Assembly: GCF_000455345.1 (NCBI RefSeq)
Contig: NZ_HG315691.1
Span: 568,217-632,216, forward strand
DNA: 64,000 nucleotides
From: Halopiger goleimassiliensis
GTDB taxonomy: Archaea > Halobacteriota > Halobacteria > Halobacteriales > Natrialbaceae
Direction: 5' to 3'
The notes beneath the pieces were generated by a model. It did no database searches and was not told the DNA's origin. It worked only from the letters and a program-made list of their open reading frames with translations. Both the position numbers and the translations under genes were made by a program. Below are positions 1 to 64,000 of this stretch, in pieces (the stretch's first letter is position 1; each line of letters starts with the position of its first letter).

Positions 1-435
1 GGCGGCGGACGGATCACCGACGAGGCACGCGAACGCGCGGTCGCGGTCGGTCGCGAACTCGGCTCCCGGGACCACACGGTCGTCTGTGGCGGCCGCGGCG
101 GCACGATGGAGGCCGTCTGTCGCGGCGCGAAAGCCGAAGACGGGACCACTATCGGCATCCTCCCCGGAGAGCAGCGCCACGCCGCAAACGAGTACGTCGA
201 TACGGCGATCGCCACGGGACTCGGCCATGCCAGAAACGCGCTCGTGCCGCTGAACGGCGACGCGGTCATCGCGCTCACAGGCGGCGTCGGCACCCTCTCG
301 GAGATCGGTTTCGCGGGGATCTACGACCGGCCCATCGTCGGCCTCGAGACCCACGAGGTCGCCGACCTCGAGATCGAGACCGTCGAGACGCCCGAAGCCG
401 CGGTCGACGCCGTGGAGGCGGCGCTCGAGCCATGA
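1..435 (+). CDS. TIGR00725-type LOG-like nucleotide-binding protein (5' truncated)
   Basis: The frame is open from the first base, so the N-terminus lies outside the window. The visible part has the glycine-rich loop GGRGGTMEAVCRGAK and, further on, ALTGGVGTLSEIGFA. This is the Rossmann-like nucleotide-binding fold of the TIGR00725/LOG family (relatives of lysine decarboxylase-like phosphoribohydrolases and DprA). Family members are small cytosolic proteins; the substrate of this branch is not known. The stop overlaps the start of the acetyltransferase at 432 (ATGA), so the two are probably cotranslated. Family confident, function unknown. Confidence 0.8.
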   Translation, partial: GGGRITDEARERAVAVGRELGSRDHTVVCGGRGGTMEAVCRGAKAEDGTTIGILPGEQRHAANEYVDTAIATGLGHARNALVPLNGDAVIALTGGVGTLSEIGFAGIYDRPIVGLETHEVADLEIETVETPEAAVDAVEAALEP

Positions 436-884
436 GCGGCGGCGAAGGCGACTCTGGCCCCGAGGGAGATTCGGACGATCCCTACGCCCTCCGCGAGGAA
501 CTACCGGATCCCGAGACGTTCGCCCGGCTGCGCGAGGCGGCCGGGATGTCGCCCCGATCGCTCGAGGGGATCGAACGGGGCCTCCCGAACTCGTTGTTCG
601 GCGTCGTCGCGGTCCACGAGCCGACCGGCGAGGTCGTCGGCATGGGTCGGATCGTCGGCGACGGCGGGACCGTCTACCAGATTTCGGATATGGCCGTCCA
701 TCCCGCCCATCAGGGCCAGGGGCTCGGGACGCGGATCATGGAGGCCCTCGAGGGCTACATCGACGAGACCGCACCCCCGGACGCGTACGTCAATCTGCTC
801 GCGGACGTCGACGGCTTCTACGAACGGTTCGGCTACGAGGAGACCCGCCCGGCGTCGAAGGGGATGTACCGCAGAACCGAGTGA
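432..884 (+). CDS. GNAT family N-acetyltransferase
   Basis: A 150-residue protein with a GNAT core. The central strand GEVVGMGRIVGDGG is followed by ISDMAVHPAHQGQGLGTRIM, the acetyl-CoA pyrophosphate-binding signature (Q/R-x-x-G-x-G/A) at about residues 85-105. The C-terminal YERFGYEE is the usual end of the fold. The first 25 residues are acidic and Gly/Ser-rich, typical of halophile disorder. It transfers an acetyl group from acetyl-CoA to an amine; the acceptor cannot be read from sequence. It overlaps the upstream LOG-like gene by 4 nt and is probably its operon partner. Confidence 0.85.
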   Translation: MSGGEGDSGPEGDSDDPYALREELPDPETFARLREAAGMSPRSLEGIERGLPNSLFGVVAVHEPTGEVVGMGRIVGDGGTVYQISDMAVHPAHQGQGLGTRIMEALEGYIDETAPPDAYVNLLADVDGFYERFGYEETRPASKGMYRRTE

Positions 885-962
885 ACGGCCGAGTACAGCG
901 ATGGCCCCGCACGGATCCGTCGTGTCGTAGCTTTTTCGACGGTGTAGCCCGTGGCTGTGGAT

Positions 963-1724
963 ATGAGCGACAGCGACGCAGGCGACGACGGGGGGATCGA
1001 CAAGGAAGCCCTGCGCGAGGAACTACGCGAGAAGTACGAACGCGACGAACGGGAACGGGAGGCGACCCAGCGGATGAGCGACCTCCTGCTCAAGGGCGCG
1101 ACGATGACCAACGCCCACTGTGGCACCTGCGGCGATCCCCTCTTCCAGCAGGACGGGACGACATTCTGCCCGTCCTGTCACGGCCGTCCCGAAGCCGTCG
1201 AAGGAACCGAGGTCGAGACGGCGGGTCAGGGGGCCGACGGTGACCAGGCGGCGGCCGACGCCGACGGGACTCCAACGAACGCCGACGCAACTGCGGACGC
1301 CGACGCAACTGTAGACGCCGGTTCTGCGTCTGCGGCCGAACCCGTCGACGACGCGAACGACGACCGTCGGGGCGGGACGGCCCGCATCGACGCCGACGCG
1401 AGCCCGAAGGCTGGCGATGGGGCGGCAACCGACCCTGCATCGGCACGGTCGGAGCCGACCGGCAATCACGCCCGGTCCGGGGGCGATCGCTCGCCTCCCG
1501 AGTCGACGCCCGAACGCTCGAGCCGTCGTTCGCCGCGACGAACCGACGCTGGCGGGCGGTCGCGGGGGGACGCGACGAGTGACCTCGAGGGTGCCCGCGA
1601 CTCGCTGCGGCAGGCCCTCGAGAAGTTCGCGGCCGAGGCGGCCGCGACGGACGATCCCGGATACGCCAGGGAGTGTCTCGAGGCCGCGCGCGAGGCGAGC
1701 GAGACGCTGAACGCCCTCCGGTAA
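963..1724 (+). CDS. Sjogren/scleroderma autoantigen p27-type zinc-ribbon protein
   Basis: The protein has 253 residues from ATG 963; an in-frame GTG at 951 is a weaker alternative. Residues 12-50 form a charged helix, followed by a four-cysteine zinc ribbon at C53/C56 and C69/C72 (CGTCGDPLF and FCPSCHG). This is the domain of human autoantigen p27 and its archaeal homologues (Pfam Auto_anti-p27). Residues 85-200 are low-complexity Ala/Asp/Thr/Arg-rich linker with short internal repeats (DADAT, twice). The C-terminal 50 residues look helical again. The role is unknown; nucleic-acid or protein binding through the ribbon is an inference. Confidence 0.8.
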   Translation: MSDSDAGDDGGIDKEALREELREKYERDEREREATQRMSDLLLKGATMTNAHCGTCGDPLFQQDGTTFCPSCHGRPEAVEGTEVETAGQGADGDQAAADADGTPTNADATADADATVDAGSASAAEPVDDANDDRRGGTARIDADASPKAGDGAATDPASARSEPTGNHARSGGDRSPPESTPERSSRRSPRRTDAGGRSRGDATSDLEGARDSLRQALEKFAAEAAATDDPGYARECLEAAREASETLNALR

Positions 1725-1897
1725 GCGCCGTCGGGACCCGCAACGGACGCGCTCGAGTCGCGACCGCCGTCGACGGACCCGATTCAGTTTCGGTTCACGT
1801 ATCCTATCCGTGTCGGGGAACATGTTCTCGGGACTTCCCGGGAATCAGGAATCACCTTCCCCCCCTATACGCCGGCTCTTCTTAGGTTCAATCGTCT
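1725..1897. other. Intergenic region with multicopper oxidase promoter
   Basis: A 173-bp gap. A TATA-like CTATACG at about 1864-1870 lies some 30 bp upstream of the oxidase ATG, fitting a short-leader or leaderless haloarchaeal transcript. I see no other gene or repeat. Confidence 0.45.
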
Positions 1898-3049
1898 ATG
1901 ACCGATCGTATTGGTGCCCCCGGCAACGGACTCTCTCGACGCGAACTGCTCATTGCGACCGGCGGCGCGGCGGCCCTGGCGGGCTGTACCGGCCGTTCCG
2001 ATCCCGGATCGACCCCGACGAACGAGACCGACGACGATACGGACGAGGACGACGACGGGTCGGACCTCCCGTGGACGAGTGCTCCGGAGGTCGTCCAGGT
2101 CGACGAACAGGGCGGCCACGTGACGCTGCGTTCGGTGACCTCCCGTCACGCCGTCCACCCGCTGGATTCGATGGGCGGTCCGGTCGAACTCCCGCGGGTC
2201 TGGGCGTTCCAGGCCGACGACCGCGATCCCAGCGTTCCGGGACCGATTCTCCGAACGACCGAGGGCAACGACATCGAAGTCACCCTGGATAACACGGACG
2301 CCGACCACCCCCACACGCTGCACTTCCACGGCGCGAAGAAGACCTGGGAGAACGACGGCGTCCCGACCACGACCGGGATCACCGTCGAACCCGGCGAGAA
2401 ACACACCTACACGATTCCCGCGAACGTCCCGGGTACACACCTCTATCACTGCCACTACCAGACCCACCGTCACATCGACATGGGGATGTACGGCATCTTT
2501 CGCGTCGATCCGAAGGGGTACGAGCCGGCGGACAAGGAGTACTTCTTCACCATCAAAGACTGGGACTCCCGGCTGAACCGCCAGCTCGACGGCGAGGACG
2601 TCTCGTACAGCCCCCGTGAGCGCAACCCCGACGTGTTCACCATCAACGGGAAGAGCCTCCCGCGGACGCTCCACCCCGAAGACGGCTCGCCGATCATCGT
2701 CGACCACGGCGACACCGTTCGCCTTCACATGGTCAACGCGGGCTATATGTCCCACCCGATGCACACGCACAACCACCGCTTCCGCCTCGTCGAGAAGGAC
2801 GGCGGCCAGGTTCCCGAGGCGGCCCAGTACGAACAGGACGTCACCAACATCGCTCCGGCGGAGCGCCACACCGTCGAGTTCGAGGCCGACGCCGACCCCG
2901 GCATCTACCTGGCCCACTGCCACAAGGTCGACCACGCCATGAACGGCAACGTCTACCCCGGCGGGATGGTCAACGGCATCGTCTACCGGGAAGCGATGGA
3001 CACCGATATCTTCGCGGATGTGATGTCCTACGCCGGCTACGAGGGTTGA
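1898..3049 (+). CDS. Secreted multicopper oxidase (Tat lipoprotein)
   Basis: A 383-residue copper enzyme exported by the Tat route. SRRELLIATGGAAALAGC carries the twin arginine and lipobox cysteine (C30), followed by an Asp/Thr-rich linker to about residue 58. Copper-ligand motifs are in order: HPHTLHFHG (138-145), HLYHCHYQTH (181-190), HPMHTHNHRF (about 286-295) and YLAHCHKVDHAMNG (about 337-350). It is shorter than three-domain laccases, so it may be a two-domain or CotA/nitrite-reductase-like type. Likely reaction: one-electron oxidation of metals or organics coupled to O2 reduction at the cell surface. The exact substrate is not deducible. It stands alone. Confidence 0.88.
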   Translation: MTDRIGAPGNGLSRRELLIATGGAAALAGCTGRSDPGSTPTNETDDDTDEDDDGSDLPWTSAPEVVQVDEQGGHVTLRSVTSRHAVHPLDSMGGPVELPRVWAFQADDRDPSVPGPILRTTEGNDIEVTLDNTDADHPHTLHFHGAKKTWENDGVPTTTGITVEPGEKHTYTIPANVPGTHLYHCHYQTHRHIDMGMYGIFRVDPKGYEPADKEYFFTIKDWDSRLNRQLDGEDVSYSPRERNPDVFTINGKSLPRTLHPEDGSPIIVDHGDTVRLHMVNAGYMSHPMHTHNHRFRLVEKDGGQVPEAAQYEQDVTNIAPAERHTVEFEADADPGIYLAHCHKVDHAMNGNVYPGGMVNGIVYREAMDTDIFADVMSYAGYEG

Positions 3050-3064
3050 AACGGGTTTTTACGG
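3050..3064 (+). terminator. T-rich transcript end after multicopper oxidase
   Basis: The sequence GGGTTTTTACGG follows the stop codon within 10 bp. A T5 run directly after a GC-rich stretch is a typical archaeal intrinsic termination signal. No hairpin is needed or seen. Confidence 0.4.
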
Positions 3065-3102
3065 CCGAATTCCTCACGTTCGACGCGACTCGAGACCGCC
3101 GG

Positions 3103-3549
3103 TCAGTCGAGAAACCGCGACTGGACGTCCTCGCTCGGCATCATGCACTGCTCTTTCTTCCCGAAGAGCCGGTAGCGATTGGCTGCGACGAGGTCGTAGC
3201 CCCAGTCCCGAAGCCGACGCGGGAGGTATCGAAGGGGACGTGCGAGCGCGTAGATCCCGCCGAGAATGGACGCGATGCGGATGACGGCCGCGGACTTCAC
3301 GTAGACGTCCTCGCCCTCGATCAGAACGATCGAGTCGAGTTCGTCGCCGGCGAGGCCGTGGGTGGTCAACAGCCGCTCGCCGACGTCGGACTGGAGCGAC
3401 GCGAAGTGAAAGCGTCCCTCGGGATCCCGCGGGACGAGAAACTGGACGAAGCCGGTACAGAGGTTACAGACCCCGTCGAAGAGCACGATCGGGTCGTCGA
3501 TCTCGAGGGGGTCGTCGGCAGCGTCCGTCGGTGACTGCTCGTCGGCCAT
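3103..3549 (-). CDS. DCC1-like thiol-disulfide oxidoreductase family protein (DUF393)
   Basis: A 148-residue protein. The hallmark VLFDGVCNLCTGFV has the CxxC pair at C28/C31 preceded by the D-G-x-C signature. The later VGERLLTTHGL and DWGYDLVAANRYRLFG match the DUF393/DCC family, where the C-terminal Y-R-x-F-G segment is conserved. Members are predicted thioredoxin-like redox proteins; substrates are generally unknown. The gene converges with the multicopper oxidase, and a link between the two is speculation. Confidence 0.85.
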   Translation of the reverse strand: MADEQSPTDAADDPLEIDDPIVLFDGVCNLCTGFVQFLVPRDPEGRFHFASLQSDVGERLLTTHGLAGDELDSIVLIEGEDVYVKSAAVIRIASILGGIYALARPLRYLPRRLRDWGYDLVAANRYRLFGKKEQCMMPSEDVQSRFLD

Positions 3550-3621
3550 TCGGGAGGATCGTAGGGGGCGCGTCGTGTTCAGAATTCCGGTCGCGGCCGC
3601 CGGATCGAAAGACCGTTCCGG

Positions 3622-4149
3622 TCAGGCGTTCGTCCCGAGCGCCCCGCGTCCACCGAGACGGTCGTTGAGCCACCCGCCGACCAAGCCACCGACCGATCCG
3701 ACGACTACCAGGACGATCGTCAGGATCGCGACCGTGAGCACGCCCGCGCCAGCCGAAGAGAGGGCCATCCCCCACGAGTCACCGACGAGATCGACGAGTA
3801 TCGCGTTACCCCACCAGTCGCCGACAGCGGCGACACCCTGCCGGACGAGAATCGGCACCCCGCCCGCGAGGCCGGTAACTACGCCTGCGCGGATTCCGAT
3901 CACCGGCCGCGGCCGATACAGATACCCCGACACGATACAGGCGGCGAACAGCGGCGTCGCCGAAACGGGATCGGGGGTATACGCCAAGTTGATCCCGACT
4001 GTAAGAGGAATCGAAGCGATTCCGAGGAGGATGGCGACCCGAAACTGCCGGAGGGATTCGGTACCGCCGGGACTCGTAAGCGGGGACACGTGTGTAGTAC
4101 CCGACGACAGATACCATCGCTCGGACCAAAGGTCTTGTCTCCACGACAC
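3622..4149 (-). CDS. DUF5518 membrane protein
   Basis: A 175-residue integral membrane protein with four predicted helices: VAILLGIASIPLTVGINLAY, FAACIVSGYLY, GVVTGLAGGVPILV and VLTVAILTIVLVVVGSVGG. Small Gly/Ala-rich helices and the short polar ends fit the haloarchaeal DUF5518 family (function unknown). The first 20 residues (Trp/Ser-rich) look atypical. An in-frame GTG at 4089 would give a 155-residue protein with a more normal N-terminus, so the start is uncertain. A second DUF5518 protein is encoded at 30223. Confidence 0.75.
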   Translation of the reverse strand: MSWRQDLWSERWYLSSGTTHVSPLTSPGGTESLRQFRVAILLGIASIPLTVGINLAYTPDPVSATPLFAACIVSGYLYRPRPVIGIRAGVVTGLAGGVPILVRQGVAAVGDWWGNAILVDLVGDSWGMALSSAGAGVLTVAILTIVLVVVGSVGGLVGGWLNDRLGGRGALGTNA

Positions 4150-4289
4150 GAACGCGTCGGCAGTTCGGCGGCCGTCCCCGGTCGCCGACCGTCCGACCCG
4201 AGACGACGGTCGATCCTCCGAGCCGAGACGACGCTCGAGCGCCCGAGGAGATCCGACTCCGTACGCACTCGGCGACCACGCCCCGCGGT

Positions 4290-6746
4290 TCAGCCCGGAC
4301 CGGCGTAGTCGGTGCCGATAACCTCGCGGATCCGTTCGGCCGTCACCTGACCCACGCCGTCGGCTTCCTGCAACTCCTCCTCACTGGCGATCATCACTTC
4401 CTCGACGGTGCCGAACTCCGAGAGCAGCGAGCGCGCCGTGACGGGACCGATCTCGGCGATCGAGGCGACGACGTACTCCTGCTGTTCGGCCAGGGTCTTG
4501 GCCTGCTTCTCGCCGTGGATCGAGACCTCGCGGTCGGCCACTTCCTGTTCCCGGCCGGCGATCGTCGCCAGGAGTTCGGTGGTGTCCTCCTCGCTCTCGG
4601 TTCGCAACACGCTCGCGCCGAAGTCGACGGCCAGACTCGAGAGCGCACCCCGAATCGCGTTCGGGTGGATATCGCGCTGTTCGTACAGCCCCTCGCCCTC
4701 GACGACGACGATCGGCCGCGAGTAGTGTCTGGTCATCGCGCCGACCTGCTCGAAGACCGACCGGTCCCCGCCGACCAAGGAATCGACGAAGTCCGCGGTC
4801 GATTTCCGCTCGACGACGACGCGATCGGAGAGGACGTAGTCGCCCACGTCGAGCGTCTCGAGGCGAACCTCGTACTCCTCGCGCCGTGAGAGTTCACGCG
4901 CGATGTTCGCGTCCATCTCGCGCTGGTCGGCGACGATCGCGACAGCGTCGCCCTCGGCCGACGGAGCGTGCGTCTCGACGTCCTCGTCCCCCCCAGGTGC
5001 GTCGGAATCGGTACTCGGATCCGAGTGCTCCGAGCCGAACGTCTGGAGTCCCGGCTGGTCGGCAACCCCCCCGTTTCCGGTGGACGAATCGCCGACTGCG
5101 TCGGTGTCACCCGCCCCGCCGTTTACGTTCACCCCGCTCTCGTCGGGATCGCCCTCGAAGTCGGTCAGCGCCTGCTGGGAGTCGTCGAGTTCCTCCTCGA
5201 GGTCGTCGGCCATCCCCTTTAGCTCGCGGAGTTCGTCCTCCATCTCCTGTTCGCGGCGTCGGGAGATCCAGAAGTAGGCCTCGTCGCGGGTGTCCTCGGC
5301 CATCAACACGACGACCCGACCTTCCGACTGGCGACCCGTCCGCCCCTTGCGCTGGATGGAGCGGATCGCGGTCGGTACGGGTTCGTAGAAGAGCACGAGG
5401 TCGACCTCCGGGACGTCCAGGCCCTCCTCGGCGACCGAGGTCGAGACCAGCACCTCGAACTCGCCCGCGCGGAACTCGTCCAAGACCTCCTGTTGCTCGG
5501 TCTGGGTCATCCCGTCGCTGCCCTCGCGGTCGCCCTGGCCGACGAACCGCTTGGCGTCGAAGCTATCGGAGAGGAAGTCCGTGAGTGCTTCCGCCGTATC
5601 GCGGGACTCGGTGAAGACGATCACGCGCTCGCCGTCCTCCAATCCCAGCGTCTCGGCGAGCAGCATCCGCGTCTTGCGGTATTTGGGGTGGATCTCGTCG
5701 AAGTCCTCGGCCTTCCGCATCGCCTCGCGAACGCGGGGGTCCGAGACGAGTCGCTGGCTGGCCTTCGACGCGCCCGAGGACCGGGCCTGGTTGCGCTGGC
5801 GGTCGAAGTACCGGCGGACGGCCTCGACGCTCTGGGTCTCGACCAGCGTGACCGCCTGGCGGAGCTTCATCACCTCGGCGTGGATCGACATCCCCTCGAA
5901 CCCCTCTGACTGGTCGTTGTTGATCAACTGCTGGAGCTCCGCGCGCATCCTGTTCAGGTCCTTCTGGGACTGATCCGGTTGCGTCGAGTCCGCGATGCCG
6001 AGTTCCTTCAGCTTCTCGAGGCGCTCTTTGATCACCTCGTTGAGCGCGTCGCGGATCTCCAGCACCTCCTCGGGAAGCTGGATGCGCTCCCACTCGACGT
6101 CGGTGTCGTGGGTGTACTCGGCGACGTCGGCGTCGTCCTCGGTCATCACCTCGACCTCCTGGATGCCGAGGTTCTCACAGACCTCGAGAATCGCCTCCTC
6201 GTCGCCGCCGGGCGAGGCCGACATCCCCGTCACGAGCGGATCCGCGGCGTCGGCGTGGTAGCGTTCGGCGATGTAGTTGTAGGCGTAGTCGCCGGTCGCG
6301 CGGTGACACTCGTCGAAGGTCAGATGCGTCACGTCCCGCAGCGAGATCCGTGAGCCGACGAGGTCGTTCTCGATGACCTGCGGCGTCGCCAGCACCACCG
6401 TCGCCGCCTCCCACAGCGCGGCCCGGTCGTCGGGACTGACGTCGCCCGTGAAGACGACGATTTCCTCGTCGGGGACCTGCAGCGCCTCGCGGTAGAAGTC
6501 GGCGTGTTGCTGGACGAGGGGTTTCGTCGGCGCGAGCATCAGGGATTTCCCGCCGACCTCCTCGAGCCGACGGGCCGTCACCAGCAGGCTCACGGTCGTC
6601 TTCCCGAGCCCCGTCGGGAGACAGACGAGCGTGTGGTCGTTCGCGGCCGTGCCGGCGAGTTTCAGCTGGTAGAGTCGTCGCTCGAGGAAGTTCGACTCGA
6701 GTAACGGATGCTCGATCGACGGCGGTTCCTCGTCCTGGGCTGCCAT
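4290..6746 (-). CDS. hef: Hef: DEAH-type helicase with XPF-family nuclease domain
   Basis: An 818-residue repair enzyme of the Hef/FANCM-Mph1 family that processes stalled forks and branched DNA. Domains: SF2 helicase with Walker A PTGLGKT (about 44-50), motif II DECH (145-148) and a C-terminal helicase half with QRKGRTGR. A disordered acidic linker covers about 530-605. The ERCC4 nuclease starts near 606 with VERKSTADF (about 645-653, the catalytic E-R-K-x3-D). Tandem helix-hairpin-helix repeats occupy 765-810. ATG 6746 is chosen because the in-frame upstream codons encode non-halophilic sequence and the helicase begins directly after it. The linker DNA carries an ORB-like sequence (5066-5085). 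Confidence 0.93.
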   Translation of the reverse strand: MAAQDEEPPSIEHPLLESNFLERRLYQLKLAGTAANDHTLVCLPTGLGKTTVSLLVTARRLEEVGGKSLMLAPTKPLVQQHADFYREALQVPDEEIVVFTGDVSPDDRAALWEAATVVLATPQVIENDLVGSRISLRDVTHLTFDECHRATGDYAYNYIAERYHADAADPLVTGMSASPGGDEEAILEVCENLGIQEVEVMTEDDADVAEYTHDTDVEWERIQLPEEVLEIRDALNEVIKERLEKLKELGIADSTQPDQSQKDLNRMRAELQQLINNDQSEGFEGMSIHAEVMKLRQAVTLVETQSVEAVRRYFDRQRNQARSSGASKASQRLVSDPRVREAMRKAEDFDEIHPKYRKTRMLLAETLGLEDGERVIVFTESRDTAEALTDFLSDSFDAKRFVGQGDREGSDGMTQTEQQEVLDEFRAGEFEVLVSTSVAEEGLDVPEVDLVLFYEPVPTAIRSIQRKGRTGRQSEGRVVVLMAEDTRDEAYFWISRRREQEMEDELRELKGMADDLEEELDDSQQALTDFEGDPDESGVNVNGGAGDTDAVGDSSTGNGGVADQPGLQTFGSEHSDPSTDSDAPGGDEDVETHAPSAEGDAVAIVADQREMDANIARELSRREEYEVRLETLDVGDYVLSDRVVVERKSTADFVDSLVGGDRSVFEQVGAMTRHYSRPIVVVEGEGLYEQRDIHPNAIRGALSSLAVDFGASVLRTESEEDTTELLATIAGREQEVADREVSIHGEKQAKTLAEQQEYVVASIAEIGPVTARSLLSEFGTVEEVMIASEEELQEADGVGQVTAERIREVIGTDYAGPG
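5066..5085 (-). promoter_or_regulatory. ORB-like sequence inside hef linker
   Basis: On the minus strand this reads GTCCACCGGAAACGGGGGGG, resembling the haloarchaeal origin recognition box (TCCA-n3-GAAAC followed by a G-string). It lies in codons for about residues 554-560, in the Gly/Asp-rich linker of Hef. Binding by Orc1/Cdc6 is inference. Confidence 0.35.
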
Positions 6747-6896
6747 CGACGGAGGTTCATCGCCGCCGTGAATAAGGATTCCCGTACCGCGGCGAAACTG
6801 AAACGCGTGGGGTCCACCCGAGGATCGGGACGGCTCCAGTCCGTTCTGACGGATGGATGGCGACCCGGGAAAGGACCTTGTAGTATACGGACGCGT

Positions 6897-7109
6897 GTGA
6901 GCAAATTCATTCGCGTCGACGAGGAAATCCACGCGGCGCTCGAGTCGCTGAAAGGCGACGATGAGACGTTCGACGATCTCCTCTCGCGGCTGGTCGAGGA
7001 GCGTCGCGAAACGGCCCGTGAAGGCGCGGGCCTCTGGAACGACACCGACGCCGCCGAGAAAGCTCGTGAGGCGCGATCGGAGATGAAGCGCAGCGTCGGC
7101 GATCGATGA
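6897..7109 (+). CDS. vapB: VapB-family antitoxin
   Basis: A 70-residue protein starting at GTG 6897 (SKFIRVDEEIHAALESLK). This is the N-terminal strand-helix of the archaeal VapB/COG1753 antitoxins (beta-strand then DDETFDDLLSRLVEE). The charged C-terminal half (AAEKAREARSEMKRS) would wrap the toxin. It overlaps the PIN toxin gene by 4 nt (ATGA), the usual antitoxin-first order. It should bind both VapC and its own promoter. A TATA-like TAGTATACG (about 6881-6889) lies close to the start, too near to be its core promoter. Confidence 0.85.
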   Translation: MSKFIRVDEEIHAALESLKGDDETFDDLLSRLVEERRETAREGAGLWNDTDAAEKAREARSEMKRSVGDR

Positions 7110-7501
7110 CGGTGTACGATAGCAGCGTCCTCATCGACTATCTGGAGGGCGACGACGACGCTGTCGCCTACGTCGACGACCACATCGACGAACGCGCCGT
7201 CGCACCCTCGCTCGTTCTGTTCGAAATCTATCAGGGCGAGGTGTTCAAGAGCGATCCGACGGACTTCGCCGCCGTCGATAGTGCGCTCGAGTGGCTACCG
7301 ATCGTCGACGAGACGAAGGCGTTTGCACGCGCTGCGGGCGAACTACAGGACGAACTCCGCCATCACGGCGATCCGCGCGCCGCTCGTGATGCGTTTATCG
7401 CGGGTGCAGCGGTCGAACTCGACGAACCACTCGTCGCGTCCGATAGCGATTTCGACGTTTCCGGACCGTCCGAACGACTGGAGATCGAACGTCTCGTCTA
7501 A
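7106..7501 (+). CDS. vapC: VapC PIN-domain RNase toxin
   Basis: A 131-residue PIN protein with the acidic metal-binding set D5 (MTVYDSSVLIDYL), E40 (LVLFEIYQGEV), D95 (ARDAFIAGAA) and D113 (ASDSDFDV). These four would hold Mg2+/Mn2+ in a ribonuclease site. It is translationally coupled to vapB. In the family, VapC cleaves tRNA or rRNA when antitoxin is lost; the target here is unknown. All catalytic residues are present, so the toxin looks intact. Confidence 0.9.
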   Translation: MTVYDSSVLIDYLEGDDDAVAYVDDHIDERAVAPSLVLFEIYQGEVFKSDPTDFAAVDSALEWLPIVDETKAFARAAGELQDELRHHGDPRAARDAFIAGAAVELDEPLVASDSDFDVSGPSERLEIERLV

Positions 7502-7799
7502 CGGAACCACTGCAGGTCGATGTACACCTGATCGGAAGCCGGGAGCGTGGTGTTTCCCTCCGAGTCGGGACTACGGGACGACCCAATCGAACGCGTCGAA
7601 TCAGCGAAAGGAACGATCGCACGAACTCGGTTACGAGGGCTCAGAGGGACACTTCCCCTCGAGAACGACCGGACGAATCGCACGACTGCATGGCGACTCG
7701 AGTGGAAATGGAGGGGTCGACGGGGTCGACGACTCGAGTCGAAACGGCGGGCGTCGAGGACGAGGTGTCCGACGCGGCGACGGGAGCCTCGAGAGTCAG
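7502..7799. other. Gene-free spacer after vapC
   Basis: About 300 bp between the convergent vapC and methyltransferase genes. It contains one ORB-like sequence (7695-7719) but no credible gene: open stretches have non-halophilic composition. No tRNA or hairpin terminator seen. Confidence 0.5.
7695..7719 (+). promoter_or_regulatory. ORB-like sequence between vapC and methyltransferase
   Basis: CGAGTGGAAATGGAGGGGTC resembles the ORB core (TCCAGTGGAAAC-n2-AGGGG) with a few mismatches. It lies 6.3 kb left of the origin in a 298-bp gene-free spacer. Isolated and degenerate, so weak. Confidence 0.35.
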
Positions 7800-8480
7800 T
7801 CACGGAGCGACGCCGACGGTCAACAGCGTGCCGTACTCGCGGTAGCGTTCGACCATGTCCTCGCGGGTGTCCCACTCCTCGGTGGGGAACTCGGCTTCGC
7901 TGGGGATGGTGATTTCCCGATCGGGGATGTTGTCCTGTTCGGCGACGTGCAGGCCCGCCTCGCGGAACGCTTCACGGTACTGCTCGCGGTCCCAGCGGGT
8001 CATCTCGATCGAGATGCGGTCTTGCCACTCGTGGGAGTGGACGTTCTCCTCGTAGTAGTTGACCGCACAGTAGAAGGTCCCACCCGGCCGGAGGATACGG
8101 GCGACTTCGGCCAGGGTGTGGTGGGGATCCGCCGCGTAGTAGAAGGCTTCCATCGACCAGATGTGGTCGATCGAGTCGTCGGCAAAGGGCAGGTGGTCGA
8201 AGTCGCCCACGACGTACGCGACCTCCGGATCGTCCGTATAGCCCGCGGCGTTGCGGGCCATCTCGGGCGCGCCGTCGAGTCCGTACACCCGACCCGCGTC
8301 CTTCGTCTCGCGGAGGGCACGACCCGCGTACCCGCTGCCACAACCCAGGTCGAGGACGGTATCGCCGGGTTCGACCGGCATTCGTGCGAGTGCGTGTTTC
8401 GCCGTGTGCCAGTGTCGTTCCTCCATGCCCTTGTCGCGGCCGGTCGCGGCCCACTCGTCGAACTCCTCGCGAACGCTCAT
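7800..8480 (-). CDS. Class I SAM-dependent methyltransferase (UbiE/COQ5-like)
   Basis: A 226-residue Rossmann methyltransferase. Motif I VLDLGCGSGYAGRAL (about 42-56) binds S-adenosylmethionine. YVVGDFDHLPFADDSIDHIWSMEAFYY is the motif II/III region (split here: VVGDFDHLPF, then IDHIWSMEAF). LRPGGTFYCAVNYY is the post-III strand. The shape fits Methyltransf_11 small-molecule enzymes; the substrate is unknown. It is divergent from the next gene at 8603. Confidence 0.87.
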   Translation of the reverse strand: MSVREEFDEWAATGRDKGMEERHWHTAKHALARMPVEPGDTVLDLGCGSGYAGRALRETKDAGRVYGLDGAPEMARNAAGYTDDPEVAYVVGDFDHLPFADDSIDHIWSMEAFYYAADPHHTLAEVARILRPGGTFYCAVNYYEENVHSHEWQDRISIEMTRWDREQYREAFREAGLHVAEQDNIPDREITIPSEAEFPTEEWDTREDMVERYREYGTLLTVGVAP

Positions 8481-8602
8481 ACGTGATCTTCGGTCCGATT
8501 TCTGAAAACCCGTTCGACTCGAGTCGCCGTTGCGGTCGCGTTCGGCCCGAAGCCGTGGACATCCGCACGCTTAAGGGGGAGTCGAAAGTTGTTCACACCA
8601 GC

Positions 8603-9181
8603 ATGGATTACAGGCTCGAGATCGACGACGCGCCGGAGACGATCCCGGGGGGAACCGGCGTCCTCTTGCTCCATCCGAGCACCGGTGAGACGGATCGCAT
8701 CGACACCGATTTTCTCAAAACCGACACCGACCAGTTCCTCGTCGTCTCCACCCGAACCACCGCCCGCGAGGTCAAACAGAAACTCGAGCACTACGACGTC
8801 GACGAGGAGCGCGCGGAGATTCTCGATACGCTCTCGATCGAACGGGGCTACTCGCGCCGTCAGAGCGACACCGTCCACTACGTCGCCGCCCCGGACGACC
8901 TCGATGGGATCGTCGAACACATCGACGGCTTCCTCGAGGCCCACGACGGGAAACTCCGGCTGAGCTTCGACTCCGTCACCGAACTCGCCTACTACGCCGG
9001 GGAGGAAGACGCCCTCGAGACGGTCGAGCGCATCCTCACCTTGCTCGAGGAGCACGACGCAGTGGGGCTCTTTCACCTCTCAGAGGACCCCCACGACGAG
9101 GCGATCGTCGACGAGTTCCGGGCGCTGTTCGACGGCGTGATCGATCTCGACGAGGACGGCAGTACCGACGCCGATTTCTAG
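8603..9181 (+). CDS. Haloarchaeal RecA/KaiC-like degenerate protein (DUF7090-like)
   Basis: A 192-residue conserved halophile protein. The start ATG 8603 is supported by a CTTAAG-type TATA element about 30 bp upstream (leaderless). The segment GGTGVLLLHPSTGETDRID followed by FLVVSTRTTAREVKQKLEHYDVD resembles the KaiC/RecA-superfamily fold, but with no Walker A lysine (no GKT/S), so ATP hydrolysis is not expected. Domain-number assignment is from memory and tentative. No function assigned. Confidence 0.7.
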   Translation: MDYRLEIDDAPETIPGGTGVLLLHPSTGETDRIDTDFLKTDTDQFLVVSTRTTAREVKQKLEHYDVDEERAEILDTLSIERGYSRRQSDTVHYVAAPDDLDGIVEHIDGFLEAHDGKLRLSFDSVTELAYYAGEEDALETVERILTLLEEHDAVGLFHLSEDPHDEAIVDEFRALFDGVIDLDEDGSTDADF

Positions 9182-9264
9182 GGTTCGACTCCGTCGGGAA
9201 GCCGTCGAGTTCGAAAGTGACGGGCTGGTAGCGTTATCCCATCCGTCGGTGTACGGACGGTTCC

Positions 9265-9552
9265 ATGGGAGCCAGTGAAAACGACGAGGTGCGAATCTGG
9301 TACGATCCGCGCCGGGATCGCGAGTTGAGCGACGCCCTCGTCAGCGCGATCGCGAAGGCGAAGAACGCGGATCTCGATCCGGAGGAGTGTGCCCTCTTTC
9401 AGGACGTCGATCCCGACTCGCTCGACGCCCTCTTCCGCGAGTCGGGGACCGAGAATACGTCGCTGACGTTCAACACGAACGACACCGTCGTCAGGATCGA
9501 CCCGGGAACTACGTTCGAGATTCGCGCCGCCTCGCTGACGACCGAGGACTGA
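9265..9552 (+). CDS. HalOD1 output domain protein
   Basis: A 95-residue stand-alone HalOD1 domain: RELSDALVSAIAKAKN, then DPDSLDALFRESG and LTFNTNDTVVRIDPGTTFEI. In larger halophile signalling proteins this domain follows response-regulator receivers; alone it is thought to be a small regulatory module. A second stand-alone HalOD1 protein is encoded at 58599-58919. Confidence 0.8.
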   Translation: MGASENDEVRIWYDPRRDRELSDALVSAIAKAKNADLDPEECALFQDVDPDSLDALFRESGTENTSLTFNTNDTVVRIDPGTTFEIRAASLTTED

Positions 9553-9626
9553 CGGCGACGGATTCCGGTCCGGATTCCGACACCAGCTGGGTTCGGGTCC
9601 GGTCCTCGATTCGGGCGGCGTCCCAC

Positions 9627-10127
9627 TCAGCCGGCGTCGACGATCTCGATCGGACCACGCATCGTCGGTTCGTGGGGTTCACAGACGTACTCGTGGAGTT
9701 CCTCGGTCGCCTCGAACGTGAGCGTCCGGGTCTCGCCCTCGGTCGCCGTCGCATCGGTCGCGTACTCGTCGACGACCTCGTCGTTTTCGTCCCGGAGTTC
9801 GACGTTGTGCAAGAAGCCGTCCGCGTTCTCCCAGGTAATCGCGTACTCCCGGCCGTCGACACACACGAGCGTCGGGTTCTCCTCGCCCGCGATCGGCTCC
9901 GGATCGACGCCGATCCAGACCGCGATACCGGTCTCGAGCCGAATCTCCTCGATCCCATCCCAGAGCTCGAGTACGGCCGACTCGGACGTCGGGCTCTCCC
10001 CGTCTCCCTCGCGTTCTTCGTCCGAATCACCACCACCGAGACATCCCGACAGCGCGGCCGCTGCCGTTCCACCCGTCATCGCCACGACGGTTCGACGCGG
10101 TACCAGTTGCATGCCGTTCCCCGTCAT
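9627..10127 (-). CDS. Cupredoxin (halocyanin-like) Tat lipoprotein
   Basis: A 166-residue blue-copper-type protein. VPRRTVVAMTGGTAAAALSGC gives the Tat motif and lipobox (C29; split VPRRTVVAM / AAAALSGC). The C-terminal cupredoxin has type-1 copper ligands H107 (FLHNVEL), C149 and H152 (YVCEPHEP) and M156. It would carry electrons at the outer face of the membrane. An alternative start at Met6 (10112) matches a TATA spacing better. It is divergent from nothing close; the intergenic 10128-10306 holds its promoter. Confidence 0.82.
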   Translation of the reverse strand: MTGNGMQLVPRRTVVAMTGGTAAAALSGCLGGGDSDEEREGDGESPTSESAVLELWDGIEEIRLETGIAVWIGVDPEPIAGEENPTLVCVDGREYAITWENADGFLHNVELRDENDEVVDEYATDATATEGETRTLTFEATEELHEYVCEPHEPTMRGPIEIVDAG

Positions 10128-10306
10128 GCGTTAACGTTTGGCATAGAAGACGGTAAATCCTGTTCAGCGACGACCGAGTGTCGAGCGAACTTACACGACG
10201 ACGGACGAATTTCCGGGCCTGTGGACGAATTTTCGATTTCGAATCGACGCCCGGTTCGGTTCGCAATCGCGGTCGGCTCCGTTCGTGGCGGACGAGCCGA
10301 GGGTGG

Positions 10307-11089
10307 TTACTCCTCGAGCGACTCGAAGGTCTTCTCGGCCCACCTGATCGCGTACTCGCTCCCGTGGTCGCGGTAGGCCTCGGTATCGAGCGCTGCGAAG
10401 GGGGCCGGCAGTTCGATGGCGTGTTTGATCGCGGCACAGGCCAACTCCGTCGCGTCGGCGAAGTCGGTTTCGCCGCGGGCGACCTCGCCGGGGAGCGACG
10501 AGACCCGCCCCTCGAGTCGGTCGCCGGCGTCCTGCCACGCGTCCGCGAGGTCGGGATGGGTATCGTGCCACGTCGCGAAGACCGCTCGCGTCTGGAGGCC
10601 GAGCCAGGCGTCGTACAGCGCCGCGGCGATCTGATACGTACTGGTCGGATCGAGCGGGGCCGACTCGTTCAACTCGCGATAGCCGTCCTCGAAGAAGCCC
10701 AGAAACTGTTCGGGTACCTCGAGCCCGAGCTGGACGAACGCCTCCGCGACGAGGAAGTCGACGAACGACTCGGGGGAGCCCTGGACGCGCGGCTTGACGA
10801 TGACGAGCGGCGGCTCGGTCTGTCGCGTCCAGACGACGCTGCCGTCGCCGGGCATGCCGATCGTGAACTCCGATCCCGCGTATCGCGACAGGAGTGCAGG
10901 GGCGTCCTCGGGCACCCACGACGACGGGTAGGTGGCCGGCTCGAGGGAGTCGACGACGAGTCCGAGATCTTCGGCCGCCTCGGGGGGCAGCGTCTCGAAG
11001 TCCCGTTCGCAGTCGAACACCTGCGTTTCGGGTGCGTGCTCCTCGCGAACGGCCTCGAGGGGAGCCGAGAGTTCGCGAGCCTCGAACAT
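10307..11089 (-). CDS. Uncharacterised haloarchaeal protein (DUF7089-like)
   Basis: A 260-residue acidic soluble protein with no signal peptide or membrane segment. It is rich in Trp/Phe/Tyr (FTIGMPGDGSVVWTRQ; DAWLGLQTRAVFATWHDTHP) and conserved-looking throughout. No catalytic motif recognised; the DUF number is from memory and uncertain. ATG 11089 is the start because it overlaps by one base the stop (TGATG) of a 29-residue membrane peptide gene, a classic coupling arrangement. Confidence 0.7.
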   Translation of the reverse strand: MFEARELSAPLEAVREEHAPETQVFDCERDFETLPPEAAEDLGLVVDSLEPATYPSSWVPEDAPALLSRYAGSEFTIGMPGDGSVVWTRQTEPPLVIVKPRVQGSPESFVDFLVAEAFVQLGLEVPEQFLGFFEDGYRELNESAPLDPTSTYQIAAALYDAWLGLQTRAVFATWHDTHPDLADAWQDAGDRLEGRVSSLPGEVARGETDFADATELACAAIKHAIELPAPFAALDTEAYRDHGSEYAIRWAEKTFESLEE

Positions 11090-11178
11090 CAGACGAACGC
11101 GGTCTGGAAGATGACCAGCGCAGACAGCACTCCCGCTCCGACGAGCGTGGCGAGAACGATCTTGGTTGCAGTGCTCAT
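11089..11178 (-). CDS. 29-residue single-helix membrane peptide
   Basis: A very small gene: MSTATKIVLATLVGAGVLSA followed by LVIFQTAFV and TGA. Residues 6-29 form one hydrophobic helix, N-terminus positively charged. The stop TGA overlaps the ATG of the next gene (TGATG), so translation is probably coupled. Good halophile codon use and the precise junction support it as real. Function unknown; a membrane anchor or partner for the 260-residue protein is a guess. Confidence 0.6.
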   Translation of the reverse strand: MSTATKIVLATLVGAGVLSALVIFQTAFV

Positions 11179-11238
11179 ATGCGAGGGCTATCACCCCCAT
11201 CGCTTAAAACCATCCCTCTCGCCGTCCGTGGCCGATTG

Positions 11239-11263
11239 GACCCCTCCGTTTCAACTGGAGATC
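11239..11263 (-). promoter_or_regulatory. ORB-like sequence upstream of small membrane peptide
   Basis: On the minus strand: CTCCAGTTGAAACGGAGGGG. This is a close match to the ORB core with G-tail, about 60 bp upstream of the 29-residue peptide gene and 2.7 kb from the origin. The match is as good as those at the origin itself. Confidence 0.55.
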
Positions 11264-11276
11264 GCGGGCCTGTGGG

Positions 11277-11362
11277 TCATACGGGTCTGCTGTACGTCAG
11301 TTCCGGCGAAACCGCGATCCGGCGGTGGTCGCGCCGGGACATCGGTACAGCAACCCGCATCA
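11277..11362 (-). repeat. Stop-codon-linked inverted-repeat element, copy A
   Basis: Read on the minus strand it begins with the TGA stop of ArvC: TGATGCGGGTTGCTGTACCG then ATGTCCCGGCG, a variable middle with GGATCGCGG, then CGCCGGAACTGACGTACAG. The far end read on the plus strand is TCATACGGGTCTGCTGTACG, almost the same as the start, so the ends are inverted repeats of about 19 bp. Copies B and C share the same core. Confidence 0.8.
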
Positions 11363-12406
11363 CTCCTCGCCGTCCCGCCAGGCGTCCGGAACCTCGATGA
11401 CGTAGCGGCCGTCCTCCTGAAGCGAGATGATGTACTCCTCGCGGTTGTACAGCTCCATCAGATTCAGTTCGTACTGCCCCGGACGGACGATTTTGATGCT
11501 CTCGAACTGCTCGTTGAGTTCCTCCCGAAGTTCCTCGATGGACGGACGTTCCCCGGAGGGTTCGCTGACGACGCGGCCGTGATCGGGTTCGGCGGCCATC
11601 TCCTCGTCGTCCGTGGCCACCCTCTCGTCGGGCGATTCGTCCGTCGGTGCGTCACCATCGACCTCGTCGGTCCCGGAACGCGCCGCCGGTTGTCGGTCGG
11701 AGTCGACTCGCTCGCGGGCAGTGTCGGACCGGTCCCGATCGGGTGTCGAATGCGCCGACCGACCGCGGTCGTTTCGCGTGGCTCCCTCGACGGTTCCGGT
11801 CGGAAGGTCGTCCTCCGAGACGACGCCGCTCCGGGCGTCGGCCTGGGCCGAGTTCTCGTCGTCGGCCATCGTGGCTCGAGTCGGTTCCTCCCGGGACTTC
11901 GGCCGAGGCGTCGATCCCGAGTTCGCCGCCCCGGTGTCGGACGTATCTGGTGCGGACGATCGATCCGACGGCCGCCGGGCCGAATCGGGCCACTCTTCGA
12001 AGTCGTCGGCCGACATCGCCTGGCGATCCGTGGGCTCGTCTTGCGTCCCGGCGTCGTTTTCCGCCTCCCGTTTGGAGACCCACTCCCGAACGGTCTCGGT
12101 CGCGTCGGAGACGCTGGAGCCCCAGCCGGAACTCGAGTCGTCGTCCCAGTCCCCGGGTGGGGGGTCGTCGACGGCCGCGGCGTCCGCGTCGGCCCCGGGT
12201 GACGACTCCGCAGGTGTCGATTCGGTGGTCCCCGCCGCGTCCTCGCTCGAGGGAGCGGTTCCACTGGAACCGTCGCTCGTCCCGCCCGATAGCGACCGGG
12301 ACGGGGTGAACTGGAACTTGTTTCCGCCACAGTCCGGACAGCCCGACAGCATCTCCTTGGAGCCGTCGGGGAACGTCCGGCCGCAGTTCGTGCATTCGTG
12401 GGGCAT
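11360..12406 (-). CDS. arvC: OapC/ArvC-type zinc-ribbon protein (DUF2072)
   Basis: A 348-residue protein. The N-terminal zinc ribbon has C5/C8 and C23/C26 (CTNCGRTF and GCPDCGG). A long Ser/Asp/Thr disordered middle spans about 40-270. A conserved C-terminal domain (about 275-345) contains REELNEQFESIKIVRPGQYE and LNLMELYNREEYI. This matches the archaeal protein encoded with DUF2073 and an Era-like GTPase. That trio drives extracellular-vesicle formation in Haloferax (ArvA/B/C, established work). ATG overlaps the stop of arvB by 1 nt (TAATG). Its TGA is the first codon of repeat copy A. Confidence 0.82.
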   Translation of the reverse strand: MPHECTNCGRTFPDGSKEMLSGCPDCGGNKFQFTPSRSLSGGTSDGSSGTAPSSEDAAGTTESTPAESSPGADADAAAVDDPPPGDWDDDSSSGWGSSVSDATETVREWVSKREAENDAGTQDEPTDRQAMSADDFEEWPDSARRPSDRSSAPDTSDTGAANSGSTPRPKSREEPTRATMADDENSAQADARSGVVSEDDLPTGTVEGATRNDRGRSAHSTPDRDRSDTARERVDSDRQPAARSGTDEVDGDAPTDESPDERVATDDEEMAAEPDHGRVVSEPSGERPSIEELREELNEQFESIKIVRPGQYELNLMELYNREEYIISLQEDGRYVIEVPDAWRDGEE

Positions 12407-12804
12407 TAGTTTCGTCGGGACACGAGGGCGCTGATGAGCGTTTCGTCCTTGTGTAGCGTCTCGATCTGGTTCGCCGGCCCGATCACCGTCAGCTTCGCCG
12501 TCGACTGTTCCTGGCCCATGATCCGGCCGAGCAACGAGGAGTCGTTGGCCTCGGACTTCGGATAGGTCTCGATCTCGATCCCGTTGAACTCGTCAGGGCT
12601 GATCTCGGCCATCGTCGTCTCGATCAGTCTGCTCTCTTCGTCCGGCGTCAATCCCTCCTCGAGGATGACGATGTTGCCGTCGTGGACGCCGTCTAGGATC
12701 ATCCGGATCTTCTCCATCGTCGCCATCTGCTCCATCCGCTCGCCGCTGATGAGATCGATCTGGATGCCGTCGTCCGGGTCGTCGGTGTTCTGTGCCTTTG
12801 GCAT
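12406..12804 (-). CDS. arvB: OapB/ArvB family protein (DUF2073)
   Basis: A 132-residue soluble protein (GIQIDLISGERMEQMATMEK, later EGLTPDEESRLIETTMAEI and FNGIEIETYP) matching DUF2073. It is the middle gene of the GTPase trio, starting 6 nt after the GTPase stop and overlapping arvC by 1 nt. Established context: partner of a small GTPase in archaeal membrane vesiculation. No catalytic motif is seen; it is likely a regulator or scaffold. Confidence 0.85.
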   Translation of the reverse strand: MPKAQNTDDPDDGIQIDLISGERMEQMATMEKIRMILDGVHDGNIVILEEGLTPDEESRLIETTMAEISPDEFNGIEIETYPKSEANDSSLLGRIMGQEQSTAKLTVIGPANQIETLHKDETLISALVSRRN

Positions 12805-12810
12805 CGGTGA

Positions 12811-13449
12811 TCACCCGAAGTACTCCGCGATCGAGTCGTACACTTCGTCCATGTTGTCGCCTTCCTTCGCCGAGAGGGGGACGGTCTTGTGCTGCGGGAA
12901 GGCGTCCTCGATCCGCTTCACGCTCGATTCCTCGAGGTCGATCTTGTTCGCGAAGATGAGAACGGGGAGATCGCGCGATTCGATGATGCCGATCAGCATC
13001 GTGTTGACCTGCGTGATCGGGTCCTCTGCGCTGTCGAGCACGTAGATGACGCCGTCGACGTCCTCGCGGAGCCAGTGCATCGCCTCGGCGACGCCTTCGG
13101 TCGCCTCGCGGGACCGACGAATGGCGTCGTCCTCCTCCATCTCGTCGGTGAACTCCTCGTAGTCGACTTTCGTCGTCACGCCGGGGGTGTCGACGATGTC
13201 GATCGTCACCGACTTGCCGTTGCGTTCGATCTCGACGTTCTCCTTCCGGCGCGCGCGCCGCGTTTCGTGTGGAATGTGACTCTCCGTACCGACTGCGTCG
13301 CCGGTCCAGTCACGAGCGATCCGATTCGCGAGCGTCGTCTTTCCTGCGTTCGGCGGTCCGTAGATCCCGATTCGTTTCGGCTCCTGTTCCGAGAACAGGC
13401 GATCCGTCACCCGGGAGATACTATCTTTGAGTTCTGTGAACAGTCCCAT
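12811..13449 (-). CDS. arvA: Era-like small GTPase ArvA
   Basis: A 212-residue Ras/Era-like GTPase. G1 is YGPPNAGKTTLANRI (about 30-44), G3 is DIVDTPGVTTKVDY (about 86-99), and G4 is FANKIDLEES (about 168-177). G5 is less clear (VPLSAKEGD). The N-terminal 25 residues form an amphipathic helix that could touch membrane. It is the lead gene of arvA-arvB-arvC and, in Haloferax, its homologue is required for extracellular vesicle production. TATA-like elements are at about 13502-13518. It is transcribed away from the origin. Confidence 0.9.
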   Translation of the reverse strand: MGLFTELKDSISRVTDRLFSEQEPKRIGIYGPPNAGKTTLANRIARDWTGDAVGTESHIPHETRRARRKENVEIERNGKSVTIDIVDTPGVTTKVDYEEFTDEMEEDDAIRRSREATEGVAEAMHWLREDVDGVIYVLDSAEDPITQVNTMLIGIIESRDLPVLIFANKIDLEESSVKRIEDAFPQHKTVPLSAKEGDNMDEVYDSIAEYFG

Positions 13450-13773
13450 AGTAGGGCCTCCAGCACACGGGGTGTGTCTGCGCGTACTACTGCACTGAAC
13501 TCACTTAAGCCTACGTTAAATACGTTGCCGATGAGACACGTTTCGCCCGGACTCACGAGAGATCGGTTCCCCGAATGGACGATCCGCTGACAGCTGACCG
13601 ATTCCGTTCGAACGGACCCATCGGTCCCGCCCGAGAACAGAGTCTCCGACCGGTAATGGAAGATATCCTCGAGACGGGGCGACGAGTCCAGAACTCGAGG
13701 GGAAGCGATGGCATGTGAGCGAAGCGACGGGAGCCGAAATGAAAGAACGACGGCCGTTCCTGGACGGATCGAT

Positions 13774-13794
13774 GGAGTTGAAACGAAGGGGTCG
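13774..13794 (+). promoter_or_regulatory. ORB-like sequence (left outlier of origin)
   Basis: GGAGTTGAAACGAAGGGGTC matches the right half of the ORB core perfectly (GAAACGAAGGGGT) but the left half imperfectly. It is 200 bp left of the first strong ORB. Confidence 0.5.
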
Positions 13795-13993
13795 ACGATC
13801 CAGTCGGGACGGAGCCGCCGATCGAGTACTCGGAAACGGTGGTAAGGAGGACGACGACTGCAGCGTGACTCTTGACAGGGTCGGTAGTGGGGGAAGATAT
13901 TGAACAGAGAATTGTGGCATTACCTCACGTGGGATGAACCCGCACGATCTTTCCGCGAGATCGACGCGGCCGTGACGGGAACAGAGGACCGCA

Positions 13994-14024
13994 CCACCCC
14001 CACCCCTTTGTTTCAACTGGAGAC
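13994..14024 (-). promoter_or_regulatory. Origin recognition box with G-string, left
   Basis: On the minus strand: CTCCAGTTGAAACAAAGGGG followed by TGGGGGTGG. A full ORB core plus extended G-string, pointing left, away from the AT-rich segment. Confidence 0.75.
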
Positions 14025-14193
14025 GGACGACGAACCGGGTAGGAACACTGGATGCTGACGATGGGATGATAGCTCTCTTCGGTCGTTATAGGGCCGAAAA
14101 CTGACGAGTGGACGGATAGACGGGACGTTCAGTGACTCTCGAGCGATTGATTCGCTCGGGAAGCTGAACGACGGAACTGCCAGTAGCGGGGCT

Positions 14194-14310
14194 GAAAACT
14201 CTAGTAAGGTCTAGTAACACTACAACCAAACTCTAGTACTCTAAATCTATTAACTGCAGTGCGGATACTGTTTCTCACCCACAATCATAAATGCTGCTGT
14301 TCTAGAGAAA
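14194..14310. other. Putative DNA unwinding element
   Basis: The most AT-rich part of the origin, flanked by the two strong ORBs whose G-strings face outward. It contains the hexamer CTAGTA three times (14201, 14211, 14233), i.e. spaced 10 and 22 bp, close to whole helical turns. Inference: site of initial melting by Orc1/Cdc6. Confidence 0.6.
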
Positions 14311-14374
14311 CCCCTCCCCCACCCCCTCCGTCGTCCTGTTCCACCTGAAATGAAGGGGTGGGGGAGGGGTGGTG
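14311..14374 (+). promoter_or_regulatory. Origin recognition box with two-sided G-string inverted repeat, right
   Basis: The core is TGTTCCACCTGAAATGAAGG at 14338-14357 and the G-string GGGGTGGGGGAGGGG at 14355-14369. The exact complement CCCCTCCCCCACCCC is at 14311-14325, so a perfect 15-bp inverted repeat brackets the core. The G-run could form a four-stranded structure on either strand. Confidence 0.72.
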
Positions 14375-14784
14375 GTAGTTGGTGACATTCCACGGAGGAT
14401 TCTCGAGGCGATCTGCCGTTCGACTGAGGACGGCAGTGTGTTATCAGGCCGTATCCGATCGGAATCGTCATCATACCCCTCGTACTCCCGTCATCACATC
14501 CCTTCGTCCCCTCCTGAACCCGTGTCGATCCGATCTCCCAACTAGTCCCGGATCGGTCTACCTGCATTCGATCTCGCAGCGACTTCCACTGTCTCCGCTC
14601 TGCCGACGAGTTTCGTGGACCGTCCCGTGTGCGAGCCCAACGCGCGGGAATCTATATACATACTCTCTCGAACTCGTTCCTGTGGTTCGGACATAGTCCA
14701 GTCGAAACGACGCCCCACCCGCCGATGCCCGTTGTTTCCCCTCGAGCCGGCTGGCCCCAGCGACGAGAACAACGCGTGAATCGA

Positions 14785-14803
14785 AGGGAAGAATTTAATA
14801 TCA
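14785..14803 (+). promoter_or_regulatory. Probable orc1/cdc6 promoter
   Basis: The TATA-like AATTTAATATCA (about 14790-14801) is the best core promoter ahead of cdc6. A start about 25 bp downstream would give a leader of about 120 nt, unusually long for this genome. The leader contains the ORB at 14913. Confidence 0.4.
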
Positions 14804-14912
14804 CGGTGTTCCTCTGCTTCGTTTGCATCAACTGGATCCGAGCCGAGTATCGATAGGCGGAATTTGGCTCTTCTGGGCCATCTACTCGCTCATACTCCTC
14901 GTCTCGGTCGCG

Positions 14913-14940
14913 GATTCCAGTCGAAATGAGGGGGTACGAG
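14913..14940 (+). promoter_or_regulatory. ORB directly upstream of orc1/cdc6 start codon
   Basis: TTCCAGTCGAAATGAGGGGG is an ORB match ending about 10 bp before ATG 14949. This position suggests the initiator could bind its own leader (autoregulation); inference. Confidence 0.55.
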
Positions 14941-14948
14941 TACGACGA

Positions 14949-16706
14949 ATGTCAGACGACGATACGGACTCATCACGTGCGGACGACCTGGACGTCGACG
15001 GTGTGAGCGACATCGATCTCGACGGCGGGGACGATTCGGAGACGACGTCGGGATTCTCGACGCACCTCGAGGAATCGGATCTGGGCGACGAGGAGTCGAA
15101 CCAGGGGTTGTTCGACGATCTGCTCAGCGGCGAACCAATCTTCGAGAACAAGGAGGTGTTGCGGCCGTCCTACACGCCCCACGAACTCCCCCATCGGAAC
15201 GATCAGATCAACAAAATGGCGACGATTCTCGTGGCTGCGCTCCGCGGCGAGACGCCGTCGAACATCCTGATCTACGGGAAGACGGGGACCGGCAAGACCG
15301 CCAGCGCGAAGTTCGTGAGCAAGGAACTCGAGAGCACCTCCCAGAAGTACAGCGTCCCCTGTGACGTCGAGTACATCAACTGCGAGGTCACCGACACGCA
15401 GTACCGGGTGCTCGCACAGCTCGCGAACAAGTTTATCGAGAAGAACCAGTCGCGCATCGACGACCGTATCGACTCGCTGGAGTCGTTGCTCGAGCGCGTC
15501 GACGAGTTCGAGGACGAATCGACGACCGATCGGACGGATCGGTCGACGGAACCGTTCGAGTTCGGTGCGGACGTGGAGGGCGAAACAGACCCCGGGTCGA
15601 CCAATATTTCGGATGGAGGAAATAACTCGGATACAAGGATGGGGTCTGGTGGTTCTCCAGGTGAAATTGAGGGGTTCGATTCGACGGGTGGTTTGGACGC
15701 CGACGGCCCTGACGTCGGTCGCGACGAGGGGCCAGCCCATCCCCTCGCGTCGACGCAGTTCGACTCGCCCGCGGAGGTAGAATCCAAAATCGACGAACTC
15801 GAGGACGACAGAGACTCCTTCGAGGAGGTCCCGATGACCGGCTGGCCGACCGACCGCGTCTACAGCGTCTTCTTCGACGCCGTCGATTACGACGAACGCG
15901 TCGTCGTCATCATGTTAGACGAGATCGACAAACTCGTCGAGAAAAGCGGCGACGACACCCTCTATAACCTCTCGCGGATGAACTCCGAACTCGAGAACTC
16001 CCGGGTATCGATCATCGGTATCTCGAACGACCTGAAGTTCACCGATTTCCTCGATCCGCGCGTGAAATCGTCGCTCGGCGAGGAGGAGATCGTCTTCCCG
16101 CCGTACGACGCGAACCAGCTCCGGGACATCCTCGAGCATCGCTCGGACGTCGCGTTCAAGGACGGCGCGCTCTCGGACGACGTGATCCCGCTGTGTGCGG
16201 CCTTCGCGGCGCAGGAACACGGCGATGCCCGTCGCGCGCTCGACCTGCTACGAACTGCCGGCGAACTCGCCGAACGCTCCCAGGCCGAGACCGTCGCCGA
16301 GGAACACGTCAGGCAGGCCCAGGACAAGATCGAACTCGATCGGGTCGTCGAAGTCGTCCGGACGCTTCCCACGCAGTCGAAACTCGTCCTCTTCGCGATC
16401 ATCTTGCTCGAGAAAAACGGCGTCCACAGCATCAACACGGGCGAGGTGTACAACATCTACAAGCGGCTCTGCGAGGAGATCGACGCCGACGTCCTCACCC
16501 AGCGTCGGGTGACGGACCTCATCAGCGAACTCGACATGCTCGGCATCGTCAACGCCGTCGTCGTCTCGAAGGGTCGGTACGGTCGCACGAAGGAGATTAG
16601 CCTCTCGGTCCCGCAGGAGGAGACCGAAGCCGTCCTCCTGTCGGATTCGCGCCTCTCGGACATCGACGACATCCAGCCGTTCGTCCAGGCACGATTCGAG
16701 AACTGA
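14949..16706 (+). CDS. orc1: Orc1/Cdc6 replication initiator (AAA+ ATPase)
   Basis: A 585-residue origin-binding initiator. An acidic N-terminus (1-60) precedes the AAA+ domain with Walker A GKTGTGKT (110-117), Walker B IMLDEIDKL (321-329) and sensor/arginine region (SNDLKFTDFLDPRVKSSLG). The C-terminal winged helix contains TQRRVTDLISELDMLGI. It is much longer than typical (about 400 residues) because about 95 acidic Gly/Asp/Ser residues are inserted at 185-280, between Walker A and B. The DNA of this insert carries an ORB-like site. ATG 14949 is chosen; an upstream in-frame TTG would add an implausible hydrophobic leader. Confidence 0.93.
   Translation: MSDDDTDSSRADDLDVDGVSDIDLDGGDDSETTSGFSTHLEESDLGDEESNQGLFDDLLSGEPIFENKEVLRPSYTPHELPHRNDQINKMATILVAALRGETPSNILIYGKTGTGKTASAKFVSKELESTSQKYSVPCDVEYINCEVTDTQYRVLAQLANKFIEKNQSRIDDRIDSLESLLERVDEFEDESTTDRTDRSTEPFEFGADVEGETDPGSTNISDGGNNSDTRMGSGGSPGEIEGFDSTGGLDADGPDVGRDEGPAHPLASTQFDSPAEVESKIDELEDDRDSFEEVPMTGWPTDRVYSVFFDAVDYDERVVVIMLDEIDKLVEKSGDDTLYNLSRMNSELENSRVSIIGISNDLKFTDFLDPRVKSSLGEEEIVFPPYDANQLRDILEHRSDVAFKDGALSDDVIPLCAAFAAQEHGDARRALDLLRTAGELAERSQAETVAEEHVRQAQDKIELDRVVEVVRTLPTQSKLVLFAIILLEKNGVHSINTGEVYNIYKRLCEEIDADVLTQRRVTDLISELDMLGIVNAVVVSKGRYGRTKEISLSVPQEETEAVLLSDSRLSDIDDIQPFVQARFEN
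15653..15678 (+). promoter_or_regulatory. ORB-like sequence inside the orc1/cdc6 linker
   Basis: TCTCCAGGTGAAATTGAGGG followed by G-T. It encodes about residues 235-243 of the Cdc6 insertion. The 50 bp just upstream (15601-15650) are unusually AT-rich for this coding region (ATATTTCGG, GGAAATAACTC). Confidence 0.5.
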
Positions 16707-16812
16707 TGATCCGCTCCCGACGTTTTCCACGGTCGGCTCGATCCCGTCGTCCGGTTCCAACCGACTGGGAATCGACGCGACGCCGATATACGATACCCCC
16801 TTTCGAATACCC

Positions 16813-17274
16813 ATGAAACGACGGACCGTCGTGCTCGCCGTGAGCAGTGCTGGCATCGCTTCGTTGGCTGGGTGTCTCTTCGATGAGTCGGGATCGGACG
16901 GCGGTCACGATTACGAGGCCGGAGACCTCGAGGTCGTCATCGACGGCGAACCGGTCGATCTGACGGCGGATCGGTTCCAGTCCGAGCACGCCGAGAACTC
17001 CTCGATCGATTTTCACTTCCACGAGTTCGACGACCAGTGGTACATGGAAGGCGAAGAACGGCTCACGTTCGCCGAGGCCATCGGCCACATCCCCCACTTC
17101 GAGTACGAGAACGACGACGGCGACCACGTCGTCAGCTACGACGGCACCCGATACGACGGTGGCGACCCGGAGACGGAACTCACGTTCGAACGCGACGGCG
17201 AGGCGGTCGATCCGACCGTTGTCGAACTCTACGACGGGGACGAACTCCGTCTCGAGATCACGACGGGAGCGTAG
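16813..17274 (+). CDS. Uncharacterised lipoprotein
   Basis: A 153-residue exported protein. MKRRTVVLAVSSAGIASLAG C gives a short Tat-like N-terminus with a lipobox cysteine at 21. The mature part is very acidic, with a Tyr/His/Glu-rich segment (FHFHEFDDQWYMEGEERL). It repeats the theme 'V-x-D-G-E/D' twice (VVIDGEPVDLT; FERDGEAVDPT). No known domain recognised. It is downstream of cdc6 on the same strand but 106 bp away with its own spacer. Confidence 0.75.
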   Translation: MKRRTVVLAVSSAGIASLAGCLFDESGSDGGHDYEAGDLEVVIDGEPVDLTADRFQSEHAENSSIDFHFHEFDDQWYMEGEERLTFAEAIGHIPHFEYENDDGDHVVSYDGTRYDGGDPETELTFERDGEAVDPTVVELYDGDELRLEITTGA

Positions 17275-17488
17275 GCGTCGCAGTCGAAATCCGTTCGGTC
17301 AGCGCCCGATCTCTTTCCGACGGCGGTCGATGCCCCCGTTTCACCTCGAGACGCCGTCCGACGAACGGTCGGGATACACCCGCGTCAGTCCTTCGAAGGC
17401 ACGACACGATCGATCGTGATCGTTCTCGAGTCGAACCGAAGGGGTATGACGACAGCGAAGCGGTACCGACTGCACGTCCGATGTTACG
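17275..17488. other. Spacer with inverted ORB-like pair
   Basis: A 214-bp convergent intergenic region. On the minus strand 17332-17352 reads TCTCGAGGTGAAACGGGGGC; on the plus strand 17422-17448 reads TCTCGAGTCGAACCGAAGGG. The two G-tails point outward, as at the origin, 70 bp apart. No gene seen. Confidence 0.5.
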
Positions 17489-18511
17489 TCAGTCGCGGGA
17501 CCGGTAGCCGCCGGCCGCGGCGACGGTCCCCACACCCGCGATGCCGGCGGGTCCGAAGAGCCCTGCCGCCGACTCGAGGCCGGCGATGCTCTGCATCGAT
17601 CCCGGCGGGAGGACCATGCCGCCGAGGAGGTCGTCGAAGAAGAGCCTGATGTGGCCGAGCCAGGGGATGCGGAACGTCGCTTTGCCGGTGATCCACTCGG
17701 GTTTGACGACGTCCGTGTTCGCGCCACCGTACTGGTCGTATCCATCGTTGTCGTCGCCCTTCGTGATGAACCCGGCGTGTTCCGCGGGACAGGTGTGGAC
17801 GTCCTCGCAGGTCACCCGGCCGACGACGTCTTGATCGGCGCGTTCGACCCAGTCTTCCCCCTGTTCGACCCAGAAGTGGGCGCGATGGATGATCGGGGTT
17901 CGATCGGTGCCGGCGGGTTTGAAGATGATCACGTCGCCGGGCTGGCCGAACGACTCGTCGCCGCTTTCCTCGCCGCGCTCGAGGGGCACGACGCCGGTGC
18001 CTTCGACGGGGTCGTCGCCGACGAAGCGGTCGTCGTCGACGACGAAGATCAGGTCGCCACGCTGCATGTTCGGCTCCATACTCCCGCTCTCGACGGCGAC
18101 TAACGGTGGCCAGACGCCGCTGACGGCGAACAGGAGCAGGCCGATGACGGCGACGATGGCGATGCTGCTGACGATGTCACGGACGAACACCACGGTCTCG
18201 TCCTCGCTGCGAAGGAACCAGCGCACGACGCCGTCGTCCTCGATGGTCACCTGATCGTCACGCGTACTCGCGTTTGCGGATCGGGTGCCGCCCGGGGAAC
18301 CGTCGGTCGTCGACGGACCGCTCGAGTCCGTTCCGTCGGCCCGGAACCGATCGTCGGTGCCGGGGTCGCCGGAATCCGCTCGCCTCGAGTCGGCGTCGGA
18401 ATCGCGTCGATCGGCCGGCGAATTCGGATCGCCGAATCGATCCGAACCGTCCGACGAATCGTCGTCGGGACCGTCGGTCTCGTCGTGGTCGCCGGGATCG
18501 GGACCGCTCAT
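17489..18511 (-). CDS. sec11: Signal peptidase I (S26), first of tandem pair
   Basis: A 340-residue membrane protease. A long acidic N-terminal tail (1-95) precedes a transmembrane helix (SSIAIVAVIGLLLFAVSGVW, about 114-133). Catalytic serine is S144 in VESGSMEPN, histidine H209 in PIIHRAHFW and aspartate D253/D254 in ITKGDDND. This is the Ser-His-Asp arrangement of archaeal/ER-type (Sec11) signal peptidases. A second helix near the C-terminus (LFGPAGIAGVGTVAAAGG) is likely. It cleaves Sec signal peptides outside the membrane. It follows a closely related gene. Confidence 0.9.
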   Translation of the reverse strand: MSGPDPGDHDETDGPDDDSSDGSDRFGDPNSPADRRDSDADSRRADSGDPGTDDRFRADGTDSSGPSTTDGSPGGTRSANASTRDDQVTIEDDGVVRWFLRSEDETVVFVRDIVSSIAIVAVIGLLLFAVSGVWPPLVAVESGSMEPNMQRGDLIFVVDDDRFVGDDPVEGTGVVPLERGEESGDESFGQPGDVIIFKPAGTDRTPIIHRAHFWVEQGEDWVERADQDVVGRVTCEDVHTCPAEHAGFITKGDDNDGYDQYGGANTDVVKPEWITGKATFRIPWLGHIRLFFDDLLGGMVLPPGSMQSIAGLESAAGLFGPAGIAGVGTVAAAGGYRSRD

Positions 18512-18538
18512 TGTGGCGGGGTTTGGCGGGGGACCCAA

Positions 18539-19312
18539 TCAACTTTCTGCTCGCGGTCCCGGATCGCCGGATGCTAGACGGCGTGTCGCGTGCCGTGCCG
18601 GACGGATCGGGACGGCGAGACCGAGCAGGGACTCGACTGCCAGGCGGACCTTGCCCAACCACGGAACTCGGAAGGAGGCTTTGGCGCTGATCCACTCGGG
18701 CGCGACGACGGTCGTGTGGGCACCGACGCCGCCGATCTGATCGTACCCCGGGTTGGCGTCGCCCTTGGTGATGAAGCCGTCGTGGGGTGCCGGACACGAG
18801 ACCAGTTCGTGACAGTCGTAGCCGTTTACGTACCTGGCGTCGGCCTTCGTCTCCACCCAGTTCTCGCCGTCCTCGACCCAGTAGTGTGCGCGGTGGATCA
18901 CCGGCGTTTCCGACCGGTCGCCGTTGGGTGCGAACACGATCACGTCGCCTGGCGCGCCGAACTGTTCGTGGTCGTTCCGTGCGGCCTCGAGAGGGACGAC
19001 GCCCGTGTCGGCGGCGGATTCGCCGCCGACGAATCGGTCGTCGTCGACGACGTACACGAGGTCGCCGATCCGGACGTTCGGTTCCATGCTCCCGCTCTCG
19101 ACGGCGACCAGCGGCGGCCAGACGCCGCTGACGCCGACCAGCAGGAAGAAGACGGCCGCGACGATCGCGAGGACGGTCAGGACGTCCCTGACGAGCGACG
19201 GGTCGTCGTCCTCCGCGTCTCCGTGTTCTGTCGTCGTCGTTTGGCCGGAAACGTCGCCTCGAGCGGTCGTCGATCGGTCGGACCCGTCGGGGTCCGAACC
19301 TACGCCGGTCAT
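18539..19312 (-). CDS. sec11: Signal peptidase I (S26), second of tandem pair
   Basis: A 257-residue paralogue of the neighbour. Helix VLTVLAIVAAVFFLLVGVSG (about 44-63), catalytic S75 (VESGSMEPN), H140 (PVIHRAHYW) and D185 (ITKGDANPG). The stretch GVWPPLVAVESGSMEPN is almost identical to its neighbour, so the pair arose by duplication. Here the N-terminal tail is only about 40 residues. It lies between the first peptidase and DP1, divergent from DP1. The two may differ in substrate preference; inference. Confidence 0.9.
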   Translation of the reverse strand: MTGVGSDPDGSDRSTTARGDVSGQTTTTEHGDAEDDDPSLVRDVLTVLAIVAAVFFLLVGVSGVWPPLVAVESGSMEPNVRIGDLVYVVDDDRFVGGESAADTGVVPLEAARNDHEQFGAPGDVIVFAPNGDRSETPVIHRAHYWVEDGENWVETKADARYVNGYDCHELVSCPAPHDGFITKGDANPGYDQIGGVGAHTTVVAPEWISAKASFRVPWLGKVRLAVESLLGLAVPIRPARHATRRLASGDPGPRAES

Positions 19313-19434
19313 CGGTACGTGATTCGACGGTCCCCGTAATCAATGCTTATCCCCGTCCCGACGGCGACCCCGACTCTCGTTACGCGGGCGGGGGATTCGC
19401 TATCCTTTTTTGCCCGCTCGCGAATGCGAGTCGT

Positions 19435-21027
19435 GTGCCACTCGAGGCTCCGGCCCGGATCGTCAGCGAACTCACGAGCCGCGGCTACAACGCCGAACGC
19501 GAAGCCGTGACGAAACTCGCCGCGGCGAACGATCCCGCGACGGCCCTCGAGCGGGTGCTCGAGGAACTGCCGGAGGACGCGCTGGTGGTTCGGGCCGACC
19601 ACGTCGAAGCGGTGCTCGCGAACGGGGCGGACGGTGGCCGAACCGACGCGGCCCGCTCCACGACCGAGCCGTCGTCCCCGTCGCAGACGCCGCCGTCGAC
19701 GACCGACGACCCCTCCGTTTCGACTGGAACCGAACCGACCCCGTCGGGCGGATCGACGGCCCGATCTCCAGTTGAAACAGGGGGGTCGAACGCCGCCGGG
19801 GGACGAGCGGTCGATCCCGAGGTACGATCGCTCGAGATCAGCAACGACATGACCGGCCAGAGCACCGGGACGGGGGAGTACGAGGACTTCGTCGCCGTCT
19901 TCCGGGACCGCCTCGAGAAACTGGGCTCGAAACTCAAAGGGCGGGTCAACCACCGACCGGCGTCGGCGATCGAGGACATGCCTGGCGGATCGGAGGTCGC
20001 GATGGTCGGCCTGGTCAACGACGTCCGATCGACGGCCAGCGGCCACTGGCTGATCGAACTCGAGGACGCTACCGGGACCTTCCCGTGGCTCGTGATGAAA
20101 GACCGGGAGTACGTCGACCTGGTCGACGAACTGCTCTGTGACGAGGCGCTGGCGATGGAGGGGACCCTCTCGGACGATTCGGGGATCGCCTTCGTCGACT
20201 CGATGCACTTCCCGGACGTGCCCCGCACCCACGAGCCGTCGACGGCGGACCGACACGTCCAGGCGGCGCTGATCAGCGACGTCCACGTCGGCAGCGAGGA
20301 GTTCATGGCCGACGCCTGGAACCGCTTCGCCGACTGGCTCCACACCGAGGAGGCGGGCCACGTCGAGTACTTGCTGCTCGCCGGCGACATGGTCGAGGGC
20401 GTCGGCGTCTACCCCGATCAGGACGAGGAACTCGACATCGTGGACATCTACGAGCAGTACGAGGCCTTCAGCGAGTACCTGAAACGCGTGCCCGGCGACG
20501 TAGAGATCGTCATGATCCCGGGCAACCACGACGCCGTGCGACTCGCGGAACCCCAGCCGGGGTTCGACGAGGAACTGCGGGAGATCATGTCGGCCCACGA
20601 CGCACGCATCGTGAGCAATCCGTCGATGGTGACGGTGGAGGGCGTCTCCGTGCTGATGTACCACGGCGTCTCGCTCGACGAGGTCATCGCCGAACTCCCG
20701 GAGGAGAAAGCCAGCTACGACGAGCCACACAAGGCGATGTACCAGTTGCTGAAGAAACGCCACGTCGCCCCGCAGTTCGGGGGCCACACCCGCCTCGCTC
20801 CCGAGGAGAAGGATTATCTGGTCATCGACGAGGTACCCGACATCTTCCATACGGGCCACGTCCACAAGCTCGGGTTCGGGAAGTACCACGACGTGCTCGC
20901 GATCAACTCCGGCTGCTGGCAGGCCCAGACCGACTTCCAGAAGAGCGTCAACATCGATCCCGACGCCGGGTTCGCACCGATCGTCGACCTCGATACGCTG
21001 GACGTGACCGTCCAGAAGTTCAGTTGA
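19435..21027 (+). CDS. polB: DNA polymerase D small subunit DP1 (proofreading exonuclease)
   Basis: A 530-residue small subunit of the archaeal replicative polymerase PolD. The N-terminal helical domain (1-62) starts at GTG 19435, supported by TATCCTTTTTT about 30 bp upstream. A disordered Ser/Thr/Pro linker covers 64-127. An OB-like domain is followed by a calcineurin-type phosphoesterase: SDVHVGSEE, LAGDMVEG, PGNHDAVR, MYHGVS and HTGHVHKLGF. These bind two metals for 3'-5' exonuclease. The large subunit DP2 is not in the window. The linker DNA carries an inverted pair of ORB-like sequences. Confidence 0.93.
   Translation: MPLEAPARIVSELTSRGYNAEREAVTKLAAANDPATALERVLEELPEDALVVRADHVEAVLANGADGGRTDAARSTTEPSSPSQTPPSTTDDPSVSTGTEPTPSGGSTARSPVETGGSNAAGGRAVDPEVRSLEISNDMTGQSTGTGEYEDFVAVFRDRLEKLGSKLKGRVNHRPASAIEDMPGGSEVAMVGLVNDVRSTASGHWLIELEDATGTFPWLVMKDREYVDLVDELLCDEALAMEGTLSDDSGIAFVDSMHFPDVPRTHEPSTADRHVQAALISDVHVGSEEFMADAWNRFADWLHTEEAGHVEYLLLAGDMVEGVGVYPDQDEELDIVDIYEQYEAFSEYLKRVPGDVEIVMIPGNHDAVRLAEPQPGFDEELREIMSAHDARIVSNPSMVTVEGVSVLMYHGVSLDEVIAELPEEKASYDEPHKAMYQLLKKRHVAPQFGGHTRLAPEEKDYLVIDEVPDIFHTGHVHKLGFGKYHDVLAINSGCWQAQTDFQKSVNIDPDAGFAPIVDLDTLDVTVQKFS
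19708..19788. promoter_or_regulatory. Inverted ORB-like pair inside DP1 linker
   Basis: Left element (19708-19730, minus strand): TTCCAGTCGAAACGGAGGGG. Right element (19763-19788, plus strand): CTCCAGTTGAAACAGGGGGG. Both are near-perfect ORB cores with G-tails facing outward and about 33 bp between them, encoding DP1 residues 92-118 (linker). Confidence 0.65.
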
Positions 21028-21078
21028 CGATCCGGCGGTCGACGGCGACGGTGGGCAAATCGGCGACTCCGACGATCG

Positions 21079-22761
21079 TCAGGTCGCCTCCGCTTCCTTC
21101 TGGGCTTCGTCCTGGAGTTCCGTCCGACGGATCTTTCCGGTCACCGTCTTCGGCAACTCGTCGCGGAACTCGATCTCGCGTGGGTACTCGTGGGCCGCGA
21201 GGTCTTCCTTGACGTGGCTCTTGATGTCCTCCTCGAGGGCCGCGGAGGGGGACGCGCCCTCGCTGGGAACGATGTACGCCTTCACGACGTTCCCGCGTTC
21301 GGAGTCGGGCTTGGGAACGACCGCCGCCTCGGCGACGGCGTCGTGTTCGCCCAGCGAACTCTCCACCTCGAAGGGGCCGATGCGGTAGCCCGAGGAGATG
21401 ATGACGTCGTCGGCCCGCCCCTCGAACCAGAAGTAGCCGTCCTCGTCCACGTGTGCGAGATCGCCCGAGAGGTACCACCTGCCGTCGGGACCGTCGACGA
21501 AACTCGACTCGGTCTTCTCGGGTTTCTCCCAGTACTCCGCGAAGAAACAGGGGTAGTCCCCGCGCTGGGCGATCTCACCGGTCTGACCCGGTTCGAGCAC
21601 CTCCCCCGTTTCCGGGTCGACGACGGCCGCCTCGATGCCGGGCAGCGGTTTCCCCATCGAACCCGGCCGGACCGCCATCGCCGGATAGTTGTTGATGACC
21701 ATGTTGCCCGTCTCGGTCTGTCCGTAGGTGTCGTGGATCGTCACGCCCAGTCGGTTCTCGCCCCACTCGACGACGCCGGCCGAGAGCGGTTCGCCGATCG
21801 ACAGCGCGTGGCGCAGGTCCAGCGAGACGTCCTCGAGGAGGTGGTCGTGCTCGCGGAGCATCCGGTAGGCCGTGGGCACGGAAAACAGGACGGTGATCGG
21901 GTACCGATCGAGCAGATCGACCCAGGCCTCGGGGTCGAACTCGCCCTCGTAGGTGAACAGCGCGGCTCCCCAGAACCACGCGCCCAGCGTGTTGATCGGC
22001 CCGGTCAGCCAGCCGAGGTCGCCCGTCGACCAGTAGAGGTCCCCCTCCTGCAGGTCGACGGCGTACTGCTGCGTGGCTGCCACGCCGGCGACCCAGCGGT
22101 GCTCGTGGAGGACGCCCTTTGCGGGGCCGGTCGTTCCGCTGGTGTAGTACAGCAGGGCGTCGTCCTCGCCGCCGGTGTCGGCGGGCTCGTACTCCCGGCT
22201 CGCGGTCTCCATCGCGGCGCGGTAACTGACGTCACCCCGTCGAATGCCGGTCCCGTCGTCGCTGACGACGATCACGTGCTCGACAGCGGGGGCGTCCTCG
22301 AGCGCGTCGGCGATGGCCTCGCGGTTCGCCGCGGTGGTCACGACCGCCGTCGCGTCGCAGTCGGCCAGCCGGTAGGAGATGCCGTCGGGTCCGAATCGCT
22401 CGTTGATCCCGCCGAAGACGGCACCGCGCTTGAGCGTTCCCACCAGGGCGACGTAGTGTTCCGGGATCCGGGGCATGTACGAGAACACGCGGTCGCCCCG
22501 CTCGATCCCGAGGTCCTCGAGGACGTTCGCGAACCGGTTCGTCGCCTCGGCGAGTTCCCAGAACGTCGTCGTGGTCAACTCGCCGTCCTCGCTCACCTGA
22601 TACAGCGCGACTTTCTCCCGGTTCTCGGCGTGGCGATCGCAGACCTCGTGAGCGACGTTCAGCGCGTCGGGTGCGTCCCAGTCGGCCGCCTCGTAGACGT
22701 CGTTCCACGTGAACCCGTCCCGTACCTGCTCGTACTTCGGCATATTGTGTTCCGATACCAT
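21079..22761 (-). CDS. AMP-forming acyl/acetyl-CoA synthetase
   Basis: A 560-residue adenylate-forming enzyme. YYTSGTTGPAKGVLHEHRW is the P-loop (about 200-218), YGQTETGN is the adenine-binding motif, WYLSGDLAHVDEDGYFWFEG is motif A7/A8, and PKTVTGKIRR near the end supplies the catalytic lysine. It activates a carboxylic acid (short- or medium-chain by resemblance) to acyl-CoA through acyl-AMP. ATG 22761 is preferred to 22743 since an AATTATT element lies about 27 bp upstream. No neighbouring beta-oxidation genes indicate the substrate. Confidence 0.88.
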   Translation of the reverse strand: MVSEHNMPKYEQVRDGFTWNDVYEAADWDAPDALNVAHEVCDRHAENREKVALYQVSEDGELTTTTFWELAEATNRFANVLEDLGIERGDRVFSYMPRIPEHYVALVGTLKRGAVFGGINERFGPDGISYRLADCDATAVVTTAANREAIADALEDAPAVEHVIVVSDDGTGIRRGDVSYRAAMETASREYEPADTGGEDDALLYYTSGTTGPAKGVLHEHRWVAGVAATQQYAVDLQEGDLYWSTGDLGWLTGPINTLGAWFWGAALFTYEGEFDPEAWVDLLDRYPITVLFSVPTAYRMLREHDHLLEDVSLDLRHALSIGEPLSAGVVEWGENRLGVTIHDTYGQTETGNMVINNYPAMAVRPGSMGKPLPGIEAAVVDPETGEVLEPGQTGEIAQRGDYPCFFAEYWEKPEKTESSFVDGPDGRWYLSGDLAHVDEDGYFWFEGRADDVIISSGYRIGPFEVESSLGEHDAVAEAAVVPKPDSERGNVVKAYIVPSEGASPSAALEEDIKSHVKEDLAAHEYPREIEFRDELPKTVTGKIRRTELQDEAQKEAEAT

Positions 22762-22951
22762 ATGCCGAACGCCACCGATAGTGGCAATAATTGCAACGGT
22801 TGCTTGCAGGAACTGCAGGATGAACGGAACGCGCTGGCGAGCTGGCAGTATCCGTCGGCATCGCCGACCAGCAGCGTCCGGACGTTCCTCGACCGGCCTC
22901 GAGTTCTGTGGTCGGGACGTCGATCCGCCGAGACCGGCCTCCTTGACTTCC

Positions 22952-22972
22952 GCCCACCCCTCAGGGGTGGGC
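22952..22972. mobile_element. IS200/IS605-type end hairpin (relic)
   Basis: GCCCACCCC-TCA-GGGGTGGGC is a perfect 9-bp stem with a 3-nt loop, preceded by CTTGACTTCC. This is the hairpin found at the end of haloarchaeal IS605/IS1341-type elements. No TnpA or TnpB gene remains nearby, so it is a solitary end or a non-autonomous derivative. It could also act as a terminator for the acetyltransferase-like gene region. Confidence 0.55.
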
Positions 22973-22988
22973 TTCCGCTAGTACCGCG

Positions 22989-23426
22989 TCAGGACTCGAG
23001 TCGAAACCGGACGGTTGGCGACCCCTCGAACCGGGGACCACGGCCGTGGCGTTCGAACCCGAGTGACTCTACCGCGTTTTCGATCGCGTCGTTGTCGTGC
23101 GTGACGAGGACCTCGACGTCCATCGACTCCCGCTCGGCGAACCGGACCGGTTCGGCCAGCAGTCGCTCGCAGGCCTCGGGCGTCCCGTCCAACTGGGTGA
23201 CGTGGACGGTGTCCTCGCGGGCGTCGAAGCTGATGAATCCGAGCAGGTCCTCCGGATCCGAGCCGTCGTACTGGGAACTCGAGACGTCGGCGTTTGGATC
23301 GTGACTGCCGTCCTCCGCGACGCGAACCGTCCGGTCGTGGACGAGGTTTCGCATCACGTCGGTCGGCGAGTCCGCGATCGCTGCCAGCGCGTCCGCGTCG
23401 GCCTCGAGCGCGTCCCGAACGTTCAT
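22989..23426 (-). CDS. GNAT-like acetyltransferase domain protein
   Basis: A 145-residue protein with the GNAT topology: MNVRDALEADADALAAIADS at the start, GFISFDAREDTVHVTQLDGT in the core and AIENAVESLGFERHGRGPRF at the end. The usual Q/R-x-x-G-x-G/A acetyl-CoA loop is replaced by GTPEACERLLA, so cofactor binding may be weakened or altered. Substrate unknown. The gene is divergent from lysC. Confidence 0.75.
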   Translation of the reverse strand: MNVRDALEADADALAAIADSPTDVMRNLVHDRTVRVAEDGSHDPNADVSSSQYDGSDPEDLLGFISFDAREDTVHVTQLDGTPEACERLLAEPVRFAERESMDVEVLVTHDNDAIENAVESLGFERHGRGPRFEGSPTVRFRLES

Positions 23427-23573
23427 CGTCGTGTGGTAATGGTGTGCACGACCATAAATCCCGGTCGCGGCCGGCGGTTCGTCAGTCGATTCGAACTGTC
23501 ACGGATTCGAGACGGTGTGTAAAATTCCCCCAATGGGACACAGTTATCTGCCCGCTCTCGTTACCCAGAGGGT

Positions 23574-23636
23574 ATGAGCCACACCACCGGCATGCGCGCA
23601 GGAACCGAACTGTGCGAGGTGTCAGTATGCGTGTAG
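23574..23636 (+). CDS. Possible 20-residue leader peptide overlapping lysC
   Basis: MSHTTGMRAGTELCEVSVCV then TAG, overlapping the first 10 nt of lysC in another frame. A weak TATA-like TTATCT about 27 bp upstream would make this ATG leaderless, implying the lysC transcript starts here. No run of Lys or Met typical of attenuators; three Thr residues. Existence is an inference. Confidence 0.3.
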   Translation: MSHTTGMRAGTELCEVSVCV

Positions 23637-24805
23637 TAGCGAAGTTCGGCGGGACGAGTCTCGGCAGCGGCGACCGAATCAACCGTGCCGCCGACTCGAT
23701 CGCCGACGCCGTCGAGGACGGCCACGAGATCGCCGTCGTCGCCTCGGCGATGGGATCGACCACCGACGACCTCCTCGAGGACATTACCTTCGAGACCGAC
23801 GAGGCGGACCGCGCCCAGATCGTCAGCATGGGCGAGCGCACGTCGGTCCGGATGCTGAAGGCCGCGCTCTCCGCTCGTGGCATCGACGCCACGTTTCTCG
23901 AACCGGGCAACGAACAGTGGCCGGTCGTCACCGACGAGTACGGCGAAGTCGACGTCGAGGAGACCCAACGGCGCGCCCTCGAGGTCGCCGAGGAGATGGA
24001 CGAGGTCGTCCCGGTTATCACCGGATTTCTAGCGGAGGGTCCGGACGGCTCGATCACGACGCTCGGGCGGGGCGGCAGCGACACGACCGCCGTGATGATG
24101 GGCAAGTACATGGAGGCCGACGAGGTCGTCATCGTGACCGACGTCGAGGGCGTCATGACCGGCGACCCGCGAGTCGTCGAGGGCGCGCGCAACGTCGGCG
24201 AGATCTCCGTGGACGAACTCCGGAACCTGTCGTTCCGCGGTGCGGAGGTCGTCGCCCCGTCGGCGCTGTCGTACAAGGACGCCGACCTGGACGTCCGGGT
24301 CGTCCACTACCAGCACGGCGACCTCCTCTCGGGGGGAACCAGCATCGAGGGCGAGTTCAAGAACCTCGTCGACCTGCGCGAGCGGCCCCTGGCCTGTCTG
24401 ACCGTCGCCGGCCGAGCGATCCGCAACCAGTCGGGCGTCTTCTACCACCTCTCCGAGGCGCTGGCCGAGAGCGACATCAACGTCGACGCCGTCGCCAGCG
24501 GGATGGACACCGTCACGTTCTACATCGACGAGGAGGAGGCCGAGCGCGCCGAGAACATCCTCCACCGCGAGGTCATCGCCCGCGACGAACTCTCCTCCGT
24601 CACCGTCGACTCGCCCATCGCCGTCGTCCGGATCACCGGCGGCGAGATACCCAACCAGCCCGGCATCATCAGCGAGATCGTCTCCCCGCTCGCCGAGGAG
24701 CGCATTCACCTCCAGGACGTCGTCACCAGCGCGACCAGCGTCGCGCTGTTCGTCGACTGGGAGGACGGCGAACGCGCCCTCGAGTTGACGCAGGAACTCT
24801 TCTGA
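23627..24805 (+). CDS. lysC: Aspartate kinase
   Basis: A 392-residue kinase that phosphorylates aspartate, the first step to threonine, methionine and (via DAP) lysine. VVAKFGGTSLGSGDRI (2-17) is the kinase P-loop-like motif; FLAEGPDGSITTLGRGGSDT is the amino-acid kinase signature; VVIVTDVEGVMTGDPRVV the catalytic aspartate region. Two C-terminal ACT domains (from about 260: LTVAGRAIRNQSGVFYHLSE; VVRITGGEIPNQPGIISEIV) are the sites of allosteric end-product inhibition. It is monofunctional. Confidence 0.94.
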   Translation: MRVVAKFGGTSLGSGDRINRAADSIADAVEDGHEIAVVASAMGSTTDDLLEDITFETDEADRAQIVSMGERTSVRMLKAALSARGIDATFLEPGNEQWPVVTDEYGEVDVEETQRRALEVAEEMDEVVPVITGFLAEGPDGSITTLGRGGSDTTAVMMGKYMEADEVVIVTDVEGVMTGDPRVVEGARNVGEISVDELRNLSFRGAEVVAPSALSYKDADLDVRVVHYQHGDLLSGGTSIEGEFKNLVDLRERPLACLTVAGRAIRNQSGVFYHLSEALAESDINVDAVASGMDTVTFYIDEEEAERAENILHREVIARDELSSVTVDSPIAVVRITGGEIPNQPGIISEIVSPLAEERIHLQDVVTSATSVALFVDWEDGERALELTQELF

Positions 24806-24823
24806 CGATCCGCCGCGGTACCG

Positions 24824-24979
24824 CTACTCGCTTCCGGACGGAACGTGGCCGGAGCCGACGAAGATGCCGGCGAACGAGAGGAACGCACCCAGATACGCGA
24901 GCGCCCAGGCGGACGACTCGAGCGCGTTCGCCACCAGCACGAGGTTGATACCCAGCAGGCTGATCTTCACACCTTGCAT
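24824..24979 (-). CDS. 51-residue membrane protein
   Basis: A small gene: MQGVKISLLGINLVLVANAL, then ESSAWALAYLGAFLSFAGIF, then VGSGHVPSGSE and TAG. Two hydrophobic segments separated by a short polar turn indicate a helical hairpin, with halophile-like composition. It is convergent with lysC. Unknown function; conserved small hairpin proteins are common in haloarchaea. Confidence 0.55.
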   Translation of the reverse strand: MQGVKISLLGINLVLVANALESSAWALAYLGAFLSFAGIFVGSGHVPSGSE

Positions 24980-25248
24980 TCACAACACGTCACTGCGGAA
25001 TACGGTTAGGAGTTTCGGAAGGAAAGAATCCCCAGTGTCGCGATCGAACCTGTCCGCCGGGAGGGCGTCGAACGGTGGGTCGTCCGATACGCCCGGGCGC
25101 GCCCCCGAGCGCGAGGACGGATCCCTGCCGTTGGGTGCGGGTAACCGGTCGTTACCCCTCGAGATCGCCGTCACGCCGTCCGCGAGTACGCGATCGATTC
25201 GGCGGTAACGGACGCGTAACGAAGGGTGTGAACGGGGCGCTCACGATC

Positions 25249-25806
25249 ATGACCTCCGACTCCGCAGGCAGAGAAGTGTTCCAGCACGTCGACCCCGACC
25301 CCGACGCCGTGCTCGAGGCCCACGGCATCGACTCGCCGGACGAGTTGGCCGGCGACGGTGCCCACGACCCGACGACGGACGAGGAAATCGATGCCGACGA
25401 TACGACCGCCGCGGATCTGTTCGATCACCTCGAGACGGTCTCGACCGATCCCGTCGAGCCCTCCGACTCCGAGACGGCGGACGAACCCGACGAACTCGCG
25501 GCCATCGACGTCGACTGGTCGTTCGTCGGCGAGCCCGAACGGACGGTCCGCGAAGACGATCCGGTCGACGCCACGGCGGCCGACGTCGCCCGGACGCGAC
25601 GACGCTCGAGCGACCGATCGCCCGCCTCGGTGGCGGCCGACGAGTCGGACGGAACCGACGAGCACGAGGACGCCGGCTCGACGTTGACGGTTCGAACCGC
25701 GGACGACCTCGAACTGGTCGGGCCGGAGCCGACGGCCGATCGCGTTTCGAACGAGAGCTTCGGTACGACCGGGTTCGAGTTCGGGCTCCTCGAGGATCGT
25801 TGCTGA
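25249..25806 (+). CDS. Acidic hypothetical protein
   Basis: A 185-residue, highly acidic soluble protein. It starts MTSDSAGREVFQHVDPDPDA and has a short conserved-looking WSFVGEPERTV in the middle and VRTADDLELVGPEPTADRVS near the end. The rest is Asp/Thr/Ser-rich and probably disordered. No domain recognised. Upstream 270 bp (24980-25248) hold nothing I can assign. Confidence 0.6.
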   Translation: MTSDSAGREVFQHVDPDPDAVLEAHGIDSPDELAGDGAHDPTTDEEIDADDTTAADLFDHLETVSTDPVEPSDSETADEPDELAAIDVDWSFVGEPERTVREDDPVDATAADVARTRRRSSDRSPASVAADESDGTDEHEDAGSTLTVRTADDLELVGPEPTADRVSNESFGTTGFEFGLLEDRC

Positions 25807-25962
25807 GCAGTCGGGCCGCCGGCGACGGTCCCGGTGGTGGCATCAGCCGGTGACGGATCCGCTCGCTACTGTTCGAATCTGCCCGATATACCGCGGTTGC
25901 TGTCCCCGGACGACAGCTCCCGTCACTCGATTTGAACTGTCCGGCCATCGTGTGGCTGTGGC

Positions 25963-27306
25963 ATGGTCGGCTACAAATCGAAAGTCGTGGAATCGATCTC
26001 GTTACCCTCTCGAGAGCGCCGCGAGCGCGCGCTCGAGGAGGCCGGGCACAACGTGTTCAACCTCTCGTCGTCGGATGTCTTCGTCGATCTGTTGACCGAC
26101 AGCGGCACGGGCGCGATGAGCGAGGACCAGTGGGCCGCGATGATGGCCGGCGACGAGGCCTACGCCGGCTCGGAGAGCTTCGATCGCCTCGCGTCGGCGG
26201 TCCGGGACGTCATGGGGTTCGAACACGTCGTGCCGACCCACCAGGGACGGGGCGCGGAGAACGTCCTCTACGGTTCGCTGCTGTCGGAGGGCGACGCCGT
26301 CCCGAACAACACCCACTTCGATACGACCAGGGCACACGTCGCCAACCAGGGGGCCGACCCGGTCGACTGTCCGGTGTCGGGCGCGTTCGATCCCGACCTC
26401 GAGGAGCCGTTCAAGGGAAATTTCTCGCTCGAGCGCGCCCGGGAAGTCGTCGACGAGGTGGGGGCCGACCGGGTTCCGCTGGTGATCCAGACGATCACGA
26501 ACAACTCGGCGGCGGGTCAGCCGGTCAGCGTGGAGAACACCCGGCGAGTCCGGGAGTTCGCCGACGAAATCGACGCGACGTTCGTGATCGACGCCTGTCG
26601 GTTCGCCGAGAACGCCGCGTTCGTAAAGCGCCGGGATCCAGCGTACGAGGACCGCTCGATCGGCGAGATCGCCCGCGAACAACTCGGCTACGCCGACGCG
26701 GTGGTGATGAGCGGGAAAAAAGACGCCTTCGTCAACGTCGGCGGCTTCGTCGCGACCGACGATCCGGCCCTCTACGACCGGTGCAAGCAGCGGGCCATCC
26801 TCTACGAGGGGTTCCCCACCTACGGCGGGATGGCCGGCCGCGACCTCGCCGCCATGGCCGTCGGCCTCCGGGAAGCCGTCGACGGCTCGACCGTCGGCGA
26901 GCGCATCGCGTCCGTCCGGGAGTTCGGTGGGCTGCTCGCGGAGGCGGGCGTCCCGGTCTATCGTCCGATCGGCGGCCACGCGGTCTACATCGACGCCGGC
27001 GAAGCGCTCTCGCACATTCCGGCCGAGGCCTTCCCCGGGCAGGCGCTGGTCTGTGAACTCTACCGGGAGGGCGGCGTCCGCGGCGTCGAACTGGGCAGTT
27101 TCGCCTTTCCCGATACGGAGCGACCGGAACTCGTTCGGCTGGCGGTCCCCCGTCGGACGTATCACCGCGAACACTTCGAACACGTCGCCGAGACCGCTGG
27201 GGCCGCTCTCGAGTCGCCCGAGTCCGTGTCTGGTCTCGAGGTCGCGACGGACCCGGCCGTCCCGGAACTGCGTCACTTCACGGCGGAACTCGAGCCGCTG
27301 GCGTGA
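25963..27306 (+). CDS. tnaA: Tryptophanase
   Basis: A 447-residue PLP-dependent beta-eliminating lyase that splits tryptophan (or tyrosine) to indole (phenol), pyruvate and ammonia. The PLP lysine is K252/K253 in VVMSGKKDAFVN. PTHQGRGAENVLYGSL (91-106) and VIQTITNNSAAGQPVS are family signatures. TNNSAAGQ with the neighbouring FVIDACRFAENA matches bacterial tryptophanase; TnaA and tyrosine phenol-lyase are hard to tell apart by eye. A standalone gene without a tnaB permease or a TnaC leader. Confidence 0.9.
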   Translation: MVGYKSKVVESISLPSRERRERALEEAGHNVFNLSSSDVFVDLLTDSGTGAMSEDQWAAMMAGDEAYAGSESFDRLASAVRDVMGFEHVVPTHQGRGAENVLYGSLLSEGDAVPNNTHFDTTRAHVANQGADPVDCPVSGAFDPDLEEPFKGNFSLERAREVVDEVGADRVPLVIQTITNNSAAGQPVSVENTRRVREFADEIDATFVIDACRFAENAAFVKRRDPAYEDRSIGEIAREQLGYADAVVMSGKKDAFVNVGGFVATDDPALYDRCKQRAILYEGFPTYGGMAGRDLAAMAVGLREAVDGSTVGERIASVREFGGLLAEAGVPVYRPIGGHAVYIDAGEALSHIPAEAFPGQALVCELYREGGVRGVELGSFAFPDTERPELVRLAVPRRTYHREHFEHVAETAGAALESPESVSGLEVATDPAVPELRHFTAELEPLA

Positions 27307-27369
27307 CCGACGCGGGGGAACCGGACCGAATGGTAGGCCGTCGACGGGGAGAACGGAGGCTGGCGGCGG

Positions 27370-27732
27370 TTAGAATCGCGCGACGAGCGCGCGTGCCCGA
27401 TCGCGGATGCCCGGTTCGGGCTCCGGTTCGCTCCCGAACCGTCGTTGCGCTGCGTTTCGAATCCCTCTGCGTGCCGTCTCGGATTTCGCCACGTCGAGCA
27501 ACACGTCGGGGACCTGCGATTCGATCTCCGAGCGCTTCTCGGCTTTCATCTGACTGTACCGTCGGAGGACGACGCCGATGCCGATGAAGAGCCCGGCGTC
27601 GACCAGCTCCCGTCGGAACCGCTCCCGGTCGTCGCGGACCGCGATCGCCTTGACGAGCGAGAGGATCCCGATTCCGAGATAGAGTTTCGACGTTCTCGAT
27701 GGGTCGCCGCTGAGTAGCCGTTTGAACGCCAT
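27370..27732 (-). CDS. Small membrane-associated hypothetical protein
   Basis: A 120-residue basic-ended protein. Two moderately hydrophobic segments (LYLGIGILSLVKAIAV, 17-32; ELVDAGLFIGIGVVLRRY, about 42-59) may insert in the membrane. The C-terminal half (KSETARRGIRNAAQRRFGSE) is charged and Arg-rich. No domain recognised. Confidence 0.6.
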   Translation of the reverse strand: MAFKRLLSGDPSRTSKLYLGIGILSLVKAIAVRDDRERFRRELVDAGLFIGIGVVLRRYSQMKAEKRSEIESQVPDVLLDVAKSETARRGIRNAAQRRFGSEPEPEPGIRDRARALVARF

Positions 27733-27818
27733 GCGCCGCGACGTACCACGTTCCCGGCCTTAAAGCTGCACGCGGGATATGCGCCCACGTTTGCCGGGCG
27801 GACCGACGCCCGGTCCGG

Positions 27819-28922
27819 TCAGGGGGCCAGTACGGCTTCCCACTCCGTCAGCCAGTCGTCGAGACTGCCGGAGAGGTCGTCGTACGTGACCGCAATTGTC
27901 TCCTCGGGATCGGCGGCCGCATCGAACGCGTCCGGGCGGTCGACGTACGGGTCCTCGACTGCCGGGAACTGGTAGTTCCGCGCGGCGATCGCCGACTGTG
28001 CGTCCCGGGAGAGGACGAAATCGACGAACTCGTGGGCGAGGTCGACGTTCTCGGTCCCGGCGAAGATTCCGACGCCCTCGGTGCTTCCGATGGCCCGGCC
28101 CTCGGGCGTCGCGACGCGGTGGCGCTCCGGCGCTCGATCGGAGCTCGCCGCGGCAACCGGGTCCGTCGTGTACGACACCACGACGGACCCCTCACCCTCG
28201 AGGTAGCGGTCGACGTAGGCGTCGGTCCAGGAGTCGGCCACCTCGAGCCCGCTCGCCGAAAGGTCCGCCCAGTAGTCGGCGAACTCGTCGCCGTACTCGG
28301 CGACCGTCCAGCAGAGAAACGCCCGTCCGGGCAGCGAGTAGCGGGGATCCTCCGCGAGAACGGCGTCGGCGTACTCGTCCGCGAGCAACGCCTCGAGCGT
28401 GGCGGGGGGTCTGATCGTCGTTTCGTCGTAGACGAGCGCGACCTCGCCGGTCGCGACGGGGACGATTCGGTCGTCCGGATCGTCGACCGCGAGGTCGTCG
28501 CGGACGCGATCCGCGTGCTCGAGTCGGTCGACGTCGATGGAGTCGAACAGCCGGCTCGCCCCGCGGCCGTCCGCGAGCACGAGGTCGCCGACGGTCAGCC
28601 CCAGGTAGACGTCCGCGTCGATCTCGGCGTCGCGCCGGTAGCGTTGTACGAAGTGGTCGATCCCCGAGTCGGGCACCGTCCACTCGAGTTCGGCGTCGGG
28701 AAACGACTCCGCGAAGCGCTCGGCGAGCCACGCGCCTGCGGGGTCGTCGCCGGTCACCATCGATTCGTACGTCGCGATCCGGAGGGTGCCGTCGGCCTCG
28801 GCGTCGACCGGCTCTTCCTCCTCGCGCTCCGGTTCGGGCTCGGGATCGTCGGTGGTGAAACAGCCCGCGAGCCCGGCGATCGACCCACCGGCAGCACAAC
28901 GGACGTACGTCCGCCGTCTCAT
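27819..28922 (-). CDS. Thiamine-type ABC substrate-binding lipoprotein (orphan)
   Basis: A 367-residue extracellular binding protein. MRRRTYVRCAAGGSIAGLAG C is Tat plus lipobox (cysteine 21), then an acidic spacer. The fold is of the ThiB/TbpA family: LRIATYESMVTGDDPAG, VYLGLTVGDLVLAD, VALVYDETTI and FLCWTVAEYGDEFADYW (substrate cleft aromatics). It should bind thiamine or a related compound. No permease or ATPase adjoins, so it must rely on a transporter elsewhere. ATG 28922 is supported by a GCTTAAGC element 26 bp upstream. Confidence 0.85.
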   Translation of the reverse strand: MRRRTYVRCAAGGSIAGLAGCFTTDDPEPEPEREEEEPVDAEADGTLRIATYESMVTGDDPAGAWLAERFAESFPDAELEWTVPDSGIDHFVQRYRRDAEIDADVYLGLTVGDLVLADGRGASRLFDSIDVDRLEHADRVRDDLAVDDPDDRIVPVATGEVALVYDETTIRPPATLEALLADEYADAVLAEDPRYSLPGRAFLCWTVAEYGDEFADYWADLSASGLEVADSWTDAYVDRYLEGEGSVVVSYTTDPVAAASSDRAPERHRVATPEGRAIGSTEGVGIFAGTENVDLAHEFVDFVLSRDAQSAIAARNYQFPAVEDPYVDRPDAFDAAADPEETIAVTYDDLSGSLDDWLTEWEAVLAP

Positions 28923-29016
28923 TGTCCGTATCTCACGCCTGAGCGGCTTAAGCCTCGTGTCCCCACGGTGACCCGTCGGACCGAAGAACTTTATCGTGCG
29001 AGTGAGAGTCCCGGCT

Positions 29017-30138
29017 GTGACAGCGACCCGGAACGCGGACCGGACCCGTCGGTACGTTCTCGCGGGCGTCGTGGTGGCGCTCGGGATCCTGACTGGCGCA
29101 ATCCTGCTCGAGGTGCTCGGCACGATTCTGCTGGCGCTGACGGTCGCGTACGTGCTCATCCCCGTCCAGGGCTGGCTCGTCAGACGCGGCCTCTCGGAGT
29201 GGACCGCGGCGGCGACGGCGACGGTGATCGGTTTCGTGAGTGCGATCGCGGTCTTCTCGCCGATCTTCGTGGCGCTGTACGTCCGGCTGGATCAGGTGAT
29301 CGGCCTGCTCGAGAGCATTCCGGCGGAGATTCCGATCACGGCCTTCGAGATGACCTACACGATCGACGTGGCGGAGGTGCAAGCGGTCGCGATCGACGTG
29401 CTCTCCGGGATGGCGGTATCGGGCGCGACGCAGTTGCCGGTGCTGGCGATCAAGTTCGCGCTGTTCGTCATCCTCCTGTTCGCGCTGGTGTTGAAAGGCG
29501 ACGCGGCCGGACAGGCGGCAGTCGCGCCGGTGCCGCCGGAGTACCGCGACGTAGTCTACGCGCTGGCCACGCGGGCACGGGAGACGCTGTACGCGATCTA
29601 CGTCCTCCAACTGGCGACGTCGGTGGCGACGCTGGTGATCGCCTATCCGCTGTTCTGGCTGCTCGGCTACGAGATGGCCTTCACGCTCGCGCTGATCGCC
29701 GCGATCTTGCAGTTCGTCCCGATAATCGGCCCGAGCATGCTCGTCGTGCCGATCACGCTCTATCACGTCGTCGCCGGTCAACTCGGGGCGGCGATGCTGG
29801 TCGGTACCCTCGGCATCACGCTGATCGCGTGGTTCCCCGACATCGTCGTCCGGCCGCGACTGGCCCGACGCTCCGCACGGCTCCCGGGGAGCCTCTACTT
29901 CGTCGGCTTCACCGGCGGCCTGTTCACGCTGGGCGCGATCGGCATCGTCGTCGGCCCGCTGATCGTGGCCGTCTTCGTCGAGTCCGTCGACCTGCTGGCC
30001 GACGAGGTCAACACCGACGTCAGTTTCGTGGACCCCACCGAGTCCGAGGACGGCCCGCCCGAGGAGCCACCCGGGCCGAAAGGGGAACCCGAAGTGACGA
30101 CGTACGACGACTCCGGAACGCGCCCAGCGGACGACTGA
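29017..30138 (+). CDS. AI-2E family transporter-like membrane protein
   Basis: A 373-residue membrane protein with about eight helices (for example LVVALGILTGAILLEVLG; the region FALFVILLFALVLKG; LIAWFPDIVVRPRLA). The conserved second half, IIGPSMLVVPITLYHVVAGQ with later GALGIVVGPLIVAVF-like segment, is the AI-2E (PerM/TqsA) signature. Members are exporters or Na+/H+ antiporters. GTG 29017 is preferred over 28996 because AACTTTATC lies about 25 bp upstream. A polar tail (residues 330-373) is disordered. Confidence 0.8.
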   Translation: MTATRNADRTRRYVLAGVVVALGILTGAILLEVLGTILLALTVAYVLIPVQGWLVRRGLSEWTAAATATVIGFVSAIAVFSPIFVALYVRLDQVIGLLESIPAEIPITAFEMTYTIDVAEVQAVAIDVLSGMAVSGATQLPVLAIKFALFVILLFALVLKGDAAGQAAVAPVPPEYRDVVYALATRARETLYAIYVLQLATSVATLVIAYPLFWLLGYEMAFTLALIAAILQFVPIIGPSMLVVPITLYHVVAGQLGAAMLVGTLGITLIAWFPDIVVRPRLARRSARLPGSLYFVGFTGGLFTLGAIGIVVGPLIVAVFVESVDLLADEVNTDVSFVDPTESEDGPPEEPPGPKGEPEVTTYDDSGTRPADD

Positions 30139-30222
30139 GACCATCGTTCCACGGCCGATAGACCGCGGAGGACGGGTTCGGCCACCGCCGGCTTATTTGT
30201 CGTTCCCCGTGGTATCGGCCGT

Positions 30223-30954
30223 ATGGTCAGTGGACGGACCGCCGTCTACGCGCTCGTCGGGGCGATCGTGAGCATCGTCCTCTCGTTTATCCCATTCTCG
30301 ACGATTATCGGCGGTGCCGTCGCGGGCTTCCTCGAGGGACCGAACGGACGTCGGGGGGCGATCGCGGGCGGTTTCTCGGGCGCTATCGCGTTCGTCCCCA
30401 TCGCTGCGATCGGCATGTTCGTCCTCGGAATCGTCGGGTTCGGGATGGGAGTCGCCGCGTTGCCGTTCGAGGGGTTCGCGTTCGTCCTGGCGCTGTTCGG
30501 CCTCGTGGGAGCGATGGCGCTGTTCTATACCGTCGGCCTGGGGCTGCTGGGTGGCTATCTCGGCGCGTATCTCGCCCGCGAGTATCCGGACCACCACGCG
30601 ACCACGCGTCGTTCGATCGGATTCGAACCCCGGAAGACGGCCGCTCGAGGCGAGTACCGGGACGGTCGGTGGCGAGAACCCGCCGGTGAGCGGACGTATC
30701 GAGAGCCGGAGCGAGGGCGGTGGAATCGCGAGCGCGAAGCCGGACGACAGCCTCGAGACCGACGGCCCGCTCGCGACGCTCGAGAGCGATCGGACGCGGA
30801 CGGCCGGGAGGCGACCGATCGGACGGACGAGACGCGGTGGTCCGAAACGCGGGACGCGGACCGCGAGAAAAACCCGGAGTACGACCGCGATTGGGAACGC
30901 GATCGGGACCGCGACCGCGAACGGGATCTCGATTCCGAGCGCGACCGGGAGTGA
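30223..30954 (+). CDS. DUF5518 membrane protein with Arg/Asp/Glu tail
   Basis: A 243-residue protein. Residues 1-120 are the DUF5518 four-helix membrane domain (IVSIVLSFIPFSTIIGGAV; GGFSGAIAFVPIAAIGMFVL; FVLALFGLVGAMALFYTVGL). The tail (about 140-243) is highly charged and ends in an alternating Arg-Asp/Arg-Glu array (DRDWERDRDRDRERD). After the TGA the same frame continues LDPDREREC, so the array crosses the stop; the tail may have been shortened. Confidence 0.78.
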   Translation: MVSGRTAVYALVGAIVSIVLSFIPFSTIIGGAVAGFLEGPNGRRGAIAGGFSGAIAFVPIAAIGMFVLGIVGFGMGVAALPFEGFAFVLALFGLVGAMALFYTVGLGLLGGYLGAYLAREYPDHHATTRRSIGFEPRKTAARGEYRDGRWREPAGERTYREPERGRWNREREAGRQPRDRRPARDARERSDADGREATDRTDETRWSETRDADREKNPEYDRDWERDRDRDRERDLDSERDRE

Positions 30955-31022
30955 CTGGACCCGGACCGCGAACGGGAGTGCGCTCGACTCGAGAGGGGAG
31001 TCGCTCCCGTCCCAGCGAGCCG

Positions 31023-32267
31023 TTAGGCGAGCTTCACGACCGCCGAGGGGTCGCCGAGGCGGCCGGTCAGGTAGAGTGCGCCGTCGATCACCGCCGGGCC
31101 GGCGACGAAGCCGCTCTCGTCGCTCTCCCACTCGAGGCGACCGGTCTCGGCGTCGAACGCGCCCACTCGGCCCGCGTGGCCGACGTGAACGCCCTCCGAC
31201 GTGTCCTCGATCGTCGCGAAGAGCCACCGACCGCAGATCGCGACGCCGGCCGCGACGGTATCCAGGTACCGGGTCGATCGCCAGGCGCGATCACCTGTCT
31301 CGGGGTCGAGCACCGCGAGCGCGTCGTCGGTGGTCGCACAGATGATCCCGTTTCCGGCCGCGAGGGTCTCGACCGCGCCGTCGACGGCCGTGCGCCACCG
31401 CTCGGTGCCGTCGAAATCGTACGCGATCACGGTGCCGGCCGCGGTCCCGACGTAGATCCCGGAGGCCGTCACCGCGGGCCCGGCTTCGATCGCACCGTCG
31501 GCGTTCCGCCGCCAGCGAACGTCGCCGCTCTCGCGCTCGAGCGCGTGGAGGGTGGCGTCGTTCCCGCCGAGATACACCGCGTCGTCGCGGACGGCGGGGA
31601 CGCCCCCGAGTCGGAGGCCGATGGACCGCTCCCACTCGCGCTCGCCCGACTCGAGGTCGTGGGCGGCGACACCGACCGTCGTGCCGACGAACGCGGATCG
31701 ATCGTCGGCGGTCGGCCCCGAGCGGAGCACGCCGAGGTCGATCGACTCGTCGGCGTTCCACCGGACATTCCCGTCTTCCTGGTCGAACGACCACAGCCTC
31801 GATCGGGTGCCGATCAGGACGGCGTCGTCCGTGACGACCGGGTTCGTCCGGGGTTCGAACTCCGCCTCGAGGATCTGGTCGTCGGTGATCCGCCAGTCGT
31901 GACGGCCGCTCCCGGCGTCGACGGCGAAGACGTCGTCGACCAGGTTCGATCCGACGACCGCCCCGTCGCGCCCGACGGGATGGACGTGGCCGACGTGGGT
32001 CTCGTAGTCGTAGCTCCACTCGAGCGAGAGCGGGGGTTCCGGGGCGACGCTCGCCGACACCGCCCGGGTGTTCGCCGGATCGCCGTGGACGACCGGCCAC
32101 GACGGCCCGTCCCTCGCGAGCGTCGGATCGACGTCGACCGCGCCGTCGAAGGTCTCGAGCGGGCCGCCACCCGTCGCGCTACAGCCTGCGAGCGCGGTCG
32201 CCGCGCCGAGGACGCCCGTCGCGAGCACCGCGCGCCGACTCGCCGTCGGGTCGCCGGCGTCGGTCAC
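31023..32267 (-). CDS. PQQ-propeller (YVTN-like) lipoprotein, downstream
   Basis: A 414-residue secreted protein starting at GTG 32267, which overlaps the stop of the upstream gene (GTGA). The N-terminus PTASRRAVLATGVLGAATAL and then AGCSATGG is Tat plus lipobox. The rest is seven to eight repeats of the W-D40/PQQ blade (TLARDGPSWPVVHGDPANT; EADAVALGT-type strands such as VRWRRNADGAIEAG and DRAWRSTRYLDTVAAGVA) typical of beta-propeller quinoprotein-like (BamB) folds. No enzyme residues are seen. Likely a cell-surface scaffold or binding protein paired with its neighbour. Confidence 0.82.
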   Translation of the reverse strand: MTDAGDPTASRRAVLATGVLGAATALAGCSATGGGPLETFDGAVDVDPTLARDGPSWPVVHGDPANTRAVSASVAPEPPLSLEWSYDYETHVGHVHPVGRDGAVVGSNLVDDVFAVDAGSGRHDWRITDDQILEAEFEPRTNPVVTDDAVLIGTRSRLWSFDQEDGNVRWNADESIDLGVLRSGPTADDRSAFVGTTVGVAAHDLESGEREWERSIGLRLGGVPAVRDDAVYLGGNDATLHALERESGDVRWRRNADGAIEAGPAVTASGIYVGTAAGTVIAYDFDGTERWRTAVDGAVETLAAGNGIICATTDDALAVLDPETGDRAWRSTRYLDTVAAGVAICGRWLFATIEDTSEGVHVGHAGRVGAFDAETGRLEWESDESGFVAGPAVIDGALYLTGRLGDPSAVVKLA

Positions 32268-33571
32268 GGTACCACCTTCGCGACGCGGCCCTCGCTCGTG
32301 GCCGCGTACAGCGCGCCGTTGGCGATCGCGTGGCCGGCCATCGCCTCCCCGAACCGACTCGTCCCGGCGTGGAAGTAGTCGCTCTCGGGCTCGTTGCCGA
32401 CCTCGCCCCACAGGTGCTCGCCGCTCGTGCGCTCGAGCGCGCCGAAGCCGACGGCGACGAACCCGCCGGCGACCGCCGGCTGGGCGGTCAGCGGAACCCG
32501 TTCCGAGCCGCCGATGGTGGACGATTCGGGCGCGAGGTTCACGTGACGCCAGCGCTCGGTGCCGTCGTCGCGGTCGATCGCGTAGACGTTCTTCGCGCAG
32601 CAGTAGACGACGTCCTCACCCACGGCAGGTGCGCTCGTCGTATAGCCCGTCGTGAACGTCCACTCGCGTTCGCCGTCGGCGAGGGCGTAGGCCTCGAGGC
32701 GTTCGCGGCCGGTCACGTAGACGTTGCCGTCGGCGACTGCAGGCGATCGGGGCGGGCCGGACAGCCGTCCCTCGAGGTCCTGCGACCAGCGGCGTTCGCC
32801 CGACGTTCGATCGAGGGCGCGGACGAGACCGGTCGTCCGCGAGTCGCGGCTCACGCCGGTGGTCACGACGACCGTCCCGTCGGCGACCGCTGGACGGCCG
32901 GTAGTCTCGTAGTCGTCGCCCCAGCCGAGGCGCTCGAGGAGGCCGCGGGGATCGGCGTCCCAGCAGCGCTCGCCGGTTTCGACGTCGATCGCGTGGACCC
33001 GTCCGTCGTCACACTGGACGTAACACCAGCCGTCGGCGACCGCTGGCGTTCGCACCGCCGCGCCGAGGTCGCGTTCCCACTCGACCGTCCCCGAGGCCCG
33101 CTCGAGACGCGCGAGCATTCCGTCAGCGTCGCCGATAAGGACGCTCTCGCCGACCAGCGCGGGCGCGCCGCTGGCCCGTTCGCCCAGCGGGTACTCCCAC
33201 TCGAGTTCGCCGGTCGATTCGTCGACGACCACCAGCGCACCGTCTTCCTCGTCGTCGCGGTACCAGCCGGAGGGCAACCCGTACGCGAGGTAGACGAACT
33301 CGTCGTCGACGACGGGCGCGCTCGCGGCACCGACCGCGTCGGTTACGTCCCACCCCTCGAGGTGCCAGCGCTCGCGGCCGGGCGACCCGTCGTCGGGCGC
33401 GGGGAGTCCGTCGGGGACGACGCTCGTGTTTCCCGGATTCGATCCCGGCACGGGCCAGCCGTCCGGGGGTGTTTCCGGGGATGCTCGTGGAGGGCACTCG
33501 TCCTCGAGACAGCCGGCGATGCCGCCGATGCCGGTGCCGCCGACCGCTGCGAGGACCTGTCGGCGTCGCAT
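32264..33571 (-). CDS. PQQ-propeller lipoprotein, upstream
   Basis: A 435-residue protein. MRRRQVLAAVGGTGIGGIAG C is Tat plus lipobox (cysteine 21). Blade repeats follow, e.g. WEYPLGERASGAPALVGESV, VEWERDLGAAVRTPAVAD, REWTFTTGYTTSAPAVGEDV. Start 33571 is supported by the CATATAC element 27 bp upstream, so the pair has its own leaderless promoter. It is cotranslated with the next gene (4-nt overlap). Binding partner unknown. Confidence 0.83.
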   Translation of the reverse strand: MRRRQVLAAVGGTGIGGIAGCLEDECPPRASPETPPDGWPVPGSNPGNTSVVPDGLPAPDDGSPGRERWHLEGWDVTDAVGAASAPVVDDEFVYLAYGLPSGWYRDDEEDGALVVVDESTGELEWEYPLGERASGAPALVGESVLIGDADGMLARLERASGTVEWERDLGAAVRTPAVADGWCYVQCDDGRVHAIDVETGERCWDADPRGLLERLGWGDDYETTGRPAVADGTVVVTTGVSRDSRTTGLVRALDRTSGERRWSQDLEGRLSGPPRSPAVADGNVYVTGRERLEAYALADGEREWTFTTGYTTSAPAVGEDVVYCCAKNVYAIDRDDGTERWRHVNLAPESSTIGGSERVPLTAQPAVAGGFVAVGFGALERTSGEHLWGEVGNEPESDYFHAGTSRFGEAMAGHAIANGALYAATSEGRVAKVVP

Positions 33572-33630
33572 ACCGTCGCCGTGGGATCGATTCCGTATAT
33601 GTCTTGTTTCTCCAACTAGTCGGTCGACGC

Positions 33631-35001
33631 TCACTCGTATCGCAACGCGTCGATCGGATCGGTCCGAGCGGCCCGCCAGGCCGGGTAGAGGCCCGAGAAC
33701 ACGCCCACGAGCACGCCGACGGCGATGGCGAGCGCGACGTACTCGTAGGGGTAGACCAGCGGCAGGTCGACGTACCACGCGCCGAGATAGCCCGCGGCGA
33801 GACCGAGCGCCGTTCCCAGCACCGCGCCTATCGCACCCAACACGACGGCCTCGGTCAGGAAGAGTCCGAGGACGTCCCGGTTCTGCGCGCCGACGGCTTT
33901 CATGATGCCGATCTCGCGGGTTCGTTCGGTCACCGACACCAGCATGATGTTCGCGATGCCGATCGAGCCCACGACCAGCGAGATGGCCGCGATCCCAACG
34001 ATGAAGTTCTGCAGCAGGTCGAGCACGTCCTCGAGTTGCTGGAGCATCTCGGCGCTGGTCTGGAGGGTCACCGCGAGGTCCTCGCCCAGCAACGCGGCGG
34101 CGTCCGACGCGTCGCTCTCGAGGTAGTCGAGGGCGGCCTCGCGGGCGGCGTCGACGTCCTCGTCGGCTGCGGTCTCGGCCTCGACGACGATGGCGAGGTA
34201 CAGCGCCTCGTCGCCGATGGCCTCGAGGGCGTCCCCACCCCCGCCGTCGGCGTCTCCTGTCTCGTCGTCGGCCGTTTCATCGTCGCCTTCTCCACCCTCG
34301 CCGCCCGGGTCGGCCCCGTCGTCCTCGCTCGGACCGGACACGATCCCGCCGGCGGCCTCCGCGTAGTAGGGGTCGGTCGGGACGTACACTCGCGGCGACG
34401 GGCCGAACCCCTCGAACGGGCTCAGCCCCTCCGAACGATCCGTGATGCCGACGACGGTGACGGTGGTCTGCCCGCCACCCTGGAGGGCGATCGTCAGTTC
34501 GTCGCCGACGGCGACCCGTTCGTCGAATCCGCCCGCCACGGCGGGGTTGATCACCGCCTCGCGCTCGCCGGCCTCGAACTGCCGTCCCTCCGCGAGCGTC
34601 TCCTCCCTGATGTAGGAGGGGCCGGCCGCGATCAGCGCGTCGCTCTGGGGCGTGACGTCGCCCTCGTGGACGAGCGCCTGCGTCGACAGCGGCATGTAGC
34701 CGTAGGCCGCGTCGATCGCGTCGCGCTCCTCGAGCGTCGCGAGGTCGTCCTCGCTGAACACCGGCTGGGCACCCGCCAGCGGCCCGCCCTCGGTCTCGGG
34801 GTCGGCGGCCCAGCCGTAGACGTTGCGCTGGTCGTCGGGGCTGATGTCGGCGACGACGCCGGCCTGGAGGCTCGCGCCCAGCGTGACGAACGCGATCACC
34901 GCCGCGATGCCGATGACGACGCCAAGCGCCGTCAGCGCCGACCGGAGTTTGTGGCCGCGGATCGACCGCCACGAGAGCCGGAGGGAGGCGAGCGGTCGCA
35001 T
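33631..35001 (-). CDS. MacB/FtsX-like ABC transporter permease
   Basis: A 456-residue permease. An N-terminal helix (residues 22-44: LTALGVVIGIAAVIAFVTLG) precedes a large periplasmic-type domain (about 50-330), including an acidic disordered stretch EGGEGDDETADDETGDADGG. Three more helices end the protein (VGIAAISLVVGSIGIANIML; VLGAIGAVLGTALGLAAG). This is the MacB/LolC architecture: mechanotransmission or lipoprotein/peptide export without membrane-crossing substrate. It overlaps the ATPase stop by 1 nt. Confidence 0.88.
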   Translation of the reverse strand: MRPLASLRLSWRSIRGHKLRSALTALGVVIGIAAVIAFVTLGASLQAGVVADISPDDQRNVYGWAADPETEGGPLAGAQPVFSEDDLATLEERDAIDAAYGYMPLSTQALVHEGDVTPQSDALIAAGPSYIREETLAEGRQFEAGEREAVINPAVAGGFDERVAVGDELTIALQGGGQTTVTVVGITDRSEGLSPFEGFGPSPRVYVPTDPYYAEAAGGIVSGPSEDDGADPGGEGGEGDDETADDETGDADGGGGDALEAIGDEALYLAIVVEAETAADEDVDAAREAALDYLESDASDAAALLGEDLAVTLQTSAEMLQQLEDVLDLLQNFIVGIAAISLVVGSIGIANIMLVSVTERTREIGIMKAVGAQNRDVLGLFLTEAVVLGAIGAVLGTALGLAAGYLGAWYVDLPLVYPYEYVALAIAVGVLVGVFSGLYPAWRAARTDPIDALRYE

Positions 35002-35777
35002 CAGCGGTTCGATCCCGGCCGTCCGTCCGAGCGGCCCGGTTCCGGCGGATCGCCCGCTCCCCGATCCGTCGGCTCGAGTTCCTCGATCCGTTCGATCCGG
35101 CCGTCGAGCAGGTGGACGATCCGTTCGGCGCGTTCGGCGACGTGGCGCTCGTGGGTCACGACGACCATCGTCGTCCCGCCCTCGTGGAACGCCGCGAAGA
35201 GGTCGAGTACGTCGGCCTCCGTCTCCGTGTCGAGGTTCCCCGAGGGCTCGTCGGCCAGCACGATCGCGGGGTCGTTCACCAGCGCCCGGGCCAGGGCCAC
35301 CCGCTGGCGCTGGCCGCCCGAGAGTTCGTTGGGCATGTGATCGGTCCGATCGCCGAGGCCGACCCGCTCGAGCAGCGTCCGCGCCCGCTCGCGGCGCTCG
35401 TTGCGACCGACGCCCTGGAACAACTGGGGGAGCGCGACGTTCTCGAGGGCGTTCAGCCGGGGCATGAGGTTGAACGTCTGGAAGACGAAGCCGACCGTCG
35501 TTCCCCGGAGGCGGGTCCGTTCGCGTTCGCCGAGTCCCGCTACCTCCCGGCCGTCGACGACGACCGACCCCTCGGTCGGCGTATCCAGACAGCCGACGAG
35601 GTTCATCAGCGTCGACTTGCCCGACCCGCTCGGCCCCATGATCGCCGTGTACGACCCGCGGGGGATCTCGAGCGTAACGCCGTCGAGGGCGTGGACGGGT
35701 TCGGCCAGCCGGTAGGTCTTGCGGACGTCCTCGAGGGCGACCGCCGATCCCGTCGTCGCGTCGCTACCCGAAGCCAT
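35001..35777 (-). CDS. ABC transporter ATP-binding protein (LolD/MacB type)
   Basis: A 258-residue ATPase. Walker A GPSGSGKSTLMNLVGCLD, Q-loop VFQTFNLM, ABC signature LSGGQRQRVALARALVNDP, Walker B IVLADEPSGNLDT and H-loop VVVTHERHVAE. The pattern is of the LolD/MacB class that pairs with a four-helix permease. It is the lead gene, followed by its permease (1-nt overlap). Confidence 0.92.
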   Translation of the reverse strand: MASGSDATTGSAVALEDVRKTYRLAEPVHALDGVTLEIPRGSYTAIMGPSGSGKSTLMNLVGCLDTPTEGSVVVDGREVAGLGERERTRLRGTTVGFVFQTFNLMPRLNALENVALPQLFQGVGRNERRERARTLLERVGLGDRTDHMPNELSGGQRQRVALARALVNDPAIVLADEPSGNLDTETEADVLDLFAAFHEGGTTMVVVTHERHVAERAERIVHLLDGRIERIEELEPTDRGAGDPPEPGRSDGRPGSNR

Positions 35778-35887
35778 AGGGGTCGGACCACAGGGGCGGG
35801 GAAAAAAGTTCAGCCGAACGGGGACGACGTGGACGGGGACCGCTCGAGACGTGTACCTTTTTCCCGTCGCCGGACGCCCTGCCTACC

Positions 35888-36598
35888 ATGAAGACGGCAG
35901 GCGGCTCCGCGGACGCGAAACGCCGGGCGGGCGAACGGGCGGCCGAGGCGGTCGAGGACGGCTTCGTCGTCGGCCTGGGAACCGGCTCGACGACCGCCTA
36001 CGCGATCGAGGCGCTCGGCGAGGCGGTCGCCGACGGCCTCGAGATCCGGGGGATCCCCACCTCGTTCCAGTCCCGGCAACTCGCGCTCGAGGTCGGGGTT
36101 CCGCTGACGGACCTCGACGCGGTCGAGAGCGTCGACCTCGCCATCGACGGCGCTGACCAGGTGGTCGACGACCCAGACTCGAGCGCCCACGGCGCGCTGA
36201 TCAAGGGCGGCGGCGCGGCCCACGCACGCGAGAAACTCGTCGACAGCGCGGCCGAGCGGTTCGTCGTCGTCGCCGATCCCTCGAAGCTGACGACCCGACT
36301 CGAGCGCCCGGTGCCGGTCGCCGTCCTGCCCGCGGCCCACACCGTCGTCGCCGACCGGATCCGCGACCTCGGCGGCGAGCCGACGCTTCGCGAGGCCGAG
36401 GGGAAGGACGGTCCCGTCGTCACCGACAACGGGAACCTCGTGCTCGACTGCGAGTTCGGGCCGATCGACGACCCCGCCGCCCTCGCGGCCGAACTGTCGG
36501 CGCTGCCGGGCGTGCTCGAGCACGGCCTGTTCGTCGATCTGGCCGACGCGACCTACGTCGGGCGCGAGGACGGCGTCGACCGACGCGACTACCGCTGA
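35888..36598 (+). CDS. rpiA: Ribose-5-phosphate isomerase A
   Basis: A 236-residue sugar isomerase interconverting ribose-5-phosphate and ribulose-5-phosphate. VGLGTGSTTAYAIEALGEAV (27-46) holds the phosphate-binding loop. IDGADQVVDDPDSSAHGALI (about 83-102) contains catalytic Asp residues, and IKGGGAAHAREKLVD the catalytic Lys. It supplies nucleotide precursors. Length and motifs are typical. Confidence 0.93.
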   Translation: MKTAGGSADAKRRAGERAAEAVEDGFVVGLGTGSTTAYAIEALGEAVADGLEIRGIPTSFQSRQLALEVGVPLTDLDAVESVDLAIDGADQVVDDPDSSAHGALIKGGGAAHAREKLVDSAAERFVVVADPSKLTTRLERPVPVAVLPAAHTVVADRIRDLGGEPTLREAEGKDGPVVTDNGNLVLDCEFGPIDDPAALAAELSALPGVLEHGLFVDLADATYVGREDGVDRRDYR

Positions 36599-36616
36599 TG
36601 CGGCTGCTTGCGGCGA

Positions 36617-37018
36617 TTATCCTTCCTCGGGCGCGTCCGCTTTCCCGACGAACAGCACGACGGCCGCGTACACCACGCCGAGGAGTCGCGTCACCGGCAC
36701 CACCCACGGGCGCACCTCGAGTTCTTCGGGGTTCTCGTAGGAGAGCCCGAGGCCGAACGCGAGCATCCGTCGGGGGATCGCAGCCAGCAGGAGGCCGAAC
36801 AGCCCCAGCGAGGTCCGGAACGGTCTCGGGAGCCCGCCCCGGCGCAGCAACAGGACGAACGCCAGCCCCTCGAGGCGCGCCAGCGGGAGGGTCCACCGTC
36901 GGAGCCGTCCCGCCTCTGGGTTGGTGAACGCGAGGTCTTCGGCCGCATCGACGACCCGACCCGGGACGACGACGTGTAACAGTCCGATCCCCATCGCGAG
37001 CGTCCGGAGCACAGCCAT
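36617..37018 (-). CDS. Small four-helix membrane protein, paralogue 1
   Basis: A 133-residue protein with hydrophobic segments at about 5-25, 45-60, 65-95 and 108-125. The core pattern ([20 protein letters not shown], then [18 protein letters not shown] and [16 protein letters not shown]) is repeated in the next upstream gene, so the two are tandem duplicates. Unknown function; conserved in haloarchaea by appearance. It converges with rpiA. Confidence 0.72.
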
Positions 37019-37081
37019 GGTCCGCCGTACGACGACCCTCGGGAAAAGCGTGCGACCGGCGAGAGCGAGGTCGGCCGCCGG

Positions 37082-37510
37082 TCACGCCGTCGCCTCTGCG
37101 GTCCCGTCCTCGGCCACCGCTTCCTCGTCGCCGCTCCGCATCGAGAGCGCGACGACGAGCAGGTAGAGCGCGCCGAGCAGGCGGGCCGCGGGTCGCACCC
37201 ACGGTTTCAACTCGAGGTCGTCGGTGTTCGCGTAGACGAACCGCTGGCTGAGTTCGATGATCGGCCCGGGGACGACCACGAGGATCGCGCCGGCCAGCCC
37301 CAGCAGGAGGGTGACCAGCCGGGAACCGGACTCCCGCCGGGCGAGCAGCCAGACGAAGACGACGCCCTCGAGGCGGGCACCCCACAGCGCCCACTCGTGG
37401 CGCTCGGTGGCGTCGGGGTTCTCGAGGCCGATGCGCTCGCAGGCCTCGACGACCGGCTCCGGCTTGGCGATTTCGAAGATGCCGAACGCGATCAACAGTT
37501 TGCGCAACAT
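37082..37510 (-). CDS. Small four-helix membrane protein, paralogue 2
   Basis: A 142-residue protein from ATG 37510 ([20 protein letters not shown]); the upstream in-frame extension is doubtful. Segments parallel those of paralogue 1: EHEW-type motif ([20 protein letters not shown]), [18 protein letters not shown] and [20 protein letters not shown]. Divergent from fni. Function unknown. Confidence 0.72.
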
Positions 37511-37630
37511 GTCTCCGTCGACACCGTCGACGGGCAAAAAACTCGAGTTCGGTTGCAGTGGCTGTCGTCGCGGCCGGCGATGGACAGGTTTTCAACGCCG
37601 CTTTCCGACCGTTCGATCGGAGACGATTCG

Positions 37631-38692
37631 ATGCCCGAGACACCCGACAGGAAAGACGATCACATCCGAATCATCGAAGAAGAGGACGTCGAAACGACGG
37701 GAACAGGATTTGCGGACGTCGAACTCGTCCACGAGGCGCTCCCGGAGATCCACCGCGACGAAATCGACACGACGACGACGCTGTTCGGGCACGAACTCGC
37801 GGCCCCCATCGTCATCGAGAGCATGACCGGCGGCCACCCCAACACGACGAAACTCAACCGGGCGCTCGCCGAAGCCGCCCAGGAGACGAACGTGGCCATG
37901 GGCGTCGGCAGCCAGCGGGCCGGCCTCGAACTCGACGACGAGGCCTTACTCGAGTCCTACACCGTCGTCCGGGACGTCGCGCCCGACGCCTTCCTCTACG
38001 GTAACGTCGGCGCGGCCCAGCTGCTCGAGTACGACCTCGCGGACGTCGAGGAGGCCGTCGAGATGATCGACGCCGACGCGATGGCGATCCACCTGAACTT
38101 CCTGCAGGAGGCCGTCCAGCCGGAGGGCGACGTCGACGCCCGGGGCTGTCTCGAGGCCATCGAACGGGTCGCCGCCGGCCTCTCGGTCCCAGTGGTCGTC
38201 AAGGAGACGGGCAACGGCATCGCCCGGGAGACCGCCCGCAGGCTCGCCGACGCCGGCGTCGACGCGATCGACGTCGCCGGCCAGGGCGGGACGACGTGGT
38301 CCGGCATCGAGTCCTATCGCGCCGCCGCGGTCGGGGCCGACCGCCAGGAACAGGTCGGGCGGCTGTTCCGCGCCTGGGGCGTTCCGACGGCGGTGAGCAC
38401 GCTCGAGGCCGCGGACGAACACGACTGCGTGATCGCCAGCGGTGGCGTTCGCTCCGGACTCGACGTCGCGAAGGCGATCGCGCTCGGCGCGCAGGCCGGC
38501 GGCCTCGCGAAGCCGTTCCTCGGTCCGGCGGGTCGGGGCACCGACGCCGTCGTCGACCTGATCGAACAGCTCACCCTCGAGTTGCGCACGGCGATGTTCG
38601 TCACCGGCTCGGCGTCGGTCGCCGAGTTGCGGGAGGCGGAGTACGTCGTCCTCGGGCGGACGAAGGAGTATCTCGAGGGACGCATACAGTAG
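37631..38692 (+). CDS. fni: Type 2 isopentenyl-diphosphate delta-isomerase
   Basis: A 353-residue FMN- and NAD(P)H-dependent enzyme converting IPP to DMAPP for archaeal lipids and carotenoids. [18 protein letters not shown] (about 60-77), [26 protein letters not shown] and [12 protein letters not shown] (glycine loop). [18 protein letters not shown] is the FMN phosphate site of the TIM barrel. The start ATG 37631 gives the usual family length. Confidence 0.94.
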
Positions 38693-38894
38693 CACGCTTC
38701 CAACTGGTCTCGATTTCCGGGTTCCCGTTTTCATGCTCACCGCTCCCGGTATCGAGTCCGTTGAACGGACGCGCTCGAGCGGTCCGTGCGATGGAACGAC
38801 CGTTGTCCCTCTCGAGAACGTTCAATGGCTGCTTGAATTTACGCACAACGGACAGAATTAATACGGTCGGATCGGTCGTCGAATACGATCTTCA

Positions 38895-39632
38895 ATGGGC
38901 AGGCAGTTCGAGGACGGTTGGGAATGGGCCAACCCGTCGGATGACGCCGAGTCGGTGGAAGAACTGCTGGGGGAGATGGAGCAGGACACCAGAACCGTCG
39001 TCGAGCAACTCCGCGAGAGCGGGCCCCGACGGCACGTCTCCGACTCGAGCGTCGACGACGTCTTCGAATCGCTCGAGATGGACGAGGAAGGGAGTGACGA
39101 TGACGATTCCGAACTTTCGGGTGAGCCGACCCGACGGGTCTCTACGACCGGTATCGACGAGGTGTTCGAACAGCTAGAAGCCGAGGTGAACGACGAAACG
39201 TCCGAGCATGGGGCACGCGACGCAGGCGACGAGGGAGATCGGTCCGACGCCGCCGTCAGCCGTTCGTCGACGCCGCTTCCGGAGGTAAACAGCGACCGCG
39301 CCTCGTTCGACGAGGTCGAGTCGAGCGTCGACGACGAGTTCGGCTCGCTTGCCGGTGATGGCCCGACGCGGACCGTTTCCGACGAGAACGTCGACGACGT
39401 CCTGGAGTCGCTCGACGAGCCGACCGATGGGGCGGACGAGCCCGCGGGGAACGTCGAGGCGCTTCGACCCGCCGACCCCGAAGCCGCACTGGCTGATCTC
39501 ATCGCCGAACCGTCCGACGAACCCGACGGCGAACCCGATGGCAGCCCGGATTCGGTTCGGGAGGCCGGACCAGCCGAGGGCGTGACGACCGGCGACTCGA
39601 AGAGTCGGACTTGTCGATACAGTACTAACTGA
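38895..39632 (+). CDS. Acidic protein with three short VDDVFESLE-type repeats
   Basis: A 245-residue, very acidic, probably disordered protein. Three copies of a 20-residue motif: RRHVSDSSVDDVFESLEMDE (about 48-67), RRVSTTGIDEVFEQLEAEV (about 80-98) and RTVSDENVDDVLESLDEPT (about 156-174), with a weaker SSVDDEFGSLAG between. The repeated V-S-x3-[IV]-D-[DE]-V-[FL]-[ED]-x-L could be short helices that dock a common partner. No domain recognised; TATA-like ATTAATAC lies 33 bp upstream. Confidence 0.65.
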   Translation: MGRQFEDGWEWANPSDDAESVEELLGEMEQDTRTVVEQLRESGPRRHVSDSSVDDVFESLEMDEEGSDDDDSELSGEPTRRVSTTGIDEVFEQLEAEVNDETSEHGARDAGDEGDRSDAAVSRSSTPLPEVNSDRASFDEVESSVDDEFGSLAGDGPTRTVSDENVDDVLESLDEPTDGADEPAGNVEALRPADPEAALADLIAEPSDEPDGEPDGSPDSVREAGPAEGVTTGDSKSRTCRYSTN

Positions 39633-39924
39633 AACGAGTCACCACCGATCGTACAGCTCACGGGTCGCTCTCCCCGTTCACCGTCTCCGAGCCGGTGGCG
39701 GCTACTGCTCACCGTTTCTCTCTGCTCGCTCGTCTGGGTTCTCGCGTTGCTCGAGCCACGCTCTCGTCGTGCGATCGGGTGTCCATTACTTTCAGTCGCT
39801 ACTCTCGTTCGACCCGTCGCTTCCCGTCGTCCTCGCGTTGCCGCGGCGCTCGAGGCTACCGAGTGGCGGGACGATACCCGTAGCTGGGCGGGATTGTCAC
39901 TAAAAAACTATCGATCGGGTGACC
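39633..39924. other. Gene-free spacer
   Basis: A 292-bp convergent intergenic stretch, somewhat rich in TC/CT runs. A 25-codon minus-strand frame starting near 39786 is too short to support. No hairpin terminator of note; an AT-rich CACTAAAAAACTATC at about 39898-39912 may end transcription of the histone-fold gene or its neighbour. Confidence 0.4.
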
Positions 39925-40092
39925 TTACAGGTCGCGGGGCTGGACCGTCTTCCGGTCGTTCGCCTCCGCGCGGCGGGCAGCGTCCTCGAGCAGCTCGTCG
40001 ACTTCCTCGTCGAGAGCGTCGTAGAAGTCCGAGGCGACGTTCTTGTCATCGAGCGCTTCCTTCACGGCGGCTTTGACGATAAGGTCTGCCAT
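39925..40092 (-). CDS. DUF1931 histone-fold protein
   Basis: A 55-residue protein of the DUF1931 histone-fold family (MADLIVKAAVKEALDDKNVA, then SDFYDALDEEVDELLEDAAR and RAEANDRKTVQPRDL). It has the two helices and final strand of a histone-like fold. A DNA-binding or chromatin role is plausible; little is known. ATG 40092 is supported by TTTATACC about 29 bp upstream on the minus strand (40119-40126). Confidence 0.85.
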   Translation of the reverse strand: MADLIVKAAVKEALDDKNVASDFYDALDEEVDELLEDAARRAEANDRKTVQPRDL

Positions 40093-40346
40093 ACGGTGTA
40101 TCCGTTTCCCCTTCCGTGGTATAAAGGTTCTGGTTATAGATGGAAATACGTGGGATGCAGGGGTTGATTCGACGGATTCGACGCCCGATTCGACCGGAAA
40201 GTATATGACCGATGAACGGCGGGACCGGATCGATCCGGGGTCGACGGCGGAAAAGCGCGCTCGCGCGCGCTCTGGCATCCCCTCGCGCGCGATCCGCGCT
40301 CGTGGTGGGTCGACGGATTCGAGTACGCCCGCCACGGAGCCACCGT

Positions 40347-41126
40347 ATGCGCGAACTCCTCGAGGCCGTCGCCGACGGCAGCCTCTCGCCGGCGGAGGCG
40401 GAAGCGAAGCTACAGGGGTACGTCACCGACGAGGCGGGCCGGTTCGACGCGGCCCGGGATCAGCGACGCGGTATCCCCGAGGCGATTCTCGCCGAGGGGA
40501 AGTCGACCCCACAGGTCGTCTCGCTCGCCGAGACGGCTCTGGAGACGACCGGCCGGGCGCTGGTGACCCGAACCGACGACGAGCAACGCGAGGCACTCGA
40601 GTCTCGAGTGGTCGATTCGACCGCCGACGCGAGGCTCGAACGGTGGGGAACGACGGTTCGAATCGTGACGTCCGACTACGACCAGCCGTCGCTCGAGGCC
40701 ACGGTGGGTATCGTCACCGCGGGGACGGTCGACCAGGCGGTCGGCGACGAGGCACAGGCGGTCTGCGTCGACGCCGGCGCGACGGTCGACCGCGTCGACG
40801 ACGTCGGGGTAGCGGCCCTCGACCGGGCGCTGGATCAACGCGATCGCCTGCGCGAGGCCGACGTCCTGATCGTCGCAGCAGGGCGGGAAGGCGCGTTGCC
40901 GACGGTCATCGCGGGACTGGTCGACACGCCGGTCATCGGCGTCCCCGTCTCGAGCGGGTACGGCTTCGGCGGCGACGGTGAGGCGGCCCTCACGGGCATG
41001 CTCCAGTCCTGTACCGTGCTGTCGGTCGTCAACGTCGACGCCGGATTCGTCGCCGGGTCACAGGCGACGTTGATCGCTCGTGCCATCGACGGCGCACGGC
41101 GTGATGAACCGGGAACGCAAAACTGA
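40347..41126 (+). CDS. larB: LarB: pyridinium-3,5-biscarboxylic acid mononucleotide synthase
   Basis: A 259-residue enzyme that carboxylates and hydrolyses NaAD, the first step of nickel-pincer nucleotide synthesis for lactate racemase. The C-terminal half is a PurE-like fold (VGIVTAGTVDQAVGDEAQAV, ADVLIVAAGREGALPTVIAG, VPVSSGYGFGGDGEAAL). larC and larE are not in the window. The upstream spacer (40093-40346) has a GC/CG-rich run GCGCGCTCGCGCGCGC. Confidence 0.88.
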   Translation: MRELLEAVADGSLSPAEAEAKLQGYVTDEAGRFDAARDQRRGIPEAILAEGKSTPQVVSLAETALETTGRALVTRTDDEQREALESRVVDSTADARLERWGTTVRIVTSDYDQPSLEATVGIVTAGTVDQAVGDEAQAVCVDAGATVDRVDDVGVAALDRALDQRDRLREADVLIVAAGREGALPTVIAGLVDTPVIGVPVSSGYGFGGDGEAALTGMLQSCTVLSVVNVDAGFVAGSQATLIARAIDGARRDEPGTQN

Positions 41127-41240
41127 TTTCTGATAGAGCGAAATACGAAGCCGATAATAGAAATTCCAAACGGTGTTTGGCAAAGCGTTTTTACGTTCCC
41201 CTCGAGTACGAACGAGTACCGGCTTCGGCCGGTGTCACCA

Positions 41241-41390
41241 ATGCCCACGTGCAACCACTGTAATGCACACGTCTCCGAGCGATTCGCACGGGTCTTCGCC
41301 GACGAGAACGGCGAAATTCACGCGTGCGTCAGTTGCTCGGCCAACGCCGGTATCGCGGAAGTGTCTCGGGAACGCGGCCGCGGTACCTGA
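41241..41390 (+). CDS. 49-residue zinc-finger protein (DUF7563-like)
   Basis: A small zinc protein: MPTCNHCNAHVSERFARVFA, DENGEIHACVSCSANAGIAE, VSRERGRGT. C4/C7 and C29/C32 form a treble-clef or ribbon zinc site. It follows a GC-poor spacer (41127-41240) with promoter-like CGTTTTTACG. Small proteins of this kind are common in haloarchaea and some affect regulation or biofilm; the role here is unknown. Confidence 0.7.
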   Translation: MPTCNHCNAHVSERFARVFADENGEIHACVSCSANAGIAEVSRERGRGT

Positions 41391-41465
41391 TTCCGTATCG
41401 TCCGACACCTACCCACGAGCCCCTGGACGTGCGCTTTTTGGTGGTCGTTTCCGTAGCCGTCGTCG

Positions 41466-41717
41466 ATGGCAGGCGACCACGTCGTCTACGTACTCGAGTG
41501 TGCCGACGGCAGCCTCTACACCGGCTACACGACCGACCTCCAGCGACGGATCGCGGAACACAACGCCGGCGACGGTGCGAAGTACACGCGCGGGCGCACG
41601 CCAGTCGAACTCCGGTACCACGAACGCTACGACTCCCGCTCGGCGGCGATGTCCCGCGAGTACGAACTCAAGCAACTGAGTCGGGCACAGAAGGAACGCC
41701 TCGTCGGCCTCGAGTGA
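41466..41717 (+). CDS. GIY-YIG nuclease domain protein
   Basis: An 83-residue single-domain GIY-YIG protein of the UPF0213 type ([20 protein letters not shown], then [20 protein letters not shown] and [17 protein letters not shown]). Catalytic Tyr pair, Arg (RRI) and Glu (REYELK) are present, so it could cut DNA, but family function is uncertain. A T-rich TATA element is about 30 bp upstream. Confidence 0.88.
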
Positions 41718-41771
41718 CGGCTCGACGGCGGCGAAACATAGATGGTTCCCTCCAACGTGTTTCGAACTGGA

Positions 41772-50601: not shown

Positions 50602-50644
50602 ATAATAAAGGTATTAGTTCTACACATCAGTCAATCAGATGTAG
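50602..50644 (-). promoter_or_regulatory. Flavin dehydrogenase promoter and candidate IclR operator
   Basis: TATA box CTTTATTATA (50602-50610 on the minus strand) is about 45 bp from the ATG, giving a short leader. Just upstream is the imperfect inverted repeat CTACACATC...GATGTAG (50620-50628 and 50638-50644), next to GTAGTATC. Its place at the BRE side of the promoter suggests control by a regulator, possibly IclR. Confidence 0.45.
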
Positions 50645-51230
50645 TATCTTTCCACAGATATTCAAGAAACTCGTGGGACTGCGGCATTCAAATTCACACA
50701 TCGTGAACGCCTCGGTCACAGCGTGGATACCACTACTCGGTCGAGGACGGACTCATTATTCGCCTACTATTACAGGCGTATGGTTGTAAAGTAATGGGCG
50801 AAACGCCGCCGATAACCATTTAGGATATGTGAACGCAAATCTGCAACGACGATCTACTCGTTCGGGGTGAACGCGAGTTACGTTCGGGAAATTTTCCATC
50901 TAGAGGACGTGATCATCGACGGGAGACAGTTTTCGGACGACGATAGTTCGGAAACGGCGCTATCTCGACCCACGACGGATCGTGACGGTACGGGAGTGGG
51001 TTTCGCCGCACGGAATTAGTATGGTCACTCCAGGTCTCAATGTACGGATTCAGGCCGCAGTAGCCGGACTGGAAGCGAATTCCGCACTCCGAAATCGACG
51101 CGACGGTCGCCGACCGACGTCGCCCTCGACACGGTTCCGGTATCGATGACCATACCTGCCGTTAGCTGGCAGGCGATTCGTAGTCGGTCGAATCACGTCG
51201 ATCCCCTACTGATCTTCGTCGTGGCATTGG

Positions 51231-51256
51231 TATAAACTCTATTGCAGTTTCTTCCT
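51231..51256. repeat. AAACTCTA palindrome, copy 1
   Basis: TATAAACTCTATTGCAGTTT then CTTCC: AAACT / AGTTT arms around CTATTGC. Shares AAACTCTA-n-T-n-CAGTTTCT with copy 2, 370 bp away. Confidence 0.5.
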
Positions 51257-51600
51257 TTGACCCACTATCTCGACTGTAATGATAAGATATCTGACCATGA
51301 GTTACGTTTGTCATTTACGTTCGTTGGGACTTGGTGACCGGAACCGAACCACCCGTCACGCAAGACATCTGGATCGATTTTATTCGGGAATCAGAGAATC
51401 TATTGTATATTTCGAATAATGTTTATTTCACCAGGGAATAGTTGGAGAGTATTGCCAATATCGGGTAAAAGAACTACGTTCTACGAATGAGACGAACGGA
51501 GTAGTGGCAGATTGGTAGCTATCTATCCAAGCCAAATTAAATAATCATGTCAGTTATAGTTGTGCTACCTAGTCGGGATCGAAGACTGTATTGTTTTATT

Positions 51601-51630
51601 TAATAGAAACTCTAATACAGTTTCTATCGA
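51601..51630. repeat. AAACTCTA palindrome, copy 2
   Basis: TAGAAACT-CTAATAC-AGTTTCTA is a perfect 8-bp inverted repeat (51604-51611 and 51619-51626), followed by TCGAC as copy 1 is by TTTGAC a few bases on. Possible ends or target of a small mobile element. Confidence 0.55.
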
Positions 51631-51794
51631 CTTAGATATGGTTGGTCGTACCGATTCGCGCAGAGAGAAACGGTCGCTCGAGACCCAGAAGCGACTGCCT
51701 GGAAACGACGATTCCAGTACCTAGCTGGGCTCTCCCAAGCGCTGGAAGAGTCCGGGTATCGGGTCGAATTGAACTCGAGCGGGGTCGGAACGCG

Positions 51795-52106
51795 TTACTC
51801 GTCGAGGCTCTCGAGCAGCGACTCGAGCGTGCCGACGTGGTCTTCGAACAGGTCGCGGCCGGTGTCGGTGAGTTCGTAGGTCGTGCGGGGTTTACGGTCG
51901 ACGAACTCCTTCTCGACGCGGACGGCGTCGGCGTCTTCCATCCGGCCGAGGTGACTCGAGAGGTTCCCCTCGGTGATCTCGAGGTCCTCGACGAGGTCGG
52001 AGAAGGGGGTCTCGCCGTGGCGATAGAGATAGGCGAACAGCTGCAGCCGCGTCGGCTGGTGGACGAGCTTGTCGAACTCCCAGTCCTCGCCGGAACTCGC
52101 GTCCAT
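51795..52106 (-). CDS. Winged-helix transcriptional regulator (ABC operon)
   Basis: A 103-residue MarR/ArsR-like winged-helix protein: FDKLVHQPTRLQLFAYLYRH, TPFSDLVEDLEITEGNLSSH (recognition helix) and LGRMEDADAVRVEKEFVDRK (wing). This is the halophile TrmB-like/HTH_34 type. ATG 52106 or GTG 52112, the latter overlapping the stop of the next gene. It is the last gene of a four-gene ABC operon and the obvious ligand for the palindrome at 54624-54642. Confidence 0.85.
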   Translation of the reverse strand: MDASSGEDWEFDKLVHQPTRLQLFAYLYRHGETPFSDLVEDLEITEGNLSSHLGRMEDADAVRVEKEFVDRKPRTTYELTDTGRDLFEDHVGTLESLLESLDE

Positions 52107-52108
52107 CG

Positions 52109-52747
52109 TCACTCGCCGTCTTCGGTCGCGAGGTACATGTACGCCGCGATGCCGTAAGCCGCGTACCCAACGCCGAAGATGGCGTAGCCCCACTCGAGCA
52201 AGAGCGGAACGTGGACCATCACGGCCGCGTACGCGAGCATCCCAAGCCCGCCGGCGTAGAACGTGTACCGATCGCGGGCCCGGATACGGTAGGCTTTGAG
52301 CGTGCTGGCCTGGACGACGTAGGTCGCTCCGACGGCACCGATCACCAGCGCGAAGAGCGTCGCGCTCTCTTCGAGCGGGGTCAGCGTCTCGAGCGTCGGG
52401 GTGACGACGGCGAGGACGACGACGAGATAGCCGGCAATGCCCAGGAACTGGACGCCCGTGTCGGGGTAGTCATCGCCGGTCTCGGGGTGATTGTAGTCCT
52501 CACCGACGTACCAGGAGTAGAGCGCGCCGAGACCCATGAACCCGAACCACGAGGCGGCGTGGCCCCACCCCGGGAGGTCGAACGTGACGACCGCCTGCGA
52601 GCCGAACGAGGCGAGCAACACCAGGAGACCGTAGACCAGCCAGAGCCGGAACTGCGTCGGATACCGCTCGTGTAGCCCCATCGCCTCCTTGATCTGGGCG
52701 ATGTCGCGCTCGAGGGCATCGACGTCGACGTCGTCCGTCTCGGTCAC
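52109..52747 (-). CDS. Six-helix membrane protein of the ABC operon
   Basis: A 212-residue protein with a short charged N-terminus and about six helices (LWLVYGLLVLLASFGSQAVV; AASWFGFMGLGALYSWYVGE; FLGIAGYLVVVLAVVTPTLE; ATLFALVIGAVGATYVVQAS; FYAGGLGMLAYAAVMVHV; YAIFGVGYAAYGIAAYMYLA). It is preceded by the ABC ATPase and followed by the regulator. A membrane sensor or accessory for the exporter is inferred. Confidence 0.72.
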   Translation of the reverse strand: MTETDDVDVDALERDIAQIKEAMGLHERYPTQFRLWLVYGLLVLLASFGSQAVVTFDLPGWGHAASWFGFMGLGALYSWYVGEDYNHPETGDDYPDTGVQFLGIAGYLVVVLAVVTPTLETLTPLEESATLFALVIGAVGATYVVQASTLKAYRIRARDRYTFYAGGLGMLAYAAVMVHVPLLLEWGYAIFGVGYAAYGIAAYMYLATEDGE

Positions 52748-52823
52748 GGCTGGTCACCTCCATCGAACGATCGGGGCGTCTGCTTCGAACCGGTACGACG
52801 CGGACGATGGGTGTGCTCTCGAT

Positions 52824-53708
52824 TCATGGTCGGACGTGGACGTGGTAGTTGAACAGGTCTGTGTAGTTCGGTTCGACCGTCGAGACGGTCGTCCCGGACG
52901 ATCCGTCGGCGGCCGCTCGGAGCTCCTCGAGCGCGTCGTCGTCGGGGAGGAACCCGCGGGCCTCGCCGCCGAGCGAGAACAGCGCTCCTTCGAGAACGAC
53001 GTCTTCGGCCGCGACCATCGCTTCCCGGCCGCTGATCCGGACGACCGGCGGGAGGTCGGCGAGCAACGCGTCGGGGTCGCCGACCGCCGAGATGCGGCCG
53101 TCGGGCATGAAGGCGATCCGATCGGCGACGGTGGCGTCGATCGGTCGATGACTCGAGAGCAGGACGGTTGCGCCCGCCTCGAGGCGTTCGAGCACGACGT
53201 CGTGGAACCGCTGGACGTTCGTCAGGTCGACGCCAGCGGTGGGTTCGTCCAGCAGGTAGAGGGGAACGTCCTCGCTCATCGTCAGCGCGAACTCGAGTTT
53301 CCGCTTCATCCCTTCGGAGTACTGCTCGACGAGGTCCGCGAGGTCGTCCTCGATGCCGAGCGTGTCCACGTACTCCCGCCAGCGGTCGGTAAACGCCGGA
53401 CGGAGGCCGCCGTAGAAGGCGACGTTCTCGCGACCGGTCAGGGTCTCGACGGCGACGGAATCCTGCAGCATGAATCCGAGGGAGTCTCGACCGCCGTCGT
53501 CGACTGGCTCGCCGAAGGCCTCCACGGTACCGTCGGACGGTCGCTCGCTGCCGGCAAGAATCGACAGCAACACCGTCTTGCCGACGCCGTTGGGTCCCAT
53601 GAGCACCAGCAGTTCCCCCTCGCGGACGGTCAGGTCGGTCCCCTCGAGGACCCGATCCCCGTCGAAGGTCTTGCGAACCCCCCGACTGTCGAGCGCGACG
53701 CCGCTCAT
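52824..53708 (-). CDS. ABC-2 type transporter ATP-binding protein
   Basis: A 294-residue ATPase with Walker A GPNGVGKTVLLSILAG, signature YSEGMKRKLEFALTMS, Walker B YLLDEPTAGVDLT and H-loop LLSSHRPIDA. The C-terminal 80 residues are an extra domain typical of DrrA/NatA-like exporters. It overlaps the permease gene by 4 nt (ATGA). Confidence 0.9.
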   Translation of the reverse strand: MSGVALDSRGVRKTFDGDRVLEGTDLTVREGELLVLMGPNGVGKTVLLSILAGSERPSDGTVEAFGEPVDDGGRDSLGFMLQDSVAVETLTGRENVAFYGGLRPAFTDRWREYVDTLGIEDDLADLVEQYSEGMKRKLEFALTMSEDVPLYLLDEPTAGVDLTNVQRFHDVVLERLEAGATVLLSSHRPIDATVADRIAFMPDGRISAVGDPDALLADLPPVVRISGREAMVAAEDVVLEGALFSLGGEARGFLPDDDALEELRAAADGSSGTTVSTVEPNYTDLFNYHVHVRP

Positions 53709-54571
53709 GGCATCACCTCCCGTTTGTAGAGGACGCGACGGACGGTCGAGACGGCGACGACCAGTGAGATGACGGCATAGCCGGTGAGTACGGCCGTCCC
53801 GAACGCGGCGCTGGGGATCGCCGGCGGCGCGAGGCCGGCATCGACGCCGGCGGGCGGGACGACGAGGTGGTGGGCGAGCAGCCGCGTCGCGAGCGTGTGG
53901 GGCAGCCAGTTAAGCAAGACGTCGGGACCCTGGAAGAACGACGGATCGGTCCCGTTGTAGCCCGACAGCATGAACGCCACGAGGGCGAGGCTGACGGTGA
54001 CGATCGACGCGTACCGGGTGTTCCGGACCGCGACCGTGACGAGGACGGCGACCGTCATCCAGACGACCGCGAACGTCACGACGGCGACGGCGACGACCAG
54101 CGGCGACAGCGCCGACCGCAGGCCGAAGTTCGCACCAGTGACGACGCCGACGGGGACGACGGCGGCCATCGCGACGGCCGCCAGCCCGGTACCGGCGAGC
54201 AGTCGCCCGGCCAGGTCGGCCGACGGCGCGATCGACAGCGACCGAAAGAGGACGTAGCGGTCGTCCTCGATGTCGCTCCCGAGTTGCTCGCTGAAGCTGT
54301 TGAGCGCCGCGATCAGCGCCCCGAACGTGCCGTAACTCACCGCGATGGACGCGAGCACGTACGGCTCGGCGCGCGCCGGTATCTCGGGAACGAAGACGCT
54401 CACCGTCAGCAAATAGAAGCCCGCGGGAAAGCCGAGCGTCCAGAACAGCACCGTCCGGTCCCGCAGCAGTTCCCGTAAGTATCGCCAGGTGAACGCCCGC
54501 ATCTGCTCGAGCCACTGGCCGGATCGATTCTCGACCGCCCCCGCCCGTCCGTGCGAACTGGTTGTTGTCAT
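53705..54571 (-). CDS. ABC-2 type transporter permease
   Basis: A 288-residue permease starting at ATG 54571 (an upstream ATG at 54580 is possible). Six helices (TVLFWTLGFPAGFYLLTVSV; YVLASIAVSYGTFGALIAAL; GTGLAAVAMAAVVPVGVVTG; SPLVVAVAVVTFAVVWMTVA; ASIVTVSLALVAFMLSGYNG; TAVLTGYAVISLVVAVSTVR). Lead gene of the operon; a TTTTATTG TATA box lies about 31 bp upstream. Exports a substrate unknown here (drug, lipid or peptide). Confidence 0.88.
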   Translation of the reverse strand: MTTTSSHGRAGAVENRSGQWLEQMRAFTWRYLRELLRDRTVLFWTLGFPAGFYLLTVSVFVPEIPARAEPYVLASIAVSYGTFGALIAALNSFSEQLGSDIEDDRYVLFRSLSIAPSADLAGRLLAGTGLAAVAMAAVVPVGVVTGANFGLRSALSPLVVAVAVVTFAVVWMTVAVLVTVAVRNTRYASIVTVSLALVAFMLSGYNGTDPSFFQGPDVLLNWLPHTLATRLLAHHLVVPPAGVDAGLAPPAIPSAAFGTAVLTGYAVISLVVAVSTVRRVLYKREVMP

Positions 54572-54599
54572 CGACCTCACAGTCAGCTCTACTCTCTAC

Positions 54600-54642
54600 C
54601 ACAATAAAACTTGCCAAGAATAGTACTTTGCAACACAAAGTA
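54600..54642 (-). promoter_or_regulatory. ABC operon promoter with palindromic operator
   Basis: TATA-like TTTTATTG (54602-54609, minus strand) about 31 bp from the permease ATG (leaderless). Upstream of it is a perfect 7-bp inverted repeat TACTTTG-CAACA-CAAAGTA (54624-54642). Site layout, just upstream of the BRE/TATA, fits a regulator binding site of the winged-helix protein encoded last in the operon. Confidence 0.65.
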
Positions 54643-54821
54643 GACGATAGAGTCGTCGAGAACACCATTCTGGTCGCCAGGTTCGTACGGTGGTTCCGAT
54701 CGATCGCCGTGACTGCTGGCTACTCTGGATTACAGCTCCCGAAACTCCTTCGTTGCCTGCTCACGCTAGCGCTCTCGCTCGAGTCCGTACTCGTCGAGTA
54801 CGGAACGACGGGTTCGAGGGG

Positions 54822-55901
54822 TTACTCGGCGCTGGCCGACTCGCCGCGCCCTTCGCGCCAATCCTCGATCTCCTCGTCGTCGGCGTCGTCGATGCGTTCC
54901 TCGTAGTAGGCCATCGGGTGGGGGATCTGCTCGCAGAGGTCGTCCTTGTTCACGCAGTCGCCGTAGGATTGCATCGTCGCACAGGAGGGCGGCGAGTACT
55001 CCGTCGGCGACGTCTCGCCGCGGATGTGGTCGGTCTGGTAGCGGGTCATCTCCTCGCCGAACGAGGAGTTCACGCGGTAGAGGTCGACGATCTCGTCGGT
55101 CGTCATCCCGATGCTCGCTAGGAAGGCAGTGATGGCGAAGCGGGAGTGGTGCGGGAGGTGTTCGCCCTTCTGGATCCGGTCCAGCAACGCCTTCATGCAG
55201 GGCGGGAACAGCTCGGGGACGACGGTGTCGATCTCGCGGGTGAGTTCGAGGTCCGCGAGCACGTCCCGGATCTCGGCGGCCTCGGCCTCGAGTTCGTCGG
55301 CGATGGCTCCGGGTACCTCGAAGGGGAGGCCGTCCTCGATCCGGGAGCGGATGGCCTCGCGCAGGAGGGTGTGGAGTTCCTCCTCGTCGACGGGCACCGC
55401 GCCGTCGGTCAGCGCGCGGTTGACGAGTCGCCACTCGTCGCCCCAGAGGTCCTCGGCCAGCGGCAGGTAGGTGCCGACGTCGATCCGGAACGCGTCGTCG
55501 CCGCGGCGTTCGATCGCGGTCTCGAGGTCGAACTCCCGGAGGAGATCCGACAGGTCCAGGCCCGTCGACTCGACGCTTTTCAGTTCGGTCGTCGACTCGA
55601 GGTCCTCGACGAACCGGTCGTGGGCCGTCGCGGCCTCGGCGCGGGCGTACTTCCGGACGAGGACCTGCTCGTCGACCATCGAGACGAGCACCCGCGCGAC
55701 GGGATAGGAGAGCAACTCGGTGCGGGTCTCGTGTGCTGGTTCGCCCGTCCGCCCTTCCTCGAGCGCGGTAATCACGCGTTGTGTCGCGCGTTCGACGACC
55801 GCCGGATCCCGCTGGACGACGGTCCCGAGGTCGACTGCCTCGTTCGCGACGGACTCGCGGGCCGCCTCGAGAAACGGGTACCGGGCGTGCAGTCGCTGCA
55901 T
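54822..55901 (-). CDS. priL: DNA primase large subunit PriL (Fe-S)
   Basis: A 359-residue regulatory subunit of the archaeal primase that, with PriS, makes RNA/DNA primers. The C-terminal 4Fe-4S domain has C235 (LFPPCMK), C307 (PPSCATM), C316 (YGDCVN) and C323 (DLCEQ), the expected ligand set. FAITAFLASIGMTTDEIVDLYRVN is a conserved core (split FAITAFLASIG / EEIVDLY-like). PriS is not in the window. Divergent promoter shared with the hydrolase at 56019. Confidence 0.93.
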   Translation of the reverse strand: MQRLHARYPFLEAARESVANEAVDLGTVVQRDPAVVERATQRVITALEEGRTGEPAHETRTELLSYPVARVLVSMVDEQVLVRKYARAEAATAHDRFVEDLESTTELKSVESTGLDLSDLLREFDLETAIERRGDDAFRIDVGTYLPLAEDLWGDEWRLVNRALTDGAVPVDEEELHTLLREAIRSRIEDGLPFEVPGAIADELEAEAAEIRDVLADLELTREIDTVVPELFPPCMKALLDRIQKGEHLPHHSRFAITAFLASIGMTTDEIVDLYRVNSSFGEEMTRYQTDHIRGETSPTEYSPPSCATMQSYGDCVNKDDLCEQIPHPMAYYEERIDDADDEEIEDWREGRGESASAE

Positions 55902-56018
55902 CGGTAAGACGATATTACCGCGGCGGGATAAACGCGCTGGTTACTCACTGTCGAACTAATACTGCATTACTCGAGCGAGAGGATCGAATTTAAGCGGATC
56001 CGACACGTCCGTTGGGGT

Positions 56019-56879
56019 ATGCCACGGGCGACGCGGGACGGCGTGTCGATCTACTACGAACGCGACGACGGGGAGGGAACGCCGGTCGTCTTCGTCCAGG
56101 GACTGAGCTTCGGTCGGTGGATGTGGCGCTGGCAACGCGAGGCCGTCGCCGGCGAGTACGGCGTGATCGCCCCCGACAATCGGGGGACAGGCCGCTCCGA
56201 GGCCGGCTTGCCGCCGCTCGTTTCCCGCCTTCCCAGGAAGCTACGAGCACCGATCATCCTCAAACTCGCCGGGTATACGATCGCGGGGCTGGCGGCCGAC
56301 CTCGAGGCCGTCCTCGACGACGCGGGCGTCCGGTCGGCCCACATCGTCGGCGCGAGCATGGGCGGGATGATCGCCCAGCAGTACGCCGTCGACTACGACC
56401 GCGCCGAGACGCTGTCGCTGCTGTGTACCACCCACGGGGGTCCCGAGTCGCTTCCGGTCCCCGAGGAGACGCAGGAGCGGATGTTCGACGTACCGAGCGG
56501 GGCCAGCGAGCGCGAGACGATTCGACACCGGATGCGACCGGCGTTCAACGACCGGTTCACCAACCGGAACCCGCATCTCATGGACCGGATCATCGAGTGG
56601 CGACTCGAGCAGGACGCCGACGACCCGGCCCGCGAGGCCCAGGCCGCGGCCGTCCTCGAGTTCGACCTGCACGACCGCCTGCACGAGATCCGCGTCCCGA
56701 CGCTCGTCCTCCACGGGACGAACGACCGCGTCGTCCCCGTCGAGAACGGCCGCCAACTCGACGAGCGACTGCCGAACGCTCGCCTCGAGTTGATCGAGGG
56801 CGGCTCCCACTGCTTCTTCATCGAGGACGCCGAGCGGGTCAACGAGGAGTTACTGGCGTTTCTCGAGGACCACGCGTAA
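56019..56879 (+). CDS. Alpha/beta-hydrolase
   Basis: A 286-residue hydrolase. VVFVQGLSFGRWMW (oxyanion region), nucleophile HIVGASMGGMIAQQYA (Ser at about 113), and the catalytic HGTNDRVVP (Asp) with GGSHCFFIED (His). Best resemblance is to bromoperoxidase/3-oxoadipate enol-lactonase-like esterases. Substrate unknown. ATG 56019 is 28 bp downstream of GAATTTAAG (leaderless). Confidence 0.87.
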   Translation: MPRATRDGVSIYYERDDGEGTPVVFVQGLSFGRWMWRWQREAVAGEYGVIAPDNRGTGRSEAGLPPLVSRLPRKLRAPIILKLAGYTIAGLAADLEAVLDDAGVRSAHIVGASMGGMIAQQYAVDYDRAETLSLLCTTHGGPESLPVPEETQERMFDVPSGASERETIRHRMRPAFNDRFTNRNPHLMDRIIEWRLEQDADDPAREAQAAAVLEFDLHDRLHEIRVPTLVLHGTNDRVVPVENGRQLDERLPNARLELIEGGSHCFFIEDAERVNEELLAFLEDHA

Positions 56880-57067
56880 CCAGCGGGACGTGTTCGGGCG
56901 GCGAGTTCCCTCGTGAGGCTCTCGGCCAGCGAGCAGCGACGGCGCACAGCGCACGTACCTGGCGCTCGAGCCCGAGGTCGCGCCCACGTTCGTCGCGAGC
57001 TGACAGTGTTTGTTCCTCATAATTGATCGGCTAGTTTTATGCAGTGGTTTGTGGATTGCTACCATGC

Positions 57068-58585
57068 ATGTCACTACGGCGACGAACGGTGCTCAGGGGT
57101 ATCGGTGCGGGAACAGCCACGACGGTCGGGCTGAGCGGGACCGGCGGTGCGAGGACCGGAAGCGACGAGGATCCGGACTGTTCCGTCCTCGGCGGTCTCC
57201 TCGGCGGGACGGGGTCGTTCTCGACCCGGGAGGTGACCGTCGAGTCCGTCGACGGGACCGAACTCGCGGCGACGGTGTACGAACCCGACGCGGACGGGCC
57301 GCATCCGGCCATGCTCGTGACTCACGGCTGGGGGATGAGCAAGGAGTTCATGCGGTGCTACGCGGCCATGTACGCCGAGCGCGAGTACGTCGTCCTCGCG
57401 TACGACTCCCGCGGGTTCGGCGGCTCCGGCGGCGAGGTCGGAGTCAACGGGCCGAACGAGATCCAGGACGCCCGGCGGTTACTCGACTGGCTGGCCGACC
57501 ACGACGACGTCATCGCCGAGGGGGACGATCCCCGGGTCGGGATGGACGGCGCTTCGTACGGCGGCGGCATCCAGTTACTCACTGCGGCCGAAGACGACCG
57601 CGTCGACGCCATCGTACCCCGGATCGCCTGGAACGACCTCGCGGCCTCGTTGATGCCCGACGGCACGATCAAGTCCGGCTGGCTCACAGTGCTGGTCGGT
57701 GCCGGATCGGTCTCCTCGCGGCTCACGGGCAACCACGGCGAGGGCGTCGACCCCCGGCTTACGGAGTGGTACGTCGAGTCGCTGCGGGACAACGTCGCGC
57801 CGCCGGCGGCGCTCGAGTACTTCGCCGACCGGTCGCCCTCGTTCGCGGACCTCGAGACGCCGACGCTGGTGCTCTCGGGCTGGAAGGACACCCTGTTCCC
57901 GCCGAGCGAGGCGGTGGCGAACTACCGACAGGCGACGGAGGCGGGCGTCGACGCGCGGCTGGTCATGTACGACGGCGGCCACAACGCCGCCGAGATCGGG
58001 GTCGACGACGCCCAGCATCGGCGCGTCAACCGGGCGGCCATCGACTGGGTCGAACGCCACGTCCGCGGTGCGGACGTCGAGGTCGGACCGCCGATCTCGC
58101 TGTACGACGAACGAGCCGACGAGTGGCAGGACCACGAGTCGCTCGAGGCCGGCGTCGACCGCCGAACCCTCGCGCTCTCGGACGCCGACGGGGCCACCTC
58201 GAGCGTCGAACAGGGCCACCTCCGAGACGAGACGGCCCGCTACGAGGTCGCGTCGGACGGAGTCACGATCCGGGGAACGCCGGCGCTCTCGCTGTCGATC
58301 GAGGCCCACGACGCGCCGCTGATCTGTTTCGCCAGGCTCCACCACGTCGGCTGGTTCCGGGACGAACAAATCGACGATCAGGTGACGCCGTTCCGTCTCG
58401 AGGAGACGGGGAGCCACGACCTCGAGTTCGAACTCGAACCGCTCGTCAGAACGGTTCCGGACGGGGACGCGCTCGAACTCCGCATCGCGGCGAGCGATCC
58501 GTTCTACCGGGACGAACGCGGCTCGGCGACCGTCCGCGACGACGAGTCGACGCTGACGCTTCCAGTCGCCGGGGGGTCGCTCTGA
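57068..58585 (+). CDS. CocE/NonD-family hydrolase (Tat exported)
   Basis: A 505-residue secreted hydrolase. MSLRRRTVLRGIGAGTATTV is a Tat signal; no lipobox. The alpha/beta core has SKEFMRCYAAMYAER then YDSRGFGGSGGEVGVNG and nucleophile DGASYGGGIQLLTA (Ser at about 165), catalytic LVLSGWKDTLFPP and YDGGHNAAE. The C-terminal jelly-roll (about 360-505) is the CocE/X-Pro dipeptidyl-peptidase C-domain. Likely an extracellular acylase or dipeptidase. TATA AGTTTTATG is 29 bp upstream of this start. Confidence 0.85.
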   Translation: MSLRRRTVLRGIGAGTATTVGLSGTGGARTGSDEDPDCSVLGGLLGGTGSFSTREVTVESVDGTELAATVYEPDADGPHPAMLVTHGWGMSKEFMRCYAAMYAEREYVVLAYDSRGFGGSGGEVGVNGPNEIQDARRLLDWLADHDDVIAEGDDPRVGMDGASYGGGIQLLTAAEDDRVDAIVPRIAWNDLAASLMPDGTIKSGWLTVLVGAGSVSSRLTGNHGEGVDPRLTEWYVESLRDNVAPPAALEYFADRSPSFADLETPTLVLSGWKDTLFPPSEAVANYRQATEAGVDARLVMYDGGHNAAEIGVDDAQHRRVNRAAIDWVERHVRGADVEVGPPISLYDERADEWQDHESLEAGVDRRTLALSDADGATSSVEQGHLRDETARYEVASDGVTIRGTPALSLSIEAHDAPLICFARLHHVGWFRDEQIDDQVTPFRLEETGSHDLEFELEPLVRTVPDGDALELRIAASDPFYRDERGSATVRDDESTLTLPVAGGSL

Positions 58586-58598
58586 CTCGTCGGCTCGA

Positions 58599-58919
58599 TC
58601 AGGCGCTCGCGCCCGCGCTCGGGGTCTCCGACCCGACGATCCGGATTCGCCCGTCGCTGCGGACGCTGACGTCGAAGCCGTCGTAGCTGAACCACAGTTC
58701 GTGAGTCCCGGCGTCGGTCCGTCGAGCGTGGGCGATCAGCGAGTCCAGCGCGTCGGGATCGACGGCCTCGTACAGCGGCGGGAGATCGACCGGCCGCGTG
58801 CCGGAGAGCGCGGCGACCGCCGTGATAACGCTCTCGCTCGCCGACTCACCGGCGTCCGGATCGAACGTCGTTACGTATTCGTCTTCCGCCGGGTCGAGAT
58901 GGTCGTCTTCGGAGGGCAT
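58599..58919 (-). CDS. HalOD1 output domain protein
   Basis: A 106-residue stand-alone HalOD1 protein: SVITAVAALSGTRPVDLPPL, YEAVDPDALDSLIAHARR and ELWFSYDGFDVSVRSDGRIR. Convergent with the CocE hydrolase. A second such protein is at 9265-9552. Confidence 0.8.
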   Translation of the reverse strand: MPSEDDHLDPAEDEYVTTFDPDAGESASESVITAVAALSGTRPVDLPPLYEAVDPDALDSLIAHARRTDAGTHELWFSYDGFDVSVRSDGRIRIVGSETPSAGASA

Positions 58920-59073
58920 ACGCGTTTCCTCGATCGGAGGTCGGTAGTTCCGATCCTGTCTATGTGCCGCGTTTAAGCCGGGTCTCGAGCGCAGTCGCTA
59001 CTCGAACGCGGACGCAACGATCACGCGAAGAAATCGAACGGCCGCGAGCCGGGGACCGCCAGGCCTGGGGCGG

Positions 59074-60483
59074 CTATCGGCGACGCAGTACGAGGTGGGC
59101 GACGAGCAGTGCCGCGATCGCCGTCGTGGCACCGAAGCCCGGGATGGAGTCGCCACCGTCGGCTTCGGTCTCCTCGACGACAGTGATCGTTCCGGCACTG
59201 ACGCCGGAGACGACGACCTCGTACCTGCCGGCCGCGTCGAACGCGTGCTCGAACGAGACGGGTTCGGTCTCGCCGCCCGCGACCGTCACGTCCCGTTCCG
59301 CGACGACGTCACCATCGACGAGCAACTCGACAGTCGACGTTCCGGTCGTCTCGCCGGTGTTCTCGACCGTCGCCGTCACCGCGACGCTCTCGCCGACCCC
59401 GACTTCGAACGCACCGAGGTCCGCGTTCCGGACCGTGAGTTCGGCCGGCGCGGGCTCGGAGACGGTCAGCGTCCCGACCTCGCGTTCGCCGACGGCAATC
59501 TCGTAGGTGCCGGGCGTCTCGAGGGTCAGGTGGACGGTCACGTCCTCGGTGGCCCCCTCGTCGATTCGAACCTGCCGTTCGGCCTCGACCTCGCCGTCGA
59601 CGAGCACCGCGACGGTTTCGGTGCCCGGCGGCCCGGTGTTCTCGACGGTCGCCGTCACCGCGACGGACTGGCCGACGCGCACGTCGTCGCTCCCCAGTTC
59701 GCCGTCGATCACGTCGAACGAGGGCGGCTTCGGCGTCGGATCCGGAGCGGGACCCGGCCCCGGTCCGGAGGGTGCTCCGCCCCCACCCCCGCCATCGCTA
59801 TCGGAACTGAGCGTCACCGACGCCTCGTCGTCGCCGGTCGAGACGGTCGCCTCGGTCGTCGTTTCGCCCTCGAGTTCGGTCGCGAACGAGACGCGAGTCG
59901 ACTCGCCGGGCTCGAGTTGGACGCCCTCGACGGCGTCCTCGCGGTCGCCGTCGACGGCGAACTCGACGGTCCGCTCGCCGAAGCCGTCGCCGGTGTTCTC
60001 GACGTCGGCGACGACGGTCGCGGTGTCGTTCGGCGCGACGGACGCGTTGGATTCGTCCTCGTCGATCTCGACGGCGAAGTTCGCCGTGCCGACGTCCGTC
60101 GCGGAGAGGTCGACCTGTCGGAGGTCGCCGGACTCCCACTGGACGCTGGCCGGCTCGGTTTCGGCCGCCTCGCCGTTGACGAGGAACGTGACTTCGCCAT
60201 CGTCCGACGAACCGGGAACCTCGAGTCGCTCGCCATCACGGACCGTTTCGCCGTACTTCCCCGGTTCTTCGACGAGTATCGTTCCGCGTCGTTCTCCGTC
60301 CACGACGGCGGACACAGTCGTTCCTTCGGGGGCCGGTTCGCCGTCGATCGTCACGTTGCCGTAGTACGCGGCGGGGACGTCCTCGTGTGCGAGTGCCGGA
60401 GCGGCGGCACCGACGGTGACCACGGAGAGTACCACCACCAGCGTGAACGTGATGACACTCACCAGGTTTCGGGTGTCGCTCAC
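59074..60483 (-). CDS. CARDB-domain surface protein with PGF-CTERM anchor
   Basis: A 469-residue secreted protein from GTG 60483, with an N-terminal helix/signal (VSVITFTLVVVLSVVTVGAA, later ALAHEDVPA). Three CARDB-like domains repeat (e.g. VAVTATVENTGPPGTETVAV; VAVTATVENTGETTGTSTVE; NFAVEIDEDESNASVAPNDT), separated by a Gly/Pro-rich linker PSGPGPGPAPDPTPKPPS. The C-terminus GGDSIPGFGATTAIAALLVA and LVLRRR is the PGF-CTERM signal cut and lipid-anchored by an archaeosortase. A longer TTG start (60546) overlapping the protease stop is possible. Confidence 0.82.
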   Translation of the reverse strand: MSDTRNLVSVITFTLVVVLSVVTVGAAAPALAHEDVPAAYYGNVTIDGEPAPEGTTVSAVVDGERRGTILVEEPGKYGETVRDGERLEVPGSSDDGEVTFLVNGEAAETEPASVQWESGDLRQVDLSATDVGTANFAVEIDEDESNASVAPNDTATVVADVENTGDGFGERTVEFAVDGDREDAVEGVQLEPGESTRVSFATELEGETTTEATVSTGDDEASVTLSSDSDGGGGGGAPSGPGPGPAPDPTPKPPSFDVIDGELGSDDVRVGQSVAVTATVENTGPPGTETVAVLVDGEVEAERQVRIDEGATEDVTVHLTLETPGTYEIAVGEREVGTLTVSEPAPAELTVRNADLGAFEVGVGESVAVTATVENTGETTGTSTVELLVDGDVVAERDVTVAGGETEPVSFEHAFDAAGRYEVVVSGVSAGTITVVEETEADGGDSIPGFGATTAIAALLVAHLVLRRR

Positions 60484-60542
60484 TCCGACCACCTCGCAGG
60501 GATCTGTTGGATCATTGATTGCGATCGTGGATGGGATTCGGA

Positions 60543-63500
60543 TCAAGCGCCAGCGGACACTGTCCCGTCAGCGTCAGTCTCTCCACCCGGAGCCGATTCG
60601 CTCGGGTCGGTGACGGTAACCTCGATCGCCTCGCCGTCGTCGTCGGTGAAGACGCCGAGGTATTGCTCTCCGGGCTCGACGAACTCGCCAACGGTACCGC
60701 TGACGGTGACCTCGGTCGATTCACCCGCGTCGAGTTCGATACTCGTCGCGTCGATCTGCCACGTGGTGTCCGAGATTCGAGCCAGTTCGGGCACGAGACC
60801 GAATTCGGTCGAGACGATCTGCCAGGCGCTCCGGTTCCCTTCGTTCTCGATCGTATAGGTGGCCTTGACCGTATCGCCGATCTCGAGATCGGTCGCGTTC
60901 ACGGAGAAGTCGGTCACGTTGAAGTAGACCTCGTCCTGGAGACTGACGTCGAGATCGCCGGTATCGGGACGGTCAGCGGTCGTCGCTTCGTACCCCTCGG
61001 CATCGACCGTGACGTGCTGGCCACTGTCGAACACCGCTGGGATCGAGAACTGTCCGCTCTCGTCGGTCACCGTACTCAGCGAAGTGCCCTCCACGGACAC
61101 GTCTGCCCCTTCGACCGGTTCGTCAGTCACCGTACTGGTAACGGTGCCCTCGATCGGGTCGACGCCGTCCACGTTGAGGTGATCGTAGGCCTGCCCGAGC
61201 GTCATCCCCTCGTGGGTCGCCCCGGCCATCGTGGCGTCGTTCTCGAGGAAGACGAAGTAGCCGGCGAACGGATTGACGGTGGCGCTCGACTCGAGCGTCT
61301 CAACGCCCTCGTAGGTCCCTTCGGGCATCATCTCCGACTGCGGCTCGTCCTGTACTTGCTGGACGCGAAGGACCGCCTCGGTGCTGGCAAACGCCGTCTC
61401 GGGATCGTCGAACGTGGACGGAGCGACGAAGTTCCAGCCTTCGTCGACGGGTCGATCGACCGGCGTCGCGGTGTCGTCTGCACCGGGCGTTCCGGCGAAG
61501 CGAACGGTCAGCTCGGTCTCTTCTGCGGCACTCACGACGAGCGCGTCGAGTGCACTGACCTCGTGATCGCCGGTGACGGCGTCCCACTCGTTCGAATCGC
61601 CGTCGTACGCCCAGACGACGACGTTCGCTTCAGCCGGGACGACGTCGTCGACGGTACCGCCCTCGACCTCGGCCGGAAGCCCGATCGAGGCCGCCTCACC
61701 TGCGTCGACGGAGAAGGTGAACTCCGGCGTGGAACCGATCTCGAGATCCTGCTCGATCGCCGTCATGTTCTCGTCGACGGTTACCGTCTCCCGGACTGGC
61801 CCGTAGCTGCTGGACTCGGCGGTCACGTTCCACTGGCCGGGAGTGTTCGGCTCGAGGGTGTAGTTGCCGTCGCTATCGGTGACGGTCTCGAACTCCGAGA
61901 AGCCGTCGGTGGCCGTCACGGTGACGCCGCTGACCGGTTCGTCCGTGTCCGCGTCGGTCACGGTACCGGACAGCGATCCGACGACGAGCTCCGTTTCGAA
62001 CAGTTGGTAGTCGACTTCGTCTCCGTCGTCGTCCATCAGGTACAGTTCCTGCGTAGCGGTGTCTCCACCCTGGAACGCGTACGTCCAGGGGGCCGGATCG
62101 TCGCCGAGACTCAGGCCGAAGTCCGTGGTTGTCTCGCCGCCGGCGGGAACGGTGAGGTCGTCAGTGAACGACCCGACGCCCTGGAGGGTCCACATCAGCG
62201 TTCCGTTCTGCGGTTCGTCGGCCGGGTTCGCGACCGTGATGTTCCCGGTTCGCATCTGATTGACGACCAGGTCCTCCTCGAGCACGTCGTGGTCGACGAT
62301 CTCGAGCGATTCGAGGTCGGTCACTTCCTCGACGACGTCGGTCGGTCCGGTTTCGACCACCTCCGGATCGGAGTGCAGTCCCTCGAAGGTGTGCTCGAGG
62401 ACGAGTTTCCCGTTCGCGCCGTCGTCGACGGTGACGTTGAGCGTCGTGTCTGCGGTCACCGGCTCTTCGAATCCGTGGGATTCGTCGAGAGGCAGTTCGG
62501 TTCCGTCGAACGCGACGGAGACGTTCTCCGCGGCGACCGTCGACTCCTCGGCGAGCGCGACGGTCAGGCTCTCGAGGTGTGCGACCTCGAGCGGCAGGCT
62601 GAACTCGCTGCCGGCTTCGATCTCGTCGGGTTGCTCGCCCGCGAACGCCAGCTCGAGTTCTCGCTGGACGCCGATGTCTACCGACGCCGAGTCGCCTTCC
62701 TCGACGGTTACCGTCGTAGCGTTGTCGGTGTAGCCGAAGGCGTCGGTCGCGGTGAGGTCGTACGCCCCCGCCGGGACCTCGAACGCGTAGCCGTCACCCG
62801 CGTACGTCGTTTCTCGGTCGGCCTGCTCGAGAGTGACGCGGGTCGGCTCCTCCACGACGTCTCCCTGATCGTCGACGACGTCGCCCGTGATCGTGGCCGA
62901 CTGGTCGTCGATCGCCGCGGACGCGGCGTAGGCGTCGACGATGCCGTATCCGTATCGCGCGTCGCGAACGTCGTCGTCGAACAGCTTCGCCACCTGCTCG
63001 CCCGACACCGTTCCCGCGTCGGTTCGAACGCTGGCGCTGATGTCTTCCGGGTACGGTTTCGTGGCCGTCTCCTCGAGAACGGACTTGATCTCGGTCGGCT
63101 CGAGGCTCTCGTCCTGTGCCCGCAACAGGGCGACGACGCCGGACACGTGCGGTGCTGCCATGCTGGTTCCGCTGTACGCGTCGCTGTACTGGCCGTTCGG
63201 GACGCTACTCAAGACGTCGACGCCGGGTGCGGAGACGTCGGGCGTGACGTAGTTCTCGGGCCAGGTGTCGGGAGCGATGAACCCCCAGTCCTCGGCGGTG
63301 TCGACTTTAGCACCCGTCGAGAAGTCGGCGATCTGACGGTCGACGTCGCTCGCCCCGACGGCGGTCGAGTTGTAGACGTTCGCGGGCGTGCCTTCGGCGG
63401 TGGGGCCGTCGTTCCCGGTCGACGTCACGACGATCGTCTCCGCTTCTTCCGCGTTCTGGATCACGTCGATGTAGATGCCGGCGTAGCCGCCACCCCCGAG

Positions 63501-64000
63501 ACTCATGTTGACGACGTCGACGTCTTCCTCGACTGCCCACTCGATACCGGCGACGATCTGAGCCAGCGTTCCGCCGTCGTCGAGGACCTTCCCGGCGTAC
63601 AGTTCGGCCTCGGGTGCGACGCCGATGTTGATTCCGGAGTCGTCGCCGCCGAGTACCGTTCCGGCGACGTGAGTCCCGTGACCATCGAAGTCGACCGGTT
63701 CGCTGCCTTCCATCAGGTCGCCGTGCTCGTCGAACCGAGCCCAGTTGTTCTCCGCGTCGAAGTCGTCGAACTCCTGATGGTCGGCGTCCAGACCGGTGTC
63801 GAGGACGGCGACCGACGTCCCCTCGCCTTTCGTACCGTACTCGTCCCAGACCTTCGGCGCGTTGATCTGCTCGAGGCCATACGTCGTGAGGCCGTACTGG
63901 CTGTCGGCAGCCGCCGATGCCGCGGTCTCACCGCCGGAGGCCGATTCGGGTTCGACTCGCTCGACCTCGTAGTTGGGGTGCAGTTCCGTCACACCGTCGA
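60543..64000 (-). CDS. S8 serine protease with carboxypeptidase-regulatory and CARDB-like domains (5' truncated)
   Basis: The 5' end lies past the right edge; at least 1,150 residues remain. The visible start (TELHPNYEVERVEP) is the end of an I9-type propeptide. Catalytic residues (numbered from the first visible Met) are D65 in AVLDTGLDADH, H105 in DGHGTHVAG and S277 in SGTSMAAPHVSG, with N194 in VTSTGNDG for the oxyanion hole. Later come carboxypeptidase-regulatory-like repeats (SGTVTDADTDEPVSGVTVTA; GTVTSTVTDEPVEGADVSVE) and a CARDB-like C-terminal end. It is a halolysin-like extracellular protease, much larger than the classic 400-residue forms, and lacks a PGF-CTERM. Confidence 0.88.
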   Translation of the reverse strand, partial: DGVTELHPNYEVERVEPESASGGETAASAAADSQYGLTTYGLEQINAPKVWDEYGTKGEGTSVAVLDTGLDADHQEFDDFDAENNWARFDEHGDLMEGSEPVDFDGHGTHVAGTVLGGDDSGINIGVAPEAELYAGKVLDDGGTLAQIVAGIEWAVEEDVDVVNMSLGGGGYAGIYIDVIQNAEEAETIVVTSTGNDGPTAEGTPANVYNSTAVGASDVDRQIADFSTGAKVDTAEDWGFIAPDTWPENYVTPDVSAPGVDVLSSVPNGQYSDAYSGTSMAAPHVSGVVALLRAQDESLEPTEIKSVLEETATKPYPEDISASVRTDAGTVSGEQVAKLFDDDVRDARYGYGIVDAYAASAAIDDQSATITGDVVDDQGDVVEEPTRVTLEQADRETTYAGDGYAFEVPAGAYDLTATDAFGYTDNATTVTVEEGDSASVDIGVQRELELAFAGEQPDEIEAGSEFSLPLEVAHLESLTVALAEESTVAAENVSVAFDGTELPLDESHGFEEPVTADTTLNVTVDDGANGKLVLEHTFEGLHSDPEVVETGPTDVVEEVTDLESLEIVDHDVLEEDLVVNQMRTGNITVANPADEPQNGTLMWTLQGVGSFTDDLTVPAGGETTTDFGLSLGDDPAPWTYAFQGGDTATQELYLMDDDGDEVDYQLFETELVVGSLSGTVTDADTDEPVSGVTVTATDGFSEFETVTDSDGNYTLEPNTPGQWNVTAESSSYGPVRETVTVDENMTAIEQDLEIGSTPEFTFSVDAGEAASIGLPAEVEGGTVDDVVPAEANVVVWAYDGDSNEWDAVTGDHEVSALDALVVSAAEETELTVRFAGTPGADDTATPVDRPVDEGWNFVAPSTFDDPETAFASTEAVLRVQQVQDEPQSEMMPEGTYEGVETLESSATVNPFAGYFVFLENDATMAGATHEGMTLGQAYDHLNVDGVDPIEGTVTSTVTDEPVEGADVSVEGTSLSTVTDESGQFSIPAVFDSGQHVTVDAEGYEATTADRPDTGDLDVSLQDEVYFNVTDFSVNATDLEIGDTVKATYTIENEGNRSAWQIVSTEFGLVPELARISDTTWQIDATSIELDAGESTEVTVSGTVGEFVEPGEQYLGVFTDDDGEAIEVTVTDPSESAPGGETDADGTVSAGA

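Follow-up and report, generated by a model that had tools for sequence, protein, structure and literature searches.

The haloarchaeal gene polA1, which encodes the PolD small subunit DP1, harbors an inverted pair of origin recognition boxes (ORBs) that is in all probability real and kept by evolution as DNA, and we regard this pair as a putative Orc1/Cdc6 element. It was analyzed in a window of 64,000 nucleotides (the whole stretch of DNA studied, positions 568217-632216 of a 3.9-Mb haloarchaeal genome), which contains oriC1, orc1/cdc6, and polA1. The features are listed in Table 1. A first-pass annotation of this DNA had described both elements as close ORB matches; they turned out to match TCCA-N3-GAAAC-N3-GGGG exactly. 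The coordinates also bore out its placement of the pair in DP1 residues 92-118 (codons 92-118 of polA1, ~275 bp inside the gene) with the G-tails pointing outward, whereas the distance of 33 bp that it gave had to be corrected to 38 bp, as measured between the two TCCA 5' ends. This part of DP1 is a variable linker, and relatives with solved structures (6knb, 5ihe, and others) align mostly from residue 148.

Table 1. Features of the window discussed in the text (positions within the window)
Feature	Position	Strand	Remarks
Left oriC1 ORB	14003..14021	(-)	With extended G-string; comparison element
AT-rich element of oriC1	14200..14299	unstranded	GC 0.39
Right oriC1 ORB	14340..14358	(+)	With extended G-string; comparison element
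ORB upstream of orc1	14916..14934	(+)	1 mismatch, core type; ends ~15 bp before likely ATG
orc1/cdc6	14949..16706	(+)	NCBIfam NF001625, 659 bits; Pfam Cdc6_C; adjoins oriC1
ORB within orc1 coding sequence	15656..15674	(+)	1 mismatch, core type
polA1, PolD small subunit DP1, 530 aa	19435..21027	(+)	NCBIfam NF003116, 998 bits
Left ORB of DP1 pair, TCCAGTCGAAACGGAGGGG	19710..19728	(-)	Exact TCCA-N3-GAAAC-N3-GGGG; core type, without extended G-string
DP1 ORB spacer	19729..19766	unstranded	38 bp, GC-rich; length fixed, sequence variable
Right ORB of DP1 pair, TCCAGTTGAAACAGGGGGG	19767..19785	(+)	Exact TCCA-N3-GAAAC-N3-GGGG; core type, without extended G-string

Chance and Codon Usage as Sources of the Pair

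In the 64-kb window, eight ORB cores were present that were exact or had a single mismatch, as against 0.11 ± 0.35 in shuffles. The whole 3.9-Mb genome contained eight exact ORB matches and no match to a reversed control. For the codon-shuffle control, synonymous codons were resampled with the usage of each gene itself, and the polA1 sample comprised 20 kb around DP1 from 100 same-family relatives and from 20 loci of other families. Such a comparison had been suggested in the first-pass annotation, as had an inspection of the DNA pattern at synonymous positions in relatives. One or more sites turned up in 0.9% of the shuffling trials and the pair in 0.004%, whereas at least one ORB was seen in 115/121 real polA1 genes and the pair in 88/121 (73%). 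For the same-family genes alone, the corresponding counts were 99/101 and 83/101.

Codon usage was scored only at positions with a constant encoded residue, and the rest of the same polA1 genes served as background. At the synonymous positions of the ORBs, rare codons proved to be fixed: GTT (Val) was used in 100% of cases versus 6% in the background, ACT (Thr) in 100% versus 3%, GGA (Gly) in 99% versus 9%, and CCA (Pro) in 99% versus 5%. GAA (Glu) likewise reached 100% at ORB codons versus 25%, and ACC (Thr) was avoided (2% versus 44%). Chance or codon bias as the source of the DP1 pair is ruled out by the codon shuffling together with the codon usage. The earlier proposal that these are real ORBs under selection is thus strongly supported by the codon shuffles and by the conservation in relatives, and binding of Orc1 is predicted.

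Conservation and Taxonomic Spread

A strict pair pattern was defined in which both ORBs are perfect to GGG and the spacer measures 25-55; the palindromic layout was counted on both strands. A perfect pair was found in 145/391 Halobacteria genomes, representing 44/86 genera, and nearly always once per genome, while the reversed control pattern matched none of the 391 genomes (0/391). All of the strict-pattern matches from other families that were compared by hand with DP1 coordinates (27/27) lay in or at the N-terminal part of DP1. Under relaxed matching, the pair was also seen in named Haloarcula, Halomicrobium, Natronomonas, Halobaculum, Haloparvum, and others. Among 133 distinct pairs, the gap was exactly 38 bp (start-to-start 57 bp) in 117, the remaining start-to-start distances being 54, 69, or 75 bp. 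The ORBs themselves were 87-88% identical among distinct pairs, the spacer 38% (mean pairwise), and the flanks 37-40%; mean GC of the spacer in the 133 pairs was 0.65. Linker length varied widely, with the pair lying ~100 to ~500 bp ahead of the conserved DP1 domain.

One ORB was retained in 39/150 loci and none in 6/150, with Halorubrum salinum, Haloplanus, and Halonotius among the single-ORB clades. Because several clades have one ORB or none, the pair is not essential everywhere. The strict pattern, which may miss diverged ORBs, was matched in 0/312 genomes from other classes of the phylum. The wide spread within the Halobacteria and the absence from the 312 genomes of other classes point to an origin of the DP1 pair that predates the radiation of the Halobacteria or falls in its early phase, and that would have been followed by partial losses.

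Two Sequence Classes of ORBs

The oriC1 ORBs of the window lie 337 bp apart on either side of an AT-rich dip and possess a second G-run, GGGGTGGGGG, that is missing from the DP1 ORBs. The DP1 pair had been said to be arranged as at the origin. This holds for the orientation and not for the spacing (38 versus 337 bp), the AT-rich dip, or the second G-run. Over the core, the logo of the DP1 ORBs agrees with that of the oriC1 ORBs. The extended G-string (GGGG-T-GGGGG) was present in 99-100% of 232 oriC1 ORBs versus 1-2% of 216 DP1 ORBs, and in 0-1% of the orc1-gene ORBs. On the basis of these frequencies, two sequence classes can be distinguished, origin ORBs with the extended G-string and gene ORBs without it.

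The orc1/cdc6 gene of the window, whose likely start is the ATG at 14949 in a reading frame that reaches upstream to a TTG at 14823, is the presumed source of the protein predicted to bind the DP1 pair. In 108/132 genomes, the zone at the start of orc1 likewise contained an ORB, and 66/132 had a counterpart of the ORB within orc1. These core-type ORBs at the start of and inside orc1 are possible autoregulation sites.

Single ORBs were also noticed elsewhere. An exact core at 5066-5084 (-) falls in the gene for the Hef nuclease (4290-6932, -), within low-complexity sequence that separates the helicase from the nuclease part. An isolated exact core-type ORB at 11241-11259 (-) is apparently intergenic and lies ~2.7 kb left of oriC1; several relatives possess ORBs similarly far upstream. 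Elsewhere in the genome that contains the window (L008, ~1501-1519; G000:C2:442671), the start codon of an HtpX-like protease gene (MRNEG...) lies within TCCATGCGAAACGARGGGG, a sequence also present in four further genomes; this is either a coincidence of coding or a further ORB.

Independence of the Pair from oriC1

polA1 usually lies a few kb from orc1 and oriC1. The pair was nevertheless kept in genomes in which polA1 is 0.2-1.5 Mb from oriC1. In one of these (G052), only four exact ORBs exist genome-wide: two at 755.2/755.5 kb form an oriC1-like pair, and the two at 948.2/948.3 kb are those of DP1. A second genome (G065) shows the same layout. In a third (G005), where orc1 maps to 431-432 kb, the DP1 pair is located at 238 kb, a distance of 194 kb from orc1, and the oriC1-like pair is found 1.5 Mb from the DP1 pair at 1,776.7/1,777.0 kb. 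Since relocation of polA1 away from oriC1 and orc1 leaves the pair in place within the gene, the pair is not merely a part of the origin cluster, and this explanation is ruled out. Among loci with enough flank, those with orc1 no more than 7 kb away had the pair in 92/129 cases and the others in 13/21, counts that are descriptions rather than test statistics because relatives are not independent.

Two further observations concern the origin itself. In four genomes of one genus (G005, G052, G065, and G087), the oriC1-like pair lies ~0.2-1.3 Mb from orc1, an exception to the haloarchaeal linkage of origin and initiator. In four loci of one genus (L054, L076, L105, and L116), the ORB pair with extended G-strings is found downstream of DP1 and not upstream of orc1, and it is followed by a further inverted pair, 81-85 bp apart; these ORBs lie ~1.4-2.3 kb and 4.2-4.9 kb downstream of the start of the conserved DP1 domain. 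oriC1 has apparently been relocated there.

A Possible Docking Site for Orc1 in polA1

We give nearly an even chance to the reading that the DP1 pair is a class-wide, non-origin docking site for Orc1/Cdc6 that acts in cis on the expression of polA1. Orc1 is known to bind ORBs as monomers with defined polarity (PMC12141716, PMC7776575). Two Orc1 monomers would occupy one ORB each, the winged-helix end of one turned toward that of the other over the fixed 38-bp gap, an arrangement that, with a constant gap, suggests a cooperative complex. Located ~275 bp inside polA1, such a complex could act as a roadblock that slows or blocks RNA polymerase. When Orc1-ATP is plentiful, less of the PolD small subunit would be made, and more when Orc1 has been used or inactivated by initiation. 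The core-type ORBs at the start of and inside orc1 might do likewise for orc1, and as a possible second effect Orc1 may be sequestered from oriC1. Orc1 as the binder, as well as every regulatory step including its direction, is what we infer from these patterns. The fixed spacing, the free spacer sequence, and the core shared with the oriC1 ORBs were counted in favor of docking by Orc1. Against an action on polA1, repression is more usually exerted from a promoter than from within a gene, and titration of the initiator predicts much of the same pattern. With somewhat greater reserve, we propose that Orc1/Cdc6 could also be a gene regulator across haloarchaea, and that in-frame core ORBs in polA1 and orc1 might couple the production of polymerase and of Orc1 to the state of initiation.

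Titration itself, which together with a link between initiator level and PolD expression had been among the functions suggested in the first-pass annotation, is rather unlikely, though it carries appreciable weight. The pair would then be a site for titration or inactivation of the initiator that, in the manner of datA or oriC2D, sequesters Orc1 or stimulates its ATP hydrolysis; polA1, usually 4-5 kb from oriC1, would be duplicated just after firing and re-initiation thereby limited, and the position inside polA1 would be a historical accident. There are precedents, since oriC2D of Haloarcula, which is rich in ORBs but is not an origin, exerts negative control over oriC2, likely via titration of Cdc6E (PMC3936714), and DnaA boxes enriched near oriC of Escherichia coli titrate DnaA (PMC12371093). 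Moreover, polA1 of G052 equals the oriC1-like pair in its number of exact ORBs, and further core ORBs surround oriC1 in the window. However, the DP1 element offers two sites only, nearly always as one pair per genome, as compared with 11 ORBs in oriC2D, and the origin-linked timing is lost where the pair stays in polA1 0.2-1.5 Mb from oriC1. Titration alone would also need no fixed gap of 38 bp.

Another protein sharing the ORB core, either an Orc1 paralogue or an unrelated regulator, is an improbable binder. Several Orc paralogues occur in the genomes searched, and the DP1 ORBs are devoid of the extended G-string of the oriC1 ORBs, but their preferences at variable positions overlap with those of the oriC1 and orc1-gene ORBs, and oriC1/orc1 is the conserved replicator in these genomes.

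About as improbable, if not slightly more so, is an ancillary or dormant replication origin within polA1, a function that the first-pass annotation had considered on the strength of the initiator-binding sites. Inverted ORBs with outward G-tails are indeed seen at oriC1 as well. However, GC around the DP1 pair in the window is 0.65-0.74 versus 0.39 at oriC1, and no AT-rich element is present there. The start-to-start distance amounts to 57 bp versus 180-356 bp at oriC1. The extended G-string is absent, and in Haloarcula hispanica an oriC1 whose ORBs were mutated in their terminal G-strings no longer supported autonomous replication (PMC3936714). Furthermore, the pair is not intergenic beside orc1/cdc6; it lies inside polA1, which in G005 is 194 kb from orc1. 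The absent AT-rich unwinding element, the gap of only 38 bp between the sites, and the absent extended G-string disfavor the earlier suggestion, and a normal origin was rejected on these three grounds.

It is very improbable that the inverted repeat folds as a hairpin in the polA1 mRNA with an incidental likeness to ORBs. The segment from the window does fold well as RNA (-49.3 kcal/mol, z -4.5). The arm statistics, which ignore kinship, nevertheless tend to disfavor a hairpin: the arms paired at the shuffled level in 4/6 variable stem positions, and at least one mismatch at variable stem positions was found in 91/124 pairs. Positions 13 (77 versus 74 ± 1.0) and 6 (95 versus 86 ± 2.7) were ~3 S.D. 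above the shuffles, an excess that shared ancestry could explain. Single ORBs persist after the other arm has decayed, and each arm fits the core of the intergenic oriC1 ORB. Independent protein sites fit the inverted repeat better, with a small chance left to a role as RNA. Selection at the protein level on a short linker motif of DP1 (VSTG...PVETxG) is the least probable explanation of all; although the encoded residues are also largely conserved, the motif is rejected because rare codons are fixed at synonymous sites, the ORBs disappear when codons are shuffled, and the same cores recur in other contexts, both within intergenic oriC1 and at the start of orc1.

Significance and Comparison with Known Systems

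To our knowledge, it is largely unknown how archaea match initiation to replisome supply. The DP1 pair is a specific and ancient candidate element in an essential polymerase gene, and its conservation suggests an undescribed control link between the start of replication and the polymerase. A full-text literature search, which did not extend to subscription papers and preprints, retrieved no earlier report of ORBs inside polA1; the gene has been mentioned only as a neighbor of oriC1, without intragenic ORBs (PMC4441112). What appears to be new is the setting of a known binding element, which is deeply conserved, intragenic, and of fixed geometry, with Orc1 as its predicted ligand. The DP1 pair adds a clear case of putative regulatory DNA selected within a coding sequence. 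ORBs with and without the extended G-string may mark "fire here" and "bind here" sites, respectively, and origin finders restricted to intergenic ORBs beside orc1 would miss the DP1 pair. If the docking site acts as proposed, it would constitute an archaeal counterpart of DnaA autoregulation, placed within coding sequence and set apart by the lack of the second G-run that origin ORBs carry.

The DP1 pair shares with haloarchaeal oriC1 the ORB core, the divergent orientation, and the presumed binder. It differs in being intragenic, in its GC-rich 38-bp gap, and in the absence of the extended G-string; moreover, oriC1 is intergenic next to orc1, whereas the DP1 pair is sometimes maintained far from orc1. 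oriC2D of H. hispanica is likewise a non-origin group of initiator-binding elements in a haloarchaeon, but it comprises 11 ORBs in a 722-bp intergenic region, involves Cdc6E, and is limited to few taxa (PMC3936714), in contrast to the two intragenic, oriC1-type, class-wide ORBs of DP1. datA/DARS and the origin-proximal DnaA boxes of E. coli are also initiator sites outside the origin that are thought to limit initiator activity (PMC12371093). Unlike the DP1 pair, they are bacterial, serve an unrelated initiator, consist of more boxes together with sites for accessory proteins, and do not reside in a replicative polymerase gene. Finally, Orc1-2 of Saccharolobus, an Orc1 paralogue that is a transcription regulator, demonstrates that a protein of the Orc1 family is able to regulate genes; it is, however, a non-initiator paralogue and recognizes a hexanucleotide promoter motif (DDRE) rather than ORBs in gene bodies (PMC9738581).
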